Assembly (NCBI GenBank): GCA_004796375.1
Contig: QZLA01000234.1
Coordinates: 1 to 64,000, forward strand
Origin: Desulfobacteraceae bacterium
GTDB lineage: Bacteria; Desulfobacterota; Desulfobacteria; Desulfobacterales; Desulfobacteraceae
DNA length: 64,000 bases
Direction: 5' to 3'
In this document: positions 1 to 64,000 of the stretch, piece after piece
Layout of the letters: every line of letters begins with the position of its first letter
Position numbering within the stretch: the first letter of the stretch is position 1
Notes under the pieces: generated by a model
Database searches by the model: none
Told to the model about the DNA's origin: nothing
Seen by the model: only the letters and a program-made list of their open reading frames with translations
Program-made: the position numbers and the translations under genes

Positions 1-146
1 CCAAAGGCCGGGATGTGGAACATCTGATCGACAAGACAGACTATATTAACTTCAAGGCTCTGGGTTACAAGGGCGACCCCATTATTCACGGCGGCCGGTT
101 CAAAAAGCTGCCCATGGGGTATGCAAAGACGGAGGAGACGAAATGA
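1..146 (+). CDS. 3' end of an unidentified protein (partial)
   Basis: An open frame (codons in register from base 3) runs in from the left edge and stops at 144-146. It encodes about 47 residues and ends in ..KLPMGYAKTEETK. The stop overlaps the ATG of the flavodoxin gene by four bases (ATGA), so the two are probably translationally coupled. The visible tail is rich in Lys, Gly and Asp and carries no motif I recognise. The family cannot be named from so little sequence. The tight coupling suggests it works with the flavodoxin, perhaps as a redox partner, but that is inference. Confidence 0.6.
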   Translation, partial: KGRDVEHLIDKTDYINFKALGYKGDPIIHGGRFKKLPMGYAKTEETK

Positions 147-619
147 AAACACTGATTGTGTATTCCAGTCAGACCAGCAATACCAAAAAACTGGCAGATG
201 CACTCTATGAAAACATGGCCGGCGATAAGGAAATTTTTAATGTCGGGGATACGCCCGATCCTGAAGGTTATGATCTGGTAGCTGTGGGATTCTGGTTCCA
301 GGCGGGGAAGCCGGATCCCAAGTCCTCACAATACCTGTCAAGAATGACAGAAGACCATCGGGTGTTCCTGTTTGCCACCCATGGGGCAGGCGCGGGATCG
401 GATCATGTGAGGCAGGGCCTGGCCCATGCCAAAGGGCTGATCAACGGGGCACAGGTAGCCGGGGCTTTTACCTGCCAGGGGGAAGTCAGTCCCCAGGTGC
501 TTGAAAAGGCCAGGCAGAAAGAAACACCACCGGCGTGGATCAAAGATGCGGATCAGGCAGCGGGGCATCCCGATGCATCTGATATTAACGCATTAGTATC
601 CATGGTCAGGCAGTTGTAG
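143..619 (+). CDS. flavodoxin family protein
   Basis: A 158-residue protein with the size and layout of a short-chain flavodoxin. It would carry low-potential electrons in the cytoplasm on bound FMN. The N-terminal strand leads into the phosphate-binding loop SSQTSNTKK (residues 8-16), and FMN-contacting loops are suggested by VGFW (48-51) and FATHGAGAG (77-85). The VGFW segment followed by a GKPDPKS turn resembles the flavodoxin-like subgroup that accompanies BilR-type reductases, but the partial upstream neighbour does not obviously match BilR, so I give no symbol. Its ATG overlaps the upstream stop. A strong hairpin 12 bp past its stop probably ends the transcript. There are no Cys clusters or signal peptide. 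Confidence 0.85.
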   Translation: MKTLIVYSSQTSNTKKLADALYENMAGDKEIFNVGDTPDPEGYDLVAVGFWFQAGKPDPKSSQYLSRMTEDHRVFLFATHGAGAGSDHVRQGLAHAKGLINGAQVAGAFTCQGEVSPQVLEKARQKETPPAWIKDADQAAGHPDASDINALVSMVRQL

Positions 620-630
620 AATGATCTGTT

Positions 631-671
631 CCGGGCAGTGCTGCAGGCTTGCAGCACTGCCCGGAATTTTA
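631..671. terminator. perfect 15-bp hairpin between convergent genes
   Basis: The arms CCGGGCAGTGCTGCA (631-645) and TGCAGCACTGCCCGG (650-664) pair perfectly around a GGCT loop, followed by AATTTTAA on the plus strand. It lies between the convergent flavodoxin gene (stop 619) and DUF5320 gene (stop 679) and is long enough to act on both strands. The T-run is short, so termination is better supported for the plus strand. Confidence 0.75.
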
Positions 672-678
672 ATGCGAA

Positions 679-984
679 CTATTCATCGGGTTCTGACAGA
701 TTACGTATCTGCTGTTTCAGGGCAGCCAGTTCCTGTTCCAGTGCAGCTTCCCGGTTTTTCAGTAACTCCCGGCTGTCGGTCATGGGCTCCGGCTCATTGA
801 ATCTGCCAAATCCCGCACGCTGGTGCGGGGACTGAAATCCCTGCGAAACGCACCTGCGGCCCCGCCTTCTGCCCATTCCCATACCAGACCCCATTCCCGG
901 GCTCTGGTTGCCGGTGCAGGTTCCTTGACTGCGGCCTGTCATTGGACCCTGGTTCATCGGGCCTCTTTGATTAAATCCCGGCAT
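679..984 (-). CDS. DUF5320-type Gly/Met-rich protein with C-terminal coiled coil
   Basis: A 101-residue protein. The first half is rich in Gly, Met, Pro and Arg (GPMTGRSQG, GMGSGMGMGRRRGRR, residues 12-43). The second half (about 69-97) is a charged helix with a heptad look (ELLKNREAALEQELAALK). This is the layout of the DUF5320 proteins that often sit beside DUF134 regulators in anaerobes; their role is unknown. I chose the ATG at 982-984 because a consensus GGAGGT lies 6 bp upstream. A longer frame to 1227 only shadows the regulator gene. It is second in an operon with the DUF134 gene, 16 bp downstream of it, and should share the regulated promoter at 1434-1462. Confidence 0.8.
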   Translation of the reverse strand: MPGFNQRGPMNQGPMTGRSQGTCTGNQSPGMGSGMGMGRRRGRRCVSQGFQSPHQRAGFGRFNEPEPMTDSRELLKNREAALEQELAALKQQIRNLSEPDE

Positions 985-1000
985 GATATCACCTCCTTTA

Positions 1001-1399
1001 CTATGGATTGCGTCGTCCGGGGCCTGACCCTGGGCCAGCTCCCCGTCCTTTTCCCCTGCCGGCCCCCCGCCCTTTCGGGCCGAAGCCCCTTCCCGGGCGG
1101 TTGGCGCCATTTTCCTGTATCCGGTAGCATCCGCCCTGCACCTTGAGGCGATGCCCTTCCACCAGAGCCGTGGACACTTTAATCCGTCCGGCTTTGAGTA
1201 CTCTTCCCACGGTCTGCCTGGAAACATTCATGACATCAGCAGCCTGGCTCTGATCCATTCCGGTATAGTCTATGAGACGGATCGCTTCAAACTCTTCCAG
1301 GGAAAGGATGATGTCACCTTTGGTATCCATCCCCTCGGGCCTGAATGATTTGAACTCAGGGCTGGAAAAGATGTGTCTGGGTCTTTTGGGTCGCGGCAT
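1001..1399 (-). CDS. DUF134 (UPF0251) family HTH DNA-binding protein
   Basis: A 132-residue protein starting MPRPKRPRHI, the standard DUF134 N-terminus. It continues with LSLEEFEAIRLID (33-45) and a sigma-region-4-like helix-turn-helix (SQAADVMNVSRQTVGRVL, about 51-68). The C-terminal 30 residues are a Gly/Arg tract (GRGFGPKGRGAGRGKGRG) typical of the longer family members. The ATG at 1397-1399 is preferred over an upstream frame to 1627, since the extra N-terminus would run through the promoter. The gene is transcribed from a TTGACA-17-TACATT promoter bracketed by two matching palindromes, which suggests autoregulation. The signal sensed is unknown. The neighbouring transporter and Cys-rich genes hint at metal or metalloid stress, which is inference. 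Confidence 0.85.
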   Translation of the reverse strand: MPRPKRPRHIFSSPEFKSFRPEGMDTKGDIILSLEEFEAIRLIDYTGMDQSQAADVMNVSRQTVGRVLKAGRIKVSTALVEGHRLKVQGGCYRIQENGANRPGRGFGPKGRGAGRGKGRGAGPGSGPGRRNP

Positions 1400-1418
1400 G
1401 GAAACTCCAACATTGTTT

Positions 1419-1432
1419 TGGTCATTTGACCA
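1419..1432. promoter_or_regulatory. palindromic operator overlapping the start of the DUF134 transcript
   Basis: A perfect palindrome TGGTCA-TT-TGACCA immediately downstream of the -10 element (1434-1439), covering the expected transcription start on the minus strand. A protein bound here would block initiation. It matches the second site at 1471-1484, with centres 52 bp apart. Confidence 0.65.
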
Positions 1433-1433
1433 T

Positions 1434-1462
1434 AATGTAGCAACGCGGAATAGAGGTGTCAA
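1434..1462 (-). promoter_or_regulatory. sigma-70-type promoter of the DUF134-DUF5320 operon
   Basis: Read on the minus strand, TTGACA (1462-1457) is followed by a 17-bp spacer and TACATT (1439-1434). The -35 is a perfect consensus and the -10 matches 4 of 6. The predicted transcript starts inside the palindrome at 1419-1432, about 30 bp before the ATG. Confidence 0.7.
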
Positions 1463-1470
1463 GGGAATAA

Positions 1471-1484
1471 TGATCAAATGACCA
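1471..1484. promoter_or_regulatory. second palindromic operator upstream of the -35 element
   Basis: TGATCA-AA-TGACCA, a near-perfect palindrome. On the opposite strand it reads TGGTCATTTGATCA and differs from the downstream site by one base. It lies 8 bp upstream of the -35 box. The spacing to the partner site is 52 bp, about five helical turns, so both would face the same side of the DNA. Confidence 0.6.
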
Positions 1485-1520
1485 AAATTTTTATTCAGTC
1501 CGGACAATCCATACCGCACG

Positions 1521-2552
1521 TTAGACCGGTGAGTCGGGGGCAGGGGCCTGGGGGACTTCTTTATCCGCTTCTGGCTTAGCTTCAGAAGCCTTGGCAGGAC
1601 CGAATATCCTGTCGGTAAACCGGACATACCAGGCAGCAGACTGCACCTGGATGATATAGGCGATAGCTACCACCAGTGCGGCACTGGCGCCCTCCTGTCC
1701 AAACGCATTGATGGCAATGGCCAGCGCAATGGACAGGTTTCGCATCACCGATCCATAGACCAGGGCAATGGCATCCCCCCTGGGCAGAAAAATTTTACCC
1801 ACCACGGAGCTTAAAGTGAAGTTCACCGCGTAGATGATGACCAGAGGAATGAGGATATATAAAAGTTGGCCCGGTGCATGGGCAATGCCTTTGGCCTTCA
1901 GGGCCATGGCAATAAACACGATGCCGACCACGCCCAGGGTGGACAAGGAGGGGAATTTGGGACCGATATCCTGTTTGAATTTTTTAGGCCCATATTTCTG
2001 TACCAGGGTTTTGCGGGTAAAAAAACCGGCGGCCATGGGGATAAACACAATGATTACAATCTGCTGCATGATTTTGAAAAAATTGATTTTGATGGCCGTA
2101 CCCATGAGGAATTGAACATAGAATGGGGTGGCAATGGAGCCGATGGCCAGGCCGATGACCGTCATTTTTACGGCGGCTTCAAGATTCCCCCTGGCAAATC
2201 CCGTCCAGGATATGGTCATACCGCTGGTGGGAACCAATCCGGCCAGGAGCAATCCCAATGCCATGTAAGGGCTGTTCTTAAAAAAGAGAAGACCGATGCC
2301 GTATGTGAAAAACGGAATAATCCCGAAATTGATGAGCTGTGTGAGCGCTTGAGTTTTATAATCTCCGCCTTCGAACACCTTCTGGATATTCAGGTTCACC
2401 ATCATGGGGTAGACCATGAGAAAGGTGAACGGAATAATCATGGATTTCAGAAAAGTCGCGTCAACCATCAGGCCGAAAGCGAACCCCGCCACCATCATGG
2501 CTGGAATGGCAATGATCAGGTTTTTGGTGATGTTACTCAGTAATCGCCACAT
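1521..2552 (-). CDS. bile acid:sodium symporter (BASS/ACR3) superfamily transporter
   Basis: A 343-residue polytopic inner-membrane protein with about ten hydrophobic segments in the two-fold pseudo-repeat of the SBF/ACR3 fold. The signature-like stretch GLVPTSGMTISWTGFARGN sits where ACR3 and SBF proteins have their unwound helix. Family members export arsenite or carry organic anions; the substrate here cannot be read from sequence, though the metalloid branch is plausible. I start at the ATG (2550-2552), which has GGAG 8 bp upstream, because the longer frame to 2657 adds a basic segment lying inside the preceding gene. The C-terminal 30 residues are an acidic, Pro/Ala-rich tail. It overlaps the Cys-rich gene by 20 bp and is probably expressed from the sigma-54-like promoter at 2865-2880. 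Confidence 0.8.
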   Translation of the reverse strand: MWRLLSNITKNLIIAIPAMMVAGFAFGLMVDATFLKSMIIPFTFLMVYPMMVNLNIQKVFEGGDYKTQALTQLINFGIIPFFTYGIGLLFFKNSPYMALGLLLAGLVPTSGMTISWTGFARGNLEAAVKMTVIGLAIGSIATPFYVQFLMGTAIKINFFKIMQQIVIIVFIPMAAGFFTRKTLVQKYGPKKFKQDIGPKFPSLSTLGVVGIVFIAMALKAKGIAHAPGQLLYILIPLVIIYAVNFTLSSVVGKIFLPRGDAIALVYGSVMRNLSIALAIAINAFGQEGASAALVVAIAYIIQVQSAAWYVRFTDRIFGPAKASEAKPEADKEVPQAPAPDSPV

Positions 2553-2814
2553 GATTGATCTCCTTTTTCGGACTATTGGGCAGGTGGCCGTTACCAATAA
2601 TTCTCTGCCCGCCCAGGGGTTTTTTCTTTTCACAGTTGTCGATAGTCGCTTCGTCAAATCCCTTTTTGGAATTGAAATGGATCAGGCAGGCTGGCCTGAA
2701 TTTGCAGTACATATCAGGATCCCTGCATGCCATGCATTCTCCGCACTGGTAGATGCCGTGTTTCATGCAGATGGTGTTCGTCTCCCGGTCCGGATGATTG
2801 ATGCACGTTCCCAT
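2533..2814 (-). CDS. small Cys/His-rich (B-box-like) protein
   Basis: A 93-residue protein with eight Cys (4, 16, 24, 27, 30, 37, 43, 61) and His at 7, 19 and 46 in a pattern like CxxH...CxxH...CxxC, reminiscent of a treble-clef or B-box zinc site. It has no signal peptide, so it should bind metal in the cytoplasm. AAGGAG lies 9 bp upstream of the ATG. The last 20 bp overlap the transporter gene, so the two are coupled. It may serve as a metal donor, chaperone or adaptor for the transporter; this is inference from context and I do not recognise a named family. Confidence 0.7.
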   Translation of the reverse strand: MGTCINHPDRETNTICMKHGIYQCGECMACRDPDMYCKFRPACLIHFNSKKGFDEATIDNCEKKKPLGGQRIIGNGHLPNSPKKEINHVAITE

Positions 2815-2864
2815 TTTGTGTCTCCTTGGTTTCTGGTGGGCAATTCAATGGCAGCATCAAATTA

Positions 2865-2880
2865 ATCAAGAATCATGCCA
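2865..2880 (-). promoter_or_regulatory. sigma-54-like -24/-12 promoter for the Cys-rich/transporter operon
   Basis: Read on the minus strand: TGGCATG-ATTC-TTGAT, against the consensus TGGCACG-N4-TTGCW. The -24 half is nearly perfect, and the -12 half has A in place of C. It sits about 50 bp upstream of the Cys-rich gene and about 100-130 bp from paired TAACGTTA sites, next to a divergent sigma-54 activator gene. Confidence 0.5.
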
Positions 2881-2960
2881 TGTGGTTACGGAAGCCTTCA
2901 GGTAGGGCCTGCAGGCTCTGACTGGAAGAAACTTTGGCCGGTCAGGCAGGGGGCAAAGGG

Positions 2961-2989
2961 TTGACAGTCCGGGTAACGTTAGTTAGCAT
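2961..2989 (+). promoter_or_regulatory. promoter of the sigma-54 activator gene
   Basis: TTGACA (2961-2966), a 17-bp spacer, then TAGCAT (2984-2989). One TAACGTTA site lies inside the spacer and the other about 14 bp past the -10 element, so the activator could repress its own gene while bound at its enhancer. Confidence 0.55.
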
Positions 2990-3011
2990 TGGGGTGTTAA
3001 GGTAACGTTAC
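2972..3011. promoter_or_regulatory. paired GGTAACGTTA sites (candidate enhancer/operator)
   Basis: GGTAACGTTA occurs at 2972-2981 and again at 3001-3010; the core TAACGTTA is a perfect palindrome. The centres are 29 bp apart. The pair lies about 95-130 bp upstream of the divergent -24/-12 element, the usual distance for upstream activator sites of sigma-54 activators. Confidence 0.55.
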
Positions 3012-3024
3012 TTTGTGGGGTAAC

Positions 3025-4449
3025 ATGAAAAATGATCAATTGTGGAATGCAGATGTCTTAAACCAGATTCTCGACACCATGGCGGAGGGCTTGTTCACCC
3101 TGGATGATCAGGGCATCATCACCTCCTGGAACAGATCCATGGAACGGATCAGTGGCTATAGCGCCAAGGAGGCCATGGGTAAAACCTGCGGCCTGATTGA
3201 ATGCAGCCGGTGTTTTGGCAAAAAGTGCCCGGCCAGTATTCATCAATGCGGTGTGATGATACATGGGCGGACCGAAGCCAAGGAATGCGTTATCCGTCAT
3301 AAAGACGGACATGACGTACCGGTCATAAAGAATGCAAGGCTGGCAAAAGATGAAAACGGTCAGATCGTGGGTATTGTTGAGACCATTATTGACCTGACTG
3401 AGCTCAACCGGGTCAAAGAGGAGGCAATGGCCGCCAAACGGCAGCTAAAAGAAGCTCATCGGTTGGGGAATATCATCGGGAAAAGCCCAGTGATGCAACA
3501 TGTGTTCGATGCCATCCGTGCAGCAGCGAACAGCCAGGCCAATATCCTGATCCAGGGGGAAAGCGGAACCGGAAAGGAGCTGGTGGCCGGCGCCATCCAC
3601 TACAACAGTTTACAGGCGGAAAAGCCCTTGATTACGGTAAATTGTTCGGCCCTGTCTGAAACCCTTCTGGAGAGCGAATTGTTCGGTCATGTCAAGGGTG
3701 CGTTTACCGGTGCCCATCGGGACCGTACTGGGCGGTTTGAGGAGGCTGACGGCGGAACGGTCTTTCTGGATGAAATCGGGGAATTGACGCCCTACATGCA
3801 GGTCAAGCTACTTCGGGTCCTGCAGGAGCGTGAGATCGAACGGGTGGGTGATTCCAGCAGGATCAAAATTGATATCCGGGTCATTGCAGCCACCCATAAA
3901 AACCTCTATGATCTGACCCGGGCCGGCGAGTTCAGGGAAGATCTGTTTTACCGCCTCAAGGTCTTTCCCATACAGGTTCCCCCGCTGCGGGAGCGTCGCG
4001 TGGATATACCGTTGCTGGCAGAACACTTCATCGAAAAGGGCAACCAGCGGGAAAACAGGTCCATTGCCGGTGTCCACCCGGACGCGATGCGGTTGCTCAT
4101 GGAGTACCCCTGGCCCGGCAATATTCGTGAGCTTGAAAATGCGGTTGAGCACGCGTTTGTGCTATGTACGGCAGACCGGATCATGAAAGCGGACCTGCCA
4201 ATGGAGATCAGGGGACAACGCGGGCAGGATTCGAAACCGCATCATACCTATTCCATGGGAGCACCCGTTCCAATTTCAATCACGGGTGACGTGCCTTTCA
4301 GGGTCACACGGGAACTGCTGATGGATCTGCTGGCTGAATGTGATTGGAACAAGGCAGAAGTGGCCCGCAGGATTCAAAAAAGCCGGACATCGGTGTGGAA
4401 ATATATGAAAAAATGGGATATCCCGCTTCAGGATCCTGGGCAAACTTAG
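3025..4449 (+). CDS. sigma-54-dependent activator with Cys-rich PAS sensor
   Basis: A 474-residue regulator in the order PAS - AAA+ - Fis HTH. The PAS domain (about 8-125) carries six Cys at 55, 60, 63, 68, 75 and 88, including CSRCFGKKC-like spacing, which suggests a metal or Fe-S site or redox switch. The AAA+ domain has Walker A GESGTGKE (178-185), the sigma-54 contact loop GAFTGA (225-230) and Walker [11 protein letters not shown] (245-254). The C-terminal Fis-type HTH is visible as [20 protein letters not shown]. There is no receiver domain, so the PAS domain is the likely input. I prefer the ATG at 3025 over the in-frame TTG at 3013. It is divergent from the Cys-rich/transporter operon, which has a sigma-54-like promoter, so that operon is the most likely target. 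Confidence 0.88.
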
Positions 4450-4465
4450 GTAAAAAAGCCCGGTG

Positions 4466-6337
4466 TCAATAGGTGAATGTTTTCGACAGGTAATCCCTGG
4501 CTGACAGGTTGCCCGCATTGACCTGCGGTGGCAGGTAATCCATGATATCGGCGCTGGCCAGACCAGTCTGGGATATTTTGGCCTCTTTTTTCAATTGGGC
4601 AATGATATTGCCCGCATCTTCAATGGAACAGTTCCTGGATACTCCGGATTTGAGTTCCAGGATGGCAATACTCACCGTCATCAGCGGTATTTTGCCCTCT
4701 ATACCGTTCCGGTCTTTAGCGACCAAGAACCCGTTCTGAACCGTCTGGGGGTCATAAAAGCTTTCCGCATTCTTTTTAAAGGTCAGTCCCAGTTGGGCCA
4801 TTTCAGATTGCACCGGTTCAAAGGACGCATTCTTAATGCCCAGAAAGAAGTCATCTCCGCCGATATGACCGGCGAACCGGTCTTTTCCGATCCCTGCATT
4901 CTTCAAAAGATCGGCAAACATGAGGATCAACCGGTCTCCGTTCCTGAATCCATAGCGGTCATTATAGGGTTTGAAATTGTCGAAATCAAAATAGATCAGG
5001 TGATAGCTCGAATCGGTATCTGAAAGGCTTTCGCTGAAGTACTCATGGATCATGGTGTTGCCCGGAAGCTTGGTCAAGGGGTTCTGATTCCGGGCCATGG
5101 TGATATTTTTTTCATTGATCAGTTTCAGAAGGGATTTGGTACTTAAAAGACCCACATACTTCATATCATCCACCATAATTAACCCCTCATTATTATTATA
5201 GTGGGTATAGGTTTCTATCAGCTTCTCAACGGATGAGTGGATATCTGCAATGGGAATTTTGGTAATGAACTTTGAAATGTCTTTTCCAAAAGAGGGATTC
5301 TCCAGCAGCTGGCGGCCGAATTTGGAAAAAATGTACTCCTTGAATGAGGTGTCTCTGACAATACCTATGGGCTCTTCATGCCGGTTGATAACCGGAAAAA
5401 AGGCGACATGCTCCTCGTTTCTGAACTTATCAAACAAGGTGATCGTGTCACAATCCGAAAGTACCGGTTTGATATATTTGATCTCATTGGTAATGAGTGA
5501 GCGATCCTTGGAAGGGCCGCTTCGTTTTTCAAGGCGGGAGATCTCATGGATATCTTCATATCTTGGCTTAAGCGCCATGATATCCAGCTTGGGGTGCTGG
5601 ACAAAATATCCCTGGACCATATCACAGCCGATCTCCTTGCACAGAGAGTATTCCTCACGGGTTTCAACACCCTCGGCAAGCACCAGGCTGCCCATGAAAT
5701 GTGTGAAATTAACAATGGTTGACACCACGAGCCGTTTTTTAGGGTCGTTCTCCATATTCTGGATAAAAAAACGGTCGATTTTTACATAATCCGGCTCGAG
5801 GTAATACAGCAGCTGGAGTCCGGCAAAACCGGTGCCGCAATCATCCACAGCGATTTTATACCCCTGATGCCGATACAGGCTGAGCACCTTGGAGATATCG
5901 ACATCCTTTTCAAACTGATGTTTTTCTGAAATTTCAAAACAGATATCTTCAAGGGTATAGCCGTATCTTTGGACAATTTCTGCCGTGCTCCCCCTGGCGT
6001 AATCTGTGGACTGGAACAGCCGGTTGTCAATATTGTAAAAAAGCTTGGCATGATGCGTCTTTTTGAACCGGGCAAATTTGGAAAAGGCTTTCTCCCTTAA
6101 GTGCAGGTCGACCTGGTGCAACAACCCCTGATGATAGGCCTGGTTAAAAATGTCATCAATGGATGTAAATCCGGCGTCCCTGTGGTGTCGAAGCAGGGCT
6201 TCAAAACCAAAGGCATTTCCGGTATGGATATTGACAATGGGCTGGAAGGCATAATCGATCCTGGAAAGCCGCTCCAGCCAGTCTTGATTCAATTCTTTTT
6301 TCTTGAAGTCACTCACCCTGATTCTGATATCAACCAT
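4466..6337 (-). CDS. cyclic-di-GMP protein: EAL, CBS pair, GGDEF
   Basis: A 623-residue cytoplasmic protein. The N-terminal EAL phosphodiesterase domain shows EALLR (46-50), FEIS (134-137), DDCGTG (165-170), KID (186-188) and AEGVET (221-226), so its catalytic set looks intact. A CBS-like region follows (about 285-415), with the paired phrases FFPVINRHEEPIGIV and LIMVDDMKYVGLLS. A GGDEF domain near the C-terminus has GGDDF (493-497) and no RxxD inhibitory site just upstream. It may degrade c-di-GMP under CBS control, with the GGDDF domain either a cyclase or a GTP sensor. I use the ATG at 6335-6337; a GTG at 6385 would add 16 residues. It stands alone, convergent with the activator gene. No partner or target is evident nearby. 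Confidence 0.85.
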   Translation of the reverse strand: MVDIRIRVSDFKKKELNQDWLERLSRIDYAFQPIVNIHTGNAFGFEALLRHHRDAGFTSIDDIFNQAYHQGLLHQVDLHLREKAFSKFARFKKTHHAKLFYNIDNRLFQSTDYARGSTAEIVQRYGYTLEDICFEISEKHQFEKDVDISKVLSLYRHQGYKIAVDDCGTGFAGLQLLYYLEPDYVKIDRFFIQNMENDPKKRLVVSTIVNFTHFMGSLVLAEGVETREEYSLCKEIGCDMVQGYFVQHPKLDIMALKPRYEDIHEISRLEKRSGPSKDRSLITNEIKYIKPVLSDCDTITLFDKFRNEEHVAFFPVINRHEEPIGIVRDTSFKEYIFSKFGRQLLENPSFGKDISKFITKIPIADIHSSVEKLIETYTHYNNNEGLIMVDDMKYVGLLSTKSLLKLINEKNITMARNQNPLTKLPGNTMIHEYFSESLSDTDSSYHLIYFDFDNFKPYNDRYGFRNGDRLILMFADLLKNAGIGKDRFAGHIGGDDFFLGIKNASFEPVQSEMAQLGLTFKKNAESFYDPQTVQNGFLVAKDRNGIEGKIPLMTVSIAILELKSGVSRNCSIEDAGNIIAQLKKEAKISQTGLASADIMDYLPPQVNAGNLSARDYLSKTFTY

Positions 6338-6462
6338 AATAATGTGTTCCAACCCGGTTTTACAAGCATCGCAGCCCAATACCACAACGTGTAGTCAAAA
6401 ATATAAAATGAAAATATGAGAATAGTGTTAGCCGGCCATAAGGCTTTCATAAACCCAATTTT

Positions 6463-6506
6463 TTAATCTTAACCATACTGTAACAATCTATTAATCATCT
6501 ACTCAT
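6463..6506 (+). promoter_or_regulatory. candidate Pho box upstream of the phn operon
   Basis: Four short elements repeat every 11 bp: TAAC (6470), TAAC (6481), TAAT (6492) and TCAT (6503). The best unit, CTGTAAC (6478-6484), is close to the PhoB half-site CTGTCAT. The phase is right for tandem PhoB binding. The distance to a convincing -10 (TTAAAT near 6517 or TATAAA near 6532) is less certain. Confidence 0.4.
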
Positions 6507-6559
6507 GGCGGGCATGTTAAATCCCTGTAACTATAAAACAAATCATGGAAAGGAAGTGA

Positions 6560-7009
6560 ATGGAGACCCGGGATAAAACTGAACGAAAAGCCTGGATCAA
6601 ACTCTTGGCCGGTGCAGATCCCGCCCGGTTGAAAGCTTTCCGAGATCAACTGCCGGACTCCGTGAGATACGCATACATTGTCAGGCCGGAAACCGGCATG
6701 CTTATGGTACAGGCTAAGGCTGACGGGTCCCAGAACCGCTTCAACCTGGGTGAGGTAACGATTTCGAGGTGTGTCCTGGAGGTGAATGAGAAATATCTTG
6801 GCGGGGCATGGGTGATGGGAGGTGACCTGAACCATGCCGAACTGGCCGCCATGTTTGATGGCCTGCTCCAGGACCCTGAGCACCATGAGTCCCTGATGAA
6901 CGGTTTGATTCGTGTGTTGGAGCAGGATTATGAGAATGAGATTCGATCCATGGAAAATGATGCCCGGGACACTACGGTGGAATTTTTCACCATGAAAAGA
7001 GGGGAGTAG
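6560..7009 (+). CDS. phnG: C-P lyase complex subunit PhnG
   Basis: A 149-residue protein matching PhnG in length and in the region RFNLGEVTISRCVLEV (about 60-75). With PhnH and PhnI it forms the core that attaches alkylphosphonate to the 1' carbon of ATP's ribose, releasing adenine. It is the first gene of a ten-gene phn run, with AAGGAAG 5 bp before the ATG, and is followed 6 bp later by phnH. A candidate Pho box lies upstream and no phnF-type repressor is present, so phosphate-starvation control is likely. Confidence 0.93.
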   Translation: METRDKTERKAWIKLLAGADPARLKAFRDQLPDSVRYAYIVRPETGMLMVQAKADGSQNRFNLGEVTISRCVLEVNEKYLGGAWVMGGDLNHAELAAMFDGLLQDPEHHESLMNGLIRVLEQDYENEIRSMENDARDTTVEFFTMKRGE

Positions 7010-7015
7010 GCTGCC

Positions 7016-7594
7016 ATGCTCAAAGGTTTTGCTTCTGAAGTGTTTGACAGCCAAAAGGTTTTCAGGCAATTGCTTGCGGCCATGGCAAATCCCGGACGAA
7101 TCATGGATATCGGTATCGATCTGGAATCGCCTGAATTCATTCATCCGGCCGCCGGAGCGATCCTGCTTGCATTGCTTGATTTTGAGACACCGCTCTGGTC
7201 TGATCTTGAAAACGACTCCAAAGAGATTCAATGGCTGCGGTTTCATACGGGTGCACCTTATGCATATGCGAAACGGAATGCACTATTTGCGCTTCAGACC
7301 GACTATGATGCGCTGGAAAGCGTTGATCAATTCAATCCGGGTACCTTGGAGGCCCCGCATCAATCCACCACTTTGATCGTGCACACCCGGGGAGTGGATA
7401 ATAACGGCAGAATCCGGCTTACAGGCCCGGGCATACAGACTGACAAGTTCTTAAAACTCAAGGGCATTAAAGAGAGTTTCCTGCACCAGCGCACCCAGAC
7501 CCTGAAAGACTATCCCCTGGGTGTGGATTTGATCTTTGTGTGGGATCACTACCTGGTCAGCATCCCGAGAACGACAAGCGTGGAGATTTTGTAA
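7016..7594 (+). CDS. phnH: C-P lyase complex subunit PhnH
   Basis: A 192-residue protein, the usual PhnH length, with family features FRQLLAAMANPGRI (about 17-30) and a central AAGAILLALLDFETPLW (about 44-60). PhnH is a structural subunit of the PhnGHIJ core and interacts with PhnG and PhnJ. The TAA stop shares its last A with the ATG of phnI, indicating tight coupling. Confidence 0.93.
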   Translation: MLKGFASEVFDSQKVFRQLLAAMANPGRIMDIGIDLESPEFIHPAAGAILLALLDFETPLWSDLENDSKEIQWLRFHTGAPYAYAKRNALFALQTDYDALESVDQFNPGTLEAPHQSTTLIVHTRGVDNNGRIRLTGPGIQTDKFLKLKGIKESFLHQRTQTLKDYPLGVDLIFVWDHYLVSIPRTTSVEIL

Positions 7595-8751
7595 TGTATG
7601 TAGCGGTGAAGGGGGGGGAAGCAGCAGTTGCAAATTCCAGGAAGCTGGTAAAGAGATCCAGGCGGGGACCACTGCATATTCCTAAAATAGGAACCGATCA
7701 AGTCGACCATCAGCTCGGTCTTGCCGTTGACCGGGTGATGGCCGAAGGTGCCCTGTACGATAGAAAAGCAGCAGCACAGGCTATTTTGCAATCCCAGGGG
7801 GATATGGTTGAGGCCATTTTCCTGTTGCGGGCGTTTAGAACGACCCTGAAGCGGTTTGGCAACTCAAAGCCGGTCAACACCGGTAAAATGCAGGTGATCC
7901 GCAGGGTGTCCGGTGCATTCAAGGATATTCCGGGCGGGCAGATCCTTGGGCCGACCTATGATTATACCCACCGGTTGATTGAGTTTGAAGATGAACCAGA
8001 GCCGCCATCCCGGGGAATCCAACCATCCCGGGAAGCTCAAATAGATAGCGACAGCACCTCACCGGATCAGGAATTGGCGGGACTGGCACCCCGGTTTCAG
8101 CAGCTGCCATGGGTGGTGGACATTTTGAGAAACCAGGGATTGATGCCGCCAGCCAGCGAAACACTTATTGGAGAGGCGGTCGAAGATCTGACCCGGGAAC
8201 CATTGAAAGTTCCAGCCTCCAGGAGTATCCGGCTTCAGAACCTTGCCAGGGGAGATGAGGGATTTTTGCTGGGCACCGCTTATTCGTTGCAGCGGGGATT
8301 TGGTCTTGACCGCCATCCCTTCCTGGGAGAGCTGCGGGTAGGTTACGTGGAACTGACCTACACCCCCCCGGAACTTGGATTTGAGATCTCCATCGGTCGG
8401 GTCAAAGTGACCGAGTGTTTTATGATCAACCGGAACGACGGCAGTGAAAACCGTTCGCCGGGATTTGAAAACGGGTACGGGCTTGTATTCGGGCAAAATG
8501 AGCGTAAGGCCATGTCCATGTCCCTTTTGGACCGGTCGCTTCAAAGTGCCGAAGAGGGCGTAGAGGTAAAATACCCGGCACAGGATCAGGAATTTGTGCT
8601 TTCCCACAGTGACAACGTGGAATCCTCCGGTTTTGTGCAGCACCTGAAGCTCCCCCATTATGTTGATTTCCAGTCAGAACTCGTATTCATCCGAAACTAC
8701 ACCAAAGATTCCCAGAAAAAGAGGAAGGTACCCGTTGAGTCTTCAGTATAA
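7594..8751 (+). CDS. phnI: C-P lyase nucleosidase subunit PhnI
   Basis: A 385-residue protein starting MYVAVKGGEAAVANSRKLV, the conserved PhnI N-terminus. I used the ATG at 7594 rather than an upstream frame from 7540. PhnI removes adenine from MgATP, and with PhnGHL makes the 5-triphosphoribosyl-1-phosphonate intermediate. It is somewhat longer than the E. coli protein (354). A mid-protein segment (about 135-165) rich in Pro, Ser and Gln looks like a loop insertion. The end overlaps phnJ by 17 bp. Confidence 0.93.
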   Translation: MYVAVKGGEAAVANSRKLVKRSRRGPLHIPKIGTDQVDHQLGLAVDRVMAEGALYDRKAAAQAILQSQGDMVEAIFLLRAFRTTLKRFGNSKPVNTGKMQVIRRVSGAFKDIPGGQILGPTYDYTHRLIEFEDEPEPPSRGIQPSREAQIDSDSTSPDQELAGLAPRFQQLPWVVDILRNQGLMPPASETLIGEAVEDLTREPLKVPASRSIRLQNLARGDEGFLLGTAYSLQRGFGLDRHPFLGELRVGYVELTYTPPELGFEISIGRVKVTECFMINRNDGSENRSPGFENGYGLVFGQNERKAMSMSLLDRSLQSAEEGVEVKYPAQDQEFVLSHSDNVESSGFVQHLKLPHYVDFQSELVFIRNYTKDSQKKRKVPVESSV

Positions 8752-9574
8752 CTTTGCATACCTGGACGAGCAGTCCAAAAAGATGATCCGGCGATCCATA
8801 CTTAAAGCGATGGCCATCCCCGGGTTCCAGGTTCCCTTTGGCGGACGTGAAATGCCGCTGCCTTACGGCTGGGGAACCGGGGGCATCCAGCTGACGGCAT
8901 CTTTGCTGGGCAAGGAGGACTGTTTGAAGGTGATCGACCAGGGATCGGATGATACCACCAATGCTGTCAGTATCAAGGATTTCTTTAAAAAAACCGCCCG
9001 GATTGAAATCACAGAGAACACTGAAGATGCCACCATTATCCAGACCCGGCACAGAATTCCGGAAACCCCATTAACACCCCAACAGATCATGGTCTACCAG
9101 GTTCCCATACCGGAACCGCTGCAATTCATCGAGCCCAAACGACAGGAAAATGCAAAGATGCACGCGTTTTCCGAATATGGAACCATGTATGTGAAGCTGT
9201 ATGAAGATATTGCCCGGCATGAACGGATCGCCATGGCATTTGACTATCCGGTCCATGTGAACGGCCGGTATATCATGAGCCCGTCACCCATCCCGAAGTT
9301 TGATAATCCCAAGCTCCACCAGTCCTGTGCCATGCATATTTTCGGGGCGGGACGGGAAAAAAGGATCTATGCGGTTCCCCCATACACAGATGTGGTGAGC
9401 CTTGATTTTGAAGACTATCCCTTTGAGCTTGAAGAGTGGGATGAATCCTGTGCTATCTGCGGTTCTGACCAGACGTTTCTGGATGAAATTATTACCGATG
9501 ACGAAGGAACACGAATGTTTGTGTGCTCTGATACGGAATTCTGCAGTCGTGTCCGGCAGAAAGGAAAGCGCTGA
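8735..9574 (+). CDS. phnJ: C-P lyase radical SAM subunit PhnJ
   Basis: A 280-residue protein, very close in length and sequence to E. coli PhnJ (281). It cleaves the C-P bond using SAM and a [4Fe-4S] cluster. The four Cys are at 239, 242, 264 and 270 (CAICG and CSDTEFC), offset by exactly two from E. coli 241, 244, 266 and 272. The glycine matching the glycyl-radical Gly32 is in AIPGFQ (Gly30). The start is a TTG at 8735 inside the end of phnI, supported by GAGGAAGG 6 bp upstream and by alignment (LSLQYNFAYLDEQ). An in-frame ATG at 8660 would add 25 foreign residues. Confidence 0.93.
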   Translation: MSLQYNFAYLDEQSKKMIRRSILKAMAIPGFQVPFGGREMPLPYGWGTGGIQLTASLLGKEDCLKVIDQGSDDTTNAVSIKDFFKKTARIEITENTEDATIIQTRHRIPETPLTPQQIMVYQVPIPEPLQFIEPKRQENAKMHAFSEYGTMYVKLYEDIARHERIAMAFDYPVHVNGRYIMSPSPIPKFDNPKLHQSCAMHIFGAGREKRIYAVPPYTDVVSLDFEDYPFELEEWDESCAICGSDQTFLDEIITDDEGTRMFVCSDTEFCSRVRQKGKR

Positions 9575-10365
9575 TGACCGGGAATGTCCCAGATAAGAGC
9601 CTGCCTTTGTTGAAAGTTCAGAACCTGTCCAAATTTTACGGAAAGAACATGGGCTGCCATGATATCAATTTTGAGCTGGCCGAAGGAGAGGTGATTGGTG
9701 TCGTGGGTGAATCCGGATCAGGCAAATCCACTCTCCTAAAGTGCATCGCCGGGAAGATTAATACCACCAACGGTTCAGTGTTCTTTAACTCGCTTTACGG
9801 TTTTGTTGACCTGTGTCAGTGCGACGAACTGCTGCTGCGGCAGCTGACCCGTACCCAGATCGGTTATGTGACCCAGAATTCGGTGGACGGTCTGAGGATG
9901 AATATCAGTGCCGGCGGTAACATCGGTGAACGATTAATGGCTAACGGAATGAGAAATTACAGCCAGATCAGGAAGATCGCCCTGGAATGGCTGGAGAAAG
10001 TGGAAATCGAGACCAACCGGATTGATGACCTGCCCACGACATTTTCCGGAGGGATGCAGCAGCGTCTCCAGATCGCTGCTAACCTGGTCACCGATCCAAA
10101 GATTATTCTGATGGACGAACCCACCTCCGGGCTTGATGTATCGGTCCAGGCCAGGTTGATCGATGTTCTCAGGAAGCTGGTTTCACGGTTACGGCTGTCC
10201 ATGATTCTGGTGACCCACGATCTGGCCGTCGCCAGGATGCTTAGTCACCGGCTCTATGTGATGAAGGAGGGGAAAATCGTTGAATCGGGTCTGAGCGACC
10301 AGATCCTGGACGATCCCAGGGAGCCATACACCCAGCTGCTTGTTTCATCAGTGCTCAAACCCTAA
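9574..10365 (+). CDS. phnK: C-P lyase ABC-type ATPase PhnK
   Basis: A 263-residue ABC ATPase with Walker A GESGSGKST (about 46-54), signature TFSGGMQQR and Walker B IILMDEPTSGLD. In the C-P lyase complex a PhnK dimer docks on PhnJ rather than on a membrane permease. The ATG shares a base with the phnJ stop (TGATG). It is distinct from phnC downstream, which belongs to the importer. Confidence 0.92.
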   Translation: MTGNVPDKSLPLLKVQNLSKFYGKNMGCHDINFELAEGEVIGVVGESGSGKSTLLKCIAGKINTTNGSVFFNSLYGFVDLCQCDELLLRQLTRTQIGYVTQNSVDGLRMNISAGGNIGERLMANGMRNYSQIRKIALEWLEKVEIETNRIDDLPTTFSGGMQQRLQIAANLVTDPKIILMDEPTSGLDVSVQARLIDVLRKLVSRLRLSMILVTHDLAVARMLSHRLYVMKEGKIVESGLSDQILDDPREPYTQLLVSSVLKP

Positions 10366-10394
10366 CCTCTTCCATTGAATTGAAAGGATTGCCA

Positions 10395-11108
10395 GTGGAG
10401 GCTGTACTTAAGATCATCAATATCAGCAAGGACTTTGTGCTTCATCATCAGGACGGTACCCGCCTTCAGGTCCTGGATCATTTTTCCATGGAATTCTTTC
10501 CCGGAAAAATCACCCTGCTGAACGGACCGTCCGGAGCAGGTAAATCGACACTCCTGCGTATGATCTATGCCGGATACCGTACCTGCAGGGGCAATATTAT
10601 GGTCAAACATAAAGATCATTTTGTGGATATGGTCCAGGCCAGCCCGGCAACCATATATGATATCCGTCTGCATACCATCGGATACGTCAGTCAGTTTCTG
10701 CGGGTAGTCCCCAGGGTGTCAGCACTGGACACCGTTATCGAGCCACTGATCCAGCGGGGTGTCAGTGAAAGCAAGGCCAGGGAAAAGGGCAGGCAGATCC
10801 TCAGGCGTCTCAGAATCCCTGAAAATTTGTGGCATCTATCAGCAACCACATTTTCCGGGGGGGAGCAGCAGCGTATTAACCTGGCCAGGGGGTTTATTGC
10901 CAGTTATCCCATCATGCTTCTGGATGAGCCCACGGCATCCCTGGATCCGGACAACCGGGACACGGTATTGAACCTGATCAAGGAGGCGGTCCGTTCCGGC
11001 AGTTGTGTTATCGGCGTGTTTCATAATCAAGGTGATCAGGAAAAGATTGGCGGCAGGGCGGTTGACATGACCAGAAAGTATTTTCATCCCACGGAGGTTG
11101 AACATTAG
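10395..11108 (+). CDS. phnL: C-P lyase ABC-type ATPase PhnL
   Basis: A 237-residue ABC ATPase with Walker A GPSGAGKST, Q-loop region IGYVSQFLRVVPRVSAL, signature TFSGGEQQR and Walker B IMLLDEPTASLD. PhnL is required with PhnGHI for phosphonate-nucleotide formation. The GTG at 10395 has AAAGGA 6 bp upstream; an in-frame TTG at 10380 would add five residues. The stop abuts the phnM ATG directly. Confidence 0.92.
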   Translation: MEAVLKIINISKDFVLHHQDGTRLQVLDHFSMEFFPGKITLLNGPSGAGKSTLLRMIYAGYRTCRGNIMVKHKDHFVDMVQASPATIYDIRLHTIGYVSQFLRVVPRVSALDTVIEPLIQRGVSESKAREKGRQILRRLRIPENLWHLSATTFSGGEQQRINLARGFIASYPIMLLDEPTASLDPDNRDTVLNLIKEAVRSGSCVIGVFHNQGDQEKIGGRAVDMTRKYFHPTEVEH

Positions 11109-12293
11109 ATGACCCAGACACTGCTCATTACCGGCGGACCCTTGTTCGACGGAATTAAACTGTACGAACAGGGCTCGGTGCTGGTGGAAGGCCAGAAGGT
11201 CAAAAAGGTGTTTCCCCATTATGTTATGGTGGAAGATGCACTGTGTGTGGATACATACGGCGACCTGATTATGCCGGGCCTGGTGGATCTTCATTCCGAC
11301 AGCCTTGAGCGAAGTATTGAGAAACGAAAAGGGGTTTTCTTTGACATCGATTTTGCCATACTCAATCTGGACCGGCAGCTGGCGTGCTGCGGCATCACCT
11401 CATTTTGTCATGCCATCAGTTTTGCAGACAATGAACTGGGGCTCAGGTCACCCGGGGAAGCCAGAAAATGCGTCCAGAAGATTAAATCATTTACCCGGTC
11501 AGACCAAGCCCTGGTCAAGCACCTGACACATGTCCGTTATGAGGTGGGTTCAAAGGTCAGCTATGAGGTGATCAAGGAGCTGATCGATCTCGAACTGGTG
11601 GATATGATCTCCATCATGGACCATACACCCGGTCAGGGACAATTCAAGTGCATGGAATCCTATGTGCGGTTTCACTCCCAGGAATATGACCTGGCAGATG
11701 ATGAGATTTTTGAAAAGGCCAGGGAAAAGCAGCGCAATAACAATCAGGCATGGGAGATGGTCAGCAGGCTTGCCGATCAGGTGGCTATCCGGGAGATCCC
11801 CATGCTCAGCCACGATGATGATACCGAAAGCAAGGTGAACCTCATAAAGGCTATGGGGATCAATGCCTGCGAGTTTCCAGTGACCCTGGAAGCAGCAAGG
11901 AAGGCCTACAATTTCGGTCTGGACGTATTCATGGGGGCCCCGAATCTGATTCGTGATTCATCTACAAACGGAAATCTCAAGGCCTCGGATGCGCTTCGTC
12001 ATAATGTATGCACCGGACTGGTGTCGGATTATTATCCGGAATCCTTGTTCCAGGCATCATTTGTTGCGGCCAGACATACCGGAAATCTTGAGCAGGCGCT
12101 TCAGAAAGTGACTTCCGGGCCGGGGCTGTTTCTGAACAGGGACTCAAGCCCCGGTTTTATCACACCCGGTACTGATGCCGATATCATCATTGTCAACCGG
12201 GATCATGAATGGGCACACATTAACCGCTCTTTTGTCCGGGGCAGAACCATTTTTCAGATCCAGGATAAAAGATCTACCATCAAGGAAAGCTAA
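11109..12293 (+). CDS. phnM: triphosphoribosyl 1-phosphonate diphosphohydrolase PhnM
   Basis: A 394-residue amidohydrolase-fold enzyme that removes pyrophosphate from the triphosphoribosyl 1-phosphonate intermediate. It shows the N-terminal metal motif (PGLVDLHSDSLE, about 58-69), a mid-protein HTPGQGQF region, LSHDDDT (about 229-235) and C-terminal GFITPGTDADIIIV. Its 1-nt overlap with phnC links the catalytic and import halves of the operon. Confidence 0.93.
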   Translation: MTQTLLITGGPLFDGIKLYEQGSVLVEGQKVKKVFPHYVMVEDALCVDTYGDLIMPGLVDLHSDSLERSIEKRKGVFFDIDFAILNLDRQLACCGITSFCHAISFADNELGLRSPGEARKCVQKIKSFTRSDQALVKHLTHVRYEVGSKVSYEVIKELIDLELVDMISIMDHTPGQGQFKCMESYVRFHSQEYDLADDEIFEKAREKQRNNNQAWEMVSRLADQVAIREIPMLSHDDDTESKVNLIKAMGINACEFPVTLEAARKAYNFGLDVFMGAPNLIRDSSTNGNLKASDALRHNVCTGLVSDYYPESLFQASFVAARHTGNLEQALQKVTSGPGLFLNRDSSPGFITPGTDADIIIVNRDHEWAHINRSFVRGRTIFQIQDKRSTIKES

Positions 12294-13111
12294 TGGAAGT
12301 AAACTCACAGAACGTATTGGAGGTCAAGGCGTTGACCAAAGTTTACCCTGGAGACGTCACAGCCGTGAACCAGGTGTCATTTTCAGTTGGAAAGGGTGAA
12401 ATGGTGGCTGTGTTGGGGCCTTCAGGCGCAGGAAAGTCAACGCTTCTTCGGTGTCTGAACCGGCTGATCCGGGCGACAGGGGGGCAGGTGCTGGTGAACG
12501 GGCAGGATATTACCCAACGCCGGGGAAAAGCGCTGAGGCAGCTTCGAAGTGATGTGGGCATGATTTTTCAGCAGTTCAACCTGGTTCCCAGGCTGACGGT
12601 TTTTGAAAATGTACTGGCCGGCCGGTTGAGCCACACCCGGAATCCTTTTTGGTTCACCGCCTCTGTGACGAGGTGGTTCAGTGAAGACAACAAGCAGAAG
12701 GCATATGATGCCCTCAAGCGGGTGGGGATTGAGCATTTGGCCCCCAAGCGGGCTGACAGTCTTTCCGGAGGTCAGCAGCAGCGGGTGGCCATTGCAAGAA
12801 CCCTTGCCCAGGAGCCAGCGGTGATCCTGGCAGATGAACCCGTGGCCAGCCTTGATCCGGCCAGTTCACAGCGGGTGCTGAGTATCCTGAAGGAAATCTG
12901 CAAATCCAAGAATATCCCGGTGATTGTCAATCTTCACCAGATGGATCTGGCACAGCAATATGCCACACGGATTATCGGTATCGAACAGGGGCACCTGGTG
13001 TTTGACGGCAAGGTGGGGGATTTTACCCTGGATATCGCAAAGAAAATATACGGAGAGCAGTTTGAATCCGCGGTGTTTAATCCGGATTTGGAACGGGTTG
13101 AAGCCGCATAA
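12293..13111 (+). CDS. phnC: phosphonate ABC importer ATPase PhnC
   Basis: A 272-residue ATPase with Walker A GPSGAGKST, signature LSGGQQQRVAIARTL and Walker B VILADEPVASLDP. It energises uptake of phosphonate (or phosphite or phosphate esters) through PhnE, with PhnD as the binding protein. It begins within the phnM stop. A 31-bp gap with a nine-T run precedes phnD; there is no hairpin, so I do not read it as a terminator. Confidence 0.9.
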   Translation: MEVNSQNVLEVKALTKVYPGDVTAVNQVSFSVGKGEMVAVLGPSGAGKSTLLRCLNRLIRATGGQVLVNGQDITQRRGKALRQLRSDVGMIFQQFNLVPRLTVFENVLAGRLSHTRNPFWFTASVTRWFSEDNKQKAYDALKRVGIEHLAPKRADSLSGGQQQRVAIARTLAQEPAVILADEPVASLDPASSQRVLSILKEICKSKNIPVIVNLHQMDLAQQYATRIIGIEQGHLVFDGKVGDFTLDIAKKIYGEQFESAVFNPDLERVEAA

Positions 13112-13142
13112 TTTTTTTTTAATATTTTAAGGAGAAGACAAG

Positions 13143-14030
13143 ATGAAAACCGTTTTAAGAGTACTGGTAGCATTGATGTGTTTGGCTATGGTGGCGGGAA
13201 GTTCAGCATTTGCGGTTCAGGATTGGCCTGAAAAGGTCAAGCTTGGATTGATCCCGACCGAGGGGGGAGCGGACATCAAGGTGCGGTTTGCGCCACTGAT
13301 CGATCATCTCGAAAATGAATTGGGAATAAAGGTGGAACCGTTTTCCGCATCAGACTATGCCGGGATCATCACGGCCATGGCCCACAAGCACATTGATTTT
13401 GCCTACTTTGGCCCCAAAAGCTATGTGGAAGCCTCTGCAAGAGCCAATGCCCAGGCCCTGGCACTGGAGCTGAACAAGGATGGTGCCAAAGGCTATTACG
13501 GTATTATCGTGACCCATAAAGACTCCGGTATTACCACCCTGGAGCAGGCCACGGATAAAAGCAAAACCTTTGCCTTTACGGATCCGAACTCCACTTCCGG
13601 ATGCCTGGTGCCCAGCGTTCTGTTCTACCGGGATCTCCAGACCCCGCCGGAAAACCTGTTCAAAGAGGTATCCTTTTCAGGTTCCCACGGTGCCAGCATC
13701 CTGGCAGTAAAGAATAAAAAAGTCCAGGTGGCCTCTACCAATAACATTGATTTTAACCGCATGATCGAAAAAGGTGCGGTATCCCGTGATGATTTCAATA
13801 TTATCTGGACATCTGAGCTGATCCCGGGAGCACCCATGTGCGGTAGAAAAGATCTGCCCAACAGTCTGAAATCAGCGTTTACCGGCGCACTGATGTCCTT
13901 TAATTTCGATCTCAAGGGTCTGGACAAACTGCAGAACGGCGGATATGCCCCGGTCAGCGACAGCACGTACGATGTGGTCCGTTACATGAAAAGACTGAAA
14001 GCCAAACTTCAGGAAAAGAAAGGCGACTAA
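13143..14030 (+). CDS. phnD: phosphonate-binding periplasmic protein PhnD
   Basis: A 295-residue solute-binding protein with a Sec signal peptide (about residues 1-25, cleavage after SSAFA). Family landmarks follow: LGLIPTEGGADIKVRFAPL, the FAYFGPKSYVEA ligand-site segment (about 88-99) and FTDPNSTSGCLVP (about 144-156). AAGGAG lies 9 bp upstream. Gene order C-D-E is the usual one for the importer. A conserved ligand pocket suggests phosphonates, but PhnD-like proteins can also favour phosphite. Confidence 0.9.
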   Translation: MKTVLRVLVALMCLAMVAGSSAFAVQDWPEKVKLGLIPTEGGADIKVRFAPLIDHLENELGIKVEPFSASDYAGIITAMAHKHIDFAYFGPKSYVEASARANAQALALELNKDGAKGYYGIIVTHKDSGITTLEQATDKSKTFAFTDPNSTSGCLVPSVLFYRDLQTPPENLFKEVSFSGSHGASILAVKNKKVQVASTNNIDFNRMIEKGAVSRDDFNIIWTSELIPGAPMCGRKDLPNSLKSAFTGALMSFNFDLKGLDKLQNGGYAPVSDSTYDVVRYMKRLKAKLQEKKGD

Positions 14031-14033
14031 TCA

Positions 14034-15605
14034 ATGAACAAGGGATTGAGATTTACAACCGCTGGTGCGGGATTGATGCTCATTGCAGGATTTGTCCTGC
14101 CCTGGCTGGGTAAAAATCCCTTTCAATTCTCGGGCCTGGCGTTTGCCGGGCTCGGGTATCCTTTCTTGTACGCTATCCCTTTTGCGGGCGGGCTTTCGGC
14201 GTTCTTCGCGCTCAGGACATCACGGCTCCGCCCCTCGCACATCCTGTATCCGGGTCTGGCAGGTGTATTGTCCCTGGCCCTTTTGGGTGCATTATTCGTT
14301 TTTTCAGATACAGGGTCTCTCAGGCTGGACTGGCCACTCAGTTCAATGGAGTTTATCCGGTTTGAATATAAATCCAATGTGATTCTGTTCCATCCGTTCA
14401 AGGACATGGGCGTTGGGGCCATGCTCAGCACCCTGGCGTTGCTGGGCCTTTGCGTTCTGCCCCTGGTGTACACGCCCTCTTTTGAGCACATCCGTGAAAC
14501 GGATCCTGAGTCCTACCGCCAAATCATCAAGGATCCCAGGGTGGGGGAGGAATACCGTCGGTTTTCACTGGTGGGGATCTCCCTGGCCATACTGGTGGTG
14601 ACCTATGTCTGGTGCGGCATCAGCCCCTACAAGTTGTGGGAGAACCGCGGCAATGCCAAGGAGTACCTGTTCGGACGGGCCATGTCGGAAGGCGATCTGG
14701 CCTATATCAACGATCAGGCGCAGCGGGCACCTGAGATTGAAGCCCAGGGTCTGGCCGAGGAGTATATGTCAAACAAGTACCGCGGCATCCCCTTCTCACA
14801 GCAGCCAAGCTCCCAGGATAAGGCCCGGGAACGAAAAGAGATGGCGGCAAAAATGCTGGCAGGGATGGATGAGAAGGAAAAAACAAGGCTCAGCAAGGAG
14901 GCCCGGAAAAGTGCAATCAAGGAAAAAAAGGGCGGCTATTTCCCGCCGGAGACCAGCCCGGTTAAAATCAAGGGATACCTGGTTGCCCTGATGGAAACCG
15001 TTGCCATTGCCGTATGGGGAACCATGTTGGCCGTTATCTGTGCCATACCAATCTCCTTTTTTGCCGCCCGTAATACACTGCAATTGATTTTCCCGTCAGA
15101 CGATTTGAAAGGCCAGGCCACCCGGCAGAGCATCTCCTTTGGTGTCAGGCGGTTTCTGGATTCCTGCAGGGGATTCAACGAGTTTGTGATGGCCCTGATT
15201 TTTGTTGCGGTGATCGGGCTTGGGCCCTATGCCGGTATCCTGGCCCTGTGGATCCACACCTTCGGTATCCTGGGCAAGGTGTTTTCAGAGCAGATCGAGG
15301 CCATTGAGTCCGGCCAGGTGGAAGCATTGACCAGTACCGGTGCCGGATCTGTCCAGACCATTGCGTTTTCGGTCATGCCCCAGGTACTTCCGGTGTTTGT
15401 CTCCTACACATTGCTTCGCTTCGAATCCAATGTGAGAAGTGCGGCTATCCTGGGGTTTGTAGGGGCCGGTGGTATCGGTTTCCTGATATTTGATAAACTG
15501 AACGGCTATCTGTTTAGAGAAGTCTGCACCATGATGATCATCATTATCATTACGGTGGGAATTATCGATCATTTATGTTCCAGAATCCGGATGCGGTTTA
15601 TATAA
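14034..15605 (+). CDS. phnE: phosphonate ABC permease PhnE with long N-terminal extension
   Basis: A 523-residue membrane protein. The C-terminal half (about 310-523) is a standard PhnE permease, with the EAA-type loop EQIEAIESGQVEALTSTGAG and a following transmembrane run. The N-terminal half is extra. Four to five hydrophobic helices (about 5-30, 38-60, 70-92, 128-146, 180-200) are followed by a charged, likely cytoplasmic segment (about 205-305) rich in Lys, Glu and Ala. E. coli PhnE is about 276 residues, so this doubles the family length. The gene starts 3 bp after phnD. No frameshift or internal stop separates the halves. Confidence 0.88.
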   Translation: MNKGLRFTTAGAGLMLIAGFVLPWLGKNPFQFSGLAFAGLGYPFLYAIPFAGGLSAFFALRTSRLRPSHILYPGLAGVLSLALLGALFVFSDTGSLRLDWPLSSMEFIRFEYKSNVILFHPFKDMGVGAMLSTLALLGLCVLPLVYTPSFEHIRETDPESYRQIIKDPRVGEEYRRFSLVGISLAILVVTYVWCGISPYKLWENRGNAKEYLFGRAMSEGDLAYINDQAQRAPEIEAQGLAEEYMSNKYRGIPFSQQPSSQDKARERKEMAAKMLAGMDEKEKTRLSKEARKSAIKEKKGGYFPPETSPVKIKGYLVALMETVAIAVWGTMLAVICAIPISFFAARNTLQLIFPSDDLKGQATRQSISFGVRRFLDSCRGFNEFVMALIFVAVIGLGPYAGILALWIHTFGILGKVFSEQIEAIESGQVEALTSTGAGSVQTIAFSVMPQVLPVFVSYTLLRFESNVRSAAILGFVGAGGIGFLIFDKLNGYLFREVCTMMIIIIITVGIIDHLCSRIRMRFI

Positions 15606-15618
15606 CAGGAGAACGCAG

Positions 15619-16533
15619 ATGAACCTCATCGGCAGTAAGATTGATGAAGTCAGGATCGACGGGAGCCTGGAACGATTCACATCAGATCTGGAAAAGCTCA
15701 AATCATTCAACCTCCAGGCGGTTGAACTCCCGGTCCATGGGCTGGATATCATTCTGAACGGGCAAATTAACGCCCCAAGGCTCAAAGCGACTCTGGAGAT
15801 CCTCCAGGCATTTGACTTTGAATACTCCATCCATGCGCCCAACCCGCTGAACCTGATGGACCAGAAGCGCCCGGCACTCCATGTGGATGTCATGCAGGCG
15901 ACCCTGGAATTTGCCCGACGGGTCAATGCCAAAGTTGTTGTCTACCACGGGGGGCGGTTCATTCCTGAAGAGGAGTTCAGTGTCACGGGTTACCGCACCC
16001 TGTCGACCCGTGAAAAACGATCAATGCTTGAACGTGAGGCGGTTCTGCTTCAGACGGCAGCAGAGTTGTATCCGGATGTGACCATTGCCATCGAAAATGC
16101 AAGGCCCTATCTGAGCCAGAGCCCTTACACCTATGCCGAGTCCATCCAGGACCTGAAGCAGCAGGTAGTGGATATCGACAGGAAAAACGTCAGAATCAAC
16201 CTGGATGTCGGGCATCTTTACATGACCTCCAGATTTTACGGGTATGATCTGCTGGAAGCCGTCCGGCAGATTCAGGCGCTTGTGGCCCATACCCACATTC
16301 ATGATAACTTCGGTCATGCGGTCCATCATTTTGAAAAACAGCAGACCCATCAGCTTCCCTTTGGTCGTGGCGATTCCCATATGCCGGTCGGGTGGGGAGA
16401 TCTGGCCATCAAGCCGATACTGGATATTCTCCTTCCCGAATATCAGGGGCTGCTGATGATGGAGCTTCGAAGCCGCTACTTTAATGATATTCCGGCATCC
16501 AGAACCAACTTGGAGGCACTGCTGGCAGCGTAG
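15619..16533 (+). CDS. sugar-phosphate isomerase/epimerase-like TIM barrel (AP endonuclease 2 fold)
   Basis: A 304-residue protein with the metal-ligand spacing of xylose-isomerase-like TIM barrels: SIHAPN (about 72-77), VVYHGG (about 107-112), IAIENARP (about 155-162), NLDVGHLYM (about 195-203), AHTHIHDN (about 224-231) and MMELRSRYF near the C-terminus. The fold includes sugar-phosphate isomerases, epimerases and endonuclease IV. It starts 13 bp after phnE with AGGAG upstream, so it is the last gene of the phn operon. Since phnN and phnP are absent, it may process the ribose phosphate left by C-P lyase. That role is inference; the fold call is firm. Confidence 0.8.
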   Translation: MNLIGSKIDEVRIDGSLERFTSDLEKLKSFNLQAVELPVHGLDIILNGQINAPRLKATLEILQAFDFEYSIHAPNPLNLMDQKRPALHVDVMQATLEFARRVNAKVVVYHGGRFIPEEEFSVTGYRTLSTREKRSMLEREAVLLQTAAELYPDVTIAIENARPYLSQSPYTYAESIQDLKQQVVDIDRKNVRINLDVGHLYMTSRFYGYDLLEAVRQIQALVAHTHIHDNFGHAVHHFEKQQTHQLPFGRGDSHMPVGWGDLAIKPILDILLPEYQGLLMMELRSRYFNDIPASRTNLEALLAA

Positions 16534-16587
16534 CTGTCACACCACTGGATGTCCGGCCCCTTTATTCTCACATGCCCCGCCAGGACG

Positions 16588-19005
16588 TCATTCTGCAAAC
16601 CCCTGGCTGCTCCTGATGGCCTCTATGTTCAACCGCCCCTGGATGTAAAGGGACAGTGCTGCCACGGCCCTGTCACAAACGGTAAATACGGGGATGTTAT
16701 CTGACATGAGGGCATCCCGTAAGGGGTCGTACAGTCGCCCGCCATCCACGACAGCCACAACAGGAATCCGGCATGAACGGCACAATTGGACCATCAGGTT
16801 TTTAATACTGGCTTCATGGTGCATGTCAAAGGCCGGGATTGGGCAGTCGTGCAATGTTTTCATGGCCGGGGACATGGGGTCGAGGCTGACGATGACGGCA
16901 TCCACGCCCTGATCCTGGGCCATGATTTTTGTGATATGGATATGGGCATCATCGTCAGCAGCCGGGTTGATATCCAGGGGGTTTGACACCGTGACCAGGC
17001 TGTCCAGGCGTTTATCCTTCAAAACAGCGGATATCTTCTCACAGGTTATTGGATCAAGTTGCGCCAGCTGCATTTCAAAATCATCGGATTGTATGGAATC
17101 GGCCATGCCGACTGCTTCAAAACCGGCACCGCTGACGGCTGCCAGCCGGTTCCCTTTGATGTCTTTGGCGTGAAGGGTTTCAGAAAGAAACAAGAGTTCC
17201 TGGAATTCTGCAAATGTACGGGCCACAATGGCACCCGCCTGGATCACGCAGCTTTCACAGACCATATAATCTCCGGCCAGGGACGCGGTATGGCTTGAGG
17301 TGGCCGCTTTCCCCTCAGGGGTGCGCCCGGCCTTGTAAAACACGACCTCTTTTCCGTTCAGGACTGCTTCCCTGACCGCTTTGCAGAATTCAAGACCGTC
17401 CAGGTCGTTAAATCCTTCGGCATACACCGCAATGACATCCACCTGGTCCGAGGATTTAAAAAAGTGAACCATATCGCCCAGGGTCAGATCGGTCTGGTTT
17501 CCCATGGATATCATGTAGGCCGGGTTCATCTGAGGGAACTGGTGGCTGCGATGGAGCATGAATGCGCCGCTCTGGCTGATCAACGCGGCCCGCTGACAGG
17601 TTGCCCCCCTGTGCTTGGGTAGTTTCTCTTCAGGTATGAACCAGGTGTCATAGCCGCCCGGTCTGGAGATGACCCCCATGCAGTTGGCACCTAAAAACAC
17701 CGGTCCGCCGCCTTCATTTTCGTGGGAAAGGTTGATTTTGCCGATAACCTGCCTGGCCCGGTTCTGGCTGTCCCGTGTTTCTCCCATACCCCCGGGGATC
17801 AGCATGATGGTATGCGCGGCTTCCAGTCGGATAATTTCTTCCACAAGATCCGGCACCTGTGCTGCGCCGACCGCCACGATGAACAGGTCCAGGGTCGGAA
17901 TGGATTGTTTTTTAAGTGCATCCAGTCCGGGCAGGCATTTGACGCCGTCAATCTCGTCAACACCTTCCCTGAATATGGTGATTTTTTCTTTGCCGTACCC
18001 TTCTGCCAGGATGTTGTCCAGGATGATCCGGCCAAAATTTTTCCGGGTGGCGGACACACCAATAATCCCGACGGATCTGGGGTGAAGCAGGTGATCGATT
18101 TTGCCCACCGGGCGCGGGGGGCTGACCTTTTCAGGGGCTGCAAACCGGCACAGGCCGTCCAGAGGAACCATGAGGTAATCACAAAAGGCAAAGGGATTGA
18201 TCTCCAGTTCCTCAATCACAAAAGGGGCATCCGGATTGTTTTGCGAGTAGTAATTGCCCATCTGGATAAAAGATTCAAAACACTCGATGAGCTGTTCATC
18301 CGTTACAATCCGCCGCTGGCCCCGGGTCAGACCGGCCAGTTTGCGGTAGGAGATGGTTTGCCTGAACATCTGGAAAAAGGTCTGGCCGTCATTCAGGGCG
18401 ACCGAAGCCGCCACAATGGCCTGTCCCTTTCGAAACCGTTTGGCATAAAGTTCAGTGTCCGTTCCACCCAGGCCCGCACTGATTATGGTGCCGAATTCAC
18501 GGGTATGTCGAAGCCCCACAATCAGTTCATTTCCAAATGCTTCGGAATCGGGCGGCATGAACTGGACCTGCAGGATCCCTTTGACATCTCTGGTGACAGC
18601 AGATACCAAAGCTTCTCCGGCCAGGCCGCAGTAGGGATCCGGTGCCTGCTCCGGGTGCCGTTCAATCCAGGCCGCATAGTTTTCCGGAACTTCGTAGAAC
18701 ATCCGGCGGACCGCAGAGCGGATTCGGTTGGTTTCATTTTCGATGATCCTGACGCCACCAACTTCGGTCTTGTGGATAATGTAAGGGGAGACGATTTTCA
18801 GGACCGCTTTTTCTCCCTGCAGGGCATTGAGGGTTTCATCAGAAGGACGTGAACCCCTGGGGATAAAGGAAGATTGGGGCGGCGTTTCTGCCCCGGATCT
18901 GGCCAGCAGTGAGTAAACTTCATACTCGTACAATGAATCCCTGCCCTCCTGCTGGGCCGATGCAAACATCTGGGTGATACTTTTGAAATCAATGGGAATA
19001 TCCAT
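16588..19005 (-). CDS. ADP-forming acyl-CoA synthetase, fused beta-alpha order
   Basis: An 805-residue fusion. The N-terminal ATP-grasp region (about 20-280) has VLKIVSPYIIHKTEVGGV (about 68-85) and IEELEINPF (about 263-271). The CoA-binding and ligase domains (about 300-790) follow, with HPRSVGIIGVSATRKNFG, LISQSGAF and the phosphohistidine region ATSSHTASLAG. These enzymes make ATP from acyl-CoA with release of the acid. The order (ATP-grasp first) is the reverse of that in several bacterial homologues. It lies 26 bp downstream of the IorA-IorB fusion, so the pair should convert aromatic or branched 2-oxo acids to acyl-CoA and then to acid plus ATP. Confidence 0.87.
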   Translation of the reverse strand: MDIPIDFKSITQMFASAQQEGRDSLYEYEVYSLLARSGAETPPQSSFIPRGSRPSDETLNALQGEKAVLKIVSPYIIHKTEVGGVRIIENETNRIRSAVRRMFYEVPENYAAWIERHPEQAPDPYCGLAGEALVSAVTRDVKGILQVQFMPPDSEAFGNELIVGLRHTREFGTIISAGLGGTDTELYAKRFRKGQAIVAASVALNDGQTFFQMFRQTISYRKLAGLTRGQRRIVTDEQLIECFESFIQMGNYYSQNNPDAPFVIEELEINPFAFCDYLMVPLDGLCRFAAPEKVSPPRPVGKIDHLLHPRSVGIIGVSATRKNFGRIILDNILAEGYGKEKITIFREGVDEIDGVKCLPGLDALKKQSIPTLDLFIVAVGAAQVPDLVEEIIRLEAAHTIMLIPGGMGETRDSQNRARQVIGKINLSHENEGGGPVFLGANCMGVISRPGGYDTWFIPEEKLPKHRGATCQRAALISQSGAFMLHRSHQFPQMNPAYMISMGNQTDLTLGDMVHFFKSSDQVDVIAVYAEGFNDLDGLEFCKAVREAVLNGKEVVFYKAGRTPEGKAATSSHTASLAGDYMVCESCVIQAGAIVARTFAEFQELLFLSETLHAKDIKGNRLAAVSGAGFEAVGMADSIQSDDFEMQLAQLDPITCEKISAVLKDKRLDSLVTVSNPLDINPAADDDAHIHITKIMAQDQGVDAVIVSLDPMSPAMKTLHDCPIPAFDMHHEASIKNLMVQLCRSCRIPVVAVVDGGRLYDPLRDALMSDNIPVFTVCDRAVAALSLYIQGRLNIEAIRSSQGFAE

Positions 19006-19031
19006 GATGCGCTATCCTTTAACAAAAAGGG

Positions 19032-21530
19032 TTAAACCAGATCGATTCCGGCATTGAATGCCGCATGGTTGCTGCGCCAGATCTCCGGCTTCGGACTAAT
19101 GTTTTTCAATGCACAAAGCCAGATCTCCCGGGGTATCCGGTTGAACGGCGGCAGTGCACTCAGTGCACCGAGCATCACAGCATTGGCACTTTTACCGGTC
19201 ATGTCGCCGAGCCGGATAGCCGTATTCAATACATCTAGCCCGATTGTTTCGAAACCGTCAAGTCGTCTCAGAATTTCATCATCCCCTGGGTATTGGCTGG
19301 GTGCCAGTCCCTGGGGTATCATGCGGGTTTGGGCCAGCAGCACAATTCCGCCGGGGCGCAGACAGGAGAGGAATCCGGGCCGGAGCACTTCACTTTTTTC
19401 CATGGCGATCAAGCAGTCGGCAGATCCGGGCGTCAACAGGGGGCTGAACACCTTGCCGCATCCAAAGGTGCTGATGACCGGACCGCCCATCTGGGCCATA
19501 CCGTGGGTTTCACCCTTGATAATATTTGTGTTGCCATAACCAGCCAGGAAAGCCATCTGGGCCAGTGCCTTTCCGAAAAACAGGTTTCCCTGTCCACCCA
19601 CACCCCGGATGGCCAGGCTCAGCCTTTCGGGAAGATCGTCTGGATAAACTGTCGGTATCTCAATCGATTCGGGTGCTGCCTCCAAAGACACTGGGGTTTT
19701 ATGAACAGGGGCATCCACGGCATGCTGATCAATCCGGATGGCGCCGGTGGGACACATCTGCAGGCATGCCGGATTTTGGGATACGCATCCGGAACACAGG
19801 TTGTTCCACACGGGCTGGTTGTTGTCATCCATATCCAGGCCCGAGCAAATGTTGCATGTGGCGCAGGCTTTGCACAGATCCTTATCGCAGGTCAATATCC
19901 GGCCGAAAAGTGGTTTGGGAACGCGCCGGATACAGGTGCCCTTGATAACGATGACGGTAAAAATGCCACCCCGGGCATTTTTCAGGGCTTTTTTTAGCTC
20001 TGTCCGGATCGACTTACGGTGATAGGCATCCACTTCAACGACGGATGCACCTTCACCCCGGATGGCGCTGACCAGGTCAAATTTATTGGGGCTTCCGTGA
20101 AAATTGACCGGGGATGCCGGTGAGTTCTGTCCGCCGGTCATGGCGGTCCATTCATTGTCCAAAACGACTTTGACACCCGGAGAGTTGCGGTAGACTGCAT
20201 TGCGGGTCGCATCCATGCCGCTGTGGCATTCTGTGGAGTCCCCGAGCACGCTGATGCACTTGTCGGCCATCCCAGGCCGGGACGCCACATATCCGGTCCG
20301 TTTGCTCTCGCTGGCCCCCATGGCGACACCGGTATCCATGGCCTGGAGAAAGTAAAGCAGGGAGTTGCAGCCGATATCACCAAAGATCGCTTCAAGGTCA
20401 CCCCGGCGCTTCATCTTGGAAACCACTTCTGCGAACAAAGCATAGGGGCAGCCTGCGCAGATCAGGGGCGGGCGGGGTACTGCTCCGGATTCAATCCTGC
20501 TGGGGTCAACAGCCTGGCCCAGGAACCCGGCAATGGATTGAGGGGTCCACTCCGTAATCGTGCTGCTATCTGGCTTGCCCATCACATCCAGACCAGTTTC
20601 AAGGCAGGCGCTTTGAATGAACCGGTATCCGTCTTCCACTATATGGATATCACCTGTAATATTGCTGCAGAACTGTTTGATCAGGTCCATGGGCAGGGGG
20701 TTTGTAAATCCCAAGGAAAGGATGTCCAGATCAGGCTCAAACCGGTCTCGATATTCTTCGATGTAAAGCGTGTTTACACCATGGGTGATCACTCCGCGCT
20801 TTCCAGAACCCTTTTTCCAATGATTCAGGGGAGAGGCTTCGACCATCTCTTTCAGGGCCGGCATACGTTCGGCCAGGATGGCGTCGTAGCTGGGTCTGGC
20901 AAGGCTGGGCAGGCAGTTGTATTCCCTGAGGTCATCCATGGGTACCGGGTCTCGGTACTGTTTCTCCATCAGGGAGATCAGCCCCTCGCTGTGGCACAGG
21001 GTGCCGTTGGCAAGGATCACCACAGAGGTGTTGAAGTCGCGGCCGATATTGACGGCGATGGATGGGGCTTCGTGCATCTCCTGGTGGTTTCGGGGCTCAA
21101 ATACAGGGATAAAACAGCTCTTGAGCAGGTACCTCGGATCAATCACATGCTGTGTGGAGTTGGGAACAAAGTCACTGGCCAGATAATATATCAGGGCCCC
21201 CCGGTTCCGGGTAAACTGTGAGGCGCTGGTCACCACATCCGCTGCCTGGAAAAGCCCGGGGATCTTCATGGTTACCACGCAGTCCCGACCAGCCAGGGAA
21301 TGACCATGACCGACACCCGCACTGACCGCCTCGTTCACCGACCAGTTGGCATCGATCAGATCAAGGGCTTGGGAAAGGCCCTTATCAATCACTTCGGTAC
21401 TTGGGGTTCCTGGATATCCGTCCACACTGTGAATACCAGACCGTACACACCCTGCTGCAAATGCAATATTTCCCTGAAGGACCTTGGTTTTTCCCGGCTC
21501 ATCCAGGCACATCCGCTTGAAATCATTCAT
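19032..21530 (-). CDS. indolepyruvate:ferredoxin oxidoreductase, IorA-IorB fusion
   Basis: An 832-residue thiamine-diphosphate enzyme that oxidatively decarboxylates aryl-2-oxo acids to acyl-CoA, reducing ferredoxin. It runs: pyrimidine-binding domain (VDGYPGTPSTEVID, VNEAVSAGVGHG), transketolase-like region, ThDP-binding domain (ICAGCPYALF, FGDIGCNSLL, LGDSTECHSGMDA), 8Fe ferredoxin domain (CKACATCNICSG, then CSGCVSQNPACLQMCPTGAI), and a C-terminal gamma/IorB domain (IRGVGGQGNLFFGKALA). IorA and IorB are normally separate genes. I start at the ATG at 21528-21530 with AGAGG upstream; the longer frame to 21596 crosses the -10 element. Expressed from the promoter at 21585-21612. Confidence 0.9.
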   Translation of the reverse strand: MNDFKRMCLDEPGKTKVLQGNIAFAAGCVRSGIHSVDGYPGTPSTEVIDKGLSQALDLIDANWSVNEAVSAGVGHGHSLAGRDCVVTMKIPGLFQAADVVTSASQFTRNRGALIYYLASDFVPNSTQHVIDPRYLLKSCFIPVFEPRNHQEMHEAPSIAVNIGRDFNTSVVILANGTLCHSEGLISLMEKQYRDPVPMDDLREYNCLPSLARPSYDAILAERMPALKEMVEASPLNHWKKGSGKRGVITHGVNTLYIEEYRDRFEPDLDILSLGFTNPLPMDLIKQFCSNITGDIHIVEDGYRFIQSACLETGLDVMGKPDSSTITEWTPQSIAGFLGQAVDPSRIESGAVPRPPLICAGCPYALFAEVVSKMKRRGDLEAIFGDIGCNSLLYFLQAMDTGVAMGASESKRTGYVASRPGMADKCISVLGDSTECHSGMDATRNAVYRNSPGVKVVLDNEWTAMTGGQNSPASPVNFHGSPNKFDLVSAIRGEGASVVEVDAYHRKSIRTELKKALKNARGGIFTVIVIKGTCIRRVPKPLFGRILTCDKDLCKACATCNICSGLDMDDNNQPVWNNLCSGCVSQNPACLQMCPTGAIRIDQHAVDAPVHKTPVSLEAAPESIEIPTVYPDDLPERLSLAIRGVGGQGNLFFGKALAQMAFLAGYGNTNIIKGETHGMAQMGGPVISTFGCGKVFSPLLTPGSADCLIAMEKSEVLRPGFLSCLRPGGIVLLAQTRMIPQGLAPSQYPGDDEILRRLDGFETIGLDVLNTAIRLGDMTGKSANAVMLGALSALPPFNRIPREIWLCALKNISPKPEIWRSNHAAFNAGIDLV

Positions 21531-21584
21531 TTCTTTCGCCTCTCTTGGGTATTTAATGTTGAATATGTTGAAAGTATGACTTTT

Positions 21585-21612
21585 ATTATCAGGCATCAGT
21601 CCCTAATGTCAA
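21585..21612 (-). promoter_or_regulatory. promoter of the IorAB/acyl-CoA synthetase operon
   Basis: On the minus strand, TTGACA (21612-21607) is followed by a 16-bp spacer and GATAAT (21590-21585), 11 of 12 consensus bases. The transcript would start about 48 bp before the chosen ATG at 21530. Confidence 0.65.
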
Positions 21613-21961
21613 TAAATGTTGAGCTATAATTGAAAAAAATAGAATTTTTAACATAATTTCAGGTATATATAAATAATAGTCAATGTATGACAAAATCAAA
21701 AGCATGATGGGTGTCTGATATATGCAGTATGGATGGGCGAGAGAATGGTCTATTAATAACTTACTGAAATAATGAATTAATGGATTGTGGTTGTTTTTCA
21801 TATTAAAAAAATATACGATCTGTAAGAATTGTGAGTTTTAAAAGTATTACATATGAAATATCATGAAAGCCTCTATTATTATAAAGGGTTATTTGTGGTT
21901 GAAACTGTTGTTTGGTTGATATATGATCATGTGGACATGGATAAAGGCCATACAAAATAAC

Positions 21962-21995
21962 AGCCGTCCCAATGATTGATTTTCGTGGGGCGGCT
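21962..21995 (+). promoter_or_regulatory. stem-loop in the GntR gene 5' leader
   Basis: AGCCGTCCC (21962-21970) pairs with GGGGCGGCT (21987-21995) as nine base pairs including one G-U, with a 16-nt loop. It ends just before the GGGATCGAG ribosome-binding region of the ATG at 22013 and could affect translation or mRNA stability. Confidence 0.4.
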
Positions 21996-22012
21996 AAAAG
22001 AGCGGGATCGAG

Positions 22013-22735
22013 ATGAAGGCATCACCACCGAGATTTCAGGATATCATCAACCGCATCAAGCGGGATATTCTTCTGCAGCACTATCGGCCGGGAGATGCGC
22101 TGCCCAAAGAGGAATCACTGGCAAAGGATTTCGGAGTGGGCAGGGCACTGGTCAGAGAGGCGTTGGGCGTGCTCAAGGCCCAGGGATATCTTGAGGCCAG
22201 GCGGGGCGGCAGCGGAGGGACCTTTGTGTGCAACCTCCTGCATTCAAAAGGGGTGACCACCCTTCTGGCCGACCTGATCGTCATGCGTTCCATGAGTATC
22301 AAGCACCTGTGTGATGTCCGGGTCCTCATTGAACCGGAAGCAGCACGGATGGCTGCCCTTGAAGCGTCACCCTCACAGGTCCGACAGCTTGGGGATTTCG
22401 TGTACAAGGGGCAGACCGCGGGCAGTGTTCAGGAACGTATCGAATTTGATGTGCAGTTTCATAATCAGGTCTGCGAACTGAGCGGTAATCCGTTTTTTTC
22501 TCTTTTAATGCGGAGCATGATGGGATTTCTCCAGCAGTTTCTTGAAGTTTTAGAGGAGGACACGACCTATCTGCATGATGAAAATATACACGGTACATTG
22601 TATGAGGCCATTGCGTCGCGGGATCACCAGGCGGCGTATGAAAAGATGTACAGTCATGTGGTGGATATGAAACAACGGTTCTGTGACCTGGAAAAGGAAT
22701 TCTTAAACATTCAGGCGGAAAATCTTCAAAAATAA
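22013..22735 (+). CDS. GntR/FadR-family transcriptional regulator
   Basis: A 240-residue regulator. The N-terminal winged HTH (about 8-75) has RPGDALPKEESLAKDFGVGRALVREAL split across helix and turn, ending in the RRGGSGGTFV wing. The C-terminal FCD domain (about 90-225) is helical, with candidate metal ligands in EFDVQFH and MYSHVVDM. FCD regulators bind small acids or acyl-CoAs. It is divergent from the Ior/acyl-CoA synthetase operon, so it is the natural candidate to control that operon; the effector would then be an acid or acyl-CoA of that pathway (inference). Convergent with the hybrid kinase gene, with a 10-bp gap. Confidence 0.85.
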   Translation: MKASPPRFQDIINRIKRDILLQHYRPGDALPKEESLAKDFGVGRALVREALGVLKAQGYLEARRGGSGGTFVCNLLHSKGVTTLLADLIVMRSMSIKHLCDVRVLIEPEAARMAALEASPSQVRQLGDFVYKGQTAGSVQERIEFDVQFHNQVCELSGNPFFSLLMRSMMGFLQQFLEVLEEDTTYLHDENIHGTLYEAIASRDHQAAYEKMYSHVVDMKQRFCDLEKEFLNIQAENLQK

Positions 22736-22745
22736 AACCTGAGGA

Positions 22746-24806
22746 TCAAGCGGACTTTTTCAGTTCGTTTTTTACGGCCATGCCGAGCTCTTGAAACTGG
22801 TACGGTTTTCTAAGATAACTCCCGACACCCAGCATCTTCGCCTCTTTCACACGGTTTGACTCTGAAAATCCACTGGTGATGATGGCACGCTGGCCTGGAT
22901 GAATTTCAAGGATTCTCATATAGGTTTCAAGCCCATCCATGCCCGGTTCCATGATCATATCAAGGACCAGAAGGCTGGCGGTATTGGATCTAAGATAGGA
23001 AACAGCGGCTTCACCGTTGTCAACGGTTTTAACGTGGTAATTGAGTCGTTTCAGGTAATTTGCAGCGATCTCCCGCTGTTCCGCCACATCATCCACCACC
23101 AGAATGGATTCCCCCTGCCCTTGAAGATCCAGAGGCATCCGGGGCTCTGTTTTCGGTACCACATCGCTTGGCCGGGAAGGAAAATAGAGTGTCACCGTGG
23201 TTCCTTTTTCAGGCTCACTGCCGACATGGATGTAACCGTTGTGGTCTTTTACGGTGCCCCACACAACGGACATGCCAAGTCCGGTACCACTGCGCCCCAT
23301 TTTTTTCTTGGTGTAAAACGGTTCGAAAATCCTCTCAAGATCATCCGGGTCAATACCACTGCCGGTATCAGTGACTGAAAGGATCACGTAATCTCCAGGG
23401 TTCACAGAATCATAGCCTTGAACCGCAGCGTCGATATACCGGTTTTGGGTGGAGATGTGAACCTGGCCGGTGCCGCTGATGGACTCCACGGCATTATGGA
23501 CAATATTCATAATGGTCTTTACCAGATGGACCGATGACCCGTTGATCGGCAGCAGGTCCGGTGCGCAGGAGATATGGATATCGATGCCGGGGTAATCTCG
23601 CTTAAGCATCAATCCTTCCGGGGAATCAAGGTACTGGAACAGGAGCGTGTTCAAGTGGAGAAGGTCGTGCTTCATTACCCCTCGCCTGGCAAGGGTTAGA
23701 AGATCCTGTACGACCGCTGCCGCTCTTTCACCGGCATTCTGGATGGATTTTAAAGAGGGGATCAGTGCGCTGTCCTTGGGCAGATCCATCATAATCAGTT
23801 CCGGATAGTTGACAATGGCGGATAAGATGTTGTTCAGGTCGTGAGCGACCCCGCCGGCCAGGCGGCCAATGGCTTCCATTTTCTGGGCCCGGGCAAGTTG
23901 TTTTTCGAGCTCGCTGCGGCGGTTGTCATCCCTGAGTCTCTGGGTGATATCCTGATAAAAGCATAAAACACCGACCACTCTTTGCTCCTGATCATGAAGG
24001 GGGATCTTGTTGATATTGAGGAACCGCTTCTCACCCCGGAAATTGGTCTGGACCTGACGGACATTGAGTTCTGGACAATTTTGTGACATGATCCGCCTGT
24101 CCTGCCCAATGAACAGCTGAGCTTCTTTGTCTGTCCATGGCAGGTCGTAATCGGTCAGGTGATGGATGGATTGGGTGTCGTCAAATCCTGCGTCCCGGGC
24201 AAATGCAAGATTGCAACCCAGGTAGCGGCTCTTGATATCTTTCCAGAATACAGCATGGGGGATGGTATCGATCACCAGCTGGAACATTTTTCTGGACTCC
24301 TGGAGCGTTTTGATTAACCGCTCCTTTTTGACCGTTTCCATCTGGAGCTGCAGGTTTTGCTGCTTCAGGTATAACGACTGCTGGAGCTGGAATCTGACCA
24401 GGGCGTTGAGTATCTTTCTAACGGGGACAATACCGTAAAGCCTCGAGTCCCGGGTGATGATAATGTGATCATAGAGCCTGCTCTCATTCCGCTCCATGGC
24501 AGCGGCAGCCACATCCTCGATACTGTCATGATAGTCCACCAGCATGGGGCTTTTATCCATGACATTGGTGATGGGTTTCTCATAAAAGAGTGAGAATCCA
24601 TATCTCTGGCTGAGCTGGTAGTTCAGGTGAATATTCATGACCAGTCCGCAGATTCGCTCGGCATCAAGAATGACCACCGCACTGACGGGTTTGTTCCGGT
24701 CGAAGAAGGTTTTAATGTGACTGACCGGCGTATCCGGTGCTATGGTGTGGGCCTTTTCACTGATGGACCCGATGGGTTTTTCTGTATGTGCGTCAGGGTC
24801 ACCCAT
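22746..24806 (-). CDS. hybrid histidine kinase (CBS-PAS-HisKA-HATPase-REC)
   Basis: A 686-residue soluble kinase. A CBS pair is at about 15-145, followed by a PAS/PAC domain at about 165-290 ([14 protein letters not shown] ... [10 protein letters not shown]). The phosphoacceptor helix [15 protein letters not shown] has His near 322. The HATPase has N (IVHNAVES), G1 (DTGSGID) and G2 (GTGLGMS) boxes. The C-terminal receiver has ILVVDD and the acceptor Asp in LLVLDMIME. It is the last gene of the lipid operon, and its ATG overlaps the stop of the Lgt-like gene (TAATG). No separate response regulator is nearby. CBS domains suggest adenine-nucleotide or related sensing. The link to lipid genes is by operon only. 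Confidence 0.87.
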
Positions 24807-25855
24807 TAAATTTTATGTTTCACGACACCAAAGGAGATTTCAGCATCCGTAACGACACTTCTGCCGGTATGGATGAAGGAGGCCACCCAGATGGACTGGA
24901 TCATCAGGATAATCCAGGGATTCCATAAGGCGTTGAGCCCGGTGCTTAAATCAGGGGTTTCACTTCCGGCAGGAAAAAGAACGACCACGCCGGCAGCATA
25001 GAAAATGGTCAGGGCTGACATGATCTGATATGGGGTGATTTTGAACGATCCCCTGAAGTCAGCCCGTAAGAATTCTGAAAAGAATCGCCAGGCCTGGGTC
25101 ACGAACAGTGAGATCAGAAGGGCCGTGATGAAAAACTGGTTGAGAAACAGGGCGGTACACACCAGGCCGCAAAGCGAGTAGACCACAGCGGTGATGATCT
25201 GAATGGGCAGCACTTTCTGATCCTGGAACCCCGAGGCATAGGAGATCTTTTTGGTGGATCCTGAAAAAATCATGTAAAACTTAGAAAAGAGTGACTGGGT
25301 GAACGGGCTGCATTGGTTTAAAGGTTTGCCGTAACAGCAGCCGAAGCTGACGCAGGCCAGGCGGCCCAGGCCCTCTCCAAATGCATATGCAATGCAGATG
25401 CAGGAAAGCAGGACCGTGACATTGATATGGAAACTCAATGTTTTCCCCATGGTATTGTTTACCAGGGTTACCAGCCAGGGGGCAACAAGGGTTCCCACAA
25501 ACACGGCACCGCCAACGGTCAGGGTGCCCTGTTTTTTTTCAACTGCACGTGCAACCAGTTTTGAGGCAGGCAGGCAGACGGCCAAAAGGGTAATAATGAT
25601 CACACAAAGCCCTTTCATGGGCATATATACTGAAGTGGCCAGGATGAAAAATATAATGACTGCAAATGTGTAGGCGTTGGCACACAACAGTCCGTAATAG
25701 GTCAGATTCAGCCCCTTCCACTTGCCGTGGGCGGTCTTCTGTCTGGGAAGAACGGCCATAAATTGCCAGTGTTCCTTGGGCAGGGATCTGAAACCCCACC
25801 AGATGGCAAAAAAAATGATCAGTGCCAAGGTGCCGATAAAAAGAATCTGATCCAT
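24806..25855 (-). CDS. Lgt-like (prolipoprotein diacylglyceryl transferase family) membrane protein
   Basis: A 349-residue polytopic membrane protein with about eight hydrophobic helices. The Lgt-like signature [18 protein letters not shown] is at about 159-176, followed by [13 protein letters not shown] and [11 protein letters not shown], all hallmark regions of the Lgt family. Lgt moves diacylglyceryl from phosphatidylglycerol to lipoprotein Cys. The protein is longer than canonical Lgt (about 290), and the signature has an unusual double Cys, so it may be a paralog with another acceptor. It lies between phosphatidylserine decarboxylase (21 bp upstream) and a hybrid kinase, not beside typical Lgt neighbours. 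The start ATG has AAGGAT upstream. Confidence 0.72.
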
Positions 25856-25876
25856 GGGTGTATCCTTATTTAGAGT

Positions 25877-26884
25877 TTAGCGTGCCGTTGCCAGGGGTTG
25901 CCTGACCTGGATGTCTGTTTCCACTAGGGGTTTTTCAAACCCTTGCGTAAACCGGCTGGATACATCCCGCCGGTTCTGGTTTTTGAGCAGATCAGTCGAA
26001 AAATTGATCCGCTGTTTTTCAAATATCAATACCGTGGTTGAACTTCCGGGCCGGAACAGGCTTTTGGGCTGCCCCTTCTCCATGAACAAACCACGCTGAA
26101 TGTCAAGCTCGGGATGATAGCCGCTGGGGCTGTAGCATTGAACAATGCCGCCGATCATGAGTGCGACGATTTCGACCATGGCCACATGCCCGATATGGGT
26201 GCCGCCCGGGACATCTGTATTGATGACCGTTACTGAACGCCGGTTTAATGAATAGGGTGTGACGGCTCTTACCACAGCGCCCGGATTGCAGGAGTGAAAA
26301 TCGCCGTCAATATCATAGAGGTCTTCCACTACTCCTGAAACGGGTGTGTGATTATAATGATACTTATCCGGTGTCAGCCGGAAAACAGCAAAATCCCCGG
26401 ATTCAAAGGCCTCCTGCCACTGGCTCTTATCTCTGCCTAAAAGACTTGAAAAATCAAAGAACTTGTTTTTGATAAACAGGGCACTGGTCTGGTCGAATGA
26501 TCCGGTCAGCACCCTGGAATCGGCCGGGGAAACCACTGTGTCCGCAGATACATTCATCGGCCGTGTTTCCCAGTAACGGATCTGTCTTTCAAAGATTTTG
26601 CGATAGGTGTTCAGGCATTCAACCGGCTCGATGGTTTCATCCGGGTCAGCCCCTAAATGTTCAAACACCTCATGGGGAGTCACGCGCCAGTTTTTCAAAA
26701 AGAAGTCATAGTTGAAAAATCCAAGCAGGGTGGACGTATGGCTTGAGATCACCCGGTTGAACATGAAGGGGGCGTTTTCCCTAAGGGTTGAGTACAGGAA
26801 TTGAATGGTCCGGTCAAAAATCAGGGGTTCGGTTTTGACACTGCCGGTGGTTCTGTCGATATATTGATGTTGTGTTTCGGTCAT
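25877..26884 (-). CDS. psd: phosphatidylserine decarboxylase
   Basis: A 335-residue decarboxylase that makes phosphatidylethanolamine from phosphatidylserine at the inner membrane. Recognisable parts are VSPADSRV (about 118-125), the FRLTPDKYHYNHTPVSG block (about 163-179), GTHIGHVAMVEIVALMIGGI (about 224-243) and the self-processing GSST (about 276-279) that creates the pyruvoyl group at the Ser. The canonical motif is LGST, so GSST is a mild variant. The C-terminal tail past about residue 300 is an extension. Its ATG overlaps the stop of the 807-residue gene by four bases. No pssA is in the window. Confidence 0.88.
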   Translation of the reverse strand: MTETQHQYIDRTTGSVKTEPLIFDRTIQFLYSTLRENAPFMFNRVISSHTSTLLGFFNYDFFLKNWRVTPHEVFEHLGADPDETIEPVECLNTYRKIFERQIRYWETRPMNVSADTVVSPADSRVLTGSFDQTSALFIKNKFFDFSSLLGRDKSQWQEAFESGDFAVFRLTPDKYHYNHTPVSGVVEDLYDIDGDFHSCNPGAVVRAVTPYSLNRRSVTVINTDVPGGTHIGHVAMVEIVALMIGGIVQCYSPSGYHPELDIQRGLFMEKGQPKSLFRPGSSTTVLIFEKQRINFSTDLLKNQNRRDVSSRFTQGFEKPLVETDIQVRQPLATAR

Positions 26885-29304
26885 AGGTTTTCAAAGTGTT
26901 TTGCATTTCTATGGGTGAAAAGAATGATCAAAAACATGATTCTTCTTAGGTCCCTGTTGCTGATCCGTTGTTCTAGGTATTCATCTCTGGCTTGCTGTGT
27001 GAATGTTATCAGGTCCTGCTCTTTGATCACTTTCTGAATGGCTTCTTTTAAGGCAGGATCCCTGAAATTGGCCCAAAGTTCCATATTCTTGAATTCTGAT
27101 ATAAGTATATCAAAACCCTCTTTAATTTGGTGATGCCTCAGCGTGTCGATGTAATATCGCTCAGCGGCACGGTTAAATGTTTCCCCGTCAATTTTCAACG
27201 GGTTTTTTCTGTTCTGGGTTTCCATGATATTCCGGGTCAGGACTCCGCTGGTGGAGAACATGCCAGGAGACTGGATCCGGCTTTCCAGGTCGGCTATCAC
27301 GCCCCTCATTTTGAATGAGTCAATCAGATCCCGGCCGTCGGTTTTGATCATGGAGATCAGTGCCATTTTGAAATCAATGGTACGGATACGGGTATAGCCG
27401 GGATAGCGACGGCTCTGGCGTATTTTTGATGAAGGGATCTGGCAGACGATCTGGCTTAAAAATTGATTGCGGGTGTTGGTTTTTACATAGAAGGTGGGCA
27501 GGTCTGTGGCCGCACAAAAAAAGATCTGGCGCCGCTCGCTTTCAATATCCGGCGTATCCGGGATCATGGTATGGTCAAGGCGTCCGCTGAGAACGTATTG
27601 AAAGGCCAGGGCGGTCAGCAGCGTCTGCAGGTCGGCAGCGCCCGCCATATCGGTCCTCAGGTTATGGAATATACTGTAATAACGGTGCTCGAAACCACTG
27701 TATCCCATCTGGTTGAATTTGCGAAGCCGGACCAGCTGATACAGGGGCATGCGATCATCAAATACGCCCATCTGGCTCAGATCAGTTCCGAGGCGCGTGT
27801 CATTGTCGAGGGAGCCGTCCAGGGAAGGGCTCTGGTCAGTGCTCATCAAAGAGACCAGGTAGTCCACCAGCCTGAAATCCGGGACCATATCTCCCTTGAG
27901 AAAGAAGGCTTTACTGATCAAACGATCCAGCCATACCGGACCGAAGGGGGTCAAGGGCTGGCCCAGGATGCTGATTTTGGCTTTCCGTTTCCACCGCCGC
28001 CAGATCATCCTTAAATGAGTATAGTCGATCTCATGGGGTAAAAAACTCAATACCCTTTCCGGGTGGAAATCTTCAAAGTTGAGCCGGTAAGGGGATGCAC
28101 TGAATGTTCCGGGGAACAGGCAGACAAAATGCTCCACGATTTTTATCACCAGGTCGCCCAGGTATTTTTCATGGGCCGGGGAGAATCCGGAGACACCGTT
28201 CTTGATCAGCTGCCCAAGTTTATGACTGCCGATGCTGATATGGGTTCCGTTATTGGCCAGGCTGGTATTTGAGCTGTTGGGCAGGACCACAAGGTTGGAG
28301 TTAATAATACCGGCTTCTTTTAATTTGGAAATTGCATTAATCTGGCTTCTGGAAAGAACCTTGTGGCACAGTTTCATGTATTCATACTTCTCTTCGCCCC
28401 TGGCCCAGCCGGACAGGCAGGGGCTCATGAACAGGTCACGATAGAATGAGTCTGAAATGCAGTCGTTAAGGCGTTTCTGCATTAACGGCGGAGATGCGGA
28501 AAAAAAGATTCTGACCTCCTGGCCGTGTGCTTTAAGCTTGAATCTGTTCTCCGCATAGGTTGCCAGAAGCTGGGTCATCAGAAAGCGTATGGAGGTCTCA
28601 TGGGCGATTTTACGACCAATACCGGCCGAGGATCCGGATCGGACCGGATGAAAGGAAAATACTTCAGGCGAGGTGTTGTCATTTAAAAAATGACTCATCA
28701 TCTTTTCGCCAGTGATCCGTATATAAGGGTGTATTCTGCCGGAGGATCCGATGGTGTCTGCCAGGGCAAGTTTGAGCAGGTAGCTCACCGGAATCCGGAT
28801 AAACGGTTCTCCATTGTGAGTGACAAAAAAACGCTGGGCATCCGAGCGCTGGCCAGAGTCGGGATGGGTTTTATCCGATTTAAGGTCGGAGTTGAATATA
28901 TGCCGGGCATAGGTGCTCAGTGCTGACTGCGGGAACCTGACCCAGGAGTTTTCCCAGATGTTGTCCTTCTTCTCGTTCAGGTACTTATCCAGGGAAATGA
29001 CCTGTTTTCGGGAGGTATCACCTGAAGCGGCGCGGCGGACCTGATTTTTATAGTAGTTGGATTCTTCAATCGTAATGGCAAGGTCAAGGTTCTCTTTTTT
29101 TCCAAGGACAACGGCCTGAAATTCATTTTCACAACCGGCCGTGACATCCCTGAAGGAAAATGGCAGCGATTCGAGGAACCGTTCCGTCGATCCGGAATCG
29201 ATCTGAAGTACGTTTTGAAGGTGAGTCAGGTCAAACGTACCGTCTCGGGATGGTTCGGGCCTGTCCATAGACAGGGGGTCATCTGTTTTGAGCCTCGGAA
29301 TCAT
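26881..29304 (-). CDS. large conserved-looking protein of unknown function in the lipid operon
   Basis: An 807-residue soluble protein that I do not recognise. It has no signal peptide and no clear membrane helices. Notable patches are FFVTHNGEPFIRIPVSYLL (about 163-181), FFSASPPLMQKR (about 266-277), LVVLPNSSNTSLANNGTH (about 340-357), FLPHEIDYTHLRMIWRRWKR (about 428-447) and DFRLVDYLVSLM (about 481-492). The density of aromatic and charged residues and the good codon pattern argue for a real enzyme-sized protein. It is the first gene of an operon with psd, the Lgt-like gene and the kinase (ATGA overlap with psd). Function in phospholipid synthesis or sensing is only inferred from this context. 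Confidence 0.75.
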   Translation of the reverse strand: MIPRLKTDDPLSMDRPEPSRDGTFDLTHLQNVLQIDSGSTERFLESLPFSFRDVTAGCENEFQAVVLGKKENLDLAITIEESNYYKNQVRRAASGDTSRKQVISLDKYLNEKKDNIWENSWVRFPQSALSTYARHIFNSDLKSDKTHPDSGQRSDAQRFFVTHNGEPFIRIPVSYLLKLALADTIGSSGRIHPYIRITGEKMMSHFLNDNTSPEVFSFHPVRSGSSAGIGRKIAHETSIRFLMTQLLATYAENRFKLKAHGQEVRIFFSASPPLMQKRLNDCISDSFYRDLFMSPCLSGWARGEEKYEYMKLCHKVLSRSQINAISKLKEAGIINSNLVVLPNSSNTSLANNGTHISIGSHKLGQLIKNGVSGFSPAHEKYLGDLVIKIVEHFVCLFPGTFSASPYRLNFEDFHPERVLSFLPHEIDYTHLRMIWRRWKRKAKISILGQPLTPFGPVWLDRLISKAFFLKGDMVPDFRLVDYLVSLMSTDQSPSLDGSLDNDTRLGTDLSQMGVFDDRMPLYQLVRLRKFNQMGYSGFEHRYYSIFHNLRTDMAGAADLQTLLTALAFQYVLSGRLDHTMIPDTPDIESERRQIFFCAATDLPTFYVKTNTRNQFLSQIVCQIPSSKIRQSRRYPGYTRIRTIDFKMALISMIKTDGRDLIDSFKMRGVIADLESRIQSPGMFSTSGVLTRNIMETQNRKNPLKIDGETFNRAAERYYIDTLRHHQIKEGFDILISEFKNMELWANFRDPALKEAIQKVIKEQDLITFTQQARDEYLEQRISNRDLRRIMFLIILFTHRNAKHFENL

Positions 29305-29615
29305 TCGTGATCATCTCTGGTTTTGGGTAATAATCAGAAAGCGTAAACTCGATTTTTGCTAAGGAAATATCCATTTGACCGGGTATTATCCCTGAGGTTT
29401 ATTGGAAAGGTGTTACGGTGGCACTAAATTTTGATTTGAAGCCGTATTTAGGCCTGCATTATCAACAAGGGCCCCGAATTAGTTTTGAATGAGTCAATGA
29501 ATCCAATATATTTCTAATGATTCTCTAATATAATCCGGCTAAAAATAACTCGGTGCTAACCTGATTGTCCGTGGATGCACATAGCGCTTCATTCCGAAAT
29601 TAGGAGGGCTGAAAG
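29305..29615. other. 311-bp divergent intergenic region
   Basis: This stretch lies between the lipid operon (minus) and the hexapeptide acetyltransferase gene (plus). I see a TATAAT at 29529-29534 on the plus strand without a good -35, and an AGGAGGG ribosome-binding site at 29602-29608 for the downstream ATG. A 24-codon GTG frame at 29418 is not convincing. Nothing else stands out. Confidence 0.4.
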
Positions 29616-30275
29616 ATGGATCACGCTGTGAAGAACAAGCCGGGTCATATCGCTTCTGACACCCATCGGATTGACTCGTCCGCATGGATCGACGACACCG
29701 TTCTGGGTGAACATATCGAAATCGGTCCCTGGGTGAAACTTTCCAAAAGCCGGTTGGATGACTACACCTATGTCATGGATCGATCCGATATCATCTATAC
29801 ACAAACCGGTAAATTCTGTTCCATTGCGTCCCATGTCCGGATCAACCCGGGGCAGCACCCCCTCTCCGGGGCGGCACTTCACCATTTTACCTATCGCAGC
29901 AGGCAGTACGGTATGGGGGAGGATGATGCAGACTTCTTCAAGGCGCGTCAGGACAGGCAGGTGACCCTCGGGCATGACGTCTGGATCGGTCACGGCGCGG
30001 TCATCATGCCGGGGATAACCATCGGCACCGGTGCGGTCATCGGTTCAAATGCCGTGGTGACAAAAGATGTGCCCGGCTTTGCCATTATGGCTGGTGTACC
30101 TGCCAGGATACTCAGGTTCAGGTTTGAAAAGAATGTTCAGGATCAGCTTTTAAAGATCGGATGGTGGCACTGGAGTCATGACCGCATCAGCGCTGCGCTC
30201 GAGGATTTTCGGCAGATGTCAGCCCAGGAGTTTGTAATAAAATATAATTCTAACGCGGCCTTAACCCTTTCTTAA
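29616..30275 (+). CDS. phosphonate-associated hexapeptide-repeat acetyltransferase
   Basis: A 219-residue left-handed beta-helix acetyltransferase. It has the family stretch DYTYVMDRSDIIYTQTGKFC (about 49-68), SIASHVRINPGQHP (about 69-82), HHFTYRSRQYG (about 88-98), then LGHDVWIGHGAVIMPGITIG (about 116-135) and AGVPARILRFRF. This pattern fits the XAT-like family found in many phn operons (phosphonate metabolism transferase hexapeptide family), which may acetylate aminoalkylphosphonates. Here it lies 13 kb from the phn operon, beside lipid genes. A strong AGGAGGG precedes the ATG. The next gene follows 46 bp later on the same strand. Confidence 0.78.
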   Translation: MDHAVKNKPGHIASDTHRIDSSAWIDDTVLGEHIEIGPWVKLSKSRLDDYTYVMDRSDIIYTQTGKFCSIASHVRINPGQHPLSGAALHHFTYRSRQYGMGEDDADFFKARQDRQVTLGHDVWIGHGAVIMPGITIGTGAVIGSNAVVTKDVPGFAIMAGVPARILRFRFEKNVQDQLLKIGWWHWSHDRISAALEDFRQMSAQEFVIKYNSNAALTLS

Positions 30276-30321
30276 AAGTCTGCATGTAATTGTTTTGAGC
30301 AACATTAAAATTATATTAAGG

Positions 30322-31149
30322 ATGGGTAAAACGCCTATGAAGTCCTCAACAAAGCAGTTATTCACGATTGATCTGTACAACCGGCCAGGTGTCCATCTTC
30401 CTGAAATCGAGCTTGAATCCCTTGTGGCTGATATCCAGTTCATCGCCGGTCAGTGTTTTGATGAAATGCCGTCGTACCAGGCCATGATCGGTACACGGGA
30501 GGCCCTTTCCGACAAACTGATCACCCTGGCCCGGGATGAGGATCAGAATGCGGTAGGGTTCTGTTCCATGGTGTTTCTGCCCATCGAGGGGGTGGGAGAT
30601 GTGCTTCATCTCGGATTGACCTGTGTCAGCCCTGTGGCAAGGAAAAACCGCCTCACCCACTTGTTGGTTAAAAAGGCCATTGCCGGATATATGATCAAGC
30701 AGAACCCGTTTGGAAAGGTCTGGATCAGCAATTGTGCTTCGGTAATGAGCAGCCTGGGCAATGTTGCCATGCACTTTGAGAATGTATACCCGTCTCCATT
30801 TTTAAAGAAAAAGCCCGGAAAAACCCATGTGATGATCGCCCAGGCCATTGATAGATATTACCGGGGCAAGATGTATGTCCTGCCTGATGCCGTATTGGAT
30901 TTGGATGATTTTGTTTTTCGCGGAAGTGTGAAAGACACCGTGTTTCATAAAGATAAGTCAGATGTTCAGTACTATCACCGTAAAGGGTATCTGAACCAGT
31001 TTTACGCCCATCTCCTGAATTTTGAACAGGGTGATGAGGTGCTTCAGATCGGGTATTTCAGGATGGCATCTGTGTTGAAATACTATCTGCGCCAGTACAA
31101 GATGAAAAAACTTAATCGGATTGAAGGGCCGGCCATTGAGGCATACTAG
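30322..31149 (+). CDS. GNAT-like protein of unknown substrate
   Basis: A 275-residue protein with a GNAT-like core: AVGFCSMVFLP, then LHLGLTCVSPVARKNRLTHLLVKKAI, where the final part resembles the acetyl-CoA pyrophosphate loop and helix. The C-terminal 100 residues (YHRKGYLNQFYAHLLNFEQGDEVLQIGYF) are not typical of small GNATs. The start is uncertain: ATG at 30322 is 1-5 bp from an AAGG, ATG at 30337 is possible, and a TTG at 30295 opens the frame. It overlaps the plsC gene, so an acyl or acetyl transfer role linked to lipid synthesis is possible but unproven. Confidence 0.55.
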   Translation: MGKTPMKSSTKQLFTIDLYNRPGVHLPEIELESLVADIQFIAGQCFDEMPSYQAMIGTREALSDKLITLARDEDQNAVGFCSMVFLPIEGVGDVLHLGLTCVSPVARKNRLTHLLVKKAIAGYMIKQNPFGKVWISNCASVMSSLGNVAMHFENVYPSPFLKKKPGKTHVMIAQAIDRYYRGKMYVLPDAVLDLDDFVFRGSVKDTVFHKDKSDVQYYHRKGYLNQFYAHLLNFEQGDEVLQIGYFRMASVLKYYLRQYKMKKLNRIEGPAIEAY

Positions 31150-31903
31150 ATCCCTGGCGGGCCGATGGGTCGCTTTGGTGCTTCCCCTTTACCGTCTGAT
31201 CGCGGTCTTGCTGATCACTGTGTTTTGTGTCTGCCGCCTGATTGTTGCATGTTTGATCAAAGGGTGGACCCCCCAGCGGGTTTCCCATCATGCCAGTTGC
31301 TGGGCATCCGTGCTGGTCCGGCACCTGAATATCGATGTTACTGTAAATGGAACGGTTCCGGAAAACGGGGTCATGATTGTTGCCAACCACAGATCCTATC
31401 TGGATATCGTCGTGATCCTGTCACAGGTCCAGGCCGCCTTTCTGGCAAAACAAGAGCTTCGCTCGTGGCCGGTGTTCGGATACGCGGCCATGAAGGGAAA
31501 CACCGTGTTTGTTGACAGATCCAGTAGAACCAGTCGCGAAACGTCCAGGCACGAACTTCTGAAGCGGTTGCAACAGGGCATCTGTGTGGTGGTATTCCCG
31601 GAAGGCACTACATCTGAGGGGCCGGGTTTACTGGATTTTCACAAGGGCGTATTCCATCTTGCTGCCCAGCAGGGCGTGCACACGGTTCCGGCGGCCGTGT
31701 GTTACGAAAACAGGGAAGCGGCATGGATCGGGGACGATACGTTTGTGCCTCATTTCCTAAGAATTTTCAGGAATCGTCGTCTTAACGCAGACCTGACATT
31801 CGGTCCGGTTTTTTCAGAGCAGCCGGCGGATATCCTGCGCGAGGACTGCCACCGGACCATTCACGATGCCTTGCTGCGCAGGGAAAGCATGGAAGCGGCA
31901 TAG
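31136..31903 (+). CDS. 1-acyl-sn-glycerol-3-phosphate acyltransferase (PlsC family)
   Basis: A protein of about 255 residues with one or two N-terminal hydrophobic helices and the acyltransferase motifs NHRSYLD (block I, H and D of HX4D) and FPEGTTSEG (block III). It would acylate lysophosphatidic acid or a related acceptor at the inner membrane. I start at the TTG at 31136, 7 bp after GAAGGG; a TTG at 31121 also fits. Either overlaps the GNAT-like gene. The 3' end overlaps the convergent radical SAM gene by 43 bp. Confidence 0.82.
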   Translation: MRHTRSLAGRWVALVLPLYRLIAVLLITVFCVCRLIVACLIKGWTPQRVSHHASCWASVLVRHLNIDVTVNGTVPENGVMIVANHRSYLDIVVILSQVQAAFLAKQELRSWPVFGYAAMKGNTVFVDRSSRTSRETSRHELLKRLQQGICVVVFPEGTTSEGPGLLDFHKGVFHLAAQQGVHTVPAAVCYENREAAWIGDDTFVPHFLRIFRNRRLNADLTFGPVFSEQPADILREDCHRTIHDALLRRESMEAA

Positions 31904-33213
31904 CTTTTCTGCTGACGGATATTACGATTCAGGTCAAACCGTGACAATCGTTTAGGGTCGGGTGCAGATCGGCCGTTAAACAAGGTGCAGGCACGATAGT
32001 AGCGGATATCATTCTGCCATAGTGAGAAATACGCCGGGTCCTGTATAAATCTTCGGACCAGTCCGCCAGGGCGGTTGAACAGGTCCAGAAACGGTGCAAA
32101 TAGTTCCGAGGGATCCCGGAAACACTCCCAGTCACACTTCCTGCACTCGGCCCGGGGGTCAATCCGGGGCAGGTCTATATCAGCGAAACTTCCCATGTTT
32201 TCATTTCCCCGGTATCCACAGGGAAAGACATGGCCATTTTCAGAGTCCATGAAGAAGAAGTCAATACCGCCCCTGCAGCCGACCTCCATATGGGATGACC
32301 GGACCTGGTCCGTGTCGTACTGCCGTGCCAGCATGTACAGTGATGACAGGGGGGTAAAGATTCTCAGGCGATGTCGGTGGTGGGGAATGACATCCATCAG
32401 CGCGCGATAGAGTGCGCTCTTTTCCCTTTTGGAAAAGCGGACCACATTATCCACAGCAGTAGCCGCATACACCGCACTCAATCCCAGGTCCTGCTCCTGG
32501 TCCCCCATGCTCATGGGGTAGCAGGTGTTGACGATGGTGAATCCCAGGTTGGCCGCCTGACGGTAAAACTGGTCAAACGCCCGCCTGAATGCAGCGTAAA
32601 ACGCATGGATGTATCTATCCTCGCTGGTGTAGGCATGCCGGCCCAACAGCCGTGTGGGATCACCTCCAACCAGACGGTTGATGCCGAGATTCACCGATGG
32701 ATATAATCCATTTGAGTGGAAAATGGGCAGCGCTTTTTCAATCCCTCTGACAACACCGTCCAAGCCTCTCATCTGCTCATGGACGCTGGGAATTGCAGAA
32801 TCCAGGCTGATCCAGAAATTTCGCAACGGGGTATCAGCGAGTTTTTCAGCAAGTGTTTTGACCCGGTCTTCAAATCCGGGACGATGGCTGCTTTTGAACA
32901 GGAAACCATTGGTGCCGGTACGGATATATTCAATACCGGCTTTTCCGGCATGTCTGATCAGCTCGGTCAGGAGATCGAGGTGAAGGAGCGGCTCTCCGCC
33001 TGTGAATGACACGGCCTGGACGCCCTTGGCAGCTGCAGCATCAAGGGTGCGTTTGATGGTATCGATATCCAGAGTGGATCTCGGAATCTTGGCGGTCACC
33101 CGCATACCGCACTGAGGGCATTGTGCATTACACTGATTGGTGATCTGGATCACCAGCTGCGGTGGGATCCGGTCGCGGTAAATCGGTTTGATGTTCTTAA
33201 GCAATGGGGTCAT
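31861..33213 (-). CDS. radical SAM protein with C-terminal Cys cluster
   Basis: A 450-residue radical SAM enzyme. The SAM cluster motif CNAQCPQC puts Cys at 28, 32 and 35, and SFTGGEP is at about 69-75. After the TIM barrel, Cys-rich segments VGCRGG, FPCGYRGN and CRKCDWECF (about 315-370) look like a SPASM-type auxiliary cluster region. Such enzymes modify peptides, lipids or other small molecules. No precursor peptide lies next to it, and the neighbours (PlsC, DksA-like) do not fix the substrate. It starts 3 bp after the stop of the DksA-like gene. A small convergent overlap with plsC may couple their regulation. Confidence 0.8.
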   Translation of the reverse strand: MTPLLKNIKPIYRDRIPPQLVIQITNQCNAQCPQCGMRVTAKIPRSTLDIDTIKRTLDAAAAKGVQAVSFTGGEPLLHLDLLTELIRHAGKAGIEYIRTGTNGFLFKSSHRPGFEDRVKTLAEKLADTPLRNFWISLDSAIPSVHEQMRGLDGVVRGIEKALPIFHSNGLYPSVNLGINRLVGGDPTRLLGRHAYTSEDRYIHAFYAAFRRAFDQFYRQAANLGFTIVNTCYPMSMGDQEQDLGLSAVYAATAVDNVVRFSKREKSALYRALMDVIPHHRHRLRIFTPLSSLYMLARQYDTDQVRSSHMEVGCRGGIDFFFMDSENGHVFPCGYRGNENMGSFADIDLPRIDPRAECRKCDWECFRDPSELFAPFLDLFNRPGGLVRRFIQDPAYFSLWQNDIRYYRACTLFNGRSAPDPKRLSRFDLNRNIRQQKSYAASMLSLRSKAS

Positions 33214-33216
33214 AGG

Positions 33217-33633
33217 CTAATTCCGTATCTCTTCAAGGGATTCAAGGGCTTCAATGGACAGAGTGGCACAGGGCATGGCCTCAAGACGCTTGATGCCGAT
33301 TTTCTTCCCGGTAAATTCGCAGTATCCAAAGGTGCCGTCTTCGATTCTTTCAAGTGCCTTTTCAATCTCTTTGATCAGCAGGGAGTGGCGTTCAAACACA
33401 GTGATTTCCGCCTCTATATCGATCCAGGAATTACTCCGGTCAATAATATCGGCATGGGCATACTTGAGGTTTTTAATCTTTTCCATCCGGTGGCCGGTTT
33501 TTTCGACCAGTTCGATTTTCTGCTGGATGAGCTTGTTTTTAAAATACTTAAGCTGATCGCCGTTCATATACGGCTCGTCTGTGGACGGTCTGTAATTGAA
33601 CGGGTCAAACGGTTGATCGATCACTTTCTCCAT
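33217..33633 (-). CDS. DksA/TraR-family protein lacking a full zinc finger
   Basis: A 138-residue protein with a coiled-coil N-terminal part (about 25-90) and the DksA C-terminal pattern GTFGYCEFTGKKIGIKRLEA (about 99-118). In canonical DksA the finger is CxxC...CxxC; here CEFT replaces the first pair and SIEA the last, leaving one possible ligand. This resembles zinc-less DksA variants, which still bind RNA polymerase with ppGpp. It should tune transcription in stringent or stress conditions. It is cotranscribed with the radical SAM gene and lies 25 bp downstream of the glycosyltransferase gene. GGAGGT precedes the ATG. Confidence 0.8.
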   Translation of the reverse strand: MEKVIDQPFDPFNYRPSTDEPYMNGDQLKYFKNKLIQQKIELVEKTGHRMEKIKNLKYAHADIIDRSNSWIDIEAEITVFERHSLLIKEIEKALERIEDGTFGYCEFTGKKIGIKRLEAMPCATLSIEALESLEEIRN

Positions 33634-33658
33634 AATTCACCTCCAATTCGCATAAATT

Positions 33659-34684
33659 CTATTGAGTCCAGGCCTGGTTGACCAACTCCCTGGTGTTGTC
33701 CCAGCTGCCTTTAACAATCCATCTGGCGATCAGGTCCGCCACATTGGGGTAATGGGTTTTTATGAAAGATTCAGTAGTCAACCAGGATTTAAGAACGGAC
33801 GAATCCAGAAAATCCATGGTTGTACCGAGTTTAAGCCATTCTAATGCTTTAGCATTGGATGCCTGTTCAAATTGCCCGATCAGTGGTTTGGCAAGGATTT
33901 TCTTGCCCAGGTGAAGCGCTTCACTGGGCAGTTCGAATCCTGCATTGCAGATGACGCCGGAGCAAACCGAAAGGTGTTCATAAAAGGATTTTTTTGAAAA
34001 GGGATGCCAGGTAATATGTCCCTCTTTCCTGATGCCCTTACCGGAGTGGCCTGAATATACAGCAAATTTGAATGTGTCGGCTTTTTGTAAAAATGCAGAG
34101 ATTTCTTTGTCGCTTTCAAAAGGAAGGTATACCAGAACCAGGTTATCAACGATTTCTGAAGAGATATGTACGTTGGCATTGATAACCGGCGGGGCAATGG
34201 GCTGGTTGAAATGGTGCCAGTGCAGGCCGATACTGACATCGGCAGATGCGAAATATTTCATGATTGCCCGGTCGATATGGCCCGAAGCGGCCATGGGGAT
34301 ATCATGCAGGAATGCATACTGGTGCCCGATGCCGATGCTGGGGATGTTGTGCCGTTTTGAAATCAATGAAGTCAAGGGCTCAAAATCGGTCACCACAAGA
34401 TCATACCCCTTTGGGTCAAAGGTCAGGGCATTTTTCAAAAAGCGGTATATGGAAAGATTCCTCAATGTATCCATGGTGCTGATCCGGCCGTTGCGATAGT
34501 TAAAGGTAAACCCTTTGAAAAATCTGCAGGAGTCGATAATTGTTCGGTCAAACACCTTGTCCTCGTCGCAGCCGCTGAATAGGACGTCCACATGGGCACC
34601 CAGGGCTTTCAGATGATGAATGATCTGTGTCGACCGGCTGACATGGCCGTTTCCGGTCCCCTGGATGCCGAAAAGAATATTCAT
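33659..34684 (-). CDS. glycosyltransferase, MJ1255/GT28-like
   Basis: A 341-residue GT-B protein starting MNILFGIQGTGNGHVSRS, the glycine-rich N-terminus of the MJ1255 and MurG-like family. A C-terminal nucleotide-sugar site is suggested by SGVICNAGFELPSEALHLGK (about 263-282). It probably transfers a sugar to a lipid or polymer at the membrane. I use the ATG at 34682-34684; a longer frame to 34777 overlaps the upstream gene. Its start lies 19 bp after the stop of the PHP-GT4 gene, so the two transferases form an operon with the DksA-like gene downstream. Confidence 0.75.
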   Translation of the reverse strand: MNILFGIQGTGNGHVSRSTQIIHHLKALGAHVDVLFSGCDEDKVFDRTIIDSCRFFKGFTFNYRNGRISTMDTLRNLSIYRFLKNALTFDPKGYDLVVTDFEPLTSLISKRHNIPSIGIGHQYAFLHDIPMAASGHIDRAIMKYFASADVSIGLHWHHFNQPIAPPVINANVHISSEIVDNLVLVYLPFESDKEISAFLQKADTFKFAVYSGHSGKGIRKEGHITWHPFSKKSFYEHLSVCSGVICNAGFELPSEALHLGKKILAKPLIGQFEQASNAKALEWLKLGTTMDFLDSSVLKSWLTTESFIKTHYPNVADLIARWIVKGSWDNTRELVNQAWTQ

Positions 34685-34703
34685 TGCTAATAGCGGGTCA
34701 AGA

Positions 34704-37118
34704 TCAGGCGGCCACCCGTTTATCTTTATTCTTCTCTTTGATGATGGGTTCCCCGATGATATCGGACAGCGCATCATTCCAGTCGTATTTCTGGCGGATA
34801 CGATCCCGGCATTCCTCTTTCAAGGCCATGAATTTTTCCGGGTGTTTGACCCTCATGGTGTGAATCTCCATCACCCTGTCGACCCAGGAAATCGGATCAG
34901 ACAGCTTCAGGACATGCCCTGTCCGGCCGTCCTCAATAATCTCCTGGGGCCCGCCAACATCGGTAACCAGGGCGGGCAGGCCGCATGCCTGGGCTTCGAG
35001 GATCACCATGCCAAATGTGTCGGTGGTGCTTGGAAAAACAAAGATATCGGCGAATTCGTAGTAGGTCTGCAGTTCCTCTGTCTGAAGATATCCGGTGAAC
35101 AGGATCCGGTCATATGCACGGTATTTGTCCTTAAAATACTCAAGATCAGGACCATCACCGCAGAAGATCAGGTTCAGTTCGGGAACCTTTTCAAGGGACT
35201 GTGTGTAGATATCCATGAGAAACTGAATGTTTTTGTCCTTACTGACCCTGCCGGCCCACAAGAGTGTGGTCCCCGGTTTGATGCCGCTGCGGTTTTTAAA
35301 ATTGTCGATCCATGCCGGAGACACCTGGAGGGGGTCCACATTGAATCCGCGTTTGAAAATGCTCATTTTTTCGCTGTTGTAATTTTGCTCTTCCAAGATA
35401 CGTATGTATTCCCTGGTGGGGACTTTAATATGGCTTGAGAATGAATAGAACCGGTTGAGTGAGGACTGGATGAGACCTGCAACCGCCTCATCTCCAAAAA
35501 TCAATCCGGCCTGTGCACCAAAATCAGTATGATAGATCGATACACACTCTATTCCCAGTATACCGGCCATGAGCATTCCTAACATACCTACAGGGCCCGG
35601 TGTGGATACGATGATCCGCTCCGGCCGGTATTTGTAGATCATCTCAATGGAAGCCAGAAGTGACGGGAAGTTCAATGTATAGGAATGGTAAAACTCAGGG
35701 GTGATAGAGTAAATGCAGGGCAGGTACATCAGGTTGGGTTCATTGGCATTCAGCCTTGCCTGATCATTGGTGCACCCGACAAATGTCAGGTTCATGTTGC
35801 GGTCAACCGCCTCTTTTCTAAATTTGCCCAGGGTTACGGATACCCCGTTCAGGTCGTGCAGGGTATCTGAAAACCAGAGAATTTTCTTGCTGTTTATACT
35901 GCCTTTCCCAACATATTTGTGTTTCAGTTCGATAATGGTGTCACGGTCCTGAGACAGGTGGCGAAGGGATGAAAAAAACGGCACGGAGATAAAAAACGCA
36001 GGCAACGCTGAAGCCAGATTTCTGAAAAGCTTTCCGATGTCTCCCTTTGAAAGGTCGTTCACAAAGGAATCGATGAGCAATTTGAAAAATTCATCCAGCA
36101 ACAGCCCCATGCTCTTGTAGATCCCGTCCATTTTGGCCTCAGTATCCGCGGCATTGATCATGTCTGACCAATTGTATACATCCTCAAAAAATTTCAGGAT
36201 GATTTTATCCTTGACCTTGCGGCCCTTTTTGGCTTTTCTAAGGGTGACCCATCGTTTCAGGCGGCTTTGTTTATCTTCGAACACCACCTCATTGATAAAG
36301 GCGAGAATACCGCCGGGGGCATTTTTCCGGGCCGTAGCAGAATAATCGCAGAATATTTTATATATGGAAAATGCAAAGGACTTGTAATCATTGCATCGTC
36401 CCTGGCTCGTTGTGTGTTTGTCTCTGATGCTGTTGATGAATGCATCAAGCTTTGGCTGGCATTTGCTGCATGTATAGGTCTGTGCAATGAACAGTCCGGC
36501 ATGGTCGTCAGAACCGGCGGTGAACCCTTTGATCCAGGCATCACTGCTCATGGGTTTAATGCCGTACTTTGCCGACAGGGTTTTAATCTGGAGCGGGGTG
36601 AGGTTTCTGAGGATATCCTGCCATGATTCATTGTAATACCGGTTCCTGGCACCATTCAGTCCTTCAAAGACATCAAACAGAAGAATCAGCTTTTCAAGGA
36701 TTTCCATATCCAGCTTGCCGTTGATGCTGTAAAAACCGTGGGCCACAGAGTAGGCAATCCCCTGGGTTTGGATGTATTCTCTTAAAGAGTAGATGTTGTG
36801 CCTGAGCGCATCAATTTTTTCAAACTGCTCCGGCGTGATATCGTACACCAATACATGAATTTTACAGCGGTTCTCAGGAAAATAGGTCGTGATTTCAGAG
36901 CTGATAAAGGTGTCGCCCGGGTATTTTTCAACCAGTTCAAGTGCACCCTCAATAGTGTTGTGGTCTGTCACCGTTACAAAATCCATACCCCGGGCTTTGG
37001 CAGTATCATATAAGGTGTCGATACGGGTATAGGACTCTCTGGCGCCTACTTTCTGGAGAAACCATTCTGATGGTCTTTTTGAAGCTTCCGAGTGGACATG
37101 AAGGTCAGCACGAATCAC
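34704..37118 (-). CDS. PHP phosphoesterase - GT4 glycosyltransferase fusion
   Basis: An 804-residue protein. The N-terminal PHP domain has DLHVHSEAS (about 4-12), DFVTVTDHNTIEG and GSDDHAGLF (His/Asp metal ligands). A helical linker (about 230-400) follows. The C-terminal GT4-like half has ILWFSDTLHDLNGVSVTLGK, WAGRVSKDKNIQFLMDIY and FVFPSTTDTFGMVILEAQACG (split here across the retaining GT4 motif, with both Glu). It may join hydrolysis of a phosphoester to sugar transfer on a glycolipid. The start is the GTG at 37118 because GGAGGAGAGG lies directly upstream; a TTG at 37139 would put that site inside the protein. Confidence 0.8.
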   Translation of the reverse strand: MIRADLHVHSEASKRPSEWFLQKVGARESYTRIDTLYDTAKARGMDFVTVTDHNTIEGALELVEKYPGDTFISSEITTYFPENRCKIHVLVYDITPEQFEKIDALRHNIYSLREYIQTQGIAYSVAHGFYSINGKLDMEILEKLILLFDVFEGLNGARNRYYNESWQDILRNLTPLQIKTLSAKYGIKPMSSDAWIKGFTAGSDDHAGLFIAQTYTCSKCQPKLDAFINSIRDKHTTSQGRCNDYKSFAFSIYKIFCDYSATARKNAPGGILAFINEVVFEDKQSRLKRWVTLRKAKKGRKVKDKIILKFFEDVYNWSDMINAADTEAKMDGIYKSMGLLLDEFFKLLIDSFVNDLSKGDIGKLFRNLASALPAFFISVPFFSSLRHLSQDRDTIIELKHKYVGKGSINSKKILWFSDTLHDLNGVSVTLGKFRKEAVDRNMNLTFVGCTNDQARLNANEPNLMYLPCIYSITPEFYHSYTLNFPSLLASIEMIYKYRPERIIVSTPGPVGMLGMLMAGILGIECVSIYHTDFGAQAGLIFGDEAVAGLIQSSLNRFYSFSSHIKVPTREYIRILEEQNYNSEKMSIFKRGFNVDPLQVSPAWIDNFKNRSGIKPGTTLLWAGRVSKDKNIQFLMDIYTQSLEKVPELNLIFCGDGPDLEYFKDKYRAYDRILFTGYLQTEELQTYYEFADIFVFPSTTDTFGMVILEAQACGLPALVTDVGGPQEIIEDGRTGHVLKLSDPISWVDRVMEIHTMRVKHPEKFMALKEECRDRIRQKYDWNDALSDIIGEPIIKEKNKDKRVAA

Positions 37119-37173
37119 AACCTCTCCTCCCCTGTTCAAGTGGTTTTTGTTGCCCTCTATTTAGGGGAGACGT

Positions 37174-37317
37174 ATGAGATTTGAATTAGAAACTGATGTT
37201 GAATCGGTAAAATATGCCCTGGGCAGCCAATACGGTTATGGAAACTATTTTGTCATAATGGTTATTATTGGTCTGTTGGGGTTTGTTTGGAAAAAATACT
37301 ATTTTCATATTGACTGA
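37174..37317 (+). CDS. 47-residue single-span membrane microprotein
   Basis: An ATG at 37174 preceded by AGGGGAG (37163-37169) opens a 47-codon frame to TGA at 37315-37317. The peptide has an acidic N-terminus (MRFELETDVESV), an aromatic patch (QYGYGNYF), one hydrophobic span (VIMVIIGLLGFVW, about 28-40) and a KKYYFHID tail, so a cytoplasmic C-terminus is plausible from the KK. It lies alone between the divergent PHP-GT4 and TiaS-like genes. The good ribosome-binding site and sensible topology support it, but no family is recognised. Confidence 0.5.
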   Translation: MRFELETDVESVKYALGSQYGYGNYFVIMVIIGLLGFVWKKYYFHID

Positions 37318-37384
37318 AACGGACATAGGCGGTAAAAAATGTCCATGAAAATTGACTGTTTGACGCGTGTGAGGAGGGTATTGT

Positions 37385-38137
37385 TTGACATATTTAATGG
37401 CCATCGATGACACAGATATGCCGGATACCCCTGGCACGGGCTGGCTGGTTCAGGAGTTGACCGAGATTTTTACACGAAATGGATGGGCAGCCTGCTCCAC
37501 CATTTCCCGGCACCAGTTATATGTCCATGAGGATGTACCATACACCTCACATAACTCTGCCATGTGTTTTGAGCTGAGCCTGCTGGGGTGTGATGAGCAA
37601 AAGCTGGTTGACTACACCTGCAGTTTTCTCGAAGAACGTCATGTCAGGGGATCAGACCCAGGGTTCTGCCTGGCGGTCAAGGAGGATGCGAATGCAGGGC
37701 AGTTGCTCATGGCATTTGGTTCCCGGGCGAAGTCAGAGGTGATTCCGATATCTGACGCCTATGATACGGCAGAGGCGGCCGGGGTTCATCTGTCCGAACA
37801 CGGTGGAACCGGGCAGGGGGTGATCGGGGCACTGGCTGCAATCGGATTGCGGTTGAACGGAAATGACGGTCGATATCGCGGGTGGTATCATTTTGGCCGA
37901 CCCGGTGATATCGTGACGGTCAGCGATCTGTGTGGCCATGATTTTGTCGATGTGGTGGCCACCCCGGACGGTGAAGTCCTGAGCGTGCAGGAGCCGGTGT
38001 CCATCGGTTCGGAAAAGACCAAGACGGTCCGCATCGGTCATCGTCAGGTGATCCTGGCAGTGACGCAAGGCTGCAACGGTACCCCGCACCAAACCCGGTA
38101 CCGGACAATCACTCAGGTGGAGGCAAAGTCTTACTGA
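37385..38137 (+). CDS. IDDTD-motif protein related to TiaS N-terminal domain
   Basis: A 250-residue protein beginning MTYLMAIDDTDMPDTPGTG, the IDDTD/GTG signature of the TiaS-like family (ATP-dependent tRNA-Ile2 agmatidine synthetase and relatives), and HLSEHGGTGQGVIGALAA (about 136-153). The C-terminal RNA-binding domains of archaeal TiaS are absent. Bacterial stand-alone versions have no role known to me. The TTG at 37385 has AGGAGG 6 bp upstream, favouring it over the internal ATG. It precedes trmO by 109 bp, so an RNA- or cofactor-linked function is possible. Confidence 0.6.
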   Translation: MTYLMAIDDTDMPDTPGTGWLVQELTEIFTRNGWAACSTISRHQLYVHEDVPYTSHNSAMCFELSLLGCDEQKLVDYTCSFLEERHVRGSDPGFCLAVKEDANAGQLLMAFGSRAKSEVIPISDAYDTAEAAGVHLSEHGGTGQGVIGALAAIGLRLNGNDGRYRGWYHFGRPGDIVTVSDLCGHDFVDVVATPDGEVLSVQEPVSIGSEKTKTVRIGHRQVILAVTQGCNGTPHQTRYRTITQVEAKSY

Positions 38138-38246
38138 GGCCTTTCCTCGATTTTACTGGATTTTCCCATTATTATTTCTTATGATTCTGGCTTGAACTGA
38201 AGCACAGGGTCTTACAACAATCTTTTACCTGACAGCGGGTCGGTTT

Positions 38247-38756
38247 ATGAATGACTTAAATATCCAGCCAATCGGTGTGATTGAAACCCCATTTGAAAAC
38301 CCGGAAGGAATGCCGATACAGCCTGAAGGGGCCTTAGGAGTTGAAGGCAGGCTGATTATTGATCCGGTGTTTGAAGAGGGTCTAAATGATATTGATGGTT
38401 TTTCTCACCTGATTTTATTGTACTATTTCCATCGATCAAGCGGCTACGATCTGATGGTCACGCCCTTTATGGACAACACCCAAAGAGGGGTGTTTTCCAC
38501 CCGGGCACCCCGGCGTCCGAGTCAGATCGGATTCTCGGTGGTCAGGCTTTTGAAGCGGGAGGGGCCGATACTCTTTATACGGGGTATAGATGTTCTTTGC
38601 GGGACACCCCTGCTAGATATCAAGCCCTACGTGCCGAAGTTTGATGCAAAAGACGCGGAGGCTGTCGGCTGGCTGGAAACTCATCAGCACAAGGTTGCTC
38701 GTATAACATCTGATAGCCGCTTTTCTAATCAAAGTCAAAAAACGGATAATCAATAA
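38247..38756 (+). CDS. trmO: tRNA (N6-threonylcarbamoyladenosine-N6)-methyltransferase TrmO-like
   Basis: A 169-residue beta-barrel SAM methyltransferase (TrmO/TsaA/YaeB fold): IQPIGVIETPF (about 6-16), GLNDIDGFSHLILLYYFHRS (about 45-64), RGVFSTRAPRRPSQIG (about 84-99) and ILFIRGIDVLCGTPLLDIKPY (split, about 111-131). It would N6-methylate t6A37 of tRNA-Thr. Homologues lacking the C-terminal domain occur near molybdenum genes in anaerobes, so another methyl acceptor is possible. It is followed 17 bp later by the Mo-storage-like gene. Confidence 0.8.
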   Translation: MNDLNIQPIGVIETPFENPEGMPIQPEGALGVEGRLIIDPVFEEGLNDIDGFSHLILLYYFHRSSGYDLMVTPFMDNTQRGVFSTRAPRRPSQIGFSVVRLLKREGPILFIRGIDVLCGTPLLDIKPYVPKFDAKDAEAVGWLETHQHKVARITSDSRFSNQSQKTDNQ

Positions 38757-38773
38757 TCTTACTGGAGGATGAT

Positions 38774-39625
38774 ATGGGAAAGCTGATAAAGGAAGAGGAT
38801 TCAAAGGGAAGGCTTCATATTGATACGCCTTTGTTGGGGGAATCTCTGGTGAGCAAGGAGTTTCTGCAGAAAACAGAGTCTGATGAATACTTCAGAATGC
38901 ATCCGGATATAAACGTGTTGAAGATCGGCGGTCAGAGTATTATGGATCGGGGGGCCAAGGCAATTCTTCCGATCCTTGACGAGTTGATCAAGCTCAAGGA
39001 TGAGTATAAGCTTCTTCTGATGACCGGGGGCGGTACCCGGGCCCGGCATGTCTATAATATCGGGGTGGATCTTGGAATGCCCACCGGTGTGCTGTCCAAG
39101 CTTGGGGATAAGGTGTCATGGCAAAATGCAGAGATGCTGTCTGTCTTGCTGGCCAAGCACGGCGGTGTCAAGATCGGCCACGGGGATCACCTGGAGCAGT
39201 TGACCATGTTCTGCCGCCAGGGATACCTGCCGATTACCTTCGGGGTTCCGCCGTATGGATTTTTTGAGCACCCGGCTGAATACGGATCGATTCCTCCCCA
39301 CCGGACGGACTGCGGTGCATTTCTGCTGGCAGAAAACATCGGGGCGCGCTCGCTGATTTATCTGAAGGATGAAACCGGTCTTTATGATATGGACCCCAAA
39401 AAGGCCAAGGGCAGTGCGGATTCCCTCACGTTCTATGACAAGATCTCTGTGGATGAGTTGATCGAGCTGGATCTGGATGATCTGATTATTGAACGGCCCA
39501 TTCTCAAGATGCTCAAGCAGGCCAAGTGTCTCAAGGAGCTCCAGGTGATCGATGCATTGAATAAACCGGAGCTGATCAAGGATGCCCTTGACGGCAAGCA
39601 TGTCGGTACAATTATCTATAAGTAG
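38774..39625 (+). CDS. molybdenum/tungsten storage-type amino-acid-kinase fold protein
   Basis: A 283-residue member of the amino acid kinase superfamily. It has VLKIGGQSIMDRG (about 49-61), LLLMTGGGTRARHVY (about 76-90), a long ATP-site loop and PPHRTDCGAFLLAE (about 176-189). These features and the N-terminal helix match the MoSto (MosA/MosB) branch that packs polyoxomolybdate, rather than UMP kinases. The location just before a molybdenum hydroxylase cluster supports this. Whether it forms a cage alone is unknown. GGAGG precedes the ATG, and a rho-independent terminator follows. Confidence 0.75.
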   Translation: MGKLIKEEDSKGRLHIDTPLLGESLVSKEFLQKTESDEYFRMHPDINVLKIGGQSIMDRGAKAILPILDELIKLKDEYKLLLMTGGGTRARHVYNIGVDLGMPTGVLSKLGDKVSWQNAEMLSVLLAKHGGVKIGHGDHLEQLTMFCRQGYLPITFGVPPYGFFEHPAEYGSIPPHRTDCGAFLLAENIGARSLIYLKDETGLYDMDPKKAKGSADSLTFYDKISVDELIELDLDDLIIERPILKMLKQAKCLKELQVIDALNKPELIKDALDGKHVGTIIYK

Positions 39626-39679
39626 ATCAAATAAAATCTTGCCCGGCGTGACCGGATGGCAGCACCCGGCAAGTCATTG

Positions 39680-39721
39680 AACAAGGGACAGCATGGATAT
39701 GCTGCCCCTTGTTGATTTTTT
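39680..39721 (+). terminator. rho-independent terminator after the Mo-storage-like gene
   Basis: AACAAGGG-a-CAGCAT (39680-39694) pairs with ATGCTG-c-CCCTTGTT (39699-39713) around GGAT with one mismatch. GATTTTTT follows on the plus strand. The hairpin may also serve the convergent 69-residue gene. Confidence 0.82.
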
Positions 39722-39732
39722 AAATAACGGTC

Positions 39733-39942
39733 TTACATTACCCCGTTTTTGTTTCCTGTACCGTGCGCAGGCAGGTAAATCACCTCAGCCCCGGTTTCCT
39801 TGGCAATCACCTCGAGCTCTGTTTTTCGAATGTGGTCAGCATAGATTTTAACATCACTGCCGCTGACACCGACGACCCTGAAGCGGGGCTTTTTTTCCCC
39901 CTTCTCCATTTTACGCCTCTCCCTGACAAATATTTTGCTCAT
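39733..39942 (-). CDS. small basic protein of unknown function
   Basis: A 69-residue protein starting MSKIFVRERRKMEKGEKKPR and continuing with an alternating beta/alpha-like region (FRVVGVSGSDVKIYADHIRKTELEVIAK, split). AGGAGGG lies 7 bp upstream of the ATG at 39940-39942, so this start is preferred over the longer frame to 39990. It is divergent from the padR gene and shares its operator-rich intergenic region, making it a likely PadR target. I do not recognise the family. Confidence 0.65.
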   Translation of the reverse strand: MSKIFVRERRKMEKGEKKPRFRVVGVSGSDVKIYADHIRKTELEVIAKETGAEVIYLPAHGTGNKNGVM

Positions 39943-39955
39943 GGCATCCCTCCTG

Positions 39956-39984
39956 TTGTTGGATGGTCGAACCTGTTGTATAAT
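39956..39984 (+). promoter_or_regulatory. candidate padR promoter
   Basis: TTGTTG (39956-39961), 17-bp spacer, TATAAT (39979-39984). The start point would lie in the palindrome AACAAT-T-ATTGTT (39986-39998). Confidence 0.5.
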
Positions 39985-40005
39985 CAACAATTATTGTTAA
40001 TCAAT

Positions 40006-40026
40006 ATATATCCTTCAAGGATATAT
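40006..40026. promoter_or_regulatory. 21-bp palindrome upstream of padR (candidate operator)
   Basis: The arms ATATATCCTT (40006-40015) and AAGGATATAT (40017-40026) match perfectly around a single C. It sits 17 bp before the chosen padR ATG and downstream of its candidate promoter, a position suited to autorepression. A second palindrome lies at 39986-39998. Confidence 0.55.
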
Positions 40027-40042
40027 GTCAAGGTGGTTATAT

Positions 40043-40408
40043 ATGGACAAAAAGAATATGCCCGGCTCCGGCCGGCAGGAGAGGTATGTTCAGGCCTCTA
40101 TTTTGCTGGGGCTTTTTTCAAAGCCATCCTACGGATATGAACTGATCAATACGATCCAGTCATTTGGTTTTATTGAGGGTGCCGCACCACCGGGTATGGT
40201 CTACCGGCATCTCAGGCAAATGGAGGAGGACAATATGGTCAAGTCAGAATGGGAAACCCAGGATGCCGGTGCGGCCAAACGGATCTACACAATTACGGCA
40301 GAGGGTTTGGAGGTGCTGCATTTATGGGTGCGGTTCATGGAGTCCAAGGCGGCGAAGCTCAATGAGTTTGTCGTCAAGTTTAGGGAAGCCGATGAAAGCC
40401 GGGGATGA
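40043..40408 (+). CDS. PadR-family transcriptional regulator
   Basis: A 121-residue PadR-type winged HTH protein: YVQASILLGLFSKPSYGYELINTI (split, about 15-38), GMVYRHLRQMEEDNMVKSEWE (split, about 51-71), then AKRIYTITAEGLEVLHLW. The C-terminal helix for dimerisation is short. I use the ATG at 40043, 8 bp after AAGGTGG, over an ATG at 40025 that lies inside the palindrome. It probably controls itself and the divergent 69-residue gene, and could act on the molybdenum hydroxylase operon downstream. No ligand is known. Confidence 0.8.
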   Translation: MDKKNMPGSGRQERYVQASILLGLFSKPSYGYELINTIQSFGFIEGAAPPGMVYRHLRQMEEDNMVKSEWETQDAGAAKRIYTITAEGLEVLHLWVRFMESKAAKLNEFVVKFREADESRG

Positions 40409-40780
40409 CTCGGTATGCCATTCCCCCAAAAATCAGTGAAAAATCGGGTTTGAAAATCATGGATAGCGAGGTGGAATGGGATCGCTTTACAAAATGAACG
40501 AAAGAAAATTAACAGTTCATTATGCTGTATATACGATGTCTATAATGTGGTTGAATTTAGTAAAATTTCATAAGAGTTTGAAATTATATAAATAAATAAT
40601 ATTATGTCTGACGACCAAATTGTTCTCTATGACGAACAATTATAAATGAACGTCATTCATAAAATAATTTTTGTAAAGAAAATACATTTTTTCAAGCGCA
40701 TGTTTTTATTGACATGGCCCGGCTTAAAATGGTAGCTCCCAATAAAGGAATCGTTTTAAACAATCCAAAGGAGGCCATGC
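40409..40780. other. 372-bp AT-rich control region of the Mo-hydroxylase operon
   Basis: No gene is visible. The region holds inverted repeats AATGAAC/GTTCATT (40493-40521), ATTGTTC/GAACAAT (40619-40640), two direct TGACGA copies 21 bp apart (40609 and 40630) and a third inverted TGACG (40651-40656). A TTGACA at 40709 lacks a good -10. AAAGGAGG precedes the first gene. Confidence 0.5.
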
Positions 40781-41662
40781 ATGCTTTTACCAAGATTTGA
40801 TTTTCATGATCCGGCTTCAGTCCAGGAGGCGCTGGATCTCAAGAAAACATATCGTGAGAACGCCAGGATACTTGCCGGGGGGACCGATCTTCTGGTTCAT
40901 CTGAAAAAAGACCTGGTCAGTGTTGAACATCTGATCAGTGTAACCAAAATCGACGAGTTGCTCAAAATAGAAGAGAAGGGTGGCGATATCACCATTGGTG
41001 CCTGTGTGACCATGGCATCCCTTGCTGCTTCAGGGCTGATCGGTGAAAAGCTACCCGCCTTGAAACAGGGCGCCCAAAGCCTGGGTAATCATCTGATTCG
41101 CAACAAGGCCACCATCGGCGGGAATGCCTGCAATGCCAGCCCTGCCGGAGACACCCTTTGCGCACTTTTAATCTATGATGCAGCAGTCATCCTTCAAAAC
41201 AGCGAGGGCGCAAGGGAAGTTCCCGTTTCTGATTTTTTTGTCGGGCCGGGTAAGAGCTGCATCAACGACGATGAACTCCTGACCGGTTTCAGAATAGCGG
41301 TCCCGCCCGCCGGTTCAGGAGCCGATTATATTCAGCTGGGCAAGCGTAAATCTTCGGAGATCAATGTGGTCAATGTGGCATCATACATTGAGATTGACCC
41401 GGCAAACCAAAATATCCTCAACGCTCGAATCGCCCTGGGTTCGGTCGCCCCGACACCGATTCGCGGTGCCAAGGCCGAGCAGGTGCTGGCAGGCAAAACA
41501 GCGGATGATACCGTGTTCTTTGAGGCGGCAGAAGCGGCAAGAAGAGATGACTGTAAGCCTATTGATGATTTCAGGGGCACTGCCGGTTACCGTCAGGCCA
41601 TGATTGGTGTTTTAACCCGTCGAACGCTTGCGGCTGCCCTGGCGCAGGCGCAAGGCAAGTAA
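40781..41662 (+). CDS. molybdenum hydroxylase FAD-binding subunit
   Basis: A 293-residue medium subunit of a xanthine dehydrogenase/CO dehydrogenase-family enzyme. The FAD pyrophosphate loops are AGGTDLLVHLK (about 32-42) and TIGGNACNASPAGDTL (about 111-126). The C-terminal domain has LGKRKSSEINVVNVA (about 187-201). It passes electrons from the Fe-S subunit to an external acceptor. First gene of an operon that includes maturation factors. There is no inserted Fe-S loop as in 4-hydroxybenzoyl-CoA reductase. Confidence 0.9.
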   Translation: MLLPRFDFHDPASVQEALDLKKTYRENARILAGGTDLLVHLKKDLVSVEHLISVTKIDELLKIEEKGGDITIGACVTMASLAASGLIGEKLPALKQGAQSLGNHLIRNKATIGGNACNASPAGDTLCALLIYDAAVILQNSEGAREVPVSDFFVGPGKSCINDDELLTGFRIAVPPAGSGADYIQLGKRKSSEINVVNVASYIEIDPANQNILNARIALGSVAPTPIRGAKAEQVLAGKTADDTVFFEAAEAARRDDCKPIDDFRGTAGYRQAMIGVLTRRTLAAALAQAQGK

Positions 41663-41703
41663 ACCGATCCATCATCAGATGTTTAAGATATAGGAGAAAC
41701 ACC

Positions 41704-42162
41704 ATGAAAAAGATCATCAGTGTAACCATAAACAACGAGATATATGAAATTGCGGTTGAACCGAATCAAACCCTGGCAGATCTTCTCAGGTATGATCTGG
41801 GGCTGACCGGAACCAAAAAAGGCTGCGACACCGGTGACTGTGGTGCATGTACGGTTATCCTGGACGGAGACGTCGTAAACTCATGCCTGGTTTTGGCCAT
41901 CCAGACGGATGGATCTGTTGTGGATACCATAGAGGGGCTTGCCACAGAAGAGGGACTTCACCCGATTCAGGAGGCCTTTGTAGAAAAGGGTGCGATTCAG
42001 TGCGGGTACTGCTCCCCCGGTATGATCATGTCTGCCAAAAATCTTCTGGATAAGAATACGAATCCCACAGAACAGGAAATAAGAGAAGGTATCTCAGGCA
42101 ACCTGTGCCGGTGTACCGGTTACCAGAAAATTATCGAAGCCATTGACTCCCAGAAATCTTAA
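41704..42162 (+). CDS. molybdenum hydroxylase [2Fe-2S] subunit
   Basis: A 152-residue small subunit with the plant-type cluster Cys set in TKKGCDTGDCGACTVILDG (about 38-56, with the fourth Cys in VNSC) and the second cluster in QCGYCSPGMIM (about 99-109) and GNLCRCTGY (about 131-139). It relays electrons between the Mo site and FAD. It follows the FAD subunit by 41 bp with AGGAGA upstream, and precedes the Mo subunit by 26 bp. Confidence 0.92.
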   Translation: MKKIISVTINNEIYEIAVEPNQTLADLLRYDLGLTGTKKGCDTGDCGACTVILDGDVVNSCLVLAIQTDGSVVDTIEGLATEEGLHPIQEAFVEKGAIQCGYCSPGMIMSAKNLLDKNTNPTEQEIREGISGNLCRCTGYQKIIEAIDSQKS

Positions 42163-42188
42163 ATTCTTGTTCCAATCAAGGAGGAACC

Positions 42189-44546
42189 ATGAAAGACTTT
42201 GATGTAATCAGAACCCGCGCCCACCGGCTGGATACTCCGGACAAGGCCACCGGTAAAGCTGTTTATGTAGATGATATTGACAAACCCGGCATGCTTTACG
42301 GTGCGTTGCTGCAGAGCCCGCACGCCCATGCCAATATTATATCCATTGATACATCCAAAGCAGAGGCACTGCCGGGTGTAAAGGCTGTAGTAACCTCAAA
42401 GGAAGCCGGCTCAATCAAATACGGGGTCAGCCCGGCCAGATATGATGAGACGGTTTTTGCCATTGACAAGGTCAGGTATGTCGGGGATGAGATTGCAGCA
42501 GTTGCAGCCATATCCCTCGAAATCGCCCAGAAAGCCGTGGCGCTGATTGAAGTGGAATACGAGATCCTGCCGGCGGTATTTACCATTGAGGATGCCATGA
42601 AAGACGGCGCCCCGCAGCTGCATGAGGATTTTCCTAAAAACCTGTGCGCCGAGGTGCATCATGAATTCGGTGATGTGGAAAAGGCCCTGGCAGAAAGTGA
42701 TATCGTTAAAACCACGACCGTAAAAAACAAACGCCAGGATGGGGCCTGTATCGAAATGCAGGGTTGCATTGCGGAATTTGACCGCAGAGGGACCCTGACC
42801 CTGGTCAGTGGGACCCAGGTTCCCCATTACGTCCAGCGGACCGTTGCTATGGTCCTGGGGATGGATATCGGCAAGGTCCGTGTGAAAAAACCGTATGTGG
42901 GTGCAGGCTTCGGGATCAAGGCATCGGCCAATCCCATGGAGCTGGCCTGCTGCATCCTGGCACGGGAGACCAATAAACCCGTCAAAATGAACTACACCAG
43001 GGACCAGGTGTTCAAGCTGGCCAGGGCCCGGCACGGATTCACCCATACCATCACCACAGGGGCAAAAAAGGACGGCACCCTCATGGCCCTGAAGCACGAG
43101 TGCTGGCTGGATGGCGGGGCATATTCCAGTTTTGGCATTGCAACGGTGTACTATGCCGGGTCACTCCTGGGAGGTCCATACAAGCTGCCCAATATGAAGT
43201 ACGACGGTTACCGGGTGTACAACAACAAACCCACCTGTGGTGCCCAGCGCGGACATGGTGCAGTGATTGCCAGGGCCACCTTTGAACAGCAGTTGGATAT
43301 GATTGCTGGGGATCTGGGTATGGATCCCCTTGAATTGCGGGTTAAAAATATGATGGAGGCCGGTGATACCACCTGCAACGACCTGAATATGAGCTCATTC
43401 GGTATGGCCGAATGTATTGATGCGGTGCGCAACGGATCCGGCTGGGATGAGAAAAAGGGTAAGATGCCGAATGGCAAAGGCATCGGCATGGCGTGCGGCT
43501 TCTTTGTATCGGGTGCAGGCTACCCCATCTACCGCTCAGATACCTATCACGGCACGGTCATTGTCAAGCTGACGGAAGATGGTGGCACGGCTCTGGTATA
43601 CACGGCCTCTGCCGAAATCGGGCAGGGATCGGACACCGCCTTCGCCATGATCGCGGCCGAAGCCTTGGGCATCCCTCTGGAAAATGTCCGTCTCGAGTCG
43701 GGCGATACGGATATGGGTGTGGACCTTGGTGCATACTCCAGCCGCCAGACGCTCATGACCGGACATGCCACCAAAGAGGCGGCAGAGCATGCCAAAGCCC
43801 AGGTGTTAGAGGTGTTGTCCGGGTTGCTCAATGTGCCGGTGGAGGAGATGGACATCAAGAACGGGTTCATCGAGTTTAAAAATGAAACCCCGGATATTAC
43901 AGATATCAGAACCCGGTATATCAAGGAACACAGAGGCTGGATCGATAACCCGGACTCGGAAAAACTGACCTTTAAAGAGGCCTCCAGGATGGCGTTTCTT
44001 GAAAAGGGATCCATCGTCGGCACCGGAAAGTACAAACCTCATCTGCTGGGCGGTAAATTCAAGGGTGCGGCTGTGGGAACCTCTCCGGCCTATGGGTGTT
44101 CCGCCCAGGTTGCTGAGGTCAGCGTTGATGTGGAAACCGGACAGATCACCATCGAGCGGATAACCGATGCCCATGACTGTGGCAAGGCGATCAACATGAC
44201 ATCCGTGGAAGGCCAGATGGAAGGGTCGGTTTCCATGGGAATCGGCGAGGCCATGCACGAAGAGGTGATGTTTGACGACAAAGGCAATGTCCTGAACAAT
44301 GATCTGGCTGAATACAAGATCGTTACCTCCATGGATATGCCCCAGGTGGATGCCGTGGTGGTGGAAAGTGATGAGCCCAACGGACCATTCGGGGCCAAAG
44401 AGGTGGGTGAAGGGGCAATCATGCCGACCATCCCTGCCATTTTGAATGCCGTGTATGATGCGATCGGTGTCAGGGTTTTCGAACTGCCTCTGACTCCTGA
44501 GCGGGTGTACTGGGCGATCCAGGAATACCAGAAAAAGGCGGGCTGA
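42189..44546 (+). CDS. molybdenum hydroxylase catalytic (Mo-cytosine-dinucleotide type) subunit
   Basis: A 785-residue catalytic subunit. Recognisable parts: substrate-channel and Mo-binding loops around GAGFGIKASANP (about 238-249), AQRGHGAVIARATFEQQLD (about 353-371), AEIGQGSDTAFAMI (about 474-487), GAYSSRQTLMTGHA (about 517-530) and the C-terminal catalytic Glu in GAKEVGEGAIMPTIPA (about 736-751). RGHG replaces the RGFG more common in xanthine dehydrogenases, so the substrate may be an aromatic acid, acyl-CoA or N-heterocycle, but I cannot name it. AAGGAGG precedes the ATG. Confidence 0.9.
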   Translation: MKDFDVIRTRAHRLDTPDKATGKAVYVDDIDKPGMLYGALLQSPHAHANIISIDTSKAEALPGVKAVVTSKEAGSIKYGVSPARYDETVFAIDKVRYVGDEIAAVAAISLEIAQKAVALIEVEYEILPAVFTIEDAMKDGAPQLHEDFPKNLCAEVHHEFGDVEKALAESDIVKTTTVKNKRQDGACIEMQGCIAEFDRRGTLTLVSGTQVPHYVQRTVAMVLGMDIGKVRVKKPYVGAGFGIKASANPMELACCILARETNKPVKMNYTRDQVFKLARARHGFTHTITTGAKKDGTLMALKHECWLDGGAYSSFGIATVYYAGSLLGGPYKLPNMKYDGYRVYNNKPTCGAQRGHGAVIARATFEQQLDMIAGDLGMDPLELRVKNMMEAGDTTCNDLNMSSFGMAECIDAVRNGSGWDEKKGKMPNGKGIGMACGFFVSGAGYPIYRSDTYHGTVIVKLTEDGGTALVYTASAEIGQGSDTAFAMIAAEALGIPLENVRLESGDTDMGVDLGAYSSRQTLMTGHATKEAAEHAKAQVLEVLSGLLNVPVEEMDIKNGFIEFKNETPDITDIRTRYIKEHRGWIDNPDSEKLTFKEASRMAFLEKGSIVGTGKYKPHLLGGKFKGAAVGTSPAYGCSAQVAEVSVDVETGQITIERITDAHDCGKAINMTSVEGQMEGSVSMGIGEAMHEEVMFDDKGNVLNNDLAEYKIVTSMDMPQVDAVVVESDEPNGPFGAKEVGEGAIMPTIPAILNAVYDAIGVRVFELPLTPERVYWAIQEYQKKAG

Positions 44547-44568
44547 TACCCGCAGTACAGGTTATTTA

Positions 44569-45321
44569 ATGCCCCAAACCCGAGATCGATACGCGCGGCA
44601 AATCAAGCTGCCGCAGATCGGACCCCGAGGCCAGGCGATGCTGGCTAACACCAGTATCCTGGTTGCCGGGGCGGGCGGGCTGGGTTCCTTGTCCTCCATG
44701 TACCTGGCTGCGGCCGGTGTCGGCCGGATTGTTATTGTTGACGATGATGTGGTGGAACCCAGCAACCTGAACCGGCAGATTCTGCATGGGGAGCAGGGCC
44801 TGGGAAAGGACAAGGTGCTTTCTGCTGCCGGCAGGCTGAGTGATCTGAATTCGGGTGTCACGGTTGTGCCGGTAAAATTAAGAATAACAGATGATACCAT
44901 TGATCATATTCTGGATGGGATTGACCTGATCATGGACGGCACCGATAATTATGATACCCGGGTTGTCCTGAACCGGGCCGCCTTGAAAATCGGGCTGTCC
45001 TGGATATTTGGAGGGGTCAGCGGGTTTGACGGGATGGCATCGCTGTTTTCGCCCAAAGGAAAACCCTGTTTTGAATGTGTGTTCCCTCCTCCCGGAGCAA
45101 AAGAGGATCCCGGTCCGGGAATTATCGGGCCGGCCGCAGGCATGATTGCATCGATCCAGTCCATGGAAGCGGTCAAAGAGATCCTGGGAATCGGCAAAGG
45201 GCTTACCGGCCGACTGCTCAGGTTGTCGGGAATGGATATGAGAATCAATGTTTCCACACTGCCGCCCAATCCCGAATGCAGGACCTGTGGCCGGCAGTTA
45301 CGTAAAGGGTCACGTCCATGA
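44569..45321 (+). CDS. MoeB/ThiF/HesA-family adenylyltransferase
   Basis: A 250-residue E1-like enzyme: ILVAGAGGLGSLSSMYLAAAGVG (split, nucleotide-binding Rossmann motif at about 28-50), NLNRQILH (about 66-73), the DGTDNYDTR loop (about 124-132) and C-terminal Cys pairs CFEC and CRTC for zinc. It would adenylate the C-terminal Gly of the small ubiquitin-like protein encoded next, with which it overlaps by 4 bp. The pair probably provides sulfur for this cluster's molybdopterin. Confidence 0.87.
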   Translation: MPQTRDRYARQIKLPQIGPRGQAMLANTSILVAGAGGLGSLSSMYLAAAGVGRIVIVDDDVVEPSNLNRQILHGEQGLGKDKVLSAAGRLSDLNSGVTVVPVKLRITDDTIDHILDGIDLIMDGTDNYDTRVVLNRAALKIGLSWIFGGVSGFDGMASLFSPKGKPCFECVFPPPGAKEDPGPGIIGPAAGMIASIQSMEAVKEILGIGKGLTGRLLRLSGMDMRINVSTLPPNPECRTCGRQLRKGSRP

Positions 45322-45518
45322 AAATTATATTAAACGGGGTAGAAGAAATTATCCCCGACGGACTCTCCATCACCGATCTGATTGAGTGGGTGAAAGAGGG
45401 CGACCCGCATCTGATGGTCGAGGTCAACAATACATATATCTATCCAAAGGAATATGATAGAGTATGGGTTCGTGAAAATGACAGGATTGAGATGATCAAT
45501 CCCAATCTTGGAGGGTAG
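45318..45518 (+). CDS. MoaD/ThiS-like sulfur carrier
   Basis: A 66-residue beta-grasp protein ending in NPNLGG, the di-Gly tail that is adenylated and thiocarboxylated. The sequence is closer to ThiS length and style, but the neighbours are molybdenum genes, so a role in molybdopterin dithiolene formation or enzyme sulfuration is more likely. It is coupled to the MoeB/ThiF gene by an ATGA overlap. The GGAGGG at its stop serves the next gene. Confidence 0.85.
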   Translation: MKIILNGVEEIIPDGLSITDLIEWVKEGDPHLMVEVNNTYIYPKEYDRVWVRENDRIEMINPNLGG

Positions 45519-45526
45519 AAACACGT

Positions 45527-46564
45527 ATGAAATATTATGAGAAGGATAAGCTTGCAGCGGTTCCGGTAAAGGAAGCCGTGGGCAAGATGCTGCTGCACGA
45601 TGTGACCCGGATCGTACCGGACCTGTTCAAGGGTCCCCATTTTAAAAAGGGGCACATCATTACCGAGGCAGATGTGGATCAACTGCTGGATCTGGGGAAA
45701 CAGCATATATACGTGGCCTGCCTGAACGGTGAAATCCATGAGAACGATGCCGCTCTCCGCATTGCCCGTGCGGCGGTAGGACCAGGGATTGAGCTGGGTG
45801 ATCCCAGAGAGGGAAAGGTGTCATTGACCGCCACCCAAAAAGGGCTGCTCACCGTGGATGTCGACCGGTTGACAGAGATCAACGGCTTGACAGATGTTAT
45901 TTTTGCGACCCTCCACACCCATCAGCAGGTGGAACCGGATCAGGAAGTTGCCGGCACACGGGTCATTCCGCTTTCCGTTGATGAAAATATCGTGATACAG
46001 GCGGAAACACTGTGCGGGCATGATCCTGTGATCAGGGTCAAACCGTTTGCCAGTCTTGATGTGGGTATGGTGATCACCGGCTCGGAAGTGTTTGCCGGCC
46101 GGATCAGGGATGGGTTCGGCCCGGTGGTACAGAAAAAATTTGAACAGCTGGGCAGCAGGATTATGGGAAAAGAGATTGTCTCAGATGATATGGAGATGAC
46201 CGTGTCGGCCATCAGGCGCCTGGTCGGCCAGGGTGCCGGAATGATTGCCGTGACCGGAGGGATGTCCGTGGATCCCGATGATCTGACGCCGGCATCCATC
46301 CGGGCGGCTGGAGGCGAGATTGTATCCTATGGCGCACCGGTATTGCCCGGTGCCATGTTCATGCTGGCCTATATCCATGATGTCCCGGTGATCGGTCTGC
46401 CAGGATGTGTCATGTACCATAAAACGTCGATTTTTGACCTGGTGGTCCCCCGTCTTCTCGCAGGAGAGCGGGTCACCAAGTCAGATATCATCCGCATGGG
46501 GCATGGTGGATTGTGCTCGGGGTGCCCCACCTGTAATTACCCCCGCTGCAGCTATGGAAAATAA
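45527..46564 (+). CDS. molybdopterin-binding (MoCF-biosynthesis domain) protein
   Basis: A 345-residue MoeA/CinA-related protein. The central MoCF domain shows VGMVITGSEVFAGRIRDGFG (split, about 180-199), a DDMEMTVSAIRRL loop and MIAVTGGMSVDPDDLTP (about 242-258), then LPGCVMYHKTSIFDLVVPRLL (split). The extreme C-terminus carries CSGCPTCNYPRCSYGK, a four-Cys tail not found in ordinary MoeA. It probably inserts or modifies Mo in molybdopterin for the upstream enzyme. Starts 8 bp after the carrier gene. Confidence 0.82.
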   Translation: MKYYEKDKLAAVPVKEAVGKMLLHDVTRIVPDLFKGPHFKKGHIITEADVDQLLDLGKQHIYVACLNGEIHENDAALRIARAAVGPGIELGDPREGKVSLTATQKGLLTVDVDRLTEINGLTDVIFATLHTHQQVEPDQEVAGTRVIPLSVDENIVIQAETLCGHDPVIRVKPFASLDVGMVITGSEVFAGRIRDGFGPVVQKKFEQLGSRIMGKEIVSDDMEMTVSAIRRLVGQGAGMIAVTGGMSVDPDDLTPASIRAAGGEIVSYGAPVLPGAMFMLAYIHDVPVIGLPGCVMYHKTSIFDLVVPRLLAGERVTKSDIIRMGHGGLCSGCPTCNYPRCSYGK

Positions 46565-46581
46565 TTTCCAAAGGAAAATCA

Positions 46582-47661
46582 GTGTCCCTATCAATGCGGC
46601 ATAAAGAGATTCTGGCGTGCCTTGAAGAAAAAGCAGGATTTGCCGTCGCCACCGTCATGAAGAGCAGCGGCTCCACCCCGAGAACTTCGGGCACCCGGAT
46701 GCTGGTCAGACAAGACGGGTCCATTATCGGCACCATCGGCGGTGGACAGATTGAAGCGCGGGTGATCAAGGCCTGCCTGGAATTGACAGAGCAAAAAACA
46801 TCCAGGATACAACGCTTCATTCTCAATGCGGAACACAAGGATGATCTGGATATGATCTGCGGTGGCGACATGACCGTGATGATGGAGAGCATTCACTATT
46901 CACCCTCTTTATATAAGCTGTTTGAACACCTGCTGCAGCAGGTATCAAAGGGGGAACAACCGCTTCTGGTATCCCGGGTTATCGGGAATACCCAGACGGA
47001 TTTTACCCTGAAGAAATCGGTATGTATCCATGGGAAGGTCGCAGCAGGGGATCCGTTGCCGGAATCATTGCTGTCGGTTCTCAGGAGTAGACGGTTTTCA
47101 GGTAGAGTCCCGCTGATTCATAATCAGGGGCTTGAGGAATTTGTGATCGAACCGGTGGTGAAAAGGGATACCCTCTTTATTTTCGGTGCCGGGCATGTGG
47201 GCTTCAAACTGGCCCAGATGGCTCATCTGGTAGAGTTCAACACCGTTGTGACGGATGACCGGAAAGAGTTTGCCAACCCCGAGCGTTTTCCGGATTCGGA
47301 CACGATCCGGGTGGTTGATCATTTTTCACAATCTTTTGATGGTCTTTCCATTGACCCGTCGTCCTATATCGTTATCCTGACCCGGGGCCATCTTCATGAT
47401 CAGACCGTCCTGGAGAAGGCGCTGGCCACAACACCGGCATACATCGGCATGATCGGCAGCCGTACCAAAAGGGATGCCATTTACGCCAATTTGATGGAAA
47501 AAGGGGTTTCCAAACAACGGCTCGATGCCGTGTATTCCCCCATCGGTCTGGATATCCATTCTGAAACCCCGGCTGAAATTGCAGTCAGTATCATCGGGCA
47601 GATCATACAGGTCAGGGCCGAAACCGGTAACCAGACCGGCCGGACCCAGATCTCCCCTTAA
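46582..47661 (+). CDS. XdhC/CoxI-family Mo-enzyme maturation factor
   Basis: A 359-residue protein. The N-terminal XdhC_CoxI segment includes ATVMKSSGSTPRTSGTRMLV (about 23-42) and GTIGGGQIEARVIKAC (about 50-65). The C-terminal Rossmann domain has LFIFGAGHVGFKLAQMA (about 198-214) and TRGHLHDQTVLEKAL. It binds the sulfurated cofactor and delivers it to the catalytic subunit. GTG start at 46582 with AAGGAAAA upstream; an ATG at 46594 also fits. In operon with all other maturation genes. Confidence 0.9.
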   Translation: MSLSMRHKEILACLEEKAGFAVATVMKSSGSTPRTSGTRMLVRQDGSIIGTIGGGQIEARVIKACLELTEQKTSRIQRFILNAEHKDDLDMICGGDMTVMMESIHYSPSLYKLFEHLLQQVSKGEQPLLVSRVIGNTQTDFTLKKSVCIHGKVAAGDPLPESLLSVLRSRRFSGRVPLIHNQGLEEFVIEPVVKRDTLFIFGAGHVGFKLAQMAHLVEFNTVVTDDRKEFANPERFPDSDTIRVVDHFSQSFDGLSIDPSSYIVILTRGHLHDQTVLEKALATTPAYIGMIGSRTKRDAIYANLMEKGVSKQRLDAVYSPIGLDIHSETPAEIAVSIIGQIIQVRAETGNQTGRTQISP

Positions 47662-47670
47662 GAGGAGAAG

Positions 47671-48789
47671 GTGTTGGCGTCATCCTTGGCAGCGGTTATT
47701 TTGGCAGCCGGGTTCTCATCCCGGATGGGGGCCTTTAAGCCGCTTCTTCCCTTTGGGGATTCTACGGTGATCGAAGAGGTCGTCCGCCTGTTTAGTAAAT
47801 GTGGGATCCGCACCATCCGGGTCATCACCGGTCACAATCATCACATTCTTGAAGATGTCATTCGCCGCTGCGGGGCAATTCCGGTGTTTAACCCGGACTA
47901 TGAAACCGGCATGCTCTCGTCGATACAGGCCGGGTTTCGATGCATGGATGCCAATACGGATGGTGCGTTTCTTCTACCCGTGGATATACCGGCGATCCGC
48001 CAATTCACCCTGCAGATGCTGATGGATGAGCGAAAAGGCCATGAGGATCACATCATCATGCCCTGCTTTCAAGGGTTTACAGGGCACCCACCGCTTATCC
48101 CCATGACGCTTAAGGATCAGATATTGGCCCTGGGCCCGGACCAGAGCCTGCGGGATCTGTTTGAATCGGATGGGGTCAGGATAAAAACGGTAGATACCTT
48201 TGACAGGGGCATCCTCATGGATGCTGATGACCCGGACGGGTATGAAAGGATTCGGAAAAAGAAGCTGGGCATATCATTTCCGGAAAGGGATGAATGCGAG
48301 GAGATACTGAACCGGTTTCTATCCGGAAAGGATCATATCAAGGCACATGCCCGACAGGTGGCAACGGCTGCCGAAACAATCGCCGCTGCCCTTCCTTGTA
48401 TACTGGATCCTCGGCTGATTGTGTCCGCTGCCCTTTTGCATGATATCTGCCGTGACCAGCCGCAGCATGCACAAAAAGGCGCCAAACTGGTCAGGCAGTT
48501 CGGATTTGACCGGGTGGCTGATGTGATTTCCCATCATATGGATATGCCCGGGAGCAGCCCGTTGGACCACTCATCAGAGCATTTAACCGAAAAAGAGATT
48601 GTCTATTTTGCAGATAAGGTGTGCAAACAAGACCGAATTGATTTAAACTACCACGATCGATTTGCTGAAAAAATAACACAGTATCCCCATAAGGAACATC
48701 AGATTACCCGGCGATATGAAATTGCTCGGCACATTCAAACCCGGATTGAAACCCTGGCCGGACAACCCGTTGACCAAATACTTGGGTGA
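47671..48789 (+). CDS. MobA-like NTP transferase fused to an HD domain
   Basis: A 372-residue fusion. The N-terminal part (about 5-195) is a MobA/MocA-type nucleotidyltransferase: AAVILAAGFSSRMGAFKPLL (about 7-26), DIPAIRQFT and GHPPLIP. It would add CMP (or GMP) to molybdopterin. The C-terminal part (about 215-340) is an HD phosphohydrolase, with HARQVATAAE and ALLHDICRDQ (metal HD pair), SHHMDMP following. GTG at 47671 or TTG at 47674 both follow AGAGGAG. The HD may hydrolyse a nucleotide by-product; this is inference. Confidence 0.8.
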   Translation: MLASSLAAVILAAGFSSRMGAFKPLLPFGDSTVIEEVVRLFSKCGIRTIRVITGHNHHILEDVIRRCGAIPVFNPDYETGMLSSIQAGFRCMDANTDGAFLLPVDIPAIRQFTLQMLMDERKGHEDHIIMPCFQGFTGHPPLIPMTLKDQILALGPDQSLRDLFESDGVRIKTVDTFDRGILMDADDPDGYERIRKKKLGISFPERDECEEILNRFLSGKDHIKAHARQVATAAETIAAALPCILDPRLIVSAALLHDICRDQPQHAQKGAKLVRQFGFDRVADVISHHMDMPGSSPLDHSSEHLTEKEIVYFADKVCKQDRIDLNYHDRFAEKITQYPHKEHQITRRYEIARHIQTRIETLAGQPVDQILG

Positions 48790-49342
48790 GCCCGGTCTAT
48801 TGATGGTCCTGCGGCACGGTCAGATCCAGGGCCATGATATCAGGCGGTTCATCGGTACAACCGATGCCGAACTGGATGACACCGGTGTCGGGCAGGCAGA
48901 ATCCTGGCATGGGATATTATCCGGTTTTTCATTCAAAGCGGTTTACTCAAGTCCCTTGAAACGGTGCCTGAATACCGCAGCACAGATCTGCCCGTGCAGT
49001 CAGCCGATCATGGATGACCGGTTGACGGAGATTCATATGGGCGCCTGGGAAAACCTTTCCTTTGACTCGGTTAAGAAAGCCCACCCAGAAGCATTTGAAA
49101 GGCGGGGCAGGCATATGGATACATTTACGCCTCCTGGCGGTGAAAGTTTCAGCCGTGTCAGCGAGCGGGCCTGGAATTTTTTTTCGAGCAACAAGGGGCC
49201 ATTATCCGGCCCCATTCTGGTTGTCACCCATGCCGGTGTGATCCGAACACTTCTGTGCCGTATTTACGAGGTCCCGTTAACGGAACTGTTCACTTTCAAA
49301 CCGTCATACGGGGAACTGTTTTTAATTTCCGCCACAAACTGA
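48782..49342 (+). CDS. histidine phosphatase family protein
   Basis: A protein of about 186 residues of the phosphoglycerate mutase-like superfamily: VLRHGQ phosphohistidine motif near the N-terminus, YSSPLKRCLNTA, the acid/base region ..ENLS.. and VVTHAGVIR near the C-terminus. Such proteins are often alpha-ribazole or sugar phosphatases. The start is uncertain; a TTG at 48782 (overlapping the previous stop by 8 bp) places the RHG motif near residue 10, and ATG 48803 would start just at the motif. A frame from 48716 runs inside the upstream gene. Function in the molybdenum cluster is unknown. Confidence 0.72.
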   Translation: MGEPGLLMVLRHGQIQGHDIRRFIGTTDAELDDTGVGQAESWHGILSGFSFKAVYSSPLKRCLNTAAQICPCSQPIMDDRLTEIHMGAWENLSFDSVKKAHPEAFERRGRHMDTFTPPGGESFSRVSERAWNFFSSNKGPLSGPILVVTHAGVIRTLLCRIYEVPLTELFTFKPSYGELFLISATN

Positions 49343-49363
49343 ACCATTGACCCGGAGGATGAG

Positions 49364-49711
49364 ATGGAAAAGCATACCTTGGTATTACTGAATCACTGGC
49401 ATGATGAGGATGGCAGCGGACCGTTCTACTGTCCGGACTGTGCCAGTGTGGAGGGCTTTTTACGATATGCCCCTGACATTGAAAACCATATCAATGTTAT
49501 CCGCGTGGATTTTCAACGACCCCGGCAGCAGATTATCGACCTGGTGGGCAGCAGCAACCAGGGCAGCCCGGTGCTGGTGTTTGCTCATGGGGCAACGGTT
49601 CCCTTGGCAGCCAAAACCAGCCTTGAAACCGGTCGGGCATTTGTCACCGAGGTATTTGATATTTGTGACTGTCTTGCCCGTGAGTTCGGCTGTGTCAGGC
49701 CGCACCCCTGA
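49364..49711 (+). CDS. DUF3088-type thioredoxin-fold protein
   Basis: A 115-residue protein with LLNHWHDEDGSGPFYCPDCA (split after PF; CPDC at about 23-26) and a following helix, then VIRVDFQRPRQQII and GSPVLVF (cis-Pro region). The pattern fits DUF3088, a thioredoxin-like family of unknown role. A CPDC pair could be redox active or bind metal. Last gene of the Mo-hydroxylase operon, 21 bp after the phosphatase, with GGAGG upstream. Confidence 0.75.
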   Translation: MEKHTLVLLNHWHDEDGSGPFYCPDCASVEGFLRYAPDIENHINVIRVDFQRPRQQIIDLVGSSNQGSPVLVFAHGATVPLAAKTSLETGRAFVTEVFDICDCLAREFGCVRPHP

Positions 49712-49794
49712 GGTTCATCCGGGGCTGTCTGATCTGATCCTTCCTCACAGCGCCCTGCGGATTGAAACCTCTGAATGTTTGGTTCCTGTGCAGA

Positions 49795-50916
49795 CTAACC
49801 CGGTTCAAGTAAATCAAGGACAAGAAAAATCGGGGGCAGTACAAACTGTCCCGTGGGCGGAGGCGGCGGGGGCGGCGCAATTTCAGGGATGACTACGGAC
49901 ACCCCGACATGGGCCATGCTGTTGTAGGCATCCCCCCAGGTCATGGTGTGCTGAAGGTGGTCCCAGGTGTCGTGGATATACACCAGATCACTGCTGTCAT
50001 CATATCCGGTACCCACAACTGTATGTCCGCTCAGGTGAATCAGAACCGGGTGACCGGTATCGATCTGCGTCTTGTACTGGTTATAGGTAAACCCTTTGGT
50101 ATTTCCGTTATACCCCATGATATACTGGTTGTACGCTTCATTGACCACATATCCCCGGGATTCATAGAACTCCTTGATGCCGTACATGCCGCTTTTCCCG
50201 TAAAAAAAAGGGCCTGAGGCAAAAATATCATCAGCCGTGATCGGGTCACCATATTTGCCGAAAAAAAAGTGAGTGGTCCCGTCTGCATTTCCCATGGGGT
50301 ATGAAGACTGGTTGGATCCCATGAAATCTCCAAGGCAGTCACCGGCGGTGTGCTGGGTCCAGCCGTTGGTGATAAAGGGATCATTGGCTGTACTGTTCTC
50401 GCTGATCCAGTAATCATCCACATGGCCGGTTGTGGCTCTTCCGTCAAGGCCCATCTGGGTGGCGCTCAAGGGACAGCGGTTCAGCTCTGCGCCTGATCCG
50501 TCAATCCAGGTGGTCCAGTATGCATCGTTATCCAGCGGCATGATCCCGCCATTGGCAGGACCGGTATACATGTCAGGCAAACCGTTCCGGTCGTAGTATC
50601 CGGCAATCATGGCTGCGGATGTGGGCGCACTGCCAAAACTCCAGGTAAAGGCCGGAACATCGGAAATAATGGTGATGGCCTGAGTCCCGTCCGGCACATT
50701 TTGCTGGACAATCGACCCCGGATCATTGGGGCCATGCGGGGGGGAACTGTTGATAATTAACTCTTCCAATTCCGGTTTGGCATGAGCCGGGGTGGGGCTC
50801 TTCGGTAAAAGGGAATCATTTGCCATCGTTTTGGCAGGAATAACATTAAAATGAATAAGAAGGGTCAATACAAAGATTAATCCGATTCTGCAAGAAGATT
50901 CTGTAATGGAAATCAT
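49795..50916 (-). CDS. secreted C39-like peptidase paralog, Cys replaced by Ser
   Basis: A 373-residue protein with an N-terminal hydrophobic export signal (about 8-30). The papain-like core matches its neighbour at 50950-52062 almost block for block: SAAMIAGYYDR, MYTGPANGGIMPL, MYGIKEFYESRGY and FTYNQYKTQIDTGHPVLIH. At the catalytic position it reads FTWSFGSAPTS, where the paralog reads YTWCFGCSATS, so both Cys are Ser. The His region (SGHTVVGTGYDD) and the Asp region (HDTWD) remain. The C-terminus is a poly-Pro tract and hydrophobic tail (PPIFLVLDLLEPG). It is likely a non-canonical or inactive partner, or a Ser variant. Confidence 0.8.
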   Translation of the reverse strand: MISITESSCRIGLIFVLTLLIHFNVIPAKTMANDSLLPKSPTPAHAKPELEELIINSSPPHGPNDPGSIVQQNVPDGTQAITIISDVPAFTWSFGSAPTSAAMIAGYYDRNGLPDMYTGPANGGIMPLDNDAYWTTWIDGSGAELNRCPLSATQMGLDGRATTGHVDDYWISENSTANDPFITNGWTQHTAGDCLGDFMGSNQSSYPMGNADGTTHFFFGKYGDPITADDIFASGPFFYGKSGMYGIKEFYESRGYVVNEAYNQYIMGYNGNTKGFTYNQYKTQIDTGHPVLIHLSGHTVVGTGYDDSSDLVYIHDTWDHLQHTMTWGDAYNSMAHVGVSVVIPEIAPPPPPPPTGQFVLPPIFLVLDLLEPG

Positions 50917-50949
50917 ACCAAGGATACTCTATATTCCGGGTTAAGGTGA

Positions 50950-52062
50950 TTACTCATTGTATAGAAGCAGTGTGCTGGGTGCGGTGATTACGGGTGGTGC
51001 AGGTGCAGGGCCGAGTTTGACAATGGTGACGCCCACATGGGCCATGGGTGGATTGGTTCCATATGTGCCGCCCCACTCCATGAAATGCCCCTCATGATCC
51101 CAGGTGTCAAAAAGATAGATCCAGTTGGACATGTCATTGTACCCGAAGCCCACCATGGTGTGGCCCTCCACATGGATCATGACCGGTCGTCCCGCATCGA
51201 TTTCCGCCTTGTACTGGGCATAGGTGAACCCTAAGGTGTTGCCGTCGTATCCCAGGATATACTGGTTAAAGGCCTCAACCACGGCATATCCCCTGGATTC
51301 ATAGAATTCCTTGATGCCGTACATGCCGCTGGAGTTGTAATAGGCAGCGCCTGCTGCAAAAATCGCCTCGGCAGTCGTCTTGGCACCATTGGAATTGTAC
51401 CAGAAGGTGGTGGCCCCGTCCCGGTTATTCATGGGAGATGAGGACTGGTTGGTTCCCATATAATCGGCCGTGCATCCGCCCAGGGGATGCTGCGCCCATC
51501 CGTTTGTGATGAAGGGATCTGCTACCGCGCTGTCATAGGACACCCAGAAATCATCCACATGTCCCCGTGTTGACCTGCCGTCGAGTCCCAGCTGGGTGGC
51601 ACTCAACGGGCACCGGTGGCGGGTATCACCGGCACCATCAACCCATGTGGACCAGTAATCGTCATTGTTCAGGGGCATGACCCCGCCATTGGCCGGGCCG
51701 GTATACATGTTCCGGTAGCCGTTTCGGTCGTAGTATGCCGCTATCATGGCAGCCGAGGTGGCGGAGCATCCGAAACACCAGGTGTAGTATGGGACGTCAG
51801 GGACGGCATTGGCTGCGGACGGGAGGTCCAACGGCAAGGCCACAGCAGGGCGTGAAGATCCGTCCGGTGGCGCAGGCGGACCATTGATAATGGTCTTGTC
51901 AAACAGACTTCCGTCAGACTGGCTAACGGTTTCAACAGAATAATACGGGTTGACGATCTGCTTTTCAGCAAGCAGCACCGGCAGACAGAAAAAAAACTGG
52001 ATAATAAAGGTACCAATGAATAAAACCATGGGCTGAAAAGAAGACTTCTTGATCGTAATCAT
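50950..52062 (-). CDS. secreted C39-like cysteine peptidase
   Basis: A 370-residue exported protein with an N-terminal hydrophobic segment (about 10-32). The C39-like core starts at about 90, with YYTWCFGCSATSAAMIAAYY (candidate nucleophile Cys in the CFGCS segment), a His in EGHTMVGFGY and an Asp in LFDTWD. It lies 33 bp upstream of its paralog (same strand), so both are probably cotranscribed. AAGGAGG precedes the ATG. A weak TTCAAT-17-TACACT promoter is possible upstream. C39-family enzymes cleave leader peptides after small residues; the small duplicated Cys peptide gene just upstream is a possible but untested substrate. Confidence 0.82.
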   Translation of the reverse strand: MITIKKSSFQPMVLFIGTFIIQFFFCLPVLLAEKQIVNPYYSVETVSQSDGSLFDKTIINGPPAPPDGSSRPAVALPLDLPSAANAVPDVPYYTWCFGCSATSAAMIAAYYDRNGYRNMYTGPANGGVMPLNNDDYWSTWVDGAGDTRHRCPLSATQLGLDGRSTRGHVDDFWVSYDSAVADPFITNGWAQHPLGGCTADYMGTNQSSSPMNNRDGATTFWYNSNGAKTTAEAIFAAGAAYYNSSGMYGIKEFYESRGYAVVEAFNQYILGYDGNTLGFTYAQYKAEIDAGRPVMIHVEGHTMVGFGYNDMSNWIYLFDTWDHEGHFMEWGGTYGTNPPMAHVGVTIVKLGPAPAPPVITAPSTLLLYNE

Positions 52063-52194
52063 TTGGGGTCCTCCTTCTCAAGGTGTTTACAAAACTCACC
52101 ATTCAAAATGTGTCTTAGTGTATCCTAATTCCGACATTTATTGAAATCAATTTTTTTTGGAAAGGCAAACAGTGAATGATCCGGAGGGGTGAAG

Positions 52195-52241
52195 ATCTCC
52201 CATGCAGGCCCAAGGCGGTTTAATAGCCCGGCATGGGAGAT
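52195..52241. repeat. inverted repeat between the small peptide gene and the C39 genes
   Basis: ATCTCCCATGC (52195-52205) and GCATGGGAGAT (52231-52241) pair perfectly with a 25-nt loop, starting 10 bp past the small gene's stop. There is no T-run on the minus strand, so it may stabilise the mRNA 3' end or attenuate read-through rather than terminate fully. Confidence 0.5.
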
Positions 52242-52250
52242 GCGTGAGCG

Positions 52251-52451
52251 CTATTCATTTTTACCGATCGGGCAGGGTTCTCCGGCTTCGGCAAATGCAG
52301 AACAGGCCATGGTCTGCTCAAAGCTTTCCTTTGAGGGGGTTGTTTTTTGATTTGCACTATTGTCTTGACCCCCTATGGGACAGGGTTCTCCGGCTTCGGC
52401 ATATGCACTGCATGCCAGTGTATCCTGTACGGATTTGATAAATTTAACCAT
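52251..52451 (-). CDS. small peptide with two ACSAxAEAGEPCPIG units
   Basis: A 66-residue peptide built of two similar halves, ACSAYAEAGEPCPIG (13-27) and ACSAFAEAGEPCPIG (49-63), offset by 36 residues. The four Cys are at 14, 24, 50 and 60, ten apart in each unit. There is no signal peptide or membrane span. AGGAGGT sits 5-6 bp before the ATG, and a consensus promoter at 52519-52546 drives it, so it should be abundant. The units share 26 of 27 bases at their core. I associate AFAEAGE-type motifs with small deltaproteobacterial proteins from memory, unverified. It could be a metal-binding peptide, a precursor of a modified peptide or a small regulator. Confidence 0.72.
   Translation of the reverse strand: MVKFIKSVQDTLACSAYAEAGEPCPIGGQDNSANQKTTPSKESFEQTMACSAFAEAGEPCPIGKNE
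52273..52299. repeat. 27-bp direct repeat, copy 1 (in the small peptide gene)
   Basis: Starts CAGGGTTCTCCGGCTTCGGC and matches copy 2 at 52381-52407 in 26 of 27 bases, 108 bp (36 codons) apart. It encodes the C-terminal AEAGEPC unit on the minus strand. Confidence 0.9.
52381..52407. repeat. 27-bp direct repeat, copy 2 (in the small peptide gene)
   Basis: Second copy of the 52273-52299 repeat with one difference. Near identity at synonymous positions points to recent duplication or conversion. Confidence 0.9.
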
Positions 52452-52518
52452 GACGACCTCCTCATGTGGTTTAGGATATTAAAATCTGAAGCCACGATAA
52501 AAGTTAGTTTTGGCTAAA

Positions 52519-52546
52519 ATTATAAGATGGGTGGTGGTTTTGTCAA
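52519..52546 (-). promoter_or_regulatory. consensus sigma-70 promoter of the small peptide gene
   Basis: On the minus strand TTGACA (52546-52541), 16-bp spacer, TATAAT (52524-52519): 12 of 12 consensus bases. It starts 9 bp after the stop codon of the aldo/keto reductase gene. The leader would be about 60 nt. Confidence 0.8.
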
Positions 52547-52554
52547 GGTTCCAA

Positions 52555-53343
52555 CTAAAAAAAACCTTTTCCCCTGGTACGCACATGGTCACCGATTCGC
52601 TGAATCCGTTCCAGTTGACCGGGATCAATATCCGGATGTTCAATAACCGTGAGTGCCTCCTCCATCTGCTGTTGGTTTTTCGGGCCGCATAAGCAGACAT
52701 GAATAGAGGGATTGGCCAGGGCAAACCGGTAGCAGTCCGGGGCCGATAGCGGTGCCTCTCCTGGCGGCATATGCTTGGGATTCAACAGGTGTGCCCAACG
52801 GGTGGCTGTGTAGCTGACAATTCCCGGCCCATCCTGTTGGGGGAGATAGGGAAAGCAATCACTTTCAGCGCCCCGATGGGCAGCATTGTATCGGATATGA
52901 AACAGGTCAAATGCATGGGCCAGTTCGGGGAACAGGGAACGATTGTGGCCGGTCATGCCAATGAACCGGGCCAGTCCCTTTTCTTTGATTTTAACGGCAG
53001 TATCCATGAGCATGGATGCCGGTGATTTATTGTGCCATCCCAGGATAAAGATATCTGCATGGTCGATGCCCAGGGATTGCAGACTGCGTTTATACCAGAA
53101 TTCAGTTAAAACCCCCAGGCGGGCGTATGATTGGACGGCAATCACCATCTGGTCTCGTTTTCCCTGTTGAACCAGGTTTCGGACCGCTTCCTTCATCCCC
53201 TTCCGGTGTCGTCCGGACCCGAGATAGAAGTAATTACATCCCATTTCAAATGCTTTTTCAAACGCGGCGGCAGGCGCTCCGTAGCTCGCGGCAAGCCCAA
53301 TGCGTCCTACGTTTAGACCGGTTTTTCCCAGGATTGTCTTCAT
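52555..53343 (-). CDS. aldo/keto reductase family protein
   Basis: A 262-residue TIM-barrel oxidoreductase: LGKTGLNVGRIGLAASYG (about 5-22), an FEMGCNYFYLGSGRH active-site region (about 32-46, with Tyr), HADIFILGWHN (about 95-105), KEKGLARFIGMTGHN (about 120-134) and C-terminal PSIHVCLCGPKN (about 216-227). NAD(P)H-dependent reduction of a carbonyl is the usual activity. It is shorter than typical (about 280-330) and lacks the C-terminal Fe-S extension of some anaerobe members. GGAGGATATC precedes the ATG. The small peptide gene follows from its own promoter. Confidence 0.83.
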   Translation of the reverse strand: MKTILGKTGLNVGRIGLAASYGAPAAAFEKAFEMGCNYFYLGSGRHRKGMKEAVRNLVQQGKRDQMVIAVQSYARLGVLTEFWYKRSLQSLGIDHADIFILGWHNKSPASMLMDTAVKIKEKGLARFIGMTGHNRSLFPELAHAFDLFHIRYNAAHRGAESDCFPYLPQQDGPGIVSYTATRWAHLLNPKHMPPGEAPLSAPDCYRFALANPSIHVCLCGPKNQQQMEEALTVIEHPDIDPGQLERIQRIGDHVRTRGKGFF

Positions 53344-53415
53344 GATATCCTCCGGCTGGTGTGTTGTACTTTTAAAGCGGTGTTACCACACGAATGCTGT
53401 CGCACGATTCTGCGA

Positions 53416-54186
53416 CTATACCAGGGCATTGCTGATGATTCTGAGCCCGTCCAGTGTCAGGTCGGGTTCCACCTGATCAACGGCTTCTGCCAGACCGGAG
53501 ATCAGCGGGGCAAGCCCCCCTGTAGCCAGTACTTTTGGGATGCTGTCCATCTCCTTTTTAATCCGAAGGACCATACCATCTATCATGGCGGCATTCCCGT
53601 GGATAAGTCCCGATTTGATACTGTCCAGCGTGTGTGTGCCGATGACCCGCTCCGGTGCCTTGAATATTTCAACTCGCGGGAGCCTTGAAGCCCTCTGAAA
53701 AAGGGCTTCGGCAGATATCATGATGCCCGGAACAATAGCTCCGCCCAGGTATTCCCCCTGGCTTGAGATGACATCAAACGTGGTGGCGGTTCCAAAATCC
53801 ACAATGATCAGTGCGCATCGGTATTTGGAATAGGCGGCGATTGCATTGACAATACGGTCTGCACCGACTTCAGCCGGATTGTCATATAGGATGGGCATCA
53901 GCTTTTTGACGGATTCCGGGTTTATCCACACAGGGGTAAGGTTGAGATATCTCTCACAGAAGGCATTCAAAATCGGCACAGCGCTGGGCACCACCGAGGA
54001 GATGACTGTGTCGGATATATCTGACGCAGATATTCCCCCATCTGAGAGCAGTGCATTGGCCAGGACATTAAACTCATCTGCCGTCGTATCCCGGATGGTT
54101 CTGATCCGCCAGTCCATCTTCAGTTCATCATTGTGATATACACCCAAGACCGTGTTGGTGTTCCCCACATCTATCACCAGAAGCAT
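53416..54186 (-). CDS. coaX: type III pantothenate kinase
   Basis: A 256-residue ASKHA-fold kinase that phosphorylates pantothenate, the first step of CoA synthesis. It has DVGNTNTVLGVY (phosphate-1 motif, residues 6-17), the GADR..N/A motif VGADRIVNAIAAY (about 101-113), VDFGTATTFDVI (about 122-133) and GAIVPGIM. I start at the ATG at 54184-54186, 5 bp after GAGGAGG; a GTG at 54192 overlaps that site. It follows the YbbR-like gene by 11 bp in the same direction. Confidence 0.9.
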   Translation of the reverse strand: MLLVIDVGNTNTVLGVYHNDELKMDWRIRTIRDTTADEFNVLANALLSDGGISASDISDTVISSVVPSAVPILNAFCERYLNLTPVWINPESVKKLMPILYDNPAEVGADRIVNAIAAYSKYRCALIIVDFGTATTFDVISSQGEYLGGAIVPGIMISAEALFQRASRLPRVEIFKAPERVIGTHTLDSIKSGLIHGNAAMIDGMVLRIKKEMDSIPKVLATGGLAPLISGLAEAVDQVEPDLTLDGLRIISNALV

Positions 54187-54197
54187 ACCCACCTCCT

Positions 54198-55142
54198 CTA
54201 TTCGATTTTTACAGTAAACACTTCAGGGTTCGCATCAGTCATGATCAGGCCAACCGGAATGTTGATACATGCATTTCTGGCATACACACCGGGTTTTAAC
54301 CCGCTAAGATCAATATATGAGTAGACTTTTTCCTCAACCAGTTTACCGGTCACGTCATCATAGGGGCCCTTAATCTCCACGGTAATCACATTGGGAGTGA
54401 TGGTGGGTTTCCCCTTACAGTTCAGGGCGTTGATGGGAATATGCTCTAGCTTTCTTGCGACCAGCTTCCGCTTGATCTGTATGGATGCGGTAATCACCGG
54501 ATCCGAGGGGGTGATGGGCAGGGACCGCTCGATATCCAGGGGCAGCTCCTTTTTGAAGCTTTCCGTGACGCCGTTCAGGTCCAACGGTTTGGTCTTCAAC
54601 GTTTTAATGGCATGAATGACCGATTCAGCACCAGTCAGCAGAACAGTGGTTGGCGTGGTTTTGGCTTCAATGGCAATATAACCCGTGGCCGGTTTTCCGG
54701 TGTAGGGTACCATGACATTAAATTTCTTCGAGACCCTGTTTTCCAGTTTAACACTCAGGTAGGTGGGGTTCAAGTCAAGGATTTCTATGGCCGGGTTAAT
54801 GGGTATGCGTTTCTTGATCAGGGGAATGAGATAAACCCCGGGTTCAATGGAATCGGATGCGCCGGCCGGATCCAGTTCAATGTCGGTATAGAGGTCCACC
54901 GGGTACTCAATGTTCTCCTGGTTGATCTGTTGGATCAGGCGGGGATCGCCTTTGATTTTAATCTCGATATTACCGGTATAAAATGAGGTGAGCACAAACC
55001 CGTTGGGTACCGATGAAAAATTGACCGGCAGAAGAAGCCGCTCTTCAACAGGTACGGGGGAACAACCGTTAACAAGTACACACCAGATCCCCAACAGCAA
55101 AAAAGCGAATATCGGTGAAAGGGATCTGGGTAATTTATACAT
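54198..55142 (-). CDS. YbbR/CdaR-like domain lipoprotein
   Basis: A 314-residue protein with a hydrophobic N-terminus ending in a lipobox-like LVNGC (about 23-27), then repeated beta-rich YbbR domains (GNIEIKIKGDPRLIQQ, VDLYTDIELDPAG, PITPSDPVITASIQIKR, ITVEIKGPYDD). CdaR-type proteins sit outside the membrane and modulate the diadenylate cyclase CdaA. Here the usual cdaA gene between folP and this gene is missing. The gene overlaps folP by 8 bp and precedes coaX. Confidence 0.82.
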   Translation of the reverse strand: MYKLPRSLSPIFAFLLLGIWCVLVNGCSPVPVEERLLLPVNFSSVPNGFVLTSFYTGNIEIKIKGDPRLIQQINQENIEYPVDLYTDIELDPAGASDSIEPGVYLIPLIKKRIPINPAIEILDLNPTYLSVKLENRVSKKFNVMVPYTGKPATGYIAIEAKTTPTTVLLTGAESVIHAIKTLKTKPLDLNGVTESFKKELPLDIERSLPITPSDPVITASIQIKRKLVARKLEHIPINALNCKGKPTITPNVITVEIKGPYDDVTGKLVEEKVYSYIDLSGLKPGVYARNACINIPVGLIMTDANPEVFTVKIE

Positions 55143-56001
55143 TCTGTATGGAATCGATAATATTCAAAAACGGCCGCACCTTTTCCACATCATGGACCCG
55201 GACGATATGCGACCCGTAAAACACGCCGGCAGCCACGGCAGCCAGGGTGCCGTATTCGGTTCTCGGGCTGTCAGGACCTGCGGGCTTATGCTCCATGTCA
55301 GTCAACACATTCTGTATAAACGATTTTCTCGACGGGCCGAGCAATATGGGAAATCCCAAGGCGGCAAGTCTATCAAGGCGGCGGATCAGGATGAGATTGT
55401 GTTCAACGGTTTTACCAAACCCGATTCCCGGATCCAGTATGATATTTTCCTTTCGGACACCCCGGCTCAGGGCAAACTCTACCCGGGAAGCCAGGTAATC
55501 CGTGATTTCCGCCATGAGATCATCGTAATCCGGATCAATCTGCATGGTCTGGGGCGTCCCCTTCATGTGCATCAGGATGACCGGCACATCTCTTTGGGCG
55601 GCAAGATCGGCCATGCCGGGATCTTTTTCAAAAGCGGATATATCATTAATGATGGCAGCTCCTGCATCCAGTGCCGCTTGGGCCACTCCGGGTTTAACCG
55701 TGTCAATAGATATGGGAACATCGATTTTGGTTGCCAGTGCTTTGATCACGGGAACCACCCGCTGCTTTTCCTCTTCTTCTGATACCGGTTCGGCAAATGG
55801 TCTTGAAGATTCACCACCGATATCCAGGATAGCCGCACCATCCTCTACCAGTTTAAGACCTTGGACCACGGCCGTATCCAGGCAGTCAAACTGCCCGCCG
55901 TCTGAGAAGGAATCCGGTGTGGTATTCAGAATACCCATGATACAGGTCTTTTCCGACAGATCCAGGGTAACGGCGCCGCAACGGATTCTAAACCCGTGCA
56001 T
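55135..56001 (-). CDS. folP: dihydropteroate synthase
   Basis: A 288-residue TIM-barrel enzyme joining p-aminobenzoate to pterin pyrophosphate in folate synthesis. Motifs: IMGILNTTPDSFSDGG (about 21-36), VEDGAAILDIGGESSRP (about 52-68), ISIDTVKPGVAQ (about 97-108), INDISAFEKD and ILLGPSRKSFI (about 218-228). Its ATG abuts the ftsH stop, and its end overlaps the ybbR-like gene. Confidence 0.93.
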   Translation of the reverse strand: MHGFRIRCGAVTLDLSEKTCIMGILNTTPDSFSDGGQFDCLDTAVVQGLKLVEDGAAILDIGGESSRPFAEPVSEEEEKQRVVPVIKALATKIDVPISIDTVKPGVAQAALDAGAAIINDISAFEKDPGMADLAAQRDVPVILMHMKGTPQTMQIDPDYDDLMAEITDYLASRVEFALSRGVRKENIILDPGIGFGKTVEHNLILIRRLDRLAALGFPILLGPSRKSFIQNVLTDMEHKPAGPDSPRTEYGTLAAVAAGVFYGSHIVRVHDVEKVRPFLNIIDSIQNV

Positions 56002-58017
56002 CTATGCCTCCCTGTCCTTATCAGTTTCCGGATCTTCAAGGGTGTCTCCACCTTCATCGGTTTGGGCGTCCCCGGTATCTTGGGCAGAGATGTCAACAAT
56101 ATCCTCATCCGCGTGATCGCCATCATGGTCAGGCGAAGGCGCCGCAGGTTCAGGAGATGCCTTTGCGTCTGATTCATCGGGAGTAAATCCCACGTTTCGC
56201 TTGCCGAAGAAATCAAAGTCCGGTCGCATGGAAGCGATCAGGTCGTCCAGTTCAGGCCCGAGAACCGTTTCCTTTTCAATCAGAAGCTCGGTCAGGGCAT
56301 GGAGAATGTCAAGGTTTTCCTCAAGGATGGTCTTGGCCGTCGTGTACGCACGGTCTACAAAAAGGGCGACCTCGGCATCGATCTTCCGGGCGGTTTCTTC
56401 GGAGTAGGCCTTGGCCTGGGTCATCTCCCTGCCGATGAAAATGTTGTCATCATGGTTTTCATAGGAGAGCGGTGCCAGGTTGTCACTCATGCCGAATACC
56501 CGGACCATCTTGTTGGCCAGGTTGGTGGCCTGCTTGTAATCATTGGAAGCACCGGTACTGATACGGTTGAAAATGATCTCTTCAGCCACACGACCGCCAA
56601 ATGAGATGGCCAGGCGGGCTTCAAGCTGATCCTTGTATTTAAAATCCTCCTCATCCGGAAGAAACCATGTCACACCGGCCGCGCGCCCTCTGGGGATAAT
56701 TGTGATTTTATTCACCGCATCGGTATTGGGCAGGAAGCGGGCAACCAGGGCATGACCGCCTTCATGATATGCAGTGGTCTTTTTCTCTTCGTCGGATATG
56801 ATTTTCGACTTTCTTTCAAGACCCATGTAGACTTTGTCCTTTGAGTCTTCAAAATCCTTCATGGTCAGTTTTTCATGGTTGCGCTTGGCAGCCAGGAGGG
56901 CCGCTTCATTGACCAGGTTCTCAAGATCCGCACCTGAGAATCCCGGGGTCCCCTTGGCAAGGAGCAGGGGATCAACGTCATTTGCCAGAGGTGTTTTCTT
57001 CATGTGGACCTTTAAAATTCCTTCCCGGCCCTTGATGTCCGGCATATCTACCACCACCTGACGGTCAAATCGTCCGGGCCTGAGCAACGCCGGATCCAGG
57101 ACATCGGCACGGTTGGTTGCCGCCATGAGAATCACGCCTTCATTGGATTCAAAACCATCCATTTCAACCAGAAGCTGGTTCAGGGTCTGTTCTCTTTCAT
57201 CGTGTCCGCCGCCGAGGCCGGCGCCTCTCTGCCGGCCGACTGCGTCAATCTCATCAATGAAGATGATGCAGGGGGCATTTTTTTTGCCTTGGGCAAAAAG
57301 ATCCCTGACCCGCGATGCACCGACACCCACGAACATCTCCACAAAATCTGAACCCGAAATCGTAAAAAAAGGAACCCCGGCTTCACCGGCAACAGCTCTG
57401 GAAAGAAGGGTCTTGCCGGTTCCGGGGGCCCCGACCAGCAGGACCCCTTTGGGAATCCTGCCGCCCAGGCGGGTGTACTTTGCAGGATTTTTTAGAAAAT
57501 CCACCACCTCGGTCAGCTCTTCTTTGGCTTCATTAATGCCTTGAACATTATCAAATGTCACCTTTTCCTTTTGATCGTCAATCAGGCGGGCTCGGCTTTT
57601 ACCAAACGATAGCGCTTTTCCGCCTCCGGCACCGCCCTGCATCTGACGCATGAAAAATATCCATACCCCGATGAGCACGATCATGGGCAGCCAGGAGATG
57701 ACAATATTCATAAACCAGGACGATTCCGCGGGTGGCCGGGCATTAATCGATACGCCACTGGCCCTCAAAGACTTGATCAGGTCTGCATCTTCCGGTGGCG
57801 CGTAGCTTTTTAACCGGTTCCCCGCATCATCTTCAATGAGTAAATCCTGTCCCTGGATTGTCACTTTTTGTATCCGGCCATCCTCAACCATTGTGAGAAA
57901 TTCTGTATAGGTGATCTCCACCTGGCCGACTTGCTGATTATTGAAAATATTGTAGAGCATGACCATCATGAGAACGATGACCAGCCACAGGGACAAATTC
58001 TTATAAAACTGGTTCAA
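56002..58017 (-). CDS. ftsH: ATP-dependent zinc metalloprotease FtsH
   Basis: A 671-residue membrane-anchored AAA+ protease with two transmembrane helices (about 9-26 and 107-126). Walker A GAPGTGKT (about 197-204), Walker [15 protein letters not shown] region and the zinc site HEGGH (family HEAGH) follow. The C-terminal 65 residues are acidic and Asp/Glu/Pro-rich, longer than in E. coli. It degrades membrane proteins and LpxC-type enzymes. The start is TTG at 58017 with AAAGGAAA upstream. The order tilS-ftsH-folP is common. Confidence 0.94.
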
Positions 58018-58124
58018 GGCTTTTCCTTTCTCGATTTAGATTTTTATAATGACAGTTTAAATCAAAGCTCTATCCAATAATAAACATGAAATTTTATTAT
58101 ACAAGAATAAGATTGCATTAAGCC

Positions 58125-59171
58125 CTATTTGCGGTTTAACTGCCTGAGCGGCACGGATTCCTTTTTAAAACACAGGCATCCTTTATCGATAAATATCCGG
58201 ATCCTGTCGGGCAGATCCAGGCTTTTCCCGCCAACACCTCCCGCGGCCAGAGCAATCACATCCTCCACATGGGCAAGGGTGATCCGTTTGAGGTTGCGTT
58301 TAATTTTTAAAATGGCATGCCGGATAATTCTGCGCTTTACAGCGTCATGCAACTTTATGAACGGGGATGCGCCGAACCGGATCTGGTCCGGCTCAACCTT
58401 TAAGTTATCAAGAGATTCAAAGATCTGTTCCGTGAGGGTGTTTGCCCATTCATCCTCCTGACGGACCACGTCGCTTAACCGGTTGAGGGTGTTACAAATC
58501 TCAGGGTTATACGCATCCCGGAGCAGGGGGATGAGTTGGAGACGGATCTTATTTCTAAGAAACCGGGTATCCTGATTGGAGGCATCCTCCATGAATGGCT
58601 GGTCGATCCGGTCCAGAAATGACCGGATATCTGATTTGCTCTGACGGATCAGCGGTCGGATAATCCCGTGTTCCCTGATCGGCGGGATTCCTGACAGACC
58701 GGTGATGCCGGCCCCCCTGAGCAGGTTCATCAGCACCTGCTCCGCATTGTCATCCCGGTGATGACCCAGGGCAATTTTTGAATAGCTGTGGGTTTGGGAT
58801 ACGGATTCCAGGAAGTCGTGGCGCAGGATTCTTCCGGCCTCTTCAATTGATCGTTTTTCCCGGGCAGCATAGGCGTGGGTATCTGCGGTTTGGGTGTGGT
58901 ATTCAATCCGGTGTTTTTCTGAAAATGACTTTACAAATGCCTGATCCCGTTGAGCATCATCCGGCCTGAGGCCGTGGTTGAGGTGGGCGATGCCGATACC
59001 GAATGCCATCTCCTGTGTCAGTCTTAGCAGGCATTGTACCAGTGCCATGGAATCGGAACCGCCGGAAACCCCGACCAGCACGCGGTCTTTCGGGCGAATC
59101 ATGTCGAAATCGGTCACCGTTTGCCTGACAGATAAAATAAAGTCGTCGAACCGGGTGGGAGGGGCTGCCAT
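58125..59171 (-). CDS. tilS: tRNA(Ile)-lysidine synthase
   Basis: A 348-residue N-type PP-loop ATPase that converts C34 of tRNA-Ile2 to lysidine so it reads AUA. The PP-loop SGGSDSM is at about 34-40, followed by HLNHGLRPDDAQRDQAFV (about 63-80), IALGHHRDDNAEQVLMNLLRG and the R..RLIPLLR region. The C-terminal domains of the E. coli enzyme (432 residues) are reduced. It lies 2 bp after mqnD. Confidence 0.92.
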   Translation of the reverse strand: MAAPPTRFDDFILSVRQTVTDFDMIRPKDRVLVGVSGGSDSMALVQCLLRLTQEMAFGIGIAHLNHGLRPDDAQRDQAFVKSFSEKHRIEYHTQTADTHAYAAREKRSIEEAGRILRHDFLESVSQTHSYSKIALGHHRDDNAEQVLMNLLRGAGITGLSGIPPIREHGIIRPLIRQSKSDIRSFLDRIDQPFMEDASNQDTRFLRNKIRLQLIPLLRDAYNPEICNTLNRLSDVVRQEDEWANTLTEQIFESLDNLKVEPDQIRFGASPFIKLHDAVKRRIIRHAILKIKRNLKRITLAHVEDVIALAAGGVGGKSLDLPDRIRIFIDKGCLCFKKESVPLRQLNRK

Positions 59172-59173
59172 GG

Positions 59174-60031
59174 TCAGTCAGCCACAAAGGAAAGATCTGG
59201 CAGGGGAGAAATTCCGGATTGCCGGGCCCGTTCAAAAAAATGCACAATGGCCTGCCTCCCTTGTTCACCCAGATCCCTTGAGAAATGGTTGACATAGAGT
59301 TCAATATGCTGCCGGATCACATCCTGAGCCATCTCCTGGGCATATTGCCGGATATACTCATCGCCGGCGCCCGGGTTCTCAAGCGCATGGTCGATGCTCT
59401 CCCGGATCAGGGATTGGATGGTTCGCGCAAGGCCGGGATCCATATCTTTTTTGACGGCAATACACCCCAGCGGTATGGGCATGCCTGTTGTATTTTCCCA
59501 CCACTCCCCCAGATCTGCGATCATTTCAAGACCGAAATTCTGGTAGACAAAACGCCCTTCATGAATGATCACGCCAAACTCTGCGTTTCCTTCAAGAACT
59601 GCCGGCATCACCCGTTCAAATGTCATGGGCGTGACTGCCGGGTGGTGCCCGGGAAAGCGGTCTGCCATAAAAAATCGAAACAGGTGGTTGGCCGTGGTTC
59701 CCAGGCCGGGTACCGCCACGGAGGGAAATGGCGTGTCAGCCAAAGCGCTGCCGGGCAGTGAAATGATCAGAGGGCCGCAGCCGTTTCCAAGGGCAGCGCC
59801 GGTCTGGAGCATGCTGTAGGTATCGGATAGCCTGCCAAAAGCGGCCACAGAAAGCTTGGTGACATCATAGGCACCTTGACGGGCTTTCTGGTTCAAGGTT
59901 TCCACATCATCGATCGTAATCTCAAAATCGATCCCGCCAAGGTCGATCATTTTTTTAGCAATGGCCTTGAAGATAAACGTATCATTGGGGCAGCTGGAAT
60001 AGGCCAGCCGTATTTTCGGGGTATGGGACAT
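59174..60031 (-). CDS. mqnD: 1,4-dihydroxy-6-naphthoate synthase (futalosine pathway)
   Basis: A 285-residue periplasmic-binding-fold enzyme with the MqnD N-terminus LAYSSCPNDTFIFKAIAKK (about 9-27), DDVETLNQKARQGAYDVTKLS (split, about 41-61), VPGLGTTANHLFR (about 107-119) and FGVIIHEGRF (about 152-161). It forms the naphthoate ring of menaquinone from cyclic dehypoxanthine futalosine. It is not clustered with mqnA, B or C here. Its presence shows the organism uses the futalosine route. Confidence 0.88.
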   Translation of the reverse strand: MSHTPKIRLAYSSCPNDTFIFKAIAKKMIDLGGIDFEITIDDVETLNQKARQGAYDVTKLSVAAFGRLSDTYSMLQTGAALGNGCGPLIISLPGSALADTPFPSVAVPGLGTTANHLFRFFMADRFPGHHPAVTPMTFERVMPAVLEGNAEFGVIIHEGRFVYQNFGLEMIADLGEWWENTTGMPIPLGCIAVKKDMDPGLARTIQSLIRESIDHALENPGAGDEYIRQYAQEMAQDVIRQHIELYVNHFSRDLGEQGRQAIVHFFERARQSGISPLPDLSFVAD

Positions 60032-60105
60032 GCTGATCTAGTACCAGATAAGGCCCTTTAAAATCAATAAAAGAATAGATGCAGGCATGGGGTGAAAAGG
60101 GATCT

Positions 60106-61920
60106 TTACCCGGCTGAGGATGCGGATGGACGCGAATAGGGCAGGTGAATGATGAAGCTGCTTCCCCGGCCTGGCTCGGAAACAGCCTTGAGGGTCCCGC
60201 CGTGGTTTTTGGTAATGATAAAGTAAGCGATCGAAAGCCCTAAACCGGTACCGGTCTGGGCAGGTTTTGTTGTAAAGAACGGCTCAAATATTTTATCCAG
60301 TGTGCCCGCGTCCATACCGGTGCCGTTGTCCGTGATCTCAATTCTCAGCATGTTTTTGGCTGTATCATGAGTAAGCCGGATGATGAACGTGGATTGAAAT
60401 GTTTCATCGGCTTTCTCTTTTTCAAACATGGCATGGGCACCATTATTTAAGATGTTGAACAGCACCTGTTGAATCGCACCGCTCTCACACGCGATCATGG
60501 GCAGATCGGGCTCATATTCCTTCTTGATGGCAATGGATTTAAAATCATACTGCTTTTTCAAGTCATAGTCCGAAGATGCCAGTTCAAGGGTATTATCCAT
60601 CAGCAGTGCCGGGTTGTAGGTGGAAAACGAAGTCTCATTTTTACGGGCAAAGTTCAGCATATTTTCCACGATCCTGGCCATTCGTGTGCCGGCGTCATTA
60701 ATGGCATCAAGCATGTGGGGGATCCCCCTGGATTTCATATAGCGATGGATGGCCTCCATGGAGGTCCCAGCGGCCTCAGCCTTTTCAATGTTTGCGGGCA
60801 TGGTTTTATCCGTGAGCCGGTTGGTCAGTACACTGGCATTCTGCATCACGCCGGCCAGCGGGTTGTTGATCTCATGGGCCATCCCCGCAGCCAGGCCGCC
60901 GACAGTCATCATTTTTTCGGATTGAATCAAGACCGCTTCTGTCTTTTTCCGGTCAGAGATATCCCGAACGGTTGCCTGGACCATTTTTTGATCTGCGATC
61001 ATTGCGGCGGTCAGAAGGACATTGGCATCAAACGTCTCTCCGTCAACTCGCTGGTGCGTCCATTCAAAAAAATGTGACCCTGTTTTCAGTGCTTTTTTGA
61101 TCATCCGGCCGGCCAGTTCCTTGGAGGATGAGCCATCTGGTTGTGTTTTCGGGGACAGCAGTGCCGGGCCGAGTGTTAAAAACTCGGCTTTGGATTTGAC
61201 GTTGAACAGTTTTAGCGCGGCCCGGTTGCAGTCGGTATATTTCTGGTCCTTACTGATCAGCATGATGGCATCCATGGATGATTCAAAGAGATGCAGATAC
61301 TTTTTCCGGCTGATTTTTACCTTTTGAGATTCTGTTTTAACAATGGAGAGGAGCATATCACTGTCCCTTTTAACGAGCAGGGCAATGACCAGAAAGGTCG
61401 AAAAAATCAACAGGTTTTCCAACTGGAGTTCAGACCGGATCTGCAGGTGTTTATTGATGTTGACTACAGGGGCAATAACCTGTGATAAAAGTATAACACC
61501 GCCCAGAAGACATATCTGGGAGATGTGGGTTGACACCAGAAGGCCGTCAAGAAGAAAGATGAAAGAGATGCAGATAAATGTCAGTGTATCTGTATATGAA
61601 TCGCTGATGAACATGTGCAGAAACACCATCAGATAGGATGCAAAAAACAGGTGCACAGTGGCTGCCATGTTCAGGCGTCCGGTCCGCAGCAGGAAGGTGG
61701 ATGCCTGGAAGCCGCCAATGGCGCAGCCGACCACAATTAAAAGCAGCCAGATTTCATCCAGAGAAAAGGGTACAAACAAAAGGCAGATCAATGACATGAT
61801 CAGGTTTGAAAAGAAGATCCGCCTGGCCTTTACTGCCTGCTCTAAACCTGAATTCTCATATGGGAGAAAAAATTTTGATAACATATCCGGCTTCTGTGCC
61901 TGCGTGAAGGAGCGAATCAT
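60106..61920 (-). CDS. membrane histidine kinase with PAS domain
   Basis: A 604-residue sensor kinase. About six N-terminal hydrophobic helices (about 35-190) form a membrane domain, followed by a PAS/PAC module (about 208-330; LFESSMDAIMLISKD ... VRDISDRKKTE). The HisKA helix has GMAHEINNPLAGVMQN (about 347-362). The HATPase has N box NILNNGAHAM, G1 DNGTGMD and G2 TGTGLGLSIA. There is no receiver domain and no response regulator beside it. The start is ATG 61920, though ATG 61884 is possible. Confidence 0.87.
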   Translation of the reverse strand: MIRSFTQAQKPDMLSKFFLPYENSGLEQAVKARRIFFSNLIMSLICLLFVPFSLDEIWLLLIVVGCAIGGFQASTFLLRTGRLNMAATVHLFFASYLMVFLHMFISDSYTDTLTFICISFIFLLDGLLVSTHISQICLLGGVILLSQVIAPVVNINKHLQIRSELQLENLLIFSTFLVIALLVKRDSDMLLSIVKTESQKVKISRKKYLHLFESSMDAIMLISKDQKYTDCNRAALKLFNVKSKAEFLTLGPALLSPKTQPDGSSSKELAGRMIKKALKTGSHFFEWTHQRVDGETFDANVLLTAAMIADQKMVQATVRDISDRKKTEAVLIQSEKMMTVGGLAAGMAHEINNPLAGVMQNASVLTNRLTDKTMPANIEKAEAAGTSMEAIHRYMKSRGIPHMLDAINDAGTRMARIVENMLNFARKNETSFSTYNPALLMDNTLELASSDYDLKKQYDFKSIAIKKEYEPDLPMIACESGAIQQVLFNILNNGAHAMFEKEKADETFQSTFIIRLTHDTAKNMLRIEITDNGTGMDAGTLDKIFEPFFTTKPAQTGTGLGLSIAYFIITKNHGGTLKAVSEPGRGSSFIIHLPYSRPSASSAG

Positions 61921-62018
61921 TAACCCGCGATTGATCCGGGTTGCGACAATATCATTTTTTGGAAAATGTTGTATCTGTTTGTTATTGCACCAAGAATATC
62001 AATAGGAAACAGAGAAGA

Positions 62019-63119
62019 TCAAGTGATTTTTTCTGAGAGGGGCAGTCGTTTCCCCGACGCCGGATCAAACAGGTGAAAGCGGTCCGGGGAAAAGCCGGCA
62101 TAGACTTCATCATGGATCTGTAACGGCAGATTTAAGTGGGTTTTGATCGTGAGCCGCCGGTCATGGGATAGATCTATATAGTACAGCGTATCGGAGCCCA
62201 GGCGTTCGATCAACTGGATTCTGCCCTTGATGCCGGCCTGGCCTGAATCGAGGGCACCATGGAGGGTGATGTGCTCGGGCCGTATGCCGCAGATGAGATT
62301 TTCCGTATTCGATAATTCGATGTCAGGGGCTGGAAATGAAATCCCCTGGTCTTTAATGTCGAATACCAGGGTCTGATCCACAATTCTTGCCTTGATGAAA
62401 TTCATTTCAGGAGATCCGATAAACTGGGCGGTAAATATGGTTTCAGGCCGCTCATAGAGCACGTCAGGCGTTCCGACCTGCTCGATCTGTCCCTCATTGA
62501 GAACCATGATCCGGTCTGCCAGGGTCATGGCCTCCACCTGGTCATGGGTCACATAGACCATGGTGGTTTTAAGACGGGTATGAAGCCCTTTGAGCTCGAC
62601 CCGCATACTTTGCCTGAGCTTGGCATCCAGATTGGACAGCGGTTCGTCAAACAGGAACACGGATGGTTTTCTGATAATCGCGCGCCCCATGGCGACGCGT
62701 TGGCGCTGACCGCCGGACAGTTCCTTTGGTTTTCGATCCAGAAGATGGCCGATCTGGAGCAGATCCGCGCACTCACGGACCCGTGTCTGAATTTCCGGTT
62801 TGGTCATTTTTCGCAGTTTCAAGCCATAGGCCATGTTGTTGAACACGGTCATGTGGGGATAGAGCGCATAATTCTGGAATACCATGGCAATATCGCGGTC
62901 CTTGGGTTCGATCCGGTTCACACATTGTCCGTTGATCCGGATATTTCCGCGGGTCACGGTTTCAAGGCCGGCGATCATTCTCAGCAGGGTTGATTTTCCG
63001 CATCCCGAAGGGCCGACAATGACCATGAACTCCCCCGGTTTGATATGACAGGAAATTCTGTGGATCGCCTCATGGTCACCATAGGTTTTCACAAGATCTT
63101 CAAGAAGGATGTCTGCCAT
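62019..63119 (-). CDS. UgpC/MalK-type ABC transporter ATPase
   Basis: A 366-residue sugar/glycerol-phosphate-type ATPase: Walker A GPSGCGKST (about 36-44), signature LSGGQRQRVAMGRA (about 134-147), Walker B VFLFDEPLSNLD, H-loop VYVTHDQ and a C-terminal TOBE regulatory domain (about 235-360). With the permease genes upstream it would import glycerol-3-phosphate or an oligosaccharide. It starts 3 bp after the UgpE-like gene. The exact substrate cannot be told from the ATPase. Confidence 0.88.
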   Translation of the reverse strand: MADILLEDLVKTYGDHEAIHRISCHIKPGEFMVIVGPSGCGKSTLLRMIAGLETVTRGNIRINGQCVNRIEPKDRDIAMVFQNYALYPHMTVFNNMAYGLKLRKMTKPEIQTRVRECADLLQIGHLLDRKPKELSGGQRQRVAMGRAIIRKPSVFLFDEPLSNLDAKLRQSMRVELKGLHTRLKTTMVYVTHDQVEAMTLADRIMVLNEGQIEQVGTPDVLYERPETIFTAQFIGSPEMNFIKARIVDQTLVFDIKDQGISFPAPDIELSNTENLICGIRPEHITLHGALDSGQAGIKGRIQLIERLGSDTLYYIDLSHDRRLTIKTHLNLPLQIHDEVYAGFSPDRFHLFDPASGKRLPLSEKIT

Positions 63120-63122
63120 GTT

Positions 63123-63971
63123 TTATTTCTCCGTTTCAGTCAGGCCTTTTACAAAAAGGCGCTGCATGGTCAGTACCACCATGATTGGGGGAATTTGGGC
63201 CAGAAGAGCCGTCATCATGATCAGGTGCCATTCCGGTGCTTCTTCAACCGCTTCAAGCATCTGCTTGATTCCCATGACAATGGTGTACATATCCCGGTCT
63301 GTGGTTATCAAAAGCGGCCACAAATACTGATTCCATCCATAGATAAACAGAATGACAAACAATGCCGCGATATTGGTTCTTGACATGGGCAGGAGAATAT
63401 CCCAGAAAAACCGGATCGGTCCGGCACCATCCATGCGGGCGGCCTCCAGCATTTCATCCGGGATGGTTAGAAAAACCTGCCTGAACATGAATGTGGCCGT
63501 GGCTGAGGCGATCAGGGGTATGCTCAGGCCATAATAGGAGTTCAGCATCCCCAGGTTGGCCACCACCTCATACGTGGGCAATATCCTGACCTCCACCGGC
63601 AGCATCAGGGTGATAAAGATCATCCAGAAAAAACACATCCTGAACCTGAAATCAAAGTAAACAATAGCAAATGCAGACAATATGGAGATGCAAATCTTCC
63701 CAACAGCGATGCTCATTGCCATGACCAGGCTGTTGACCAGCATCAGCCACACCGGTTGTTCTTTTGCATTTCCCACACCGTCAAACAGGACCGTATGAAT
63801 ATTCTCAAATAAGCGGTCGCCGGGAAGCAGCGGCAGAGGAGCCTGGGTCATTCGGACGGCATCGTGGGTGGCTGCAACAAAGGTGATCCATAAAGGAAAG
63901 CAGATCACGATAATACCGAGGATAATCACGGCGTGATTAAAAAAGAAAGCCGCATTCTTTTGTTCGACCAT
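63123..63971 (-). CDS. UgpE/MalG-type ABC transporter permease
   Basis: A 282-residue inner-membrane permease with six helices. The EAA loop is [20 protein letters not shown] (split; about 185-204), typical of CUT1 MalG/UgpE subunits. [17 protein letters not shown] precedes it. C-terminal [16 protein letters not shown] and [18 protein letters not shown] favour the UgpE branch (glycerol-3-phosphate). It lies between the UgpA-like partial gene and the ATPase gene. Confidence 0.87.
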
Positions 63972-63973
63972 GG

Positions 63974-64000
63974 CTAATATTCCACCCGGCGTTCAATATA
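63974..64000 (-). CDS. UgpA-type permease, C-terminal end only (partial)
   Basis: The last eight codons before the stop read YIERRVEY, resembling the end of UgpA-type permeases. The gene runs off the right edge and ends 2 bp before the UgpE-like start, as expected for ugpA-ugpE. Confidence 0.55.

Follow-up and report, generated by a model that had tools for sequence, protein, structure and literature searches.

The window, a stretch of 64,000 nucleotides at the start of contig QZLA01000234.1 of a Desulfobacteraceae genome, contains a very small gene for a cysteine-bearing peptide. The following features lie in and around it:

52251-52451, minus strand: gene for the 66-aa two-unit Cys peptide (open reading frame; homologues in 19 other genomes; dN/dS)
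52365-52442, minus strand: unit 1, FIKSVQDTLACSAYAEAGEPCPIGGQ (profile match)
52257-52334, minus strand: unit 2, SKESFEQTMACSAFAEAGEPCPIGKN (profile match)
52456-52462, minus strand: Shine-Dalgarno sequence AGGAGGT, 4 nt before the ATG
52519-52546, minus strand: putative sigma-70 type promoter TTGACA-16-TATAAT (12/12 consensus)
52186-52241 (approximate), minus strand: inverted repeat (stem of 11 bp, no T run; RNA fold z = -2.48)
50950-52062, minus strand: C39-like exported protein 1 (PF13529), a neighbour outside the system
49795-50916, minus strand: C39-like exported protein 2 (PF13529), with Ser for the putative catalytic Cys, a neighbour outside the system
52555-53343, minus strand: aldo/keto reductase (PF00248), a neighbour outside the system

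As the initial annotation claimed, the open reading frame (product MVKFIKSVQDTLACSAYAEAGEPCPIGGQDNSANQKTTPSKESFEQTMACSAFAEAGEPCPIGKNE) encodes, in 66 codons, two ACSA[YF]AEAGEPCPIG units whose first cysteines are 36 residues apart (C14 to C50). The identity of 26/27 nucleotides that it gave also holds, for the core TGCATxTGCCGAAGCCGGAGAACCCTG, while the whole 78-nt units agree at 50/78 positions. The promoter and the Shine-Dalgarno sequence are both present as described, with the -35 hexamer (TTGACA) at 52546-52541, the -10 hexamer (TATAAT) at 52524-52519 and a spacer of 16. This promoter is the sole 12/12 site within 5 kb, the three other promoter-like sites each scoring 9/12. A strong promoter was considered as a trait of the whole family and rejected: one homologue reaches 11/12 and the remainder 6-10/12, the window copy being the best match. 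The inverted repeat sits directly after the peptide stop codon and is a possible 3' end structure; no Rfam family matched above its gathering score around the gene. The neighbours likewise correspond to their first description, with the aldo/keto reductase upstream and two C39-like proteins with hydrophobic N-termini downstream. In C39-like protein 2 (WSFGSAPTSAAM), Ser replaces the Cys found at the putative catalytic place of protein 1 (WCFGCSATSAAM), and it is likely an inactive paralogue of its tandem partner.

A single-sequence search of 58 relatives returned only spurious weak matches (to an unrelated frame, over query residues 20-59); a profile was therefore built from the units, in two stages (A1, then A2). 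A phylum-wide sample of 395 genomes yielded three more with strong matches to it. The homologues for which the initial annotation had suggested a search in related genomes turned up in 19 of a sample of 146 genomes from the order of those three, which is not the window's order. In the latter, 1/389 sampled genomes was positive, namely the window's own, and the result of a DNA pattern run on 389 genomes of the class is in line with this. The 19 include a degenerate copy in genome G780 (locus L113, 8681-8947), where the first Cys and unit 2 are missing. Matches to the family profile range from E 1e-18 to 1e-9, and the proteins carry two to four units in 66 to 162 residues. Most start with MDEKK-, MSEKK- or MTDKK-like residues, and no signal peptide was visible by eye in the homologues. 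The linkers between units are variable and hydrophilic, and Trp is absent. At the sequence level, the same repeated unit in 19 other genomes marks the window gene as real and not a chance reading frame. In Pfam, NCBIfam and PHROGs, nothing matched the peptide above the cut-off; a profile search of solved structures found no sequence relation, searches of plasmids, phages and viral contigs found no homologue, and no literature was found on the strings AEAGEPCPI and FAEAGE. The proposal of a small-peptide family so far undescribed, whose conserved cysteines keep a fixed spacing, is thus borne out.

The unit consensus is (V/I)E-D-T-(M/L)-A-C-S-A-(F/Y)-A-E-A-G-E-P-C-P-I. Across 45 units, A10, F/Y14, C21 and P22 are each present in 45/45, C11 in 44/45 and A13 in 44, and dN/dS is about 0.2-0.35 between related homologues; as judged from these alignments, both cysteines and the following proline are strongly constrained. 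Cys, Pro and Gly had been called invariant, which stands for the two cysteines (nearly so for C11) and the proline, whereas Gly18 occurs in only 33/45 units. The C-P-(I/L) sequence might also be read as a heme-regulatory-like motif that binds heme or a similar ligand. Cys-Pro is found in 45/45 units, and heme binding to disordered regions is known (PMC11699347). However, the first Cys and the helix are equally constrained, and no heme genes were noticed among the peptide's neighbours; this reading is very improbable.

No neighbour is common to all homologues. A gene for TauE/SafE, a sulfite exporter, lies within 3 kb of the peptide in 5/20 genomes versus 0.34 expected (P about 0.005 when counted as three independent arrangements), and one for beta-carbonic anhydrase within 0.5 kb in three genomes versus 0.02 expected, counts that were made after seeing the loci and that include several close relatives. 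Kinase and sigma-54 regulator genes, together with USP genes, also recur near the peptide gene. In several genomes of one clade, the genes for ChrB, ChrA, a 97-aa protein, an HD-rhodanese, the peptide and an MFS transporter form a run. The four to eight conserved cysteines per protein and the chromate-resistance genes of that clade would suit a metal-binding peptide, in which Cys pairs of neighbouring units bind zinc, copper or a reduced oxyanion metal as a metallothionein-like buffer or chaperone. Against this, His is nearly absent, the core unit has neither CxxC nor CxC, Cys density is low, and constraint extends to the helix (A10, F14), for which metal binding by itself gives no reason; metal binding is rather unlikely. 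The HD-rhodanese gene, directly upstream of the peptide in several genomes, points together with TauE to a sulfur carrier, whose C-x9-C would handle a persulfide or trisulfide and be fed by the rhodanese. The model would be the DsrC C-terminal arm, which keeps two strictly conserved cysteines (PMC4846661). The rhodanese linkage is confined to one clade, though, and with the profile no related solved structure was found; sulfur carriage appears unlikely, and less probable than metal binding.

By contrast with these recurrent genes, the 20 loci compared contain no relative of the C39-like proteins or the aldo/keto reductase among the neighbours of other homologues. The C39 genes, which the initial annotation had tentatively linked to the peptide, are thus not conserved at the homologue loci, and the C39-system reading fails for this reason, by that annotation's own criterion; both kinds of neighbour are particular to the window and outside the peptide system. 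The related idea of a modified or secreted peptide precursor, processed by the C39-like proteins, draws on the adjacency of the genes in the window and is already contradicted by the homologue neighbourhoods. Moreover, Ser stands at the putative catalytic place of the second C39 protein, the GG after unit 1 is not conserved, and no shared maturation or export gene cluster was noticed in the 20 loci, whose neighbours were Pfam-annotated in part. Of all the readings considered here, the precursor processed by C39-like proteins is the most improbable, and a RiPP reading in general draws no support from these loci.

The window copy itself lies away from stress genes (TauE, kinase, regulator, USP and similar neighbours are absent around it). 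Its neighbouring aldo/keto reductase has relatives (60% and 52%) in peptide-free genomes of the window's own order, and none was found in 11 genomes searched of the peptide-rich order. This kinship disfavours a contaminating contig, and the contig is thus probably native to the genome. The isolated peptide gene was more likely acquired, probably by horizontal transfer, or else survives as a rare relic. Because its cysteines are intact and its promoter is the best match of all copies, it is probably active.

Weak profile matches at positions 2-19 revealed another and larger group of proteins, which share the motif (V/M)EDxMAAxxFAEAGExxTA (the FAEAGE tag) at receiver-protein C-termini, at USP-like N-termini or in small or membrane proteins. 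Aligned by hhalign, Cys units and tags match with 96.9% probability (E 1.5e-10 over 20 columns). Invariance within the tag alignment (A3) is circular, since its members were picked by the motif. On the window's genome, the A3 profile finds the window peptide (E 3.9e-5) and one other locus only. The FAEAGE-type helix, (V/I/M)E-x-x-(M/F)-A-x-x-x-(F/Y)-A-E-A-G-E, is present in the Cys units, which carry EPCPI and a linker in place of the post-tag continuation D/E-T-A-x-x. These comparisons support the view that the first 20 residues of the Cys unit are the same module as the tag. The latter recurs across the phylum and appears to be undescribed, being unnamed in any library searched here. It was seen at L038-L048, L099, L119-L123, L129 and L130, in receiver tails, in USP-like proteins and in small two-tag and small membrane proteins; G780, the genome with the degenerate peptide, has no FAEAGE match at E 0.05. 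A cytidylate-kinase-like protein, named by eye from its N-terminus, was observed near FAEAGE proteins in two genomes, at L130 (1215-2471) and L119 (3714-4565).

The FAEAGE locus of the window's genome encodes USP-like proteins, a Lon protease with a receiver domain (PF00072, AAA and PF05362 by Pfam on L119), a sigma-54 regulator and a kinase. FAEAGE proteins adjoin receiver-Lon in three genomes, and the proteins at the two other loci are 57-58% identical to that of L119 over their whole length:

L119 (G000:C242), 7427-9430: receiver-Lon beside FAEAGE-tagged USP-like proteins
L120, 4220-6226: receiver-Lon beside FAEAGE-tagged USP-like proteins
L121, 10100-12187: receiver-Lon beside FAEAGE-tagged USP-like proteins

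In domain architecture, the locus is like DVU3298-3305 of Desulfovibrio vulgaris, where a receiver-Lon, a kinase and a regulator (DVU3303-3305) form a three-component general-stress system, DVU3305 controls DVU3298-3302, some of which have UspA domains, and induction is brought about by high pH, by heat and in stationary phase (PMC3333781). The peptide's position relative to such loci varies: in genome G808 it lies beside kinase, sigma-54 regulator, FAEAGE-USP, TauE and USP genes, other loci differ, and the window copy is elsewhere. The peptide could be an adaptor, decoy or substrate of receiver-Lon, with FAEAGE helices as docking tags and the Cys units as a thiol-controlled competitor. The homology of the tag and the three receiver-Lon neighbourhoods speak for this. 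However, the Lon gene is not adjacent to the peptide in the loci examined, and the tie between tag and Lon comes from sequence context; we consider it distinctly unlikely. The wider proposal, in which FAEAGE serves as a docking tag that brings stress proteins to a Lon under phosphorylation control or to its kinase complex, and the Cys repeat protein as a thiol-sensing multivalent tag coupling the cell's redox or oxyanion state to this proteolytic stress system, is improbable.

We infer that the peptide is probably a thiol-based protein of stress or docking. Its best explanation, held tentatively and put at less than an even chance, is a cytosolic, mostly disordered dithiol docking protein of oxyanion or thiol stress, CP12-like in working and with a reversible thiol switch. 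Each protein repeats a single short linear module two to four times, and the helical half of each module may dock onto a partner from the FAEAGE/receiver-Lon stress system. The C-x9-C pair would act as a reversible switch, in disulfide, persulfide or metal-bridged form. When oxyanions or oxidants such as sulfite or chromate disturb the thiol pool, this switch would set whether or how the helix docks. Spaced Cys pairs would thus gate partner binding as in CP12, to which the peptide is unrelated by descent. AlphaFold predicts helices at residues 3-20 and 41-55, each ending near AEAG, with EPCPI extended, at a pLDDT of only 51; the model fits a helix followed by a dithiol tail but proves nothing. 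Disorder is suggested by the composition and by the low confidence of this model. Several points weigh against this explanation: the homologues have no neighbour in common and the window copy lacks stress neighbours, the cysteines are missing from most FAEAGE tags, the link to DVU3298-3305 was drawn by domain architecture and not by sequence comparison, and the neighbour counts are post hoc and partly from closely related genomes, with a low-confidence structural model beside them. Its main rivals are metal binding and sulfur carriage.

These results define a conserved small-protein family outside the three annotation libraries and tie it by sequence to a tag common to proteins of a general-stress locus with receiver-Lon. 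If the tag is a docking signal, it would explain how a stress system of sulfate reducers, so far poorly understood, chooses its members, and the Cys version would supply redox input to that system. The 66-residue, two-unit protein is easily made and tested.

Among known systems, C39-processed peptides differ from this family, which shows neither C39 linkage across loci nor a conserved double-glycine site. Metallothioneins differ as well: here the core units have 2 Cys in roughly 38 residues, and no CxC or CxxC clusters. One FAEAGE protein gave marginal matches, below cut-off, to TPR hairpins (PF07721 and PF13428, E 0.05-0.08), but the Cys unit has EPCPI where a TPR has its second helix. DsrC also has two conserved cysteines in a flexible tail and occurs in sulfur-metabolising bacteria, and the spacing of its arm cysteines is probably similar to C-x9-C. 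However, it is a folded protein with one arm, its sequence differs, and no homology was found. The FAEAGE-tag proteins share the 20-residue helical module, (V/M)ED(T)MAxxxFAEAGE, but are mostly USP-like, receiver or membrane proteins that bear one tag each; their tags are mostly without cysteines and continue as xxTAxxx, which looks like a second helix. CP12 is a small, hydrophilic, mostly (conditionally) disordered protein with a helix and four cysteines in two pairs, spaced by seven or eight residues, with a Pro within the C-terminal pair (PMC9406205). Its AWD_VEEL core is, by inspection, absent from all homologues of the peptide, which have no Pfam match, no Calvin-cycle context and a single C-x9-C-P unit repeated two to four times. 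The small size, the two to four spaced C-x9-C pairs per protein and the suggested disorder are shared, and CP12, while not of the same family, is the nearest working analogue of the peptide.
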